Shown here piece after piece: positions 1 to 32,367 of a DNA stretch of 32,367 nucleotides. Position numbers and translations under genes: made by a program. The stretch comes from Chitinophaga pinensis (GTDB lineage: Bacteria > Bacteroidota > Bacteroidia > UKL13-3). The notes under the pieces are model-generated. The model saw nothing but the letters and a program-made list of their open reading frames with translations. It was not told the DNA's origin and made no database searches. Each line of letters begins with the position of its first letter. Position 1 is the first letter of the stretch. The stretch is from positions 1-32,367 of the forward strand of contig CAMCEM010000020.1 in NCBI GenBank assembly GCA_945873755.1, given 5' to 3'.

Positions 1-2
1 TT

Positions 3-482
3 TTAAACGAAATTACCAATCAGTTTGGTGAAAAAGTGATTAGTTCATACCAACCCTATGGCTTATTGACCATTGAATTTGATAAAAATAATATTAAAGA
101 TTTATTGCAATTTTTGTATGATCATCCTGAGCTACAAATGCAGTTTTTAACCGATGTTTGTGGTATTCACTATCCAAATGAAATTGGAAAAGAAATAGGA
201 GTAATTTATCATATTCACAGCTTAATAAATAATGTACGTTTACGTATTAAATGTTTCATGCCTATTGATAATCCAAGTATTGATTCAGCTACATTTTTAT
301 TCAGTTCTGCTAATTGGCAAGAACGCGAAACGTTTGATTTTTATGGTGTTAACTTTGTTGGGCATCCAAATTTAAAACGTATTTTAAATGCAGACGAAAT
401 GGATTATTTTCCAATGCGAAAAGAATATCCATTAGAAGATGGCACTAGAACAGACAAAGACGATAGTTATTTTGGTAGATAA
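3..482 (+). CDS. nuoC: NADH-quinone oxidoreductase subunit C (5' end outside window)
   Basis: NuoC (30 kDa subunit) belongs to the peripheral arm of complex I and helps link the hydrophilic arm to the quinone site. The family signature is clear in the second half: the stretch ERETFDFYGVNFVGHPNLKR, followed by PMRKEYPLE near the C-terminus. The reading frame is open to the left edge with sensible NuoC-like residues (LNEITNQFGEKV) before the GTG at 36. That GTG is therefore probably internal, and the true start lies upstream of the window. At least 159 residues are visible, close to the usual length. nuoD starts 33 nt after the stop, in the standard nuo order. Identification is firm; only the start is unknown. 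Confidence 0.95.
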   Translation, partial: LNEITNQFGEKVISSYQPYGLLTIEFDKNNIKDLLQFLYDHPELQMQFLTDVCGIHYPNEIGKEIGVIYHIHSLINNVRLRIKCFMPIDNPSIDSATFLFSSANWQERETFDFYGVNFVGHPNLKRILNADEMDYFPMRKEYPLEDGTRTDKDDSYFGR

Positions 483-515
483 GCATTAGTGCTTGTAAAT
501 AAAGATATAAAATAA

Positions 516-1718
516 ATGATTGAATCATTAGAATTAAATACAAAAAGTAAGGACGAAGATTATAACATTTTAAATCTTGGTCCAACGCATCCCGCTACAC
601 ATGGGGTGTTTCAAAATATATTGAAAATGGATGGTGAAATTATTCACGATGCTACTTCAACTATAGGATACATACACCGTGCTTTTGAAAAAATTGCTGA
701 ACACAGGCCGTTTTATCAAATAACTACACTTACCGATAGATTAAATTATTGCTCATCGCCTATTAATAACATGGGTTGGCACATGACAGTTGAAAAATTG
801 TTAGGTGTTGAAACTCCAAAACGAGTTGATTACTTGCGTGTAATAATTATGGAATTAGCTCGTATTTCTGATCATTTGGTTTGTAATGCAGTTATAGGTG
901 TAGATACTGGTGCTTTAACTGGTTTTACTTATTTGTTTCAATGGCGCGAAAAAATTTACGATATTTTTGAGCAAGTGTGTGGAGCAAGATTAACTACAAA
1001 TATTGGAAGAATTGGCGGCATGGAACGCGATTTTACACCTGAATGTATTCGTTTAATTAGAGCATTTTTAAATGATTTTCCTAAATATTTTGATGAGTTT
1101 GCGGGTATGTTAGAACGCAACAGAATTTTCATGGATAGATTAATCAATGTAGGGCCTATTTCGGCTGAACGTGCTTTAAATTATGGCTTTACTGGCCCTA
1201 ACTTACGTGCAGCCGGTGTTGATTATGATGTGAGAGTTATGAATCCATACTCATCGTACCAAGATTTTGATTTTATGATTCCGTTAGGAACGCAAGGCGA
1301 TACTTATGACAGATTTATGGTTCGTCAGCACGAAATTAGAGAAAGTTTAAAAATAATTACACAAGCATTAGAAAATTTACCTGAAGGTAAATTCTTTGCC
1401 GATGTGCCTGATTTCTTTTTACCACCAAAACAAGAAGTTTATAATAACATGGAAGCTTTAATTTTCCACTTTAAAATTGTAATGGGTGAGGCAACTGTTC
1501 CTGTTGGAGAAGTTTATCATTCGGTAGAAGGCGGAAATGGCGAACTTGGATTTTATATGGTAAGTGATGGTGGACGTGCTCCTTATCGTTTACATTTTCG
1601 CAGACCATGTTTTGTAGGTTACCAAGCTTATCCCGAAATGATTAAAGGATCTATGCTTTCAGATGCTATTTTAACAATGAGTAGCATGAATGTAATTGCT
1701 GGAGAACTAGACGCATAG
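516..1718 (+). CDS. nuoD: NADH-quinone oxidoreductase subunit D
   Basis: NuoD (49 kDa subunit) forms the quinone-binding pocket with NuoB at the junction of the hydrophilic and membrane arms. The 400-residue length matches stand-alone NuoD rather than a NuoCD fusion. Family landmarks include LGPTHPATHGVF near residue 22, GYIHRAFEKIAEHRPF near 50, DRLNYCSSPINNMGW near 74, and the C-terminal EGGNGELGFYMVSDGG with RAPYRLHFRRPCF. The ATG start leaves about 20 residues before the first conserved block, as usual. Second gene of the operon seen here. The next operon gene, nuoE, is displaced by about 0.8 kb by an inserted two-gene module. Confidence 0.98.
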   Translation: MIESLELNTKSKDEDYNILNLGPTHPATHGVFQNILKMDGEIIHDATSTIGYIHRAFEKIAEHRPFYQITTLTDRLNYCSSPINNMGWHMTVEKLLGVETPKRVDYLRVIIMELARISDHLVCNAVIGVDTGALTGFTYLFQWREKIYDIFEQVCGARLTTNIGRIGGMERDFTPECIRLIRAFLNDFPKYFDEFAGMLERNRIFMDRLINVGPISAERALNYGFTGPNLRAAGVDYDVRVMNPYSSYQDFDFMIPLGTQGDTYDRFMVRQHEIRESLKIITQALENLPEGKFFADVPDFFLPPKQEVYNNMEALIFHFKIVMGEATVPVGEVYHSVEGGNGELGFYMVSDGGRAPYRLHFRRPCFVGYQAYPEMIKGSMLSDAILTMSSMNVIAGELDA

Positions 1719-1734
1719 TCCCGATTTATCGGGA
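1719..1734. repeat. Short palindromic hairpin after nuoD
   Basis: TCCCGATTTATCGGGA begins on the first base after the nuoD stop codon. It folds into a 6-7 bp stem with a very short loop. No T-run follows, so it is a weak terminator candidate and more likely an mRNA 3'-end or stability hairpin. It marks the left border of the inserted nucleotidyltransferase/HEPN module. Confidence 0.5.
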
Positions 1735-1812
1735 TTGAATTTTGAATGTTGGATTTTGAATTAATTTATTCAAGTTTTTATATTCAAATTTAAAAGTAAA
1801 AAAAACAATAAA

Positions 1813-2124
1813 TTGATAACAAAAACCCAAATAGAAGAAGTAAAAAACAGGATAGTTGAAAAATTTCATCCTGAAAAAATTATTTTATTTGGTTCGTATG
1901 CTAACGGTGAGCCTAATGATGAGAGTGATTTGGATTTATTAATTATTCAAAGAACTGACTTACCAAAGAAAGAGAGAAGACCAATTATTAGAAAAGAGTT
2001 GAGGGAATTTAAATTGGCTATGGATTTATTAATTTATACACCTGATGAGGTGGATTATTGGAAAGATACACCCGCAGCTTTTGTTACTCAAGTAATAATG
2101 GAAGGAAAGGTTTTATATGGATAG
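1813..2124 (+). CDS. MNT-type nucleotidyltransferase (putative antitoxin)
   Basis: Minimal nucleotidyltransferase of 103 residues. The catalytic signature is intact: G27-S28, then S38-D39-L40-D41 (GSYANGEPNDESDLDLL), the GSx10DxD pattern of the polymerase-beta superfamily. In known MNT/HEPN pairs the MNT protein neutralises the HEPN toxin by transferring AMP to it; that role is inferred here from pairing and motif. The start is TTG at 1813, with no in-frame ATG ahead of the catalytic motif. The 3' end overlaps the HEPN gene by 8 nt, implying translational coupling. The pair sits between nuoD and nuoE in the operon direction, so it may be transcribed with complex I genes. Confidence 0.85.
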   Translation: MITKTQIEEVKNRIVEKFHPEKIILFGSYANGEPNDESDLDLLIIQRTDLPKKERRPIIRKELREFKLAMDLLIYTPDEVDYWKDTPAAFVTQVIMEGKVLYG

Positions 2125-2503
2125 AAACAAAGAAATTTACAATGAATGGATTTTATCAGCTGAAGAAGATTTGTTAGTAACAGAAACTCTTTTAAAATAC
2201 AGTCCTTCATTGGTAAGTGCTATTGCTTTTCATGCGGAACAAGCGGCAGAAAAAATGATAAAAGCTTATCTTATAAAATTGAATATAAAATTAATCAAAA
2301 CACATGATTTTGATAAATTACTAACTTTGATTGAAAATAGAGAAGAATTTTCAGCAAGTTTGTATGAATTAGTTGTAGTATTTGATAAATTTAATGTTGA
2401 GGTTCGTTATCCAGATAGTGAATCTATACCGAACAAAGAAGAATTATTAGAAATGATTGAATGTGCTAAGAAAATCTATAGCTTTTTTAAAAAATTATTT
2501 TAA
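2117..2503 (+). CDS. HEPN domain protein (putative toxin of MNT/HEPN pair)
   Basis: A 128-residue HEPN-family protein. Visible family features are the N-terminal WILSAEEDLLVTETLL helix, FHAEQAAEKMIKAYL (residues about 38-52), KTHDFDKLL (about 61-69) and VRYPDSE (about 96). These match the HEPN subfamily that pairs with minimal nucleotidyltransferases. I do not see a clear Rx4-6H ribonuclease motif, so RNase activity cannot be claimed from sequence alone. The gene overlaps the upstream nucleotidyltransferase by 8 nt and ends 11 nt before nuoE. The tight fit suggests the module lives on nuo transcription. Alternative: a non-toxic HEPN nucleotide-binding partner. Confidence 0.82.
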   Translation: MDRNKEIYNEWILSAEEDLLVTETLLKYSPSLVSAIAFHAEQAAEKMIKAYLIKLNIKLIKTHDFDKLLTLIENREEFSASLYELVVVFDKFNVEVRYPDSESIPNKEELLEMIECAKKIYSFFKKLF

Positions 2504-2514
2504 CAAGTTGATTA

Positions 2515-3060
2515 ATGATAACTACTAAAGAAATAAAATTCGATAATGAAACGCTTGCAATGGTGCAAAGTATTATTAAGCGTTATCCAGAAGGGAAACA
2601 TAAATCGGCATTATTGCCACTTTTGCATTTAGCACAAGCTGAATTCGATGGTTGGTTAAGTGTTCCTACTATGGATTATGTAGCTTCATTGCTAAATATT
2701 AAACCAATTGAAGTGTATGAAGTGGCTTCGTTTTACAGTATGTTTAATTTAAAACCTGTTGGAAAATGTTTAATAGAAGTATGTAGAACAAGTTCATGTT
2801 GGTTACGTGGTGCAAATGAAATTGTAGAACATATTGGTAACAGATTAGGAATTAAAAATGGTGAAACTACAGCTGATGGTAAATTTACTTTAAAAACAGT
2901 AGAATGCTTGGGAAGTTGCGGAACAGCTCCCATGTTGCAAATTGGCGAACAATACTATGAAGATTTAACTTTTGATAAAGTAGATGCTTTAATTAACGAA
3001 TGGAATAATAAAACAGAACACAGCAAATACTTAGATGTAAATACATTTAGAAAAAACTAA
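2515..3060 (+). CDS. nuoE: NADH-quinone oxidoreductase subunit E
   Basis: NuoE (24 kDa subunit) carries the [2Fe-2S] cluster N1a next to the flavin subunit NuoF in the NADH-oxidising tip of complex I. The thioredoxin-like cluster ligands are C90, C95, C131 and C135 (EVCRTSSCWLRGA and VECLGSCGTAPM). The 181-residue length is typical. ATG at 2515 is chosen; a TTG seven bases upstream is out of frame. It follows the inserted HEPN gene by 11 nt. The inverted-repeat-bounded GxxExxY cassette begins 6 nt after its stop and separates it from nuoF. Confidence 0.97.
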   Translation: MITTKEIKFDNETLAMVQSIIKRYPEGKHKSALLPLLHLAQAEFDGWLSVPTMDYVASLLNIKPIEVYEVASFYSMFNLKPVGKCLIEVCRTSSCWLRGANEIVEHIGNRLGIKNGETTADGKFTLKTVECLGSCGTAPMLQIGEQYYEDLTFDKVDALINEWNNKTEHSKYLDVNTFRKN

Positions 3061-3066
3061 AACATA

Positions 3067-3087
3067 AGCCACTGATTAACACAGATT
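3067..3087 (+). repeat. Left inverted repeat of GxxExxY cassette
   Basis: A 21-nt copy of the AGCCAC-GATT-ACACAGATT repeat, 6 nt after the nuoE stop. Its reverse complement occurs at 3495-3515 with 19 of 21 matches and at 3586-3606 with 19 of 21. Together they bracket the GxxExxY gene like terminal inverted repeats. Confidence 0.85.
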
Positions 3088-3092
3088 ATTTA

Positions 3093-3491
3093 ATGGATTT
3101 GATAAAAAAATATGACAATATAAAATATCCATATCAATCTGAGTCATTTAAAATAATTGGTGCTTGTATGGAGGTTCATAAAATATTAGGAAAAGGGTTA
3201 TTGGAAATTGTTTATAAAGATGCTTTAGAAATAGAATTTAATAATCAAAATATTCAATTTGAAAGAGAGAAAAAATTTGATGTAGAATATAAAGGAGCTA
3301 CACTAAATCATAATTTTTATGCTGATTTTGTAGTTTTTGATAAAATTATTTTAGAAGTAAAAGCACAAAATGGGTTAGTTGAGGAGCATTATAAACAAAC
3401 GTTAAATTATTTAGCAATATCAAAAATGAAGTTGGCATTGTTAATTAATTTTGGAAATGATTCATTGAATTATAATAGAGTTATTTTATAA
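3093..3491 (+). CDS. GxxExxY family protein (PD-(D/E)XK nuclease-like)
   Basis: A 132-residue protein with the defining motif G35-L-L-E38-I-V-Y41. This family is assigned, as I recall it, to the PD-(D/E)XK nuclease superfamily. The expected core is present: D78 in YADFVVF, then E88-V-K90 in ILEVKA, with E38 as a possible extra acidic residue. The biological role of the family is not established, and no substrate can be named. The gene starts 5 nt after a 21-nt repeat and ends 3 nt before the inverted copy of that repeat, so the whole unit is 449 nt. It lies in the operon direction between nuoE and nuoF. A damaged copy of its 3' end follows at 3521-3585, so this unit has been duplicated or inserted more than once. 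Confidence 0.88.
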   Translation: MDLIKKYDNIKYPYQSESFKIIGACMEVHKILGKGLLEIVYKDALEIEFNNQNIQFEREKKFDVEYKGATLNHNFYADFVVFDKIILEVKAQNGLVEEHYKQTLNYLAISKMKLALLINFGNDSLNYNRVIL

Positions 3492-3494
3492 AGA

Positions 3495-3515
3495 AATCTG
3501 TGTTATTCTGTGGCT
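3495..3515 (-). repeat. Right inverted repeat of GxxExxY cassette
   Basis: AATCTGTGTTATTCTGTGGC plus T: the reverse complement of the 3067-3087 copy at 19 of 21 positions. It begins 3 nt after the GxxExxY stop codon. Confidence 0.85.
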
Positions 3516-3520
3516 CTATG

Positions 3521-3585
3521 AAAAATGAAATTGGTTTTGTTAATTAACTTTAGAAATGATTCTTTGCAAAAGAATAGGATAATAA
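3521..3585 (+). pseudogene. Remnant of a second GxxExxY gene 3' end
   Basis: The first 46 nt of this stretch match the GxxExxY gene from 3422 onward at 40 of 46 positions (the region coding for KMKLALLINFGNDSL). In the remnant the frame is broken by a stop after GTTAAT. The alignment continues with a net loss of 8 nt into a further copy of the right-hand repeat at 3586-3606. It is therefore the tail of a second GxxExxY unit lacking its 5' part. The divergence suggests an old event or insertion of a related, non-identical unit. Confidence 0.75.
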
Positions 3586-3606
3586 AATCTGTGATAATCT
3601 GTGGCT
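3586..3606 (-). repeat. Second right-hand inverted repeat
   Basis: AATCTGTGATAATCTGTGGC plus T, a further inverted copy of the 3067 repeat at 19 of 21 positions, ending the GxxExxY remnant. nuoF starts 14 nt later. Confidence 0.82.
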
Positions 3607-3620
3607 AGAAATAAATAGAA

Positions 3621-4964
3621 ATGAGTAAAAAAATATTATTAGAACATATAGACGTTCCAGGAATTGAAACATTAGAAGTGTATCGCGCTAAAGGTGGTTA
3701 TGCTTCGGTTGAAAAAGCTTTGAAAACAATGACGCAAGACGCCATTGTGGAAGAAGTGAAAAAATCGGGATTACGTGGTAGGGGTGGAGCAGGATTTCCT
3801 ACTGGAATGAAATGGAGTTTTTTGGCAAAACCTGAAGGCGTTGCTCGTTACCTAGTTTGTAATGCCGATGAAAGCGAACCTGGTACTTTTAAAGACAGGT
3901 ATTTAATGGAAAAAATTCCTCATTTGTTAATTGAAGGAATGATAACCTCAAGCTTTGCATTAGGCGCAAATACTTCTTATATTTATGTAAGAGGTGAATA
4001 TTTTTACATCATAAAAATTCTTGAAAAAGCCATTGATGATGCTTACAAAGCTGGACTTTTAGGTCAAAATATTTTAGGAACTGGATACAATTTAGATTTA
4101 CATGTTCAAGCTGGAGCAGGTGCGTATATTTGTGGGGAAGAAACAGCTTTGTTAGAAAGCTTAGAAGGTAAACGCGGAAATCCTAGAATCAAACCGCCAT
4201 TTCCGGCTATAGCTGGTTTGTTTGCTTGCCCAACTATTGTAAATAATGTAGAAACAATTGCTGCTGTGGTGCCAATTGTAAATAATGGTGGCGATTGGTA
4301 TGCTGGAATTGGAATTGGGAAGTCAACTGGAACTAAATTAATTTCAGCCTCGGGACATATAAATAAACCTGGAGTTTATGAAATAGAAATGGGAATTACT
4401 GTAGAAGATTTTATTTACAGTGAGGAATATTGCGGTGGTATAAAAAATGGTAAAAAACTAAAAGCAGTAGTTGCTGGAGGTTCATCAGTTCCTATTTTGC
4501 CAGCCGATTTAATTTTAACCACTGCCAATGGCGAAAAACGTTTGATGAGTTACGAGAGTTTGGCAGATGGTGGTTTTGCTACCGGAACCATGTTAGGCTC
4601 AGGTGGATTTATAGTAATGGATGAAACCACCAATATTGTCGAAAATTTATACACTTTTGCTCGTTTTTATCACCATGAAAGTTGCGGACAATGCAGCCCT
4701 TGCCGTGAAGGAACTGGTTGGATGGAGAAAATATTACATAAAATATTAGATGGCCATGGAACTTTAGAAGATGTAGATTTGCTTTGGGAAATTCAACGTA
4801 AAATAGAAGGAAATACCATTTGTCCGTTGGGTGATGCAGCGGCATGGCCAGTTGCCAGTGCTATTCGTCATTTTAAAACAGAGTTTGAAGAGTTTGTAAA
4901 AAATCCTAGTGCGTTTAAAAAAGTGAAACATTATCATAATATGCATGGATTAGCAACAGCATAA
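3621..4964 (+). CDS. nuoF: NADH-quinone oxidoreductase subunit F
   Basis: NuoF (51 kDa subunit) binds NADH, FMN and the [4Fe-4S] cluster N3, and accepts the hydride from NADH. The nucleotide-binding glycine-rich segment GLRGRGGAGFPTG is at residues 50-62. The FMN-binding block AGAGAYICGEETALLESLEG starts near 164. The N3 cluster ligands are C355, C358, C361 and C401 (ESCGQCSPCREGTGW and NTICPLGDA). Length 447 residues, usual for the family. The ATG start lies 14 nt after the last inverted repeat of the preceding cassette. Another repeat begins 5 nt after its stop codon. Confidence 0.98.
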   Translation: MSKKILLEHIDVPGIETLEVYRAKGGYASVEKALKTMTQDAIVEEVKKSGLRGRGGAGFPTGMKWSFLAKPEGVARYLVCNADESEPGTFKDRYLMEKIPHLLIEGMITSSFALGANTSYIYVRGEYFYIIKILEKAIDDAYKAGLLGQNILGTGYNLDLHVQAGAGAYICGEETALLESLEGKRGNPRIKPPFPAIAGLFACPTIVNNVETIAAVVPIVNNGGDWYAGIGIGKSTGTKLISASGHINKPGVYEIEMGITVEDFIYSEEYCGGIKNGKKLKAVVAGGSSVPILPADLILTTANGEKRLMSYESLADGGFATGTMLGSGGFIVMDETTNIVENLYTFARFYHHESCGQCSPCREGTGWMEKILHKILDGHGTLEDVDLLWEIQRKIEGNTICPLGDAAAWPVASAIRHFKTEFEEFVKNPSAFKKVKHYHNMHGLATA

Positions 4965-4969
4965 CAATA

Positions 4970-4995
4970 AGCCACAGATTACACAGATTTCACAG
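4970..4995 (+). repeat. Left-type repeat (outer) after nuoF
   Basis: AGCCACAGATTACACAGATT followed by TCACAG. Same family and orientation as the 3067 copy, 5 nt after the nuoF stop. It shows an internal 9-nt periodicity (ACAGATTAC, ACAGATTTC, ACAG). The inverted partner best matching its outer position is at 5750-5768. Confidence 0.8.
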
Positions 4996-5003
4996 AAAAA
5001 AAC

Positions 5004-5228
5004 ATGACTGTTAAAGAACTAATTCAAAAACTAAATACGTTACCTTCAGAATTACAAGTTGTAACTGAAGGATACGAAAACGGATTTGATATAATTAAAA
5101 CATTGGAGAGAATAAATGTAGTTGAAAATGAAGAAAAAGATTGGTGGGATGGTGAATTTATTGAAAGTAAGATCGATAGTGCAGTAGAAGTGATATATTT
5201 AAATACAGAAAGAAAAGCTAAAAAATGA
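5004..5228 (+). CDS. Small acidic protein of unknown function
   Basis: A 74-residue soluble protein beginning MTVKELIQKLNTLPSELQVV and continuing with EGYENGFDII. This resembles a widespread group of short uncharacterised bacterial and phage-type proteins that start with a helix and a P-x-x-L-x-V-V strand, but no function can be assigned. No signal peptide, membrane segment or metal motif is visible. It lies in operon direction between nuoF and nuoG, directly behind a left-type repeat and in front of a hairpin element starting 3 nt after its stop. Its position inside the nested repeat set suggests it is cassette cargo rather than a complex I component. Confidence 0.7.
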   Translation: MTVKELIQKLNTLPSELQVVTEGYENGFDIIKTLERINVVENEEKDWWDGEFIESKIDSAVEVIYLNTERKAKK

Positions 5229-5230
5229 TT

Positions 5231-5303
5231 GTCCTCGGTTGGTGTCCTCACCAATCGAATGTAGTTGGAGAGTGCCGATAGCTATCGGCAACCAACCACG
5301 GAC
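5231..5303. repeat. Imperfect inverted-repeat element (73 nt)
   Basis: The ends are GTCCTCGGTTGGT and ACCAACCACGGAC, which are reverse complements except for two positions. Inside are GGTGTCCTCACC and GCCGATAGCTATCGGC, each self-complementary. Related copies lie at 8561-8650 and, shortened, at 8695-8750. This is a small structured dispersed repeat with no coding potential. Confidence 0.75.
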
Positions 5304-5314
5304 AGAAATAGAAT

Positions 5315-5334
5315 GCCACAGATTACACAGATTT
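5315..5334 (+). repeat. Left-type repeat (inner)
   Basis: GCCACAGATTACACAGATTT, nearly identical to the 4970 copy and in the same orientation. It lies 19 nt before the start of the small exported-protein gene and pairs with the inverted copy at 5692-5717. Confidence 0.8.
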
Positions 5335-5353
5335 AACTAAAAAAATAAAAATT

Positions 5354-5662
5354 ATGAAAACAAAAATTATTCTAATTGCAGTAATTACCATGATTGGTAT
5401 TTCGTTATTTAGTGCATTTAAGCAAAGTGAAGGTTCTAAAAAGTTTTTGACTATGACGGTTAGTTACAGTCAAATTGTTGTTGTTGATGAGAATAATAAA
5501 ATAGAATCTGTAGCTAAATGTGAGAAAGAGTATGGGGCTTTATTACAACAAATAAATTTAGAAATGAATAATATTTCAAGAAGAGGGTTTCAGTTAATTA
5601 ATTCAAGCCAAGTTCAAGTGGGTGGTGGCAATAATCCAACCATTTATGTTTTTGAAAAATAA
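5354..5662 (+). CDS. Small exported protein of unknown function
   Basis: A 102-residue protein with a short basic N-terminus (MKTK) and a hydrophobic stretch IILIAVITMIGISLFSAF, consistent with a signal peptide or N-terminal anchor. The mature part ends in RRGFQLINSSQVQVGGG followed by TIYVFEK. This faintly recalls the short beta-strand end of DUF4177-type proteins, but I cannot assign it to that family. It lies in operon direction between nuoF and nuoG, bracketed by inverted copies of the CCACAGATT repeat (5315 and 5692). It looks like cassette cargo, not a complex I subunit. Confidence 0.65.
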   Translation: MKTKIILIAVITMIGISLFSAFKQSEGSKKFLTMTVSYSQIVVVDENNKIESVAKCEKEYGALLQQINLEMNNISRRGFQLINSSQVQVGGGNNPTIYVFEK

Positions 5663-5691
5663 AAATGAATAAATAAAAAACCGCCTAAATT

Positions 5692-5717
5692 AATCAGAGT
5701 AATCTGTAAATCAGTGG
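5692..5717 (-). repeat. Right-type repeat (inner)
   Basis: The reverse complement begins CCACTGATTTACAGATTAC, a diverged member of the repeat family and closest at its start to the 3067 copy (CCACTGATTAACACAGATT). With 5315-5334 it brackets the 102-residue gene in a unit of about 403 nt. Confidence 0.7.
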
Positions 5718-5749
5718 TAAAAACAATAAACAAGCAAAAAAGCATTTAA

Positions 5750-5768
5750 AATCTGTGAATCTGTGGCA
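5750..5768 (-). repeat. Right-type repeat (outer)
   Basis: AATCTGTGAATCTGTGGCA; its reverse complement is TGCCACAGATTCACAGATT. It lies 28 nt before the nuoG start. With 4970-4995 it forms the outer pair around both small genes (799 nt). Confidence 0.75.
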
Positions 5769-5796
5769 AACAATTCCCAGCTAATAAAAAATATAA

Positions 5797-6783
5797 ATGG
5801 CAAAAGTAACAATAGACGGACAAACAATAGAAGTAGCAGACGGCACTACCATTTTGCAGGCAGCCCGAATGGTTGGCCCAGCGGTAGCCCCACCTGCTAT
5901 GTGTTTTTACACCAACCTAAAAACCAGTGGCGGTTATTGCCGCACTTGTATAGTGGAAGTAAGCAAAGGTTCAGATAAAGACCCTCGCCCAATGCCTAAA
6001 CTAGTAGCCAGTTGCCGCACAACGGTAATGGACGGAATGGAAGTAAAAAACTTTTCATCCGAAAAGGTATTGGATGCACGTAAAGGTGTGGTAGAATTTT
6101 TATTGTTAAACCATCCTTTAGACTGCCCAATTTGCGACCAAGCAGGTGAGTGTCATTTGCAAGATTTAGGTTACGAACATGGAAGCGCTAAAACGCGCAC
6201 TGATTTTGAACGCAGAACATTTGAGAAAATTAGTTTAGGCGATAAAATTCAATTACACATGACCCGTTGTATTCTTTGTTACCGCTGCGTAAAAGTAGCT
6301 GAACAAATTACAGATGGCAGGGTGCATGGCGTTATGAATAGAGGCGATGTTTCTGAAATTTCAACTTATATTGAACAAGCCATTGAAAACGATTTTAGTG
6401 GAAATATCATTGATGTATGTCCTGTGGGTGCCTTAACCGATAAAACTTTTAGGTTTAAAAGCCGTGTATGGTTTACCAAGCCAGTTAATGCTCACAGAAA
6501 TTGCGATAAATGCAGTGGCAAAACCGTAATTTGGTACAAAGGTGAAGAAGTGACGCGAGTTACAGGACGCAAAAACCAATGGGGCGAAGTAGAAGAATTT
6601 ATATGCAACACTTGTAGATTTGATAAAAAACAAACCAGCGATTGGACCATTGAAGGACCAACAGCAGTAAGTCATCAATCAGTTATTTCAGCAAACCATT
6701 ATATGAAAATGGTTAAACCAAATGAATTAACTTTAAATAATATTAAACCAATTGGAATGTTAACAGAAGGAGAAAATAAGTAA
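5797..6783 (+). CDS. nuoG: NADH-quinone oxidoreductase subunit G, short form
   Basis: The iron-sulfur subunit that passes electrons from the NADH tip toward the quinone. All N-terminal cluster ligands are present: C36, C48, C51, C73 for [2Fe-2S]; H106, C110, C113, C119 for the His-ligated [4Fe-4S]; C158, C161, C164, C208 for the next [4Fe-4S]. A further pair of CxxC motifs (C236/C239 and C270/C273) follows. The protein stops at 328 residues and lacks the large molybdopterin-oxidoreductase-like C-terminal half of the usual subunit. From memory this short form is usual in the phylum, so it is not read as a truncation. ATG is chosen at 5797. The stop overlaps the nuoH start (TAATG). Confidence 0.95.
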   Translation: MAKVTIDGQTIEVADGTTILQAARMVGPAVAPPAMCFYTNLKTSGGYCRTCIVEVSKGSDKDPRPMPKLVASCRTTVMDGMEVKNFSSEKVLDARKGVVEFLLLNHPLDCPICDQAGECHLQDLGYEHGSAKTRTDFERRTFEKISLGDKIQLHMTRCILCYRCVKVAEQITDGRVHGVMNRGDVSEISTYIEQAIENDFSGNIIDVCPVGALTDKTFRFKSRVWFTKPVNAHRNCDKCSGKTVIWYKGEEVTRVTGRKNQWGEVEEFICNTCRFDKKQTSDWTIEGPTAVSHQSVISANHYMKMVKPNELTLNNIKPIGMLTEGENK

Positions 6784-7811
6784 TGATAGTTTTAATATTT
6801 AAAGTTTTATTAATAATAATATTATTTGTAATTAGCTTAGGAGTGGCCGCTTATGCAACTTATGGCGAACGTAAAGTAGCAGCTTTTATGCAAGATAGAA
6901 TTGGACCCGATAGAGCAGGACCTTTTGGTATTTTACAACCCATTGCCGATGGAGTTAAACTTTTTGTTAAAGAAGAAATTATTCCAAATGTGTCTGATAA
7001 ACTGCTGTTTATTTTAGGTCCATGTATATTTATGATTACTGCTTTAATGACCAGTGCGGTAATTCCTTGGGGAACACCAATGGTGTATGAAGGCACAGTT
7101 TTAAAGTTACAAGTAGCTGATATAAATATTGGTATTTTATATGTGTTTGGAGTAGTAAGTTTAGGGGTATATGGCATTATGATTGGTGGTTGGGCAAGTA
7201 ATAACAAATTTGCTTTGTTGGGCGCGGTGCGTGCTTCAAGCCAAATGATTAGTTATGAGTTAGCCATGGGAATGTCGCTAATAGCGGTAATAATGATGAA
7301 CGGCTCATTGAGTTTAACTGATATAGTAGATCAACAAAAAGGATTGAATTGGAATATTTGGTATCAACCTTTAGGATTTATAATATTTTTAATATGTGCT
7401 TTTGCCGAATGTAACAGAACGCCATTTGATTTACCCGAATGCGAAACAGAATTAGTAGGTGGTTACCATACCGAATATTCATCAATGAAATTGGGCTTGT
7501 ACTTATTTGCTGAATACATTAATATGTTTATTTCAGGTGCAGTAATTTCGTGTTTGTATTTTGGTGGATATAATTTTCCTGGTTTAGAATATTTAAGCTC
7601 AGTTTTAAATCCTAATTTAGTAGCAGTAATTAGTTTTGGCGCATTGTTTACCAAAGCTTTGTTTTTTGTTTTCTTTTTTATGTGGATTAGATGGACAATA
7701 CCTCGTTTCCGCTACGATCAATTAATGAAACTAGGCTGGCAAATATTATTGCCTTTATCAATAGTAAATGTATTGTTAACTGGAGCAGGTTTAACAATAT
7801 TTAGTAAATAA
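6783..7811 (+). CDS. nuoH: NADH-quinone oxidoreductase subunit H
   Basis: NuoH is the membrane subunit that borders the quinone-binding chamber and connects it to the proton-pumping arm. The 342-residue protein is strongly hydrophobic, with about eight membrane segments. It carries the family blocks ERKVAAFMQDRIGPDRAGP (from about residue 22), GAVRASSQMISYELAMG, and CNRTPFDLPECETELVGGYH with the conserved acidic residues of the quinone funnel. Its ATG shares one base with the nuoG stop, implying coupled translation; no cassette has entered this junction. nuoI follows after a 135-nt gap that contains small repeats. Confidence 0.98.
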   Translation: MIVLIFKVLLIIILFVISLGVAAYATYGERKVAAFMQDRIGPDRAGPFGILQPIADGVKLFVKEEIIPNVSDKLLFILGPCIFMITALMTSAVIPWGTPMVYEGTVLKLQVADINIGILYVFGVVSLGVYGIMIGGWASNNKFALLGAVRASSQMISYELAMGMSLIAVIMMNGSLSLTDIVDQQKGLNWNIWYQPLGFIIFLICAFAECNRTPFDLPECETELVGGYHTEYSSMKLGLYLFAEYINMFISGAVISCLYFGGYNFPGLEYLSSVLNPNLVAVISFGALFTKALFFVFFFMWIRWTIPRFRYDQLMKLGWQILLPLSIVNVLLTGAGLTIFSK

Positions 7812-7818
7812 CTTTATT

Positions 7819-7867
7819 AAATTCGAATAACGAAATTTGAAATTCGAATAACAAAATTCGAATTTTT
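7819..7867. repeat. Short AT-rich direct repeat after nuoH
   Basis: AAATTCGAATAAC occurs twice about 22 nt apart and a third partial copy follows (AAAATTCGAATTTTT). Each contains the palindrome ATTCGAAT. It starts 7 nt after the nuoH stop; function unknown. Confidence 0.6.
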
Positions 7868-7911
7868 GTTCATAAATGTTAGGAATATCTCAATAAATTA
7901 AATAGGTAGAG

Positions 7912-7928
7912 ACGTTGTAATGCAACGT
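7912..7928. repeat. ACGTTG/CAACGT hairpin before nuoI
   Basis: ACGTTGTAATGCAACGT forms a 6-bp stem with a 5-nt loop. The loop contains an in-frame ATG for nuoI (7920), which I regard as accidental because homology to NuoI begins only at 7947-7950. As RNA it would sit about 20 nt before the chosen start. Confidence 0.55.
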
Positions 7929-7946
7929 TTACAAATAAAAAAAGAT

Positions 7947-8483
7947 ATGATGCAATTAACCAATAGATCAAAAGTAGTAAGTAATAAGGAAATGAGTTTT
8001 AAAGAAAAACTTTATATTCCAGCTATATTATCGGGAATGGGTGTTACGTTTAAGCACATGTTTAAAAAAAGTGTATCGCTTCGTTACCCTGAAGTTACGC
8101 GCGAGTTTAGCCCTGTGTACCGAGGAATGCACGTGCTAAAGCGCGATGAACAAGGTAGAGAAAATTGTACTGCATGTGGCTTATGTGCCGTAGCTTGCCC
8201 AGCCGAAGCCATAACTATGGATGCTGCGGAACGCAATAAAGGCGAAGAAAATTTGTACCGAGAAGAAAAGTATGCTGCTAAGTACGAAATAAATATGTTG
8301 CGTTGTATTTTTTGTGGGTTGTGTGAGGAAGCTTGCCCAAAAGATGCCATTTATTTAACCGATAGAATTGTACCAACTGAATATAAACGCAATAATTTTA
8401 TTTACGGAAAAGATGTATTGGTTGAGAAAATTGATGAAAGAATTGATATTACAAAACGTAAGAAAGAGTATACAATAGATTAG
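7947..8483 (+). CDS. nuoI: NADH-quinone oxidoreductase subunit I
   Basis: NuoI carries clusters N6a and N6b, which hand electrons on to NuoB near the quinone site. Two ferredoxin-type motifs are intact: C74, C77, C80, C84 (CTACGLCAVACPAEA) and C120, C123, C126, C130 (CIFCGLCEEACPKDA), counted from ATG 7947. I prefer 7947 over the more upstream in-frame ATG at 7920 because the latter lies in a repeat hairpin and adds nine residues without family resemblance. Length from 7947 is 178 residues. It is the last gene of the operon here: a strong terminator follows 37 nt after the stop and nuoJ is not found. Confidence 0.95.
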   Translation: MMQLTNRSKVVSNKEMSFKEKLYIPAILSGMGVTFKHMFKKSVSLRYPEVTREFSPVYRGMHVLKRDEQGRENCTACGLCAVACPAEAITMDAAERNKGEENLYREEKYAAKYEINMLRCIFCGLCEEACPKDAIYLTDRIVPTEYKRNNFIYGKDVLVEKIDERIDITKRKKEYTID

Positions 8484-8520
8484 TTAATTGGTTAATAAGG
8501 TTGATTGGTTAATTAATTAA

Positions 8521-8560
8521 AAAGCGGCTGTCTGAAAATAGACAGCCGCTTTCGTTTTTT
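8521..8560 (+). terminator. Intrinsic terminator of the nuo operon
   Basis: Perfect 13-bp stem AAAGCGGCTGTCT / AGACAGCCGCTTT with a 6-nt loop (GAAAAT), followed by CG and a run of six T. This is the clearest Rho-independent terminator in the window. Because the stem is symmetric with A-rich flank on the left, it could also stop leftward transcription. Confidence 0.92.
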
Positions 8561-8650
8561 GTCCTAGGTTGTTGGCTTATAGATATCTTCACTCACAAAC
8601 CGAATATAAGTGATTGGTGAGTGCGGATAGCTATCGGCAACCAACCACGG
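8561..8650. repeat. Palindromic element, copy 2
   Basis: Starts GTCCTAGGTTG and ends GGATAGCTATCGGC then AACCAACCACGG, matching the ends of the 5231-5303 element. The middle has a hairpin of CACTCAC-AA and TTGGTGAGTG. It begins directly after the nuo terminator T-run. Non-coding. Confidence 0.7.
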
Positions 8651-8656
8651 TAGCCA

Positions 8657-8690
8657 AGACCTGACAGGTTTTTAAAAACCTGTCAGGTCT
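8657..8690. repeat. Perfect 34-nt palindrome
   Basis: AGACCTGACAGGTTTTT followed by its exact 17-nt reverse complement, with no spacer. As single strand it gives a long hairpin. It sits between two copies of the dispersed inverted-repeat element and may itself have inserted there. Similar palindromes are, from memory, frequent in genomes of this phylum. Confidence 0.85.
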
Positions 8691-8694
8691 AACC

Positions 8695-8750
8695 GCACCA
8701 ACCGAATATATGTGATTGGTGAGTGCCGATGCTACGAACAAACCACGAAC
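8695..8750. repeat. Palindromic element, partial copy 3
   Basis: Shares GATTGGTGAGTGCCGAT and ACCACGAAC-type ends with the elements at 5231 and 8561 but lacks their left part. The spacing between the half-sites is altered (GATGCTACGAACAAACC). Confidence 0.6.
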
Positions 8751-8758
8751 AAAAATAA

Positions 8759-9079
8759 TTCAGAGGCAAAAGGAAATAATTCAGGGTCACTTACTAAATG
8801 TTTCAAAGGCATAAGGAAATCATTAAGGGCCAAGAAGAAATGATTCAATGTCACTTACTAAAAGGTTCAGAGGCAAAAGTAAATCATTCAGGGTTGCTTA
8901 CTAAAAGGTTCAGAGGCAAAAGGAAATCAATCATGGTCATGAAGAAATGATTCAAGGTCATATACTAAATAGTTCATTGGCATAAGCAAATCATTCAGGG
9001 TTGCTTACTAAAAGGTATAGAGGCAAAAGGAAATCATTCAAGGTCATGAAGAAATGATTCATGATTTCTTACTAAATGG
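8759..9079. repeat. Higher-order tandem repeat, 3 x 107 nt
   Basis: Six related units alternate strictly in length: 43 nt (8759, 8866, 8973) and 64 nt (8802, 8909, 9016). The repeat is therefore 3 x 107 nt, 321 nt in all, with no indels in unit length. Each unit starts with a TTCAGAGGCAAAAGGAAAT-type segment and ends CTTACTAAAWGG. The long unit contains an extra 21 nt. AATCATT and AATGATT in the long unit can pair as a 7-bp stem. Neither 43, 64 nor 107 is divisible by three and stops occur in all frames, so it is non-coding. It lies between the nuo terminator and the 3' end of the leftward radical SAM gene. Confidence 0.88.
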
Positions 9080-9101
9080 TTTTAATATATACTTTTTTCC
9101 T

Positions 9102-10766
9102 TTAAACAAATACTCCTATTGAATGGCAAATAACTGCTGGTTTGGTAACGCCATTGTATTGAAAAATAAGGTTAAAATTTCCTGTTTCAATTGTTTTAGT
9201 TTGTTGCCATGCATCAAAGTTAAAGTTGATTGGAATAATAATAAACCTAAATTTATGGTGATTTAAATGCAATTGAGTAATTAAATCCGTTTTTTCTGTT
9301 CGTTCTATTTCTTCAATAAATAAAGTTTTGGGTTTAATATTGGCTTGCAAATAATAATCAATGGCTATGAGTTGCGGTAAAGTTGAATCGTTTGCATAAT
9401 TGATTTTTGCAAACTCATTTATTATTGTAAAAATATCGGTAAGCGAATGTTTATGAAAATTACTTTTGGTTATAAAATAATTGCCTAAGCCTAAAAGGAA
9501 ATCGAAAATGCTGTAGTGTAATGCTATATATTTTAGCGTATTAAGCGCTCGACCTTTGTTCCAATATATTTCTAAGGCTTCCTCTAAATAGGTAATTTGT
9601 AAAAGTTCGTTTTCAGTCAAATACTTGCTTTTTATAATTTGATAGGGGGGAAGTAGATCAAAAACATACTCATGTTCCTTATACTTTTGGCGCATGGGAG
9701 TACCTTTTAAAAACTTTAAAAAACCCAATTGTAACTCGGGTGGAAATAGTTTAAACACTTCTTCAATGCTGTATTTTATATCGTTCCAATAATCTAAAGG
9801 CAAGCCAACAATTAGGTCCAAGTGCATTTCTATTTTATCATCTAGTTTTTTTATTACAGCACTGGTTTTATCAAAATTTTGCTTGCGGCTTACTTGTAAA
9901 TTGGCTTGTTGGTTTACGGTTTGTATGCCTATTTCAAACCTAAATAATCCTTTAGGAACTTTTTGTTGAATAAATGCAACAATATCGGGGTGTACAATAT
10001 CAGCAGTAATTTCGAATTGAAACACATTGTTTGGTTTGTGGTTAGCCAAAATAAACTCAAACATATCGATGGTAAAATCTTTTTTTACATTAAAAGTTCT
10101 ATCTAAAAACTTAATTACTCGCCCATGTTCCATTAAGTAAAGTAAGTTGGCTTTTATGTCGGCTATTGGTAAGGTGCGCACTTTATTATCTAAACTGGCT
10201 AGGCAAAACTCGCATTTATAAGGGCAGCCTCGGCTGGTTTCTACATAACAAACTTTGTTGTAAAGGTCTTCGGGTTTATCGTTTATGTATGGATTAAAAT
10301 TGGTGTAATTAACTAATTCGAACATGGGTGCAGGTAAATTTTCCTTCACCTTATCGTTGGTTTTAAAAACCAAATTTGGCACGTTTTCAATGTTTGGATA
10401 ATTATCTAAAAACAATTTAAAAGGCGTTTCACCTTCACCTGTAATGATGTAATCAACTTCGGGTAAATTTATAATATCGTGGTATTCGTAACTTACTTCT
10501 GGTCCGCCAAGCAATATTTTAGTATTTGGATTTAATGCTTTAATTAACCGAGCCACAGCCAAAGTTTGAGTAATATTCCATATATAGCAACTAAAGGCCA
10601 CTACATCAAAATCTTTACAAAACTCCGCAATTCCTTCTTTCGATTCTTTAATGGTAAACTCTTTCCATTCCAATCCTTTATTGTCTTTATTCAATTCATA
10701 TAACAACCTAATGGCTAAATTTATATGAATGTATTTGGCATTAAGCGTAGTTAGTAATGTGCGCAT
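9102..10766 (-). CDS. B12-binding radical SAM protein (DUF4080-type)
   Basis: A 554-residue protein with an N-terminal cobalamin-binding-like Rossmann domain (about 1-130, including ILLGGPEVSYE) and a radical SAM core. The [4Fe-4S] ligands are C181, C185 and C188 in SRGCPYKCEFC. The region after about residue 380 resembles the DUF4080 C-terminal domain that accompanies such proteins. The cluster would cleave S-adenosylmethionine to start radical chemistry; the substrate is unknown. I do not see a full DxHxxG cobalamin motif, so B12 binding itself is uncertain. The ATG at 10766 lies directly behind a CTAAGAACTA-type leader repeat. It is downstream of yggS in the same orientation. Confidence 0.88.
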   Translation of the reverse strand: MRTLLTTLNAKYIHINLAIRLLYELNKDNKGLEWKEFTIKESKEGIAEFCKDFDVVAFSCYIWNITQTLAVARLIKALNPNTKILLGGPEVSYEYHDIINLPEVDYIITGEGETPFKLFLDNYPNIENVPNLVFKTNDKVKENLPAPMFELVNYTNFNPYINDKPEDLYNKVCYVETSRGCPYKCEFCLASLDNKVRTLPIADIKANLLYLMEHGRVIKFLDRTFNVKKDFTIDMFEFILANHKPNNVFQFEITADIVHPDIVAFIQQKVPKGLFRFEIGIQTVNQQANLQVSRKQNFDKTSAVIKKLDDKIEMHLDLIVGLPLDYWNDIKYSIEEVFKLFPPELQLGFLKFLKGTPMRQKYKEHEYVFDLLPPYQIIKSKYLTENELLQITYLEEALEIYWNKGRALNTLKYIALHYSIFDFLLGLGNYFITKSNFHKHSLTDIFTIINEFAKINYANDSTLPQLIAIDYYLQANIKPKTLFIEEIERTEKTDLITQLHLNHHKFRFIIIPINFNFDAWQQTKTIETGNFNLIFQYNGVTKPAVICHSIGVFV

Positions 10767-10769
10767 TTT

Positions 10770-10810
10770 TAGTTCTTAGTTTGTAGTACTTAGTACTTAG
10801 TTTGTAGTAC
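10770..10810 (-). repeat. CTAAGTACTA-type leader repeat before radical SAM gene
   Basis: Read on the minus strand this is a run of GTACTA, CAAACTAAGTACTAAG and CAAACTAAGAACTA units ending AAAA-ATG. The same kind of sequence precedes yraN at 16264-16311. It contains no Shine-Dalgarno core. Confidence 0.6.
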
Positions 10811-10849
10811 TTTCACGCCTTGCGTGATTTAGTAGTAAATCAATTAAGT

Positions 10850-10937
10850 AATTTAACAATTCAACAATTTAACAATTCAACAATTTAACAATTCAACAAA
10901 TTAATAATTCAACAATTCAACAATTAAGCAATTCAAC
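10850..10937. repeat. AATTCAAC octamer array, 11 copies
   Basis: Eleven 8-nt units without indels, mostly AATTCAAC and AATTTAAC in alternation (variants AAATTAAT and AATTAAGC). It lies 27 nt downstream of the yggS stop. The same octamer family, in the opposite orientation, forms the array at 17622-17765, and a four-unit copy lies at 19194. Confidence 0.8.
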
Positions 10938-10964
10938 ATCCAAAATTCAAAATTCAACATTCTT

Positions 10965-11627
10965 TTACCTGCTGCCAAATATATTACTTCCAACCCTAAT
11001 CATGGTGCTTCCTTCTTTTATGGCAATTTCATAATCGCTACTCATACCAATTGATAATTCGTTAAACGAAACTTGATTTTTAAAATAACCCAATTTTACT
11101 TGGTCAAACAATTTTTTTAATCCAGCAAATTCATTCGCTATTTTTTCTTCGTTTTCGGTAAAAGTAGCCATTCCCATTAATCCAACAATTGCTATGTTTG
11201 GGTAATCATTGCTAATGTAATTATCAATTATTTTTAATAAATCATTTTGGTCTAAACCAAATTTAGTTTCTTCATCTGCAATGCTTATTTGCAAAAGCAC
11301 TTTTTGAATTTTATTAATCTTACTAGCTTGTTTGTTTACTTCCAACAATAAACTTTCACTATCAATAGAATGAATAAGGTGTACAAACGGAATAATGTAT
11401 TTTACTTTATTGCTTTGCAAATGGCCAATTAGGTGCCATTCAATGTCTTTTGGCAATTGTTCATACTTGCTTACCAGCTCTTGTACTTTATTTTCGCCAA
11501 ATGCTTTTTGTCCACTATTATAAGCCTCCAAAATACTTTCAACGGGTTTAGTTTTGCTTACCGCAATTAATTTAATATTTTGGCTTAGTTGTTGTTTTAA
11601 TTTTTCGATATTCGCAGCTATACTCAT
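10965..11627 (-). CDS. yggS: YggS-family PLP-binding protein
   Basis: Single-domain alanine-racemase-like protein (PLPBP/YggS family) that binds pyridoxal phosphate and helps keep PLP and amino/keto acid pools balanced; it has no firmly known enzymatic reaction. The PLP lysine is K25 in LIAVSKTKP. Other family blocks are FGENKVQEL, WHLIGHLQSNK, KFGLD, GLMGMA, LSIGMSSDYEIAI and MIRVGSNIFG near the end. Length 220 residues, normal. The ATG is 25 residues ahead of the lysine, as expected. Its start codon is only one base from the start codon of the divergent DUF4296 gene, so its promoter must lie within that gene. Confidence 0.95.
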   Translation of the reverse strand: MSIAANIEKLKQQLSQNIKLIAVSKTKPVESILEAYNSGQKAFGENKVQELVSKYEQLPKDIEWHLIGHLQSNKVKYIIPFVHLIHSIDSESLLLEVNKQASKINKIQKVLLQISIADEETKFGLDQNDLLKIIDNYISNDYPNIAIVGLMGMATFTENEEKIANEFAGLKKLFDQVKLGYFKNQVSFNELSIGMSSDYEIAIKEGSTMIRVGSNIFGSR

Positions 11628-11628
11628 T

Positions 11629-11976
11629 ATGATAAAATCAGTTTACAAATATGCAACAATTGCTTTAGTTATTACTACCATTGCTTGCAGTAACAACAAT
11701 AATTTAAAACCAAACCCATTTTTTGATAGAAAAAAGATGGGAGATATAATGACAGACATACAAATAGCTGAAGCAGGAGTTAACCAACAAGGTTTTGCCA
11801 CTGATAGTTTAAACAAAGTTATGAATTGGCATTATAATTTTATTTATAAAAAATACAACATAACCGAAAAAGATTTTAAAAATAATTACGATTATTATTT
11901 ACAAGAACCTGCAGATTTGGATAGCGTGTATGTTGATGTATTGAATAATATTACAAAAATTAGGTTGGATAAATAA
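11629..11976 (+). CDS. DUF4296 lipoprotein
   Basis: A 115-residue putative lipoprotein. Residues 1-19 form a signal sequence ending TTIAC, with C20 as the lipidated cysteine, followed by an asparagine-rich linker. The block KKMGDIMTDIQIAEAGVNQQ matches the conserved start of DUF4296, a domain known from this phylum and of unknown function. The start is ATG 11629. A longer in-frame reading from 11554 would run through the start of yggS on the other strand and lacks family resemblance. It is divergent from yggS with one base between the start codons; no separate promoter region exists. Expected location: outer-membrane or periplasmic face. Confidence 0.85.
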   Translation: MIKSVYKYATIALVITTIACSNNNNLKPNPFFDRKKMGDIMTDIQIAEAGVNQQGFATDSLNKVMNWHYNFIYKKYNITEKDFKNNYDYYLQEPADLDSVYVDVLNNITKIRLDK

Positions 11977-12068
11977 AAGGTTTTGTGTACGAAAGTTTAT
12001 ACCAAGCTAGTGCTGTTTTGCAAACCGCACCTAACTACCATAAGCATTTGTAATGCGTAAGATATAAA

Positions 12069-12164
12069 TGCCAATTAATACATTTGCTATGTTAAAAGTT
12101 ATTGGCATGAAAAAAACGGATTGCAAATCCTTATAATATATAGTTCGGATTGTAAATCACGAAC
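12069..12164. repeat. Cluster of intergenic hairpins between convergent genes
   Basis: Three self-complementary pieces follow each other: TGCCAATTA...TTATTGGCA (12069-12107), GGATTGCAAATCC (12118-12130) and GTTCGGATTGTAAATCACGAAC (12143-12164). They lie between the 3' ends of the DUF4296 gene (+) and the DUF2490 gene (-). They could end transcription from both sides, but none has a classic T-tract. The rest of 11977-12180 shows no gene. Confidence 0.6.
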
Positions 12165-12180
12165 TGGCTGGTTATTATAT

Positions 12181-12902
12181 TTAATTATCTTTTATGTCAG
12201 TATCTATAGAATTGTTTGGTGATATTTTTCTAAACAATTCAATAAAAAAACCAATTTGCAAAAAGTCGCGACCCGTTTCGTCATTTATTTTGTAATCGAA
12301 CTGATGCAAATATCCTACTTGCAATGTTGTTGTCTTTGATGGTTTGTAGTTCATTGCAATTAACATTCTATTTCTTTCAAAATAAGGTTCATTGTCGGTA
12401 AAAAAATTTCATTGCTCGCACTTATTTGAAAGGGTTTATATTCATTTCTTACTTTTCCCAAAGGGCAAGAAATACCAAGTCTGTAGCGAAAACGGTTGCG
12501 ATAGCCATTGCTTGTAAACCTTAATTCTGTTCGGTAGCGTTGTTCTATTTTTAACTTACCTATTGATTGAAAAAGAATTATCTGTGGCCAAATTCTAAAT
12601 TCGTTGTTGTTTTTAGGTAAAACAAAATTACCACCTTCTTTATAGGTTTGGTAACTGCCTGCTCCCAAAGTTAACTTAACGTTTTTATGAATTTTATAAT
12701 TAGCTCCTCCTTTATATTCGTAATAATGAAAGTTGTTATAAAAAATTAATGAGCGCAATTGTGCTTCGCCAAAAAAACTTAATTTTTCATTTTGGTTATA
12801 TTTTAAATTCAAAATATTCCAACTACCCAAGTCAAAATTTTGAGCATAAATAGTATTTATTGAAAAGTAAAATGTAAATGATGCTAGCATTAATTTCCTC
12901 AT
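12181..12902 (-). pseudogene. DUF2490 outer-membrane protein gene, frameshifted
   Basis: The first 180-residue frame (start 12902) has a signal peptide ending INTIYAQ and beta-strand-rich sequence typical of DUF2490 (NEKLSFFGEAQLRS, RYRTELRF, NRFRYRLG, SASNEIF). It goes out of frame at a run of seven A (12400-12406 on +). Adding one base restores EIFFTDNEPYFERNRMLIAM and joins it to the downstream frame with LQVGYLHQFDYKIN, the normal family C-terminus, giving 240 residues. As written the gene makes a truncated product with an abnormal tail. Possible explanations are a real mutation, slippage-based switching, or a sequencing error. Last gene of a four-gene minus-strand operon; its start overlaps the previous stop by 4 nt. 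Confidence 0.85.
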
Positions 12903-13087
12903 ATAATTGGCTCTTTGGATTGTTCTTTATTTAATGAAACTAAAAATGAATTATTGAAAAAATGAGAATTGGTTACAGTAATTATTTCATCAGCTACAGT
13001 TTTAAAGTGAACAAAAAAGGAGTCCACTTCGGTTACTTTTCTTTCAAAATTATAAACTTTGTGTAATACTTTTAAATTGACACCCAT
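12899..13087 (-). CDS. Small protein of unknown function (62 aa)
   Basis: A soluble 62-residue protein (MGVNLKVLHKVYNFERKV...). I do not recognise the family, and no membrane segment or catalytic motif is visible. Support for its being real comes from its position: it starts 1 nt after the stop of the upstream 65-residue gene, and its stop overlaps the DUF2490 start as ATGA. That is the packing of translationally coupled genes. A regulatory or accessory role for the neighbouring membrane proteins would be a guess. Confidence 0.6.
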   Translation of the reverse strand: MGVNLKVLHKVYNFERKVTEVDSFFVHFKTVADEIITVTNSHFFNNSFLVSLNKEQSKEPII

Positions 13088-13088
13088 T

Positions 13089-13286
13089 TTACTTGTTGAT
13101 TAAAAAAAATAAAATACTGTAAGTAATATTTGAAAGTAATGACCATTGTGAAAAAAATGCAATACCAATAGCAGTTAAAATTGTACTAGCAAATAGTGCA
13201 ATTTCATTTTGCTTAAAACCCCAAACTCCTGTTAAAAGTATAATTGCAGTTACTGTTGTAAATAGCTGAACTGATCTAATTGCCAT
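13089..13286 (-). CDS. Small membrane protein, two TM segments (65 aa)
   Basis: A 65-residue hydrophobic protein with two predicted membrane segments, roughly residues 8-24 (LFTTVTAIILLTGVWGF) and 29-62 (ALFASTILTAIGIAFF and following). Family unknown. It starts with ATG and is preceded by a purine-rich AAAGGAG...GGAG ribosome-binding sequence, uncommon among its neighbours. It lies 17 nt after the 37-residue gene and 1 nt before the 62-residue gene, clearly in one operon with them. Confidence 0.65.
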   Translation of the reverse strand: MAIRSVQLFTTVTAIILLTGVWGFKQNEIALFASTILTAIGIAFFSQWSLLSNITYSILFFLINK

Positions 13287-13290
13287 TTTT

Positions 13291-13303
13291 CTCCTACTCC
13301 TTT
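13291..13303 (-). promoter_or_regulatory. Shine-Dalgarno-like site before the 65-aa gene
   Basis: On the minus strand AAAGGAGTAGGAG lies 4 nt before the ATG at 13286, with two GGAG cores. Good Shine-Dalgarno matches are scarce elsewhere in this window, so this supports real translation of the short gene. Confidence 0.5.
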
Positions 13304-13417
13304 CTAATTTAGTTTTTTTGAGAAAATATTAATCACTGTTTTAAATATAAAATACATAATAACATAACTAGCTAATATTTTTATGGTTTCTAAAATTTGA
13401 ATGTTAAGTCCGCTCAT
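13304..13417 (-). CDS. Very small membrane protein (37 aa)
   Basis: A frame beginning ATG at 13417 encodes MSGLNIQILETIKILASYVI and a further hydrophobic stretch ending in a basic tail SKKLN: 37 residues with a single membrane segment. It is the likely first gene of the operon with the 65- and 62-residue proteins and DUF2490. A TAnnTTTG promoter candidate lies about 75 nt upstream. No family is recognised; it is too short for certainty, but the operon position and membrane character support it. Similarity to KdpF was considered and not supported. Confidence 0.5.
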   Translation of the reverse strand: MSGLNIQILETIKILASYVIMYFIFKTVINIFSKKLN

Positions 13418-13493
13418 AGATTATTTATTGATATGTTTGATTTTCTTACTACAATACAACCTTCAATATTGTTTAGTTTGGGTTTCATTCAAA

Positions 13494-13501
13494 CAAATAT
13501 A
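13494..13501 (-). promoter_or_regulatory. Candidate promoter -7 box (TATATTTG)
   Basis: Read on the minus strand, TATATTTG fits the TAnnTTTG -7 consensus of this phylum, about 75 nt before the 37-residue gene. A TTTG that could act as the -33 box lies at 13526-13529, but the spacing of 24 nt is longer than usual. Confidence 0.35.
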
Positions 13502-13536
13502 AAGTTATTAGCCCGAAATTTATATCAAATTTTTTA

Positions 13537-13544
13537 TACATTTG
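13537..13544 (+). promoter_or_regulatory. Candidate promoter -7 box (TACATTTG)
   Basis: TACATTTG fits the TAnnTTTG consensus and lies 20 nt before the L,D-transpeptidase ATG. No clear TTTG is seen at -33, so this is only a candidate. Confidence 0.35.
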
Positions 13545-13564
13545 ATTATTAAAATCGTAATGAT

Positions 13565-14308
13565 ATGAAAAAAATAATCTCTCTATTTTCCATTATTTTA
13601 TTATGTGCATTTGCACCAAAAAGCAACTTTTTAGCTGAGCAAAAAAAGTATGCTAGAGTAAGAACAGCTATTAGTGAAAAGAATAATTTGTTAATAGAAA
13701 ACCTTAAAAAGAACAACTTAAAGGTTACCGAATTACAAATAATGTTAGTAATCTTTAAAAACGAAGATATTATTGAATTATTTGCCAAAAACAAAACAGA
13801 TAAAACATATAAAAAAATTGCTACCTACGATGTTTGCGCTCGTTCGGGAACCTTGGGACCTAAAAGAAAAAGTGGGGATGGACAAGTACCCGAAGGTTTT
13901 TATTATATTGATAGGTTTAATCCTGCAAGCAGTTTCTATTTATCGTTGGGCATTAATTATCCTAACCAAGCGGATAGAATAAAAAGTACAGCCAATAAAC
14001 TTGGTGGTGATATTTTTATACATGGTTCTTGCGTAACCATTGGTTGCATTCCCATGACCGATAATAAAATAAAAGAGATTTATTTATATGCAGTTCATGC
14101 AAAAAACAATGGGCAAAATAAAATACCGGTGTATATTTTTCCATTTAAAATGAATGATAAAAACTTAGTGCTACATAATGCAAAATATGGCAGCGAGCCA
14201 GGTTTGGAAAGTTTTTGGAAAAACCTAAAAGTTGGATACGATAAGTTTGAAAAAGAAAAAAAGGAGCTTACTATAAACATTGCCAAAAACGGGGATTACC
14301 AATTTTAA
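13565..14308 (+). CDS. L,D-transpeptidase family protein (YkuD/YafK-like)
   Basis: Exported 247-residue protein with an N-terminal signal sequence (about 1-17) and a YkuD-type L,D-transpeptidase domain at about 57-195. The catalytic motif is complete: H153-G154 and G160-C161 in IHGSCVTIGCIPM, with C161 as nucleophile. Such enzymes form or remodel peptidoglycan cross-links, or attach proteins to peptidoglycan, through L,D-peptide bonds. The KSGDGQVPEGFYYID segment is typical of the YafK-like branch. Its ATG faces the divergent small-protein operon across about 147 nt. It is convergent with the GNAT gene, with only 3 nt between the stop codons. The exact reaction is not determinable from sequence. 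Confidence 0.9.
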   Translation: MKKIISLFSIILLCAFAPKSNFLAEQKKYARVRTAISEKNNLLIENLKKNNLKVTELQIMLVIFKNEDIIELFAKNKTDKTYKKIATYDVCARSGTLGPKRKSGDGQVPEGFYYIDRFNPASSFYLSLGINYPNQADRIKSTANKLGGDIFIHGSCVTIGCIPMTDNKIKEIYLYAVHAKNNGQNKIPVYIFPFKMNDKNLVLHNAKYGSEPGLESFWKNLKVGYDKFEKEKKELTINIAKNGDYQF

Positions 14309-14311
14309 TGC

Positions 14312-15028
14312 CTATTTTGTTTCATCAATAACAATATCTTTTGCTTCAATAATTTTTATGACACCGTTTTCGCTAAACACCAACTTTTGTCCAAGTAGTT
14401 TCTTTTTGATCAGCATTTTTTTATAAGAAATTTTCATGCCTTCAACAATTAAATCAATGGTACTTTTTGTTTCTGAATTCTCTATTTTATTACTTATTTT
14501 CTCAATTTTATTATCTTCTTTTTCAATTTTATTCTCAACTTCCTCTACCAGCAATTGCATCAAATTCACATCAAGTACTTTATTAAATTTTACACCTACT
14601 TGTTTTAAAACTCCTACCATAAAAAAGCCAAAATGCTCATGTAGTTTAATGCTAATATCATTGCCTTCAGTAATTCGTGCCAATACCGCTTTTACGCCAT
14701 TTTTTATTCCTTGCTGTAAGCAATATTCCATTAAAGGTTTACTTATTTTTTGTCCTTTAAAATTAGGGTGTAAATAAATGCTAAACTCAGCTGTTCTATC
14801 ATAAGCAGTTCGGTCGCTATAGCGTGTTAAACTAGCCCAACCCGCTATTTCTTTGTTAATTTCACAAACTATAACACAATATTTTTCATTGTGTGCATTT
14901 AACCAATCGGTCATTTGTGCAACAGTTTTAGGTTCAATATCGAACGTGGCAGTAGTGTTTAAAACGGCATCGTTATAAATATTGGTTATGGCTAAAAGGT
15001 CTTTAAATTCAGCTTGACGAAGTACCAT
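14312..15028 (-). CDS. GNAT N-acetyltransferase with C-terminal extension
   Basis: Residues 1 to about 160 form a GNAT acetyltransferase of the phosphinothricin-acetyltransferase-like group: MVLRQAEFKDLLAITNIYND, TATFD, GWASLTRYSDRTAYDRTAEF, IYLHPNFKGQKISKPL (acetyl-CoA loop, here KGQKIS) and LHEHFGFFMVGVLKQVG. Residues from about 165 to 238 are not part of that family. They start with three heptad-like copies of NKIE (NKIEKED, NKIEKIS, NKIENSE) and end in a compact VEGMKISYKKMLI...QKLVFSENGVIKIIEAKDI module. The acceptor substrate is unknown. It is 2 nt from the HMG-CoA lyase gene, in the same direction, implying one transcript. Confidence 0.85.
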   Translation of the reverse strand: MVLRQAEFKDLLAITNIYNDAVLNTTATFDIEPKTVAQMTDWLNAHNEKYCVIVCEINKEIAGWASLTRYSDRTAYDRTAEFSIYLHPNFKGQKISKPLMEYCLQQGIKNGVKAVLARITEGNDISIKLHEHFGFFMVGVLKQVGVKFNKVLDVNLMQLLVEEVENKIEKEDNKIEKISNKIENSETKSTIDLIVEGMKISYKKMLIKKKLLGQKLVFSENGVIKIIEAKDIVIDETK

Positions 15029-15030
15029 AT

Positions 15031-15891
15031 TTAGTGTGCATTTTCAAAAACTTGATTGGCTATAATTAAAGCATCTACAAATTTATAACCATCAATACCA
15101 GTTTGTAAACCTTTATCGTTAAAGTAAGCATACAAATTTTCGGTTGCCATATTTCCTGTTAAATCATCAGCTGCCATTGGGCAACCACCAAAACCTTTCA
15201 TGGCGCCATCAAAGCGTTTACAACCATTTTCATAAGCAGCTTCTATTTTTTCTTGCCAAGTATTTGGAGTGGTATGTAAATGTGCGCCAAATTCAATATT
15301 GGGAAAAGTTGGAATTAAATGTTTGAATAAATAAGCAATCGTTTCAGGATTGGCAATGCCAATGGTATCGCTCAATGAAATAATTTTAATACCTAATTGA
15401 CCCATTTCACTTACCCATTTTTCAACTATTTCGGTGTTCCAAACATCGCCATAAGGATTTCCAAAACCCATAGAAATATACACCACTAATTCCTTGTTAT
15501 TGCTTACGCAAAGGTGTTGAATGGCTTTTACAGTTTCCAAACTTTCAGCAATGCTGCTGTTGGTATTTCGTTGCTGAAAAGTTTCACTGATTGAAAACGG
15601 AAAACCTAAATAAGTTATTTTAGGATATTGAACTGCCATTTCCGCACCCTTTAAATTGGCAATGATTGCTAATAGTTTGGTGTTAGTTTGTGCTAAATTT
15701 AAACCCGCCAAAACTTCTTTGGTATCGGCCATTTGGGGAATGGCTTTTGGCGATACAAAACTTCCAAAATCAATGGTATCGAATCCCACTTTTAACAGCT
15801 GATTGATATAATCAATTTTTGTTTGAGTTGGAATAAAATGGTGCAAGCCTTGCATGGCATCGCGCGGACATTCAATAATTTTTATGGCCAT
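15031..15891 (-). CDS. Hydroxymethylglutaryl-CoA lyase
   Basis: A 286-residue TIM-barrel enzyme of the HMGL-like family, expected to split 3-hydroxy-3-methylglutaryl-CoA into acetoacetate and acetyl-CoA at the end of leucine breakdown. The catalytic features are visible: PRDAMQ (R10, D11, Q14), metal ligands H204 and H206 in GAHLHTT, and the flexible-loop cysteine C237 in KGFGGCPMA. SLSDTIGIANPE is the conserved strand before the histidines. The related aldol lyases of the family lack the GGCP loop, so HMG-CoA lyase is preferred. It is closely packed between yraN (3 nt upstream) and the GNAT gene (2 nt downstream). Confidence 0.92.
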   Translation of the reverse strand: MAIKIIECPRDAMQGLHHFIPTQTKIDYINQLLKVGFDTIDFGSFVSPKAIPQMADTKEVLAGLNLAQTNTKLLAIIANLKGAEMAVQYPKITYLGFPFSISETFQQRNTNSSIAESLETVKAIQHLCVSNNKELVVYISMGFGNPYGDVWNTEIVEKWVSEMGQLGIKIISLSDTIGIANPETIAYLFKHLIPTFPNIEFGAHLHTTPNTWQEKIEAAYENGCKRFDGAMKGFGGCPMAADDLTGNMATENLYAYFNDKGLQTGIDGYKFVDALIIANQVFENAH

Positions 15892-15894
15892 AAG

Positions 15895-16263
15895 TTAATA
15901 GGTGGTATAAGGATAAAATGCATCTTCAAAATGCAAAATTTCAGTTTCTTCTTTGGTTTTAATGATTGCAATAATATCGAATCGAATTTCACTTTTTATT
16001 GCATGCTTTTCTTGATACAAAACTGCAGCTTCAACCAACGTTTTTTGTTTGGCTTTACTCACTGCATTTTCAGGATTTACAAAATTACTCGAACGTGTTT
16101 TTACTTCAACAATAACCAGACAATTTTGGTGCTTTGCAATAATATCAACTTCAGTTTTTAGTTGTTTGTAATTTCGTTCTAATATTTCAAAACCTTTATT
16201 TAACAAAAAGTCACAAGCCAATTGCTCTCCAATTTCACCTGTGACTTTGTTGTTATGCTTCAT
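15895..16263 (-). CDS. yraN: YraN/UPF0102 family nuclease-fold protein
   Basis: A 122-residue protein of the YraN (UPF0102) family, related to Holliday-junction-resolvase-like PD-(D/E)XK nucleases. The sequence has GEIGEQLACDFLLNKGFEIL followed by ERNYKQLKTEVDIIA and the core VIVEVKTR (D-x(n)-E-V-K) typical of the fold. It is predicted to act on DNA, but the role of the family is not settled. The ATG at 16263 is directly preceded by the CTAAGTACTA leader repeat and, further up, by the heptamer array. It heads the cluster yraN, HMG-CoA lyase, GNAT, with gaps of 3 and 2 nt. Confidence 0.92.
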   Translation of the reverse strand: MKHNNKVTGEIGEQLACDFLLNKGFEILERNYKQLKTEVDIIAKHQNCLVIVEVKTRSSNFVNPENAVSKAKQKTLVEAAVLYQEKHAIKSEIRFDIIAIIKTKEETEILHFEDAFYPYTTY

Positions 16264-16311
16264 TTTTTAGTTAGTTCCTAGTTCTTAGTTTTTAGTACTT
16301 AGTTTTTAATA
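16264..16311 (-). repeat. CTAAGAACTA-type leader repeat before yraN
   Basis: On the minus strand AAACTAAGTACTA, AAAACTAAGAACTA and GGAACTAACTA units run directly into AAAAAATG of yraN. The related run at 10770-10810 occupies the same place before the radical SAM gene. Confidence 0.6.
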
Positions 16312-16320
16312 AAATAAATT

Positions 16321-16520
16321 TATGGTCTATGGTCTATGGTCTATCGTCTATGGTCTATCGTCTATGGTCTATGGTCTATCGTCTATCGTCCATCATCTAT
16401 CGTCCATCATCTATCGTCCATCGTCTATCGTCCATCGTCCATCGTCCATCATCTATCGTCCATCGTCTATCGTCCATCGTCCATCATCTATCGTCCATCG
16501 TCTATCGTCTATCGTCTATC
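16321..16520. repeat. Heptanucleotide array, 28.6 copies
   Basis: Twenty-eight complete 7-nt units plus four bases, with no insertion or deletion. Only four unit variants occur: TATGGTC, TATCGTC, CATCGTC and CATCATC. The first type is confined to the left end (units 1-8) and the CAT types to units 11-26. The array ends 9 nt from the fbp stop codon and lies between fbp and yraN. Apparent reading frames through it (SSIVHRP-like heptapeptides in all three frames) are by-products of the 7-nt period. Confidence 0.95.
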
Positions 16521-16529
16521 AACTGACAA

Positions 16530-17531
16530 CTATTTATTCATAAACTCAACCACTTTATTCACCATATTTTTTGAACCCATAATAATAGGCACACGTTGGT
16601 GAATTGCTGTTGGTTCTACGTCTAAAATTCTGGTTTTTCCAGTTGTTGCTAATCCACCTGCTTGTTCTGCAATGTAACTCATAGGAATACCTTCAAACAA
16701 TAAACGTAATTTCCCATTAGGACTTTTAGCAGTTGGCGGATAAATAAATACACCACCTTTTAATAAATTACGATGAAAATCGGCAACCATTGAGCCAATG
16801 TAACGCGCGGTATAAGGTCTATCAGTAGCTTTATCTGTTTCCTTTACCCAAGTCAAATAATCTTTAACTCCTTGAGGAAATTCAGCCGCATTACCTTCAT
16901 TAATTGAATAAATTTTACCATCTTCACTGGTTTTAATGTCAGCATGACTTAAACAAAACTCACCAATACTTGGATCTAAAGTAAATGCATTCACACCATT
17001 TCCGGTACTAAATACCAACATGGTAGAAGTACCATAAAGTACATACCCAGCTGCAACTAATTTATTTCCAGCTTGTAACACATCGGCTTCAGTTGGTTCG
17101 GTACCTTCAGCTGTAACACGTTTATATATTGAAAAAATTGTTCCAATAGAAACATTTACATCAATGTTTGATGAACCATCTAAAGGATCCATACAAATTA
17201 CATATTTTCCATTTTTAGAAAATGTACCATTTAAAGGTATTATTCCTTCATTCTCTTCGCTTGCTATTACGCAAACTTCGCCACCTTTACTAAAAGTTGA
17301 AATAAAAGTTTCGTTACCAATAATGTCTAATTTTTTTACATCTTCCTCTTGTACATTTACACTGCCATGGTCTCCTAAAATATTGGTTAAACCAGCTTTA
17401 TTTACCTCTCTACTAATTATTTTTGAAGCAATTCCAATATCGCGTAATAAACGAGACAACTCACCTTTTGCAAAAGGGAAATCTTTTTGTTTTTCGATAA
17501 TAAATTGCCCAAGAGTAGTAAAATTTTCCAT
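16530..17531 (-). CDS. fbp: Class I fructose-1,6-bisphosphatase
   Basis: Gluconeogenic enzyme that hydrolyses fructose 1,6-bisphosphate to fructose 6-phosphate. With the ATG at 17531 it has 333 residues, the normal length. An upstream in-frame TTG at 17555 adds eight unlikely residues and is not used. Metal- and substrate-binding motifs are complete: VIASEENEG (acidic pair at 92-93), [16 protein letters not shown] (115-130), [11 protein letters not shown], the [10 protein letters not shown] segment, and the C-terminal [13 protein letters not shown]. Cytosolic. The gene stands alone, flanked by an octamer array upstream and a heptamer array directly behind its stop. Confidence 0.97.
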
Positions 17532-17621
17532 AATAGTTTTTAATAATTTTAGCAATAATAATACAAACTAAATAAACTGTATGTAGGTTTGACTAAAAGC
17601 AGTAATTTTCTAGGGAATGTT

Positions 17622-17765
17622 GATTGTTGAATTGCTTGATTGTTGAATTGTTAGATTGTTGAATTGCTTAATTGTTGGATTGCTTAATTGTTGGATTGCT
17701 TAATTGTTAGATTGTTAGATTGTTGAATTGTTAGATTGTTGAATTGTTAGATTGTTGAATTGTTA
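17622..17765. repeat. RATTGYTN octamer array, 18 copies
   Basis: Eighteen 8-nt units with no indels, drawn from GATTGTTG, AATTGTTA, AATTGCTT, AATTGTTG, GATTGCTT and GATTGTTA. It is the inverse orientation of the AATTCAAC array at 10850. It lies between fbp and the ABC permease gene, 32 nt behind the permease stop codon. Non-coding. Confidence 0.88.
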
Positions 17766-17797
17766 TTCATACTTCATACTTTATAATTCAAAATTCT

Positions 17798-19054
17798 TCA
17801 TTTGCTTCTAATCGCATCTACCGGATTTAATTTGGAGGCACTTAATGCGGGTAAAAAGCCTGATATTATTCCAATACAAATACTGGTAATTACACCAACA
17901 AAAATATTTTTAAAGCTTAAGTAAAACACATAATCAAAAGCACTGCCTAGTCCAGTAATTATTAGCCAAACTAACAATAAACCAAATGCGCAACCTAAGA
18001 GACAAAGAATAACCGCTTCTGTTAAAAATTCAATTAATATAAAATAATTTTTAGCACCTAAACTTTTTTGTATTCCTATTTGATTGGTTCTTTCTTTGAC
18101 ACTTACAAACATAATATTGGCTATTCCAAAGCCTCCAACCAACATGGCAAATAAACCAATTATCCATCCAGCCATATTTACAACAGCAAATGTTTGGTCG
18201 AGTTGTTGTGTTATTAAAGTAGTTTTATTCAAGGCAAAATTTTCATCTTGTCCAGGTTTTAATTTGCGCTTACTTCTCATTATTCCATTTACTTCCTGTT
18301 CCAAGGCCGATACTCCCAATTCGTTGGCTTTTACATGAATTTTACTGCTAGCATCATCACTATTTATTCTTACATATTTTGCTGCTGCATTTACTGGAAT
18401 TAAAGTAACATTATCTAAACTATTTCCTATTAAACTTTCGCCTTCTTTTGCAAAAACACCAATTACATTAAATTTAATTCCTGATACTTTTATACTTTTA
18501 TTTATAGGACTGATTGTTGGAAACAATATTTGTGATAAATTATAACCAATTATACAACACAAATTACCATTAACCGACTCGTTTTCGGTAAAATACCTTC
18601 CTTCTACTAAATTAAAATTTCTAACCAAATAATAGTCGTGGGTTACACCTTGAATATCAATTCCCGAAGCGCTGTTGTTTCCTGCTTTTAAGGTTCTGCC
18701 ATTGATAGAAATAGTTAACATTTGTGCTTCTGCCAATTCCGATTTTTGACCAATAGTTTTCATTTCTTCTATTGAAGCATTTGGTCTATTCATATACTTC
18801 CACCATTTATAACCTGGTCCAAATGTCCAAGGCCATTTCTCAACAAAAACTACATCGTTTCCTAAGCTTTCTACACTTGAATGTAAGTTACTTTCAAAAC
18901 TTTCTACTACAGCTAAAACTGCTATAATGCAAAAAATACCAATTGTAATTCCTAAGGTTGATAACATCGTTCTAACTTTATTTAAATACATGGAATAAAA
19001 AGCAGCCATTGCACTTTCTTTCAACTGAGTTAAAACTATTCGAATATTTTTCAT
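17798..19054 (-). CDS. ABC transporter permease (MacB/FtsX-like)
   Basis: A 418-residue inner-membrane permease with MacB/LolCE architecture. There is one membrane segment near residues 28-50 (TLGITIGIFCIIAVLAVV), a large periplasmic domain to about 280 (ESLGNDVVFVEKWPW..., SGIDIQGV), then three C-terminal segments of the FtsX domain (GLFAMLVGGFGIANIMFVSV, EAVILCLLGCAFGLLLVW, GVITSICIGIISGFLPAL) and the typical end ASKLNPVDAIRSK. Such permeases work with a cytoplasmic ATPase to move lipoproteins, lipids or drugs across the envelope. No ATPase gene lies next to it here, so the partner must be elsewhere. The cargo is unknown. Confidence 0.93.
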   Translation of the reverse strand: MKNIRIVLTQLKESAMAAFYSMYLNKVRTMLSTLGITIGIFCIIAVLAVVESFESNLHSSVESLGNDVVFVEKWPWTFGPGYKWWKYMNRPNASIEEMKTIGQKSELAEAQMLTISINGRTLKAGNNSASGIDIQGVTHDYYLVRNFNLVEGRYFTENESVNGNLCCIIGYNLSQILFPTISPINKSIKVSGIKFNVIGVFAKEGESLIGNSLDNVTLIPVNAAAKYVRINSDDASSKIHVKANELGVSALEQEVNGIMRSKRKLKPGQDENFALNKTTLITQQLDQTFAVVNMAGWIIGLFAMLVGGFGIANIMFVSVKERTNQIGIQKSLGAKNYFILIEFLTEAVILCLLGCAFGLLLVWLIITGLGSAFDYVFYLSFKNIFVGVITSICIGIISGFLPALSASKLNPVDAIRSK

Positions 19055-19127
19055 TTATTTTTACAAAAATGTGTTTAAATAATTCAATAACAAAGTTATT
19101 TTGATAAAAGGTTTAAAGCGTTAAGTA

Positions 19128-19160
19128 ATGCGGAATGCGAAATGTCAAAAGTGCGAAATG
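19128..19160. repeat. GCGGA-TGCGAA dispersed repeat, copy 1
   Basis: A 33-nt stretch beginning ATGCGGAATGCGAAATG matches 22854-22886 at 27 of 33 positions. Both contain CAAAAGTGCGAA. It lies upstream of the ABC permease gene. Confidence 0.6.
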
Positions 19161-19193
19161 AAATTTGAAAAATGGGAGAAATACATTAAGGTC

Positions 19194-19228
19194 AATTAAC
19201 AATTCAACAATCCAACAATTTAACAATC
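19194..19228. repeat. AATTCAAC octamer repeat, about 4 copies
   Basis: Short array AATTAAC, AATTCAAC, AATCCAAC, AATTTAAC of the family seen at 10850, lying about 35 nt behind the stop codon of the OmpA-family gene. Confidence 0.6.
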
Positions 19229-19262
19229 TCCAAATCAAAAATCAATAAATCTTCAAGTAAAA

Positions 19263-20585
19263 TTAATCTACTTTCAAAACCATAAATTCCACTCTTCTGT
19301 TTGCTGCTTTCCCTTCTTCAGTTTCGTTTGTTGTTATTGGAACTCGCTCTCCATAGCCTTGCCAAGTTAATCTATTTGGGTTAATGCCTTTTTTTGTTAA
19401 GTATTTTACACAAGCCATGGCTCTGTTATTTGATAATGTAATATTGTATGCATCAGAATTTTGGTTGTCAGTATGCCCCATAATTTTAATGCACATTTTT
19501 GGATATTCTTTTAATACATTCAATAAATTATTAAGCTCCACATACGATTGAGGTAATAAAATATATTTATCTAAATTAAAATTTATATTCCGTAATGCAT
19601 ATGTTTTACCAACTTCAAACTTTGGTTTGTAATTATACATGGTGTCACTACAATCACAAGTATTGTCACTTCTAATTTCCGAAATACAAAAATCATCGTA
19701 ATACAATCGAACGTGAAAATAATAAGGATCTAAATATATTTTATTAATAGAATCGAGCAATTGGTTTGTGTTTAACTGAATTTCATTAAATAAAAATGTT
19801 CTCTGTTTATTAATATTTGAAGTAAACTCACTCATTAACTGTTTTTGCTTTTTTATAGCACTTTTGCTATCGCCCAAATTTGGAATTTCGGCTTTAATTT
19901 GTCTGAAACTATCACGTATCAATTCTAAATCAGCTTTTCTTTTTTGTATCAATCCTTCTTTTATCCTTATCAAACTATCGTATAAACTAAAAGTAAAATC
20001 GTTGTGAAACCTGCCAATATATAAGTATTCGCCACTGGTATTGGCGGTAAAAGTAATGTGGTGGTATTGCCAAAAAGGGCGCTCTCTTTCAGTATTGGAG
20101 TCAATTGGAAACTGAAGTAAAGGTGCTGCTTTTATTCTAGTTCTAATTGGAGATACTTGTTCAAAATAGGGTAAAACGGCCACTTCAAAAAAACCTAATT
20201 TTTCAATTCTATTCCAAGTTTCATCTTTTACATAAGTTTTCACTTTAAAAAAATATTGTTTTCCAGCCACCACAGGTTGTTTTAATTTTACACATAAATA
20301 CTCGCTTGGTAAAGGTAAAATAGTACAAAGGCCATGAATATAATTCGAAATTTCATTTCCATTTGTATCAACCAACATGTGTTCGTAATGGTAATAATCT
20401 CCTTTGGGTTGGGTCCAATATTTAGGAGTTCCATCTTTTAAACGTTCTTCAAATCCTGGATTAGGAATTAAGTTTTGCGCATTGGTTGCAAAGCAAAATA
20501 AAAGAAAAAAATATATAAAAATGGTTTTCAGAAAATTGAATAATTTGAAGCAATTATACTTTGATAATTTAGTTTTTAAAAACAC
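19263..20585 (-). CDS. OmpA-family cell-envelope protein
   Basis: An exported 440-residue protein. The N-terminus is unusually long and basic before the hydrophobic core (IFIYFFLLFCFATNAQ), with likely cleavage near residue 37. Residues 40 to about 200 form a carbohydrate-binding-like beta domain (LIPNPGFEERLKDGTPKYW, a start common to gliding- and envelope-associated proteins of this phylum). About 205-275 is charged and probably coiled coil. The C-terminus from about 330 is an OmpA peptidoglycan-binding domain: INFNLDKY, KIMGHTDNQNS, LSNNRAMACVKYL, QGYGERVP and NRRVEFMV. It therefore probably sits at the outer membrane and contacts peptidoglycan. No partner gene is adjacent. Confidence 0.92.
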   Translation of the reverse strand: MFLKTKLSKYNCFKLFNFLKTIFIYFFLLFCFATNAQNLIPNPGFEERLKDGTPKYWTQPKGDYYHYEHMLVDTNGNEISNYIHGLCTILPLPSEYLCVKLKQPVVAGKQYFFKVKTYVKDETWNRIEKLGFFEVAVLPYFEQVSPIRTRIKAAPLLQFPIDSNTERERPFWQYHHITFTANTSGEYLYIGRFHNDFTFSLYDSLIRIKEGLIQKRKADLELIRDSFRQIKAEIPNLGDSKSAIKKQKQLMSEFTSNINKQRTFLFNEIQLNTNQLLDSINKIYLDPYYFHVRLYYDDFCISEIRSDNTCDCSDTMYNYKPKFEVGKTYALRNINFNLDKYILLPQSYVELNNLLNVLKEYPKMCIKIMGHTDNQNSDAYNITLSNNRAMACVKYLTKKGINPNRLTWQGYGERVPITTNETEEGKAANRRVEFMVLKVD

Positions 20586-20666
20586 TTTTTTATTAGTTCA
20601 AATCTTAAATAAATTTTCCCAAAAAAAAACTTCAAATTTCAACCAAAAATTTATTAGCATTGAACC

Positions 20667-21449
20667 ATGAGTTACGAAACAATTTTATTTGATGTAAATA
20701 ATGGAGTGGCAACGCTAACACTCAATAGGCCAGATGTATTCAATGCATTTAACGAGCAACAAAGTTTTGATGTAATTGATGCTTTAAAAAAATGTGCGAA
20801 AGATAAAACCATTCGTGTGTTGGTTTTAACAGGAGCTGGAAAAGCTTTTTGTAGCGGACAAGATTTAAAGTCGATTGCAGGAGCAGAAAACAGAAGTTTA
20901 CGTGAAAGCATTGACAAACGTTATAACCCCATGATTAAAGCCATTCGTAATTTACCAATTCCTGTAATTTGTAGGTTAAATGGAGTTGCGGCAGGCGCAG
21001 GTTGTTCATTGGCTTTAGCAAGCGATATGATTGTGGCTAGCGAAAACGCTTCATTAATTGAAGTATTTATCAATGTAGGTTTGGTGTTAGATTCAGGTTC
21101 TTCATATTTTTTGCCACGATTGGTTGGTTCGGCTAGGGCTTTTGAATTAAGCACCATGGGCAGTAAAGTTACTGCACAACAAGCTTTTGATTGGGGAATG
21201 GTTAACCGTGTTTGTAAGGCTGAAGATTTAGATGAAGAAGTAAAAAAATTAACCGATTATTATGCCAATGCACCAACAAAAGCCATTGGTTTAATGAAAA
21301 AAATGTTGAATAAATCGTTCAATAGCGACTTAGATACCATGCTAGAATACGAAGCTTATTGTCAAGAAATAGCTGGAAGAAGCAAAGACAATAAAGAAGG
21401 AGTAACCGCATTTATTGAAAAAAGAAAACCAGTTTTTACTGGCGAATAA
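20667..21449 (+). CDS. Enoyl-CoA hydratase/isomerase (PaaG-like)
   Basis: A 260-residue crotonase-fold enzyme. The oxyanion-hole segments are FCSGQDLKSIAG (about residues 61-72) and NGVAAGAGCSLALASD (about 104-119). The sequence LVLDSGSSYFLPRLVG carries an aspartate where hydratases normally use glutamate. This pattern is typical of PaaG, the ring-1,2-epoxyphenylacetyl-CoA isomerase of phenylacetate degradation, and of related isomerases. No other phenylacetate genes are in view; the thioesterase two genes downstream is PaaI-like. I therefore call it PaaG-like without asserting the pathway. It is divergent from the OmpA-family gene across 81 nt. Confidence 0.88.
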   Translation: MSYETILFDVNNGVATLTLNRPDVFNAFNEQQSFDVIDALKKCAKDKTIRVLVLTGAGKAFCSGQDLKSIAGAENRSLRESIDKRYNPMIKAIRNLPIPVICRLNGVAAGAGCSLALASDMIVASENASLIEVFINVGLVLDSGSSYFLPRLVGSARAFELSTMGSKVTAQQAFDWGMVNRVCKAEDLDEEVKKLTDYYANAPTKAIGLMKKMLNKSFNSDLDTMLEYEAYCQEIAGRSKDNKEGVTAFIEKRKPVFTGE

Positions 21450-21462
21450 CAATTAAAAAAAC

Positions 21463-21521
21463 AGCTACAGATTCACCATTTAAATGAAGAATTTCAATTA
21501 TAAAATCTTTGAATTTGTGAC
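21463..21521. repeat. Degenerate inverted-repeat pair of the CCACAGATT family
   Basis: AGCTACAGATTCACC on the left and AAATCTTTGAATTTGTGAC on the right recall the left and right repeats of the nuo cassettes, with several changes and only about 25 nt between them. It may be an emptied, decayed unit. Similarity is modest. Confidence 0.35.
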
Positions 21522-21536
21522 AATAAAAAACAAAAA

Positions 21537-22412
21537 ATGAAATTAGCAGCAATTGATATTGGATCTAATGCAGTAAGGTTACAAATAGTTAGGGTTAATG
21601 AAAATCCTAATGACTCAGATTTATTTAAAAAGTTAGAGTTTGTTAGGGTTCCAATTCGGTTGGGAGATGATGCCTTTAAAGACCAATTTATAAGTAAAGA
21701 AAAAAGAAAAGTTTTTAAAAAAGCTATGGAAGCATTTAAGTTAATTATGGATGCTTTTGAGGTAGATCATTACATGGCTTGTGCTACGAGCGCAATGCGA
21801 GAGGCTGAAAACGGACAAAAAATTGCAGATAAAATTTACGAAAAATGTGGTCTTAAAATTAATATAATTACTGGTGTTAGAGAAAGCGAAATAATTTTAC
21901 GTTCTATTAAAAATTATTTTAAACCCAATACCAATTATTTAACAATTGATGTAGGTGGGGGAAGTACCGAGCTTGCAGTAATTATTAATGGAAAAACAAT
22001 TAATTCGGCAAGTTTTAATATTGGAACTGTTAGGATGGTTGATGGAGCAGTGAATGAAAAAACTTGGCAAACCATAGAAAGTTGGGTTAAGCATAAAACG
22101 GAGGATGTTCCAGGCTTAGAAGCTGTGGTAACAAGTGGAACAATTAATAAAATTTCGGTTATGTTAAATCCAAGTAATCCTGAATATTTTACAAGAAATC
22201 AACTAAAAGATTTCCATAGAAAGGTAAGTAAAATGAGTATTATTGAGCGAATGGATAATTTAAAATTAAATCCTGATAGAGCAGATATTATTGATGTTTC
22301 GGCCGATATATATTTACGTATTTTGAATTGGTGTAGTATTGAAAAAATACATGCTCCAAATGCAGGACTAAAGGATGGAATTTTAAATGAATTATACGAT
22401 AAATACTATTAA
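21537..22412 (+). CDS. Ppx/GppA family phosphatase
   Basis: A 291-residue protein of the ASKHA-fold Ppx/GppA family, which degrades inorganic polyphosphate or removes the 5'-phosphate of pppGpp. Family motifs are AAIDIGSNAVRLQIV (residues 3-17), ACATSAMREAENG, GVRESEIILRSI, TIDVGGGSTELAV and SFNIGTVRM. The length fits the short form with only the two N-terminal domains and no HD domain. Which of the two activities it has cannot be told from sequence. It is followed 5 nt later by the thioesterase gene, in the same operon. Confidence 0.93.
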   Translation: MKLAAIDIGSNAVRLQIVRVNENPNDSDLFKKLEFVRVPIRLGDDAFKDQFISKEKRKVFKKAMEAFKLIMDAFEVDHYMACATSAMREAENGQKIADKIYEKCGLKINIITGVRESEIILRSIKNYFKPNTNYLTIDVGGGSTELAVIINGKTINSASFNIGTVRMVDGAVNEKTWQTIESWVKHKTEDVPGLEAVVTSGTINKISVMLNPSNPEYFTRNQLKDFHRKVSKMSIIERMDNLKLNPDRADIIDVSADIYLRILNWCSIEKIHAPNAGLKDGILNELYDKYY

Positions 22413-22417
22413 ACTAA

Positions 22418-22852
22418 ATGAATAAACATTTAGAAAACTTACAAAATTGTATAGGCAAAAGCACCAACGATGAAGGCTTGGGAGCTGTTAGCCGATGGAT
22501 AGATGGAACTTTAATTTTTGCTGAAGCAGGTCATTTAATAGTTAATTTTAAAGTGCAAGAAACTTGGTTAAATCCAGCTAAAACTTTACATGGCGGAATG
22601 GCTGCTACTTTAATGGATGATGTAATGGGAATGACTATTTACAGTTTAGGAAATGAAGTTTTTTATTCAACTGTAAACCTCACTTTAGATTTTTTATCGT
22701 TTGCCCTTGCAGGTGATGAAATAACAGTGGAAGCCAAAGTAGTGCGCAAAGGAATAAGTGTGATAAACATTGAAGGGTTTATTTATAAACGTAAAAAGCT
22801 ATTGGTAAAAGCTTCCTCTAATTTGGTAAATAGCGGTAAGAAAGTTTTTTAA
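22418..22852 (+). CDS. PaaI-type hotdog-fold thioesterase
   Basis: A 144-residue hotdog protein of the PaaI/YigI type, expected to hydrolyse acyl-CoA or aryl-CoA thioesters. The family core is LNPAKTLHGGMAATLMDDVM, with the HGG motif near residue 58 and the catalytic acidic residue in MDDVMG. The strands STVNLTLDFLSFA and GDEITVEAKVVRKG follow. It starts 5 nt after the Ppx/GppA gene, so it is probably co-transcribed. The link to the PaaG-like gene two positions upstream is suggestive but not proof of a shared pathway. Confidence 0.9.
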   Translation: MNKHLENLQNCIGKSTNDEGLGAVSRWIDGTLIFAEAGHLIVNFKVQETWLNPAKTLHGGMAATLMDDVMGMTIYSLGNEVFYSTVNLTLDFLSFALAGDEITVEAKVVRKGISVINIEGFIYKRKKLLVKASSNLVNSGKKVF

Positions 22853-22886
22853 AGTGCGGAGTTCGAAGTGACAAAAGTGCGAAGTG
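22853..22886. repeat. GCGGA-TGCGAA dispersed repeat, copy 2
   Basis: Begins on the first base after the thioesterase stop codon: AGTGCGGAGTTCGAAGTG, then CAAAAGTGCGAAGTG. It matches the 19128 copy at 27 of 33 positions. The rest of 22887-23103 shows no further feature. Confidence 0.6.
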
Positions 22887-23103
22887 GATTTGCTTGGAAT
22901 GTTATGTGAATTTTTCCGCAGATTTCATTTATTCATATACTTTATGCTCAACTAAAGTATAACTCTAGCGCAGTTAAACATAATATTTAAACTTTAATAA
23001 TCTTACAATTAATTAAAAACATTTTATACATTCAGCTAAAAAACAAACTTGTTTAATTTCCTATACTTATTATATTGCCAATCAAATTAATTTTATAAAC
23101 TAT

Positions 23104-24588
23104 ATGAGCGTTTGGCGAAAAAAACCTATTAGTGCCTTTGAGGCAGAAATGAAAAAAAGTGGATTAAACCGAGTATTAACACGTTGGGGACTTACATCTT
23201 TAGGAATTGGAGCTATAATTGGTGGTGGAATATTTACTTTAACTGGAATTGCTGCCCACGATTATGCTGGCCCTGCTTTGGCTTTATCGTTTGTAATAGC
23301 TGGTATTGGCTGTTTGTTTGCTTCACTTTGTTATGCTGAGTTTGCTTCTGTTTTACCTGTAGAAGGAAGTGCATATAGTTATGCTTATGGAACAGTAGGT
23401 GAGTTATTTGCTTGGTTTATTGGTTGGAATTTAATATTAGAATATATGATGGGAGCTACCACGGTAGCTGTAGCTTGGAGTGGTTATTTTGTAAAATTAC
23501 TTCATCTTTTCCACATCGACTTTCCTATTTGGCTTTGTAATGATTTAGCAACTGCTACCGAAAAATGTGTAAAAGCGGGAATTGCAGCCCCATCGTTTGC
23601 AGTTAATTTACCAGCTTTTATTATAACTTGGGTGGTAACTTCAATATTAATAAAAGGTATTAAAGAAGCTGCTAGCACTAATAATATTATAGTAATTATT
23701 AAAATAGCAGTAGTGCTTTTTGTAATTATTGCAGGTGCGTTTTATATTAATGTTGAAAATTGGTTTCCTTTCATTCCTGCCGAAGTAGCCGAAATTGGTA
23801 CTAATGGATTACCAACAGGTAAAATAAATTTTGGCTTTGGTGGTGTTCTTACAGCCGCAACAATTGTGTTTTTTGCTTACATAGGTTTTGATGCAGTTTC
23901 AACGCAAGCTGGCGAAGCAATTAATCCTAAAAAAGATGTGCCTTTTGCTATTATTGCTTCATTAATTATTTGTACAATACTTTATATTTTGGTTTCATTG
24001 GTTTTAACTGGAATGGTAAAATACGATGTGTTAGATAAAGCAGCTCCTGTGGCATCAGCATTTAGCGAAAAAGGCTTAACTTGGGCTGTATTTATTATTA
24101 CTATTGCTGCTACTGCAGGCTTAACCTCTGTTATGTTGGTAATGATGTTAGGTCAAACACGTATTTTTCTTGGAATGGCTAAAGATGGTTTATTACCGCC
24201 ATTTTTTAAATCATTACATGTATCGTTTAAAACGCCATACAAAAGTACGGTTTTGGTTGGAGCTATAATATCGGTAGTTGCAGCATTTACTCCAATTGAA
24301 AAAGTAAGCGAAATGTGTAGCATGGGAACCTTATTGGCTTTTGCAATGGTATGTGTTGCAGTAATGTTATTAAGATATAAAAAACCTGAATTAGAGCGAC
24401 CTTATAAAGCACCAGCAATATATTTGGTGGGAACTTTGGGAGTTGCTTTTAACTTGTTTTTGATGGCTTATGTAAGAAAAGAAACATGGTATGCTTTCAT
24501 TGTTTGGGGCTTACTTGGAGTATTAGTTTATTTTTTATACAGTCGCAAAAATAGTAATTTGAATAACGCTTCCGATGAGTCATTATAA
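23104..24588 (+). CDS. APC-family amino acid permease (cationic-type)
   Basis: A 494-residue inner-membrane transporter with about 12 or more hydrophobic segments. The N-terminal block LTSLGIGAIIGGGIFTLTG (from about residue 30) is the substrate-binding unwound helix of the APC superfamily. FFAYIGFDAVSTQAGEAINPKKDVPFA (in pieces across about 259-285) and LGQTRIFLGMAKDGLLPPFF are typical of the cationic amino acid transporter (CAT) branch. The C-terminal pieces YKKPELERPYKAP and a last pair of helices fit the same branch. Substrate is probably an amino acid, but specificity cannot be fixed. The PAS/HisKA protein begins 12 nt downstream and is probably co-transcribed. Confidence 0.93.
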   Translation: MSVWRKKPISAFEAEMKKSGLNRVLTRWGLTSLGIGAIIGGGIFTLTGIAAHDYAGPALALSFVIAGIGCLFASLCYAEFASVLPVEGSAYSYAYGTVGELFAWFIGWNLILEYMMGATTVAVAWSGYFVKLLHLFHIDFPIWLCNDLATATEKCVKAGIAAPSFAVNLPAFIITWVVTSILIKGIKEAASTNNIIVIIKIAVVLFVIIAGAFYINVENWFPFIPAEVAEIGTNGLPTGKINFGFGGVLTAATIVFFAYIGFDAVSTQAGEAINPKKDVPFAIIASLIICTILYILVSLVLTGMVKYDVLDKAAPVASAFSEKGLTWAVFIITIAATAGLTSVMLVMMLGQTRIFLGMAKDGLLPPFFKSLHVSFKTPYKSTVLVGAIISVVAAFTPIEKVSEMCSMGTLLAFAMVCVAVMLLRYKKPELERPYKAPAIYLVGTLGVAFNLFLMAYVRKETWYAFIVWGLLGVLVYFLYSRKNSNLNNASDESL

Positions 24589-24600
24589 GTAGTTTTTTTT

Positions 24601-25479
24601 ATGAGTGAATTGTGTTTTAAGATAAATAAAAAAGGGTTTGTTACTGAATGCTTAAGCCAACCACAATATAGTGGCTTATGTATTTTGGTAAATAAACATT
24701 TATCGGAACAAAATTTGCCAAGTGAAATTATTGAATTAATAACAAAGTTTTTACATGAAAAAAATTACCATTGCTTAAAAAATGTAGAGGCTGATAACCA
24801 ATTTTATGACCTACGGTTTTTAATAAGTTTTGATGAATGTATATGTATTATAAATAATGTCACTTTAAAGGTAAAAAAGTATTCTGAATTTGATAATAAC
24901 AATAATCAATTCAAAGCGCTGGTAGATAGTACATTTGATATTATTTGGTCGTTTGATACAAACTACATATTAACGGCTGCCAACCAAGCTTTTTTTGACC
25001 TAAGAAAAAGGGTATTTAACTCGAATATTAAAATTGGAGATAACATTTTTAAAGATGTATTGGAAAGTAGGGTAGAAAAATGGAAACCCATTTATGAACA
25101 AGTTTTAGCAGGAAATAAGCTGTATTTTGAAGATGAAAGGATCATTAGAAACAAGGTGGATTATGTTGAAATAAACCTAAATCCTGTTTATGATCAAAAT
25201 GGTAAAATTGTGGGATGTATGGGTATTACACGTGATATTAATGCTGCAAAAAAGAAAGAAATTGAACGTAAAAATTATATTCAAAAGTTAGAAGAATTTG
25301 CCTTCAAAACTTCGCATGAATTGCGTAGACCTTTAGCAAATATTTTAGGAATTGTTCCTTTGCTAATGGAAGAAAAAAATGAGGAACAGTTTACATTTCT
25401 TTTAGAAGCATTAAAAATATCGGTTCAAGATTTGGATTTGGAGGTAAAAGCAATGAATGATACCATCAACAAAAAATAA
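24601..25479 (+). CDS. PAS/HisKA signalling protein lacking an ATPase domain
   Basis: A 292-residue cytosolic protein. An N-terminal region of about 90 residues is unrecognised. A PAS domain spans about 100-217 (FKALVDSTFDIIWSFDTNYI, GKIVGCMGITRDINAAK). After the linker helix comes a dimerisation/H-box helix EFAFKTSHELRRPLANILGI with H239 in the phosphoacceptor position. The protein then ends after one more helix (to 292), with no HATPase N, G1, F or G2 boxes. It cannot phosphorylate itself by the usual means. It may be a phospho-acceptor, a scaffold, or a partner of another kinase. The frame shows no sign of a frameshift in the next 160 nt. Confidence 0.88.
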   Translation: MSELCFKINKKGFVTECLSQPQYSGLCILVNKHLSEQNLPSEIIELITKFLHEKNYHCLKNVEADNQFYDLRFLISFDECICIINNVTLKVKKYSEFDNNNNQFKALVDSTFDIIWSFDTNYILTAANQAFFDLRKRVFNSNIKIGDNIFKDVLESRVEKWKPIYEQVLAGNKLYFEDERIIRNKVDYVEINLNPVYDQNGKIVGCMGITRDINAAKKKEIERKNYIQKLEEFAFKTSHELRRPLANILGIVPLLMEEKNEEQFTFLLEALKISVQDLDLEVKAMNDTINKK

Positions 25480-25495
25480 AGGAATAACATTCTTT

Positions 25496-25597
25496 ATGGC
25501 CATTGAAGTTTTTAAAATTCAGACAGGTAATCCTATTAAAAAGGATAATTTTTTAATTGATATGCTTAGTTTGAATTTTGAAATATTTTTGTTTTAA
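25496..25597 (+). CDS. Possible 33-aa open reading frame
   Basis: An ATG-started frame (MAIEVFKIQTGNPIKKDNFL and a hydrophobic end) lies between the PAS protein and the next lipoprotein. No homology is recognised, and it is included only because the gap is otherwise empty. It may well be non-coding. Confidence 0.2.
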   Translation: MAIEVFKIQTGNPIKKDNFLIDMLSLNFEIFLF

Positions 25598-25642
25598 AGT
25601 TTATTAAAAATAAAGAATAATAACATAAATAATCGTATAAAA

Positions 25643-26497
25643 ATGAAACCTTTAAAATTAACTTATGCTGTATTTTTACTTTTGTTTTTAGCCTGTAACC
25701 AAACTGATAATAGTAAAGCTGTAACCACTAATGACACGCTGCATAACACTAACACCGAAACAAATCAAAATATAGAAAATAAGGTACAAGAAGAAAAACT
25801 TAAAGAAGATGTTATTGCAGGTATTAACAATATAATTGAATTATTCAATAACAAAGATGTCGACAAAATTTCAAATATTATTAGCTACCCTTTACAAAGA
25901 GAATACCCAATACCAAGCATTAAAAACAAAGAAGAATTTAAACTTAGATTTAATGAAGTTTTTGACCAATATCTTATTGATAAAATTGCTAATTCAAAAA
26001 TAGAACAATGGTCGGAAGTGGGATGGAGAGGAATCATGTTAGACAACGGTGATTTATGGATAACAAGTTCTGATGGAATAATTACAACTGTAAATTACCA
26101 AAGCGATATTGAAAAAAAACTAATAATTGATTTGATAGAAAAGGACAAAGCTAATTTACACGTTTCACTAAAAATATTTGAAAGCCCAACTTATAGAATA
26201 AAAACTAAAACGTCTTTAATTAGAATTGATGAAGTAAGTGAAAATGTATACAGATTTGCTTCTTGGAAAAAAAACGAAAAAGAATCTTCAAAACCCGACA
26301 TAATTATGAGTAATGGGGTAGTGGAATATGACGGAACAGGAGGCAATCATTATATTATTTTTGAAGATGGTAGTACTAAATATAAGGTTTATAGATTTAT
26401 TATGGGAGCTGAAGAAGATACACCTGATTTTACTGTTGAAATAGAAAAAGATGAAAAAACTCTTTTAACTGAAGATGGTACATTGGTATTGGAATAA
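25643..26497 (+). CDS. Lipoprotein of unknown function
   Basis: A 284-residue putative lipoprotein: signal sequence MKPLKLTYAVFLLLFLAC with C18 as the lipidated cysteine, then an Asn/Thr-rich linker to about residue 45. The rest is charged and lacks membrane segments. The stretch IIELFNNKDVDKISNIISYPLQREYP recalls the start of NTF2-like or stress-inducible SnoaL-type folds that begin with such helices. DNGDLWITSSDGIITTVN looks like beta structure. No family is assigned with confidence. It follows the PAS protein in the same direction after 163 nt. Confidence 0.72.
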   Translation: MKPLKLTYAVFLLLFLACNQTDNSKAVTTNDTLHNTNTETNQNIENKVQEEKLKEDVIAGINNIIELFNNKDVDKISNIISYPLQREYPIPSIKNKEEFKLRFNEVFDQYLIDKIANSKIEQWSEVGWRGIMLDNGDLWITSSDGIITTVNYQSDIEKKLIIDLIEKDKANLHVSLKIFESPTYRIKTKTSLIRIDEVSENVYRFASWKKNEKESSKPDIIMSNGVVEYDGTGGNHYIIFEDGSTKYKVYRFIMGAEEDTPDFTVEIEKDEKTLLTEDGTLVLE

Positions 26498-26568
26498 TTT
26501 ATATAAAAATTAATTGTCAACGTTATATTGCAAGTGTGCCAGCTAGGGGATAAGCCGTATTTTTTGGG

Positions 26569-27585
26569 TTATTGTTCAAAATATTTATATTTAAAAGTAT
26601 ATAAGATATATTTTTCAGAAATTATTGTATTGTCTTCATGACGATAGGAATTAAAATATGATTCATGCAATCCAAATTCATTTAAATTGTAACCTTTAGA
26701 TATATGTTTTGAATATTCCATTTCATTATAAATTGCTGTACCGCATCTATAAGTATTTATTCTAATAAATTCTGTTGGTTCTTCAAAGCATTCTCCATCC
26801 GAAATACACTTTTTTGAATCTTTACTTCTATAATTTTTAACAAAGGGATGTTTCCTCAATTTTTTATATTCAATATTAGTTTTGCCTGAATCAATAGTTG
26901 AACTAAAATCATTGTCATAAGTTTGGATTAAACATTTGTAAAAGATACTTGTGTCGTAATTCGTTCTGAATTTTTTCTTGAAAGAATTGGCTTGCTTGTT
27001 TTTAATCTTAATAAAATTGTAAGTGATTATTGGTTTATTTTTGATAGGTTTATTAATGAATAATTTATTGTAATAGTCATTTTGCTCGTTTATTAAACTC
27101 CCATTTTTATATATCATTACTTGTGTGCGAGTAAAATTAATAATGGTGTCAGCTTTTTTAAAACTGAATAAGCTTATAACAGTGGTGTCAACCCTTATTA
27201 GTTTTTGGTTATAAAAATAACTAGTTATTAATGAGTGACCATGTTCATTTTTATTTAAAGTTTCATTAGTAATAAAGTAATTTGAACTTAAAGAACCTTG
27301 CTTTAATATATTACCGGCAGTGTCAAATTCAGCCATCCAACACAAATCATTGTTTGAATCGTACACTTCAATTTTATTTACCTTTTTAAGTTTATAAAGT
27401 GCGGTACTTTTTAAAATGAAATTATCTTTATAAACAAACCGATCATTAAAATTGCGTCTCATCTGCAACCAATTGGGATTATAATATGATGTATGTTCAT
27501 TCTTATATATTTCTATTTCCTGAGAATAGGAAATAAATGGAGTAGTAAGAAATATAATTAAAAAGAGCTTTAAATAAATTTTCAT
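26569..27585 (-). CDS. Exported protein of unknown function
   Basis: A 338-residue protein with a signal peptide (about 1-21, cleavage near ISYSQ). The mature part is rich in Asn, Lys and Tyr and contains motifs such as IEVYDSNNDLCWMAEFDTAGNILKQG (in part), which resemble single YD- or MORN-like strand pairs often found in secreted proteins of this phylum. No enzyme motif is seen. Four or more cysteines occur in the C-terminal half (KKCISDGECFEEP, RCG). It stands alone between the convergent lipoprotein gene and a gene-free gap of about 275 nt. Confidence 0.68.
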   Translation of the reverse strand: MKIYLKLFLIIFLTTPFISYSQEIEIYKNEHTSYYNPNWLQMRRNFNDRFVYKDNFILKSTALYKLKKVNKIEVYDSNNDLCWMAEFDTAGNILKQGSLSSNYFITNETLNKNEHGHSLITSYFYNQKLIRVDTTVISLFSFKKADTIINFTRTQVMIYKNGSLINEQNDYYNKLFINKPIKNKPIITYNFIKIKNKQANSFKKKFRTNYDTSIFYKCLIQTYDNDFSSTIDSGKTNIEYKKLRKHPFVKNYRSKDSKKCISDGECFEEPTEFIRINTYRCGTAIYNEMEYSKHISKGYNLNEFGLHESYFNSYRHEDNTIISEKYILYTFKYKYFEQ

Positions 27586-27860
27586 TGTTTCCCTGCTAAT
27601 GATTGAAATAAACTGTAACTCTTACAAACATCCAGATAGCAAACGAGCGCTTATGGTTGCTACAAAACAATTCAAAGGCTTTTTAATAATTACCATTATA
27701 AATTTACTAAAAACAAAGATATATTTTAATCTAAATTGTTGCTTTTTACCCATGTTGGAGTGCTGAACTTGCACTAGTTTTGCTGGTTTTTTCATGCGCT
27801 AACTAGTAAATATTAATTACAATACCAACCATAGACAAATGCAAAACTGTAGCCTTACTT

Positions 27861-28958
27861 TTATAACTTTGGTTTAAATCTTTCAAACGATTGCCAATAT
27901 TTGTCTTTATAAATTTCGTAATCTATTTCAAATTTATCGCTGTTTTCTTTTTGTGTTTTAAAAAATACTTTTGACGGTTTTCTAAAATCTTTGCAAGCAA
28001 AATAAATTTCACGTTCGTTATTTGCTGTTTGTCTGCCAATGTATAAATAACCGTCTTTGTCTGTAAGTTGTTCCATTATACCATCTTCTATTTCATCTAA
28101 ATTTTGGTAATCATCTTCATACGGCATTCCGTTGTTGTTACTGCCATCATATTGAAAAGTAATTACCGCAATCCAAGGGTGCGATGCTTTGCTGTCCCAA
28201 TTAAGCAATTGGGTATTTATAACAGCAATTAAATTGTTTCCACTTTCTAATTCTGCTTCCAAAATAGAGTGTTCATCATTTTCTGTATCGTAGCGAACTC
28301 CTTCGTATTTTTCAATAAATTCTTTTTGTCGCCAAGTTAAAAAGTCTTTAAGTTTTGCAATTGGAACAAGCTCTTTTTCTGCTTCGTATTTGCTTATTAT
28401 TTTTAAGTTGTCTATGTTATTTAGGAAGTCAAGTTCGCCTAAATAATTATCTAAGAAAATGTAAGTTCCATTCCCTATTTCTTGTTTATTATCTTCTGTT
28501 CGCTCGTTGTGAATTACACAAATATCAATTTCATCTGGGTAGCCAGGATAGTCGTTTGAATAAAAGAATAAATTCTCGCTATCAAATGTATAACCATTCA
28601 TATTAATTGATACGTTTTCAATATCCATAGCAGGTTTAAGGGCGGTAAATTTCCAACCGTTTATGTTTGGTGCTTGTTCTACTAGTTCTTCTACAAAAAC
28701 AATGTTTTTAGCGTTGCCATCTGCTGTTAATATCAATTCGGCAGTATTTTCGTTAAACATGCCTGTTAAATAAAAATAACCATCATTAAGTTCAGCAAGT
28801 TTTGGCGAAAGTTTGTCAAAGAAATCTTTTTCAATGTCTTTATGGGTTTTCACTACTTTAAAAAATGTTTTTTCATTTTGTTGAAACCAATTCCAAAAGT
28901 CGCTATTACTATTTATGGGCGTATCTTTTTTGCCAAAAATATTTTTTATAAAACTCAT
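27861..28958 (-). CDS. DUF695 domain protein
   Basis: A 365-residue cytosolic protein starting MSFIKNIFGKKDTP (ATG 28958). A longer frame from 29036 adds 26 residues that run through an intergenic hairpin and is not used. The N-terminal domain (about 15-120: FWNWFQQNEKTFFKVV, GYFYLTGMFNENTAELILTA) is a common partner module. The C-terminal third matches DUF695: HPWIAVITFQYDGSNNNGMP, EIEDGIMEQL, YLYIGRQTANNEREIYFAC, FRKPSKV. The function is not known. Proteins of this type often sit among other accessory genes. It lies 85 nt downstream of the hydrolase gene, in the same direction. Confidence 0.82.
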   Translation of the reverse strand: MSFIKNIFGKKDTPINSNSDFWNWFQQNEKTFFKVVKTHKDIEKDFFDKLSPKLAELNDGYFYLTGMFNENTAELILTADGNAKNIVFVEELVEQAPNINGWKFTALKPAMDIENVSINMNGYTFDSENLFFYSNDYPGYPDEIDICVIHNERTEDNKQEIGNGTYIFLDNYLGELDFLNNIDNLKIISKYEAEKELVPIAKLKDFLTWRQKEFIEKYEGVRYDTENDEHSILEAELESGNNLIAVINTQLLNWDSKASHPWIAVITFQYDGSNNNGMPYEDDYQNLDEIEDGIMEQLTDKDGYLYIGRQTANNEREIYFACKDFRKPSKVFFKTQKENSDKFEIDYEIYKDKYWQSFERFKPKL

Positions 28959-29043
28959 TTGTATATTTTTATTTAAATGTTTAATTATTGTTTCATTACA
29001 ATAAAATATGCAAGCGGTTGGTAAAATACCAACCATAGTGAAA

Positions 29044-29886
29044 TTAGTGGTTATTTATAAATGTATTAAATTCAGATTTTGCAGTTATACTTTCAAACAA
29101 AGATCCGTGTTCACCTCCAACAATTTCCACAAACTGACTATTCTTACAGTTTTTACAGTTTAATACATCTTGTTTAAAAGTTGGCCACGAGTACATTTGA
29201 ATAGGAGTGTCATTGAGTCCTTGAACAAACAAAATGTCGGACTTGAATCCATTTGTGAAATTAAGTAATGACCTTTGAAAATAGGCATTGGGGTTACTTG
29301 TTGTGGTGCCATATGTATTTTTAAGTTTGGTACACACCGCACCAGGTTGAATTTGCCCATTTTCCTCTAATTGACATCTATAAACAAGGTTTAATGGACC
29401 AGGTGCATTGGCAATTACACCATTGGTTTGATGCATGGTATTAAGTCGAGTTACCATATAGCCACCTTGAGAGTGTCCGCCTAAAAATACTTTTTTTACA
29501 GTGATACCTAATTCTTGACTTGCTTTATTTTTTAACCATAATAAGGCTGCTTCACCTTGCACAATATTGTCGCCAAATAATACATTTTCTTGAGGATATG
29601 CTACACTTACAATCATCATATCATTTCTTTCTAAAATACCCTTAAATTTATCGAGGGTAGTGTTGGCGGCAGTCATTATATTGCTATCATACATTACAGT
29701 GCCATGGAATAATAAAAGTACATCCACTTGATATAATGCGGGTTTGTCAATTACTACATCAACATTTATTGTATTATAACTAACAGATTTTGTTGTTCTA
29801 TAAGCAGTAGGAGTTGGCTGCTCTGTCGTTTTATTTTTCTCACACGAGAAAAACAATAATGTAAATAATACCAATAATCTCATCAT
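29044..29886 (-). CDS. Alpha/beta hydrolase lipoprotein
   Basis: A 280-residue putative lipoprotein with signal sequence MMRLLVLFTLLFFSC (lipidated C15) and an alpha/beta hydrolase fold. LLLFHG (residues 57-62) gives the oxyanion loop. The nucleophile elbow is G137-H138-S139-Q140-G141. A likely catalytic histidine lies in GGEHGS close to the end. The pattern fits a dienelactone-hydrolase or polyhydroxybutyrate-depolymerase-like esterase; the substrate is unknown. Four cysteines (CQLEENGQIQPGAVC, CKNC) may form disulfides. A second ATG three bases on is equally possible as start. The upstream side opens to the 1-kb repeat region. Confidence 0.85.
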   Translation of the reverse strand: MMRLLVLFTLLFFSCEKNKTTEQPTPTAYRTTKSVSYNTINVDVVIDKPALYQVDVLLLFHGTVMYDSNIMTAANTTLDKFKGILERNDMMIVSVAYPQENVLFGDNIVQGEAALLWLKNKASQELGITVKKVFLGGHSQGGYMVTRLNTMHQTNGVIANAPGPLNLVYRCQLEENGQIQPGAVCTKLKNTYGTTTSNPNAYFQRSLLNFTNGFKSDILFVQGLNDTPIQMYSWPTFKQDVLNCKNCKNSQFVEIVGGEHGSLFESITAKSEFNTFINNH

Positions 29887-30141
29887 ACTATAATTGTAAA
29901 TATTCGTTTGGACTGTTTTTATTAAAAATGGTTTAACTCACTTATCTTTCAGTTAATTCAACGCACTCCGAATATATAATGAAATGAAGTGTCACCAACA
30001 TGGGTTGTTAAATACATAAGTTCAACAATAATTATTATTTTGATGAGTTACAAACTCTTATTTCATTTTAATACTTAATAAGCATTGCAATATACCAATA
30101 CACTTTTTGGGTATCTTCCCTAAAACCAAATATTAAAACAT

Positions 30142-30267
30142 AAAACCACATACTACCACCAAAAAACCATATACCACCACCAAAAAATCATATACCACCA
30201 CCCTAAAATGTCATACCACTACCCAAAAACAATATACCACCGCCAAGAAATGGTTCACCACCATAAA
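30142..30267. repeat. 21-nt tandem repeat, 6 copies
   Basis: Six units spaced 21 nt apart, with the core TACCACCACC at 30151, 30172, 30193, 30214, 30235 and about 30256. Units drift from left to right. On the + strand they read in frame as heptapeptides of the type KKPYTTT and stay open to about 30330. The frame has a stop just upstream and no ATG, GTG or TTG before the array, so coding is unlikely. Between 29887 and 30141 I see no feature. Confidence 0.8.
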
Positions 30268-30327
30268 AATAGGGCAAATCAAGGCCATTGTTAAAAGTCG
30301 AAAGCAATATTCTAATTTTTTAATTTA

Positions 30328-30388
30328 AGTTTTGGCTAAAGCCAATTGGTTTTTTATTTATTCCACGCCCTAAAAGGCTCAGCAATGG
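30328..30388 (+). repeat. Composite hairpin repeat, copy 1
   Basis: TTTTGGCTAAAGCCAATTGG, an AT-rich spacer with TTATTTATT, then CCACGCCCTAAAAGGCTC and AGCAATGGA. Same order as the 30578 copy but with changes in the second hairpin. Confidence 0.7.
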
Positions 30389-30489
30389 ATATTTGCATTA
30401 GGATGATTGGTTAAGGCAATGGATTCTTTCAAATAATCCTTTTCTACACTATTAAGCTTTATAATAAATATTTTTTAATTGCCTCGATT

Positions 30490-30550
30490 AATTGCCGCGC
30501 CCTTTAGGGCGTGGAGAAGAGCATAATATACAAATGGCTTTAGCCAAATT
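30490..30550 (-). repeat. Composite hairpin repeat, inverted copy 2
   Basis: ATTGCCGCGCCCTTTAGGGC, GTGGAGAAGAGC and then ATGGCTTTAGCCAAAT: the reverse complement of the same two-hairpin unit. Between copies 1 and 2 (30389-30489) no gene is seen. Confidence 0.7.
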
Positions 30551-30577
30551 CTTCTTTATTAAAACCAATTGCTGTGG

Positions 30578-30638
30578 TTTTGGCTAAAGCCAATTGGTGT
30601 TTTTATTTATTCCACGCCCTAAAGGGCGCGGCAATTGA
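30578..30638 (+). repeat. Composite hairpin repeat, copy 3
   Basis: Full unit with TTTTGGCTAAAGCCAATTGG (hairpin TGGCTAAAGCCA) and CCACGCCCTAAAGGGCGCGG (hairpin around CCCTAAAGGG), ending GCAATTGA. Non-coding. Confidence 0.75.
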
Positions 30639-30649
30639 TTTTTTCAATT

Positions 30650-30681
30650 AGCCCTTGTTGGTGTTCTTCACCAACAAGTTT
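30650..30681. repeat. CTTGTTGGTG hairpin, first copy
   Basis: AGCC then CTTGTTGGTG, loop TTCTT, CACCAACAAG, then TTT: a perfect 10-bp stem. Two more copies occur at 30682 and 30782 as part of the 100-nt duplication. With T-rich right flank it could act as a terminator. Confidence 0.75.
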
Positions 30682-30881
30682 AGCCCTTGTTGGTGTTCTT
30701 CACCAACAAGTTTTTAGCTATACAGTAAGTTGAGACTTTTGAAATAGTTAAAAATTTTCATTCCGATTTATATCTTATTTTAGCCCTTGTTGGTGTTCTT
30801 CACCAACAAGTTTTTAACTATACAGTAAGTTGAGACTTTTGAAATAGTTAAAAATTTTCATTCCGATTTATATCTTATTTT
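30682..30881. repeat. 100-nt tandem duplication
   Basis: Positions 30682-30781 and 30782-30881 are direct copies that differ only at 30717 (G) versus 30817 (A). Each copy starts with the CTTGTTGGTG hairpin and continues with an AT-rich segment without genes. The second copy ends about 70 nt before the start of the membrane-protein gene, so both may lie in its promoter region. Confidence 0.92.
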
Positions 30882-30951
30882 AAATTTTAACTTAATACAA
30901 AAAAATGCTTTGTTTGTTGTAAGATTTATTTTGTTAAAAAGATAAAAATTG

Positions 30952-31653
30952 ATGCGTAAAAAGAGAATAATTAATAACCAACAACATATAAGTTATAAGC
31001 AAGCTAAAAATACTGTTAGGGCTTTTAACATTATTGTTTTTTCAATTTTTGCATGGCTAACATTTACATCAACAGCTACTAGATTAGCCTTTGTAATAAT
31101 GGCTTTGGTTCCATTTGCTTGTATGTACTTGTTACGCGAATACAAAGGCATTATTGTTTATGAACACGAAAAAGGAAATAAGCCTGATGTAGGTTTGACT
31201 TGTGTTATAGCAGTTTGCGGAATGATAATTAGAATAAGTATGGACTATACCATTTTTAGTTATAATTTAGTATGGATCTATTGCATTGGTTTTACGGTAT
31301 TATTCATTATAATTTTTGAAACAATAGCCAACCTGCCAAAAGATTCATTTATATTACGATTGGTAATTAATAGTTTTTATGGGTTTTTTTATGGCTTATC
31401 GTTGGTTATTTTTTTAAACTGCGCTTATAACAATTCTCCTTCTAATTACTTTTCAGCCAAAATTATAGACAAATATGTAACAAAAGGAAAAAACAGCAGC
31501 AATATTTTTGTGCTAGAAAAATGGCATACGCAAACAGAAAACGAAAAAGAACACGTTAGATACAAATATTATGATTCGAAAAATATTGGTGATTATGTGG
31601 ATATAGAATATTACAATGGTTTGCTAGGAATTGGATGGTATGAACTAAAGTAA
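30952..31653 (+). CDS. Membrane protein of unknown function
   Basis: A 233-residue inner-membrane protein with about five hydrophobic segments: roughly residues 23-40, 42-60, 78-95, 103-122 and 132-155. A short C-terminal soluble part (KYVTKGKNSSNIFVLEKW, then YYDSKNIGDYVDIEYYNGLL and GIGWYEL) follows. That tail has the look of the small beta domain found after membrane helices in many uncharacterised proteins of this phylum. No transport or enzymatic motif is visible. ATG 30952 is preferred over the adjacent TTG. The 100-nt duplication lies just upstream. Its stop codon abuts the stop codon of the convergent gene. Confidence 0.72.
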   Translation: MRKKRIINNQQHISYKQAKNTVRAFNIIVFSIFAWLTFTSTATRLAFVIMALVPFACMYLLREYKGIIVYEHEKGNKPDVGLTCVIAVCGMIIRISMDYTIFSYNLVWIYCIGFTVLFIIIFETIANLPKDSFILRLVINSFYGFFYGLSLVIFLNCAYNNSPSNYFSAKIIDKYVTKGKNSSNIFVLEKWHTQTENEKEHVRYKYYDSKNIGDYVDIEYYNGLLGIGWYELK

Positions 31654-32367
31654 TTAACTTTCTAACTCTGCTAATTTTCCACCATAAAATTTATTTTGAT
31701 TGCGGTTATCTAACAGTATAGATTCTTGTTTGGCTTCCTCATAAAAATAATCTTTTAAAGCTGTTACCAAGTAATTATTTCCTTTTGAGGCAAGTACTTT
31801 TCCTTTTACTAAATCAGTTGATTTAAGTTTATAATCTGTTATGTTATCTTGCTCTAAACATTTAAAATATAGATAGCAAGCACTATAAAAATTGAACTTA
31901 AATATATTGTCATTATTGTTAATTATAAATGGCAATTGTTTATCAATTATCTTTTTACCTTGAACATATTGTTTGGTTTTACTGTAATACAATAACAAGT
32001 AAAAGGCATTGCTTTGAAAAATATTGAACTTTAGTTTTTTGTTTGCAATTTGAGCATGGTGTTCAGCCTCGGGCAATTTGTTTAACAACCAATATACATA
32101 ACAAACCAAAGGATATGTAATATTGGGTACTTCTACACAGTTTTGTTTTTGAGAAAATAACTTTTCACTTTCTGTAAGTAAAGCCTTGTAATTTTTCTTG
32201 GCAAAATGATACTCAATAATACCATGTTTTTGGCAAGCACCACAATCATCTAATTCACCTTTTTTCGATTTTTTAAAAATGTCGTACATTTCATCAGCTA
32301 ATGTTAATTCGCCAATATTTAAATAATGATACAACTTTTTATAAGCTACAATCTTCTTTGTTTCGCC
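31654..32367 (-). CDS. Helical-repeat (TPR-like) protein, 5' end outside window
   Basis: The frame is open through the right edge of the window, so the start lies beyond it; a TTG at 32334 is not a likely start. At least 237 residues are visible. The sequence consists of amphipathic helix pairs with TPR-like spacing (ADEMYDIFKKSKKG, IIEYHFAKKNYKALLTESE, YVYWLLNKLPEAEHHAQIA, FYLLLYYSKTKQYVQGKKII), suggesting a protein-interaction solenoid. A CGAC pair occurs in the visible N-terminal part. No family name can be given. It is convergent with the membrane-protein gene, with no base between the two stop codons. Confidence 0.65.
   Translation of the reverse strand, partial: GETKKIVAYKKLYHYLNIGELTLADEMYDIFKKSKKGELDDCGACQKHGIIEYHFAKKNYKALLTESEKLFSQKQNCVEVPNITYPLVCYVYWLLNKLPEAEHHAQIANKKLKFNIFQSNAFYLLLYYSKTKQYVQGKKIIDKQLPFIINNNDNIFKFNFYSACYLYFKCLEQDNITDYKLKSTDLVKGKVLASKGNNYLVTALKDYFYEEAKQESILLDNRNQNKFYGGKLAELES

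Follow-up and report, generated by a model that had tools for sequence, protein, structure and literature searches.

GxxExxY nuclease genes between inverted word arrays, exemplified in a nuo operon, suggest a bacteria-wide set of miniature cassettes

The window, by which we mean the whole analysed stretch of 32,367 nucleotides, contains nuoC-D-E-F-G-H, and three of the junctions between these genes hold additional small ones. The junction between nuoE and nuoF holds a single gene for a GxxExxY protein, together with inverted repeats that we call arms. Its features are as follows.

2515 to 3060, + strand: nuoE, the upstream host gene (PF01257, E=1.1e-56)
3067 to 3094, + strand: left arm AGCCACTGATTAACACAGATT(ATTTAAT) with the two words CCACTGATT and ACACAGATT (inverted repeat I1)
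3093 to 3491, + strand: GxxExxY protein, a minimal Cas4/RecB-like PD-(D/E)XK nuclease with D78, E88-x-K90 and Q102-xxx-Y106 intact (TIGR04256, PF13366, invariant columns, AF2, Foldseek)
3488 to 3515, + strand: inner right arm AATCTGTGTTATTCTGTGGCT (inverted repeat I1; exact pattern match)
3519 to 3580, + strand: remnant of a GxxExxY 3' end (direct repeat D2, spacing 99)
3586 to 3606, + strand: outer right arm AATCTGTGATAATCTGTGGCT (sequence reading, pattern match)
3621 to 4964, + strand: nuoF, the downstream host gene (PF01512, 2.4e-48)

The arms at 3067-3094 and 3488-3515 are 28 nt long and 82% complementary. Their inner 21 nt match at 19 of 21 positions and begin 5 nt before and 3 nt after the gene, a geometry that an earlier note on this DNA had described and that the repeat search bore out. 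The same note placed the unit between nuoE and nuoF, where it does lie, but the end it set at 3515 does not hold, since the remnant at 3519-3580 and the second right arm at 3586-3606 make the locus composite. The remnant is 78% identical to 3406-3478, in register, and is probably the trace of an older or tandem GxxExxY copy; the outer flank AGAAATAAATAGAAATG of the second right arm is identical in the relic allele of a sister species (G006). With up to two mismatches, the window arm matches four places in its own genome, three of them at the nuoE-nuoF locus, and is therefore not a high-copy repeat.

The GxxExxY family is known by name only, as a widespread annotation without an assigned role. 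The protein of the window has 132 aa and matches TIGR04256 (E=3e-40, 137.2 bits vs a cut-off of 35) as well as PF13366 PDDEXK_3 (E=2.2e-36, 125.2 bits vs a cut-off of 22). The motif G35xxE38xxY41 and the core D78...E88-V-K90, which the earlier note had read from the translation, hold up: sets of 18 and of 50 relatives show no change at G35, E38, Y41, D78, E88 and K90; Y106 is invariant too, and Q102 is kept in at least 90%. An AlphaFold2 model (pLDDT 92.6, pTM 0.85; elements H15-32 H38-51 E56-66 E69-81 E85-90 H97-110 E114-119) has an alpha-beta-beta-beta-alpha-beta core, which with D...ExK and QxxxY identifies a RecB/Cas4-like PD-(D/E)XK fold. The best solved fold in Foldseek is Cas4 SSO0001 (E=1e-4), followed by LHK-Exo, Argonaute-associated Cas4-family proteins and RecE. 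By sequence no relatives were found in the PDB (best matches at E 0.2-0.8, not significant), and the protein was unmatched in PADLOC. Given the invariant catalytic residues, the low dN/dS and the Cas4/RecE/LHK-Exo fold, an active enzyme is to be expected. The likeness to Cas4/RecB nucleases extends to the motif order E...D...ExK...QxxxY, but the GxxExxY protein is only the core of about 115 residues and sits in a nuo instead of a cas operon; because it has a single cysteine (C25), it lacks the Cas4-type four-cysteine Fe-S cluster and is thus not a Cas4 protein. A link of GxxExxY to reverse transcriptases (PMC8934634) was considered and rejected, as it came down to a single mis-called cas4 neighbour.

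Arms are a general feature of GxxExxY genes. The window's own genome (3.13-Mb assembly) has three further members, each accompanied by a repeat type of its own: at rplS-valS ACCACATAGAAACATAGAGAACATAG flanks the gene on either side, a second paralog has CCCGCAGATTTCGCAGAAAATCGCAGATT on either side, and the one at sufD-sufS has CCACAGATT plus ACCGCAAAG words. In the taxonomic family, 43 of 58 genomes carry TIGR04256 matches above cut-off, up to 9 copies each, and for 99 such genes the comparison of the upstream flank with the reverse complement of the gene's own downstream flank gave a median of 30, vs 19 with the downstream flanks of others. A broader survey took the best 80 loci from a scan over 84,980 species (Bacteroidota, Chloroflexota, Cyanobacteria, Verrucomicrobia, Planctomycetes, Spirochaetes, Neomarinimicrobia, Fibrobacterota and Proteobacteria). 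The 74 scorable loci among them had a median arm score of 35.5, compared with 18 for the 136 ORFs next to them (P=1.5e-22) and with 19 when upstream and downstream flanks were mismatched (P=5e-28). A score of at least 30 was reached by 62% of the 74 loci, vs 1.5% of the neighbouring ORFs and 5% of the mismatched pairs, the latter control being conservative because different elements share words; the window unit scores 35. Bracketing of other GxxExxY genes, a question raised by the earlier note, is hence found both among the paralogs of this genome and across phyla. These statistics and the permutations reported below rule out a chance inverted repeat beside an ordinary gene, to which AT-rich intergenic DNA might lend itself, and we regard its probability as practically nil.

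The arms consist of short arrays of two to four tandem degenerate words of about 8-10 nt each, either (A/G)CC(A/G)C-AGATT, -AGAG, -AAAG, -ATAG and CCACGAAT, or -TGATT words that come after a leader GTCTGAA(C/T)C. Measured from the outer edge of the left arm, the stop codon of the preceding gene is at most 12 nt away in 57% of scored cases; in 30 of 88 it falls inside the arm, and at metH the preceding gene takes its stop codon from the left arm. At a GxxExxY locus of Spirosoma oryzae (L241) the arms are very long (alignment score 217) and are built from palindromic modules that repeat, perhaps an array that was amplified recently.

The type of arm follows the clade of the protein. In a tree of 178 GxxExxY proteins all GTCTGAA-type arms fall into one clade of 63 rows (support 99), and CACATAG arms into one clade that covers several sites. 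After dereplication at 70%, arm class changes 15 times over 62 labelled rows, compared with 30-39 changes in 300 shuffles. Since the class labels had been defined after inspection of the sequences, a label-free test was run on pairs from different sites with less than 70% protein identity. The more alike two proteins are, the more alike are their arms (rho 0.30), a value reached in none of 500 permutations (maximum 0.08), and a control with outer flanks 250-450 nt away gave rho -0.02. This correlation across sites implies that the unit travels as protein plus arms. Naturally we infer that the arms may be recognised by their own GxxExxY protein, although co-inheritance alone, as shared descent of the whole unit, gives the same signal. 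On balance we lean towards the reading that the unit belongs to a family of transposase-free, RAYT-like resident mini-elements, with a nuclease that would act on its own arms; the ambiguity of the correlation counts against such self-action. Separately, the GTCTGAA-arm clade is often found inside restriction-modification operons (hsdM/hsdS/hsdR, type III mod; L090, L121, L122, L212, L213, L216, L221, L224, L227, L237, L240, L251 and others), and at L122 the reading frame of an HsdS-like ORF takes in an arm at its N-terminus.

Comparison of sister species reveals turnover of these units. In other genera nuoE and nuoF are separated by a gap of 4-5 nt or by an intact GxxExxY unit (469-600 nt). 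Within the genus we compared the junction in ten species (G000-G009), with the following states.

Full unit: G000
Relic of 104 nt with both arms and both gene ends, an internal deletion: G005, G006, G008
Solo left arm: G001, G002, G009
No arm: G003
Empty, 5 nt: G004, G007

Empty sites in relatives, which the earlier note had named as the place to look, are thus present. In a nuoCDEF tree G004 and G007 branch from within the relic species, and grouping full and relic species as one clade is rejected (AU P=3.7e-13), so the empty state is derived from an occupied one. Outside the arms, 3 nt and about 11 nt have gone as well, and plain deletion may explain the loss, which speaks against a self-acting mini-element. 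The same holds for target-site duplications: none is recognisable at the full, relic and empty nuoE-nuoF alleles, and other empty sites are too diverged.

Other junctions are used repeatedly as well. The sufD-sufS junction takes members of at least four GxxExxY clades, whose words differ from clade to clade. There, in G000 and G001, a gene of the AAG clade lies between outer arms of the kind that flanks the resident GATT unit of G004, G005 and G007, probably as a nested or replaced unit. In the latter three species (L321-L323) the sufS start codon appears to be the terminal GTG of the right arm, as an in-frame stop lies just upstream. The metH1-metH2 junction takes three different unit types within one genus: a GxxExxY gene with CACAGAG words (G002, G005, G006, G008), a four-helix-bundle gene with GCTTCTAGC words (G001, G003, G007) and another four-helix-bundle gene with ATAGACCATGG words (G000, G004, G009). 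The rplS-valS junction is occupied in G000, G001, G005 and G009 and vacant in G002, G003, G004, G007 and G008. GxxExxY junctions are therefore recurrent, yet at nuoE-nuoF the pattern is compatible also with vertical descent, and recent near-identical copies at different sites were not seen.

The residents themselves look settled. At fixed sites dN/dS is mostly 0.03-0.14 (two very close pairs give 0.23 and 0.51, on few changes). At rplS-valS, a well-aligned site, the arms are 94-98% identical while the flank outside them reaches 41-64%; this contrast is weaker or absent in some other sets (sufD-sufS in g1; the left side at metH). GxxExxY genes were found in 8 of 72,556 plasmid records, at 4 loci in IMG/VR and in none of 50,697 phages. 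Most residents are old, vertically inherited and under strong purifying selection, unlike a freshly moving parasite. Such selection at a fixed site hints at a role at the host level, a further point against the self-acting mini-element. It might even suggest a domesticated chromosomal gene, that is, an ancient insertion that serves the host, for example in DNA repair or defence, with arms as operators or terminators and no present mobility. The long residence under low dN/dS, the scarcity on plasmids and in viruses, and the restriction-modification neighbourhood of one clade would all suit this explanation. We nevertheless consider it quite unlikely, because loss, decay and replacement are frequent at the same junctions and the arm type follows the unit across unrelated sites.

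The arms are not bound to the GxxExxY gene. Outside rRNA, four-helix-bundle genes of TIGR02436 (S23p/bAvd-like; L153-L182) likewise stand between inverted arrays of words of about 7 nt, with up to 12 copies per genome and a median arm score of 34 vs 18, at least 30 being reached by 60% vs 5.6%. They share junctions with GxxExxY units, as at metH (L346, L348-L351, L355), and the arm architecture is common to two unrelated tiny gene families. Within the window the same can be seen in the nuoF-nuoG junction, where a pattern search found two left-type and two right-type arms of the window unit's kind around two small genes, orf74 (5004-5228) and orf102 (5354-5662).

4970 to 4989, + strand: left-type arm AGCCACAGATTACACAGATT before orf74
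5315 to 5333, + strand: left-type arm GCCACAGATTACACAGATT before orf102
5692 to 5718, + strand: right-type arm AATCAGAGTAATCTGTAAATCAGTGGT after orf102
5750 to 5767, + strand: right-type arm AATCTGTGAATCTGTGGC before nuoG

Neither orf74 nor orf102 has a Pfam match; orf102 is duplicated in G007, and both are present in G002 (L041, L034). Arms of the window type can thus hold other cargo, and since four-helix-bundle genes with different words are arranged alike, the architecture by itself does not call for the GxxExxY nuclease. This qualifies the idea of a very small cassette in the earlier note: the different states of the nuoE-nuoF site among sister species, from full to empty, and the arm type that moves with the clade agree with it, whereas the part given there to the nuclease is weakened. 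The same observations, which tell against a self-acting mini-element, would fit mobility in trans, in which another enzyme (a Y1/RAYT-like transposase, or host recombination between words) moves GxxExxY, four-helix-bundle, orf74 and orf102 genes as interchangeable cargo with functions of their own. Y1 transposases, 2-15 per genome, are present in every genome of the genus and could act in this way. A common enzyme does not, however, predict words that are specific to the gene family and, within GxxExxY, to the clade, and the Y1 transposase flanks that were read (five loci, a small sample) have no word arms. We therefore judge mobility in trans to be unlikely, though worth keeping in mind.

A different explanation places the element at the level of RNA. 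As in the intervening sequences (IVS) of 23S rRNA, the operon transcript would fold back on itself at the arms and be cut by RNase III or by the unit's own nuclease, and the insert would be removed from it. Size and layout resemble the Coxiella IVS (428-444 nt, 28-bp terminal stem; PMC4990558), S23p-type genes have the same architecture, and the predicted RNA fold pairs the left with the outer right arm (z=-2.15). Moreover, among units between co-directional genes 125 of 133 are co-oriented with them (125 vs 8), which is unlike random insertion; ordinary genes, though, are co-oriented about as often (98 of 110, 98 vs 12). Pairing in RNA would tolerate G-U-compatible differences between the arms more readily than A-C ones, yet left and right arms differ about equally often in the two ways (83 vs 90, P=0.65), and for the relic and empty alleles a DNA-level explanation is required in any case. 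An RNA-level element accordingly strikes us as very unlikely.

By working principle the GxxExxY unit is nearest to RAYT/REP elements and to the 23S IVS, but it lacks the enzyme that defines the former and the location that defines the latter. Like RAYT/REP systems (PMC3733652 and general background), it is a resident, usually vertically inherited single gene between inverted cognate short repeats, with gene-less repeat units and with repeats in intergenic, often unidirectional DNA. It encodes a PDDEXK_3 nuclease and not an HUH Y1 transposase, however, and its arms are tandem-word arrays without a GTAG tag, low in copy number and drawn from a bacteria-wide word vocabulary. The 23S IVS with an S23p ORF (PMC4990558) is similar in its unit of about 430-450 nt, its terminal inverted repeat of about 28 nt, its one tiny ORF and its sporadic occurrence, whereas the GxxExxY unit lies in protein operons instead of rRNA, has a nuclease in place of S23p and gives no signal of selection for RNA pairing. 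Free-standing homing endonucleases are also small nuclease genes that recur at conserved junctions with full and empty alleles, but GxxExxY units have no intron or intein, carry inverted arms, and one junction takes different unrelated units. Terminal inverted repeats and internal-deletion derivatives such as the 104-nt relics are common to MITE/IS elements, from which the unit differs by having no transposase gene and no recognised target-site duplication.

For the RAYT-like resident mini-element, the following sequence of events can be proposed. A single GxxExxY gene between inverted word-arms, lodged between co-directional genes, would be read from the host operon. The protein would bind its own words, probably one monomer per arm, and might nick or cut at or near the arms, after which host recombination would mend the broken ends. 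The unit of arm, gene and arm could thereby occasionally be lost, replaced at a junction by another unit or copied to another junction, while for the most part it would be inherited vertically as a resident repeat-associated nuclease. Cleavage and transposition are putative steps here, which weighs against self-action, and we infer no more than that the unit may be 'self-propagating', as the earlier note had put it. A bolder claim, which we advance tentatively and with somewhat less than even confidence, would be a new class of mobile DNA: a minimal Cas4/RecB nuclease that co-evolves with its word arms moves its own gene between operon junctions across bacteria without a transposase, and a parallel four-helix-bundle class competes for these junctions.

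Taken over about 170 relatives, the data suggest that GxxExxY units are bacteria-wide, apparently undescribed miniature cassettes, with a repeat type for each branch of the protein; in open-access papers no account of the arms was found, subscription papers and preprints being outside the scope of that search. The clade-specific arms offer a direct, testable substrate, namely for each protein its own words. Word arms would also explain word-type repeats between bacterial genes, with the possibility of a new, transposase-free way for a gene to spread, and the architecture and junctions in common with S23p/IVS-type genes tie the unit to the unsolved movement of rRNA intervening sequences.

Two further observations concern the neighbouring junctions of the window. 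The nuoD-nuoE junction (1813-2503) contains, in this species only, a pair of nucleotidyltransferase (MNT-like) and HEPN genes; in relatives it has inverted TGAATTTTGAATG / CATTCAAAATT repeats and is thus another repeat-bounded insertion site. A separate palindromic element (TGTCCTCGGTTGGTGTCCTCACCAATCGAATGTAGTTGGTGAGGACACCAACCACGGACA) lies at 5229-5303 and recurs in the nuoF-nuoG junctions of L034, L037, L040, L041 and L042.
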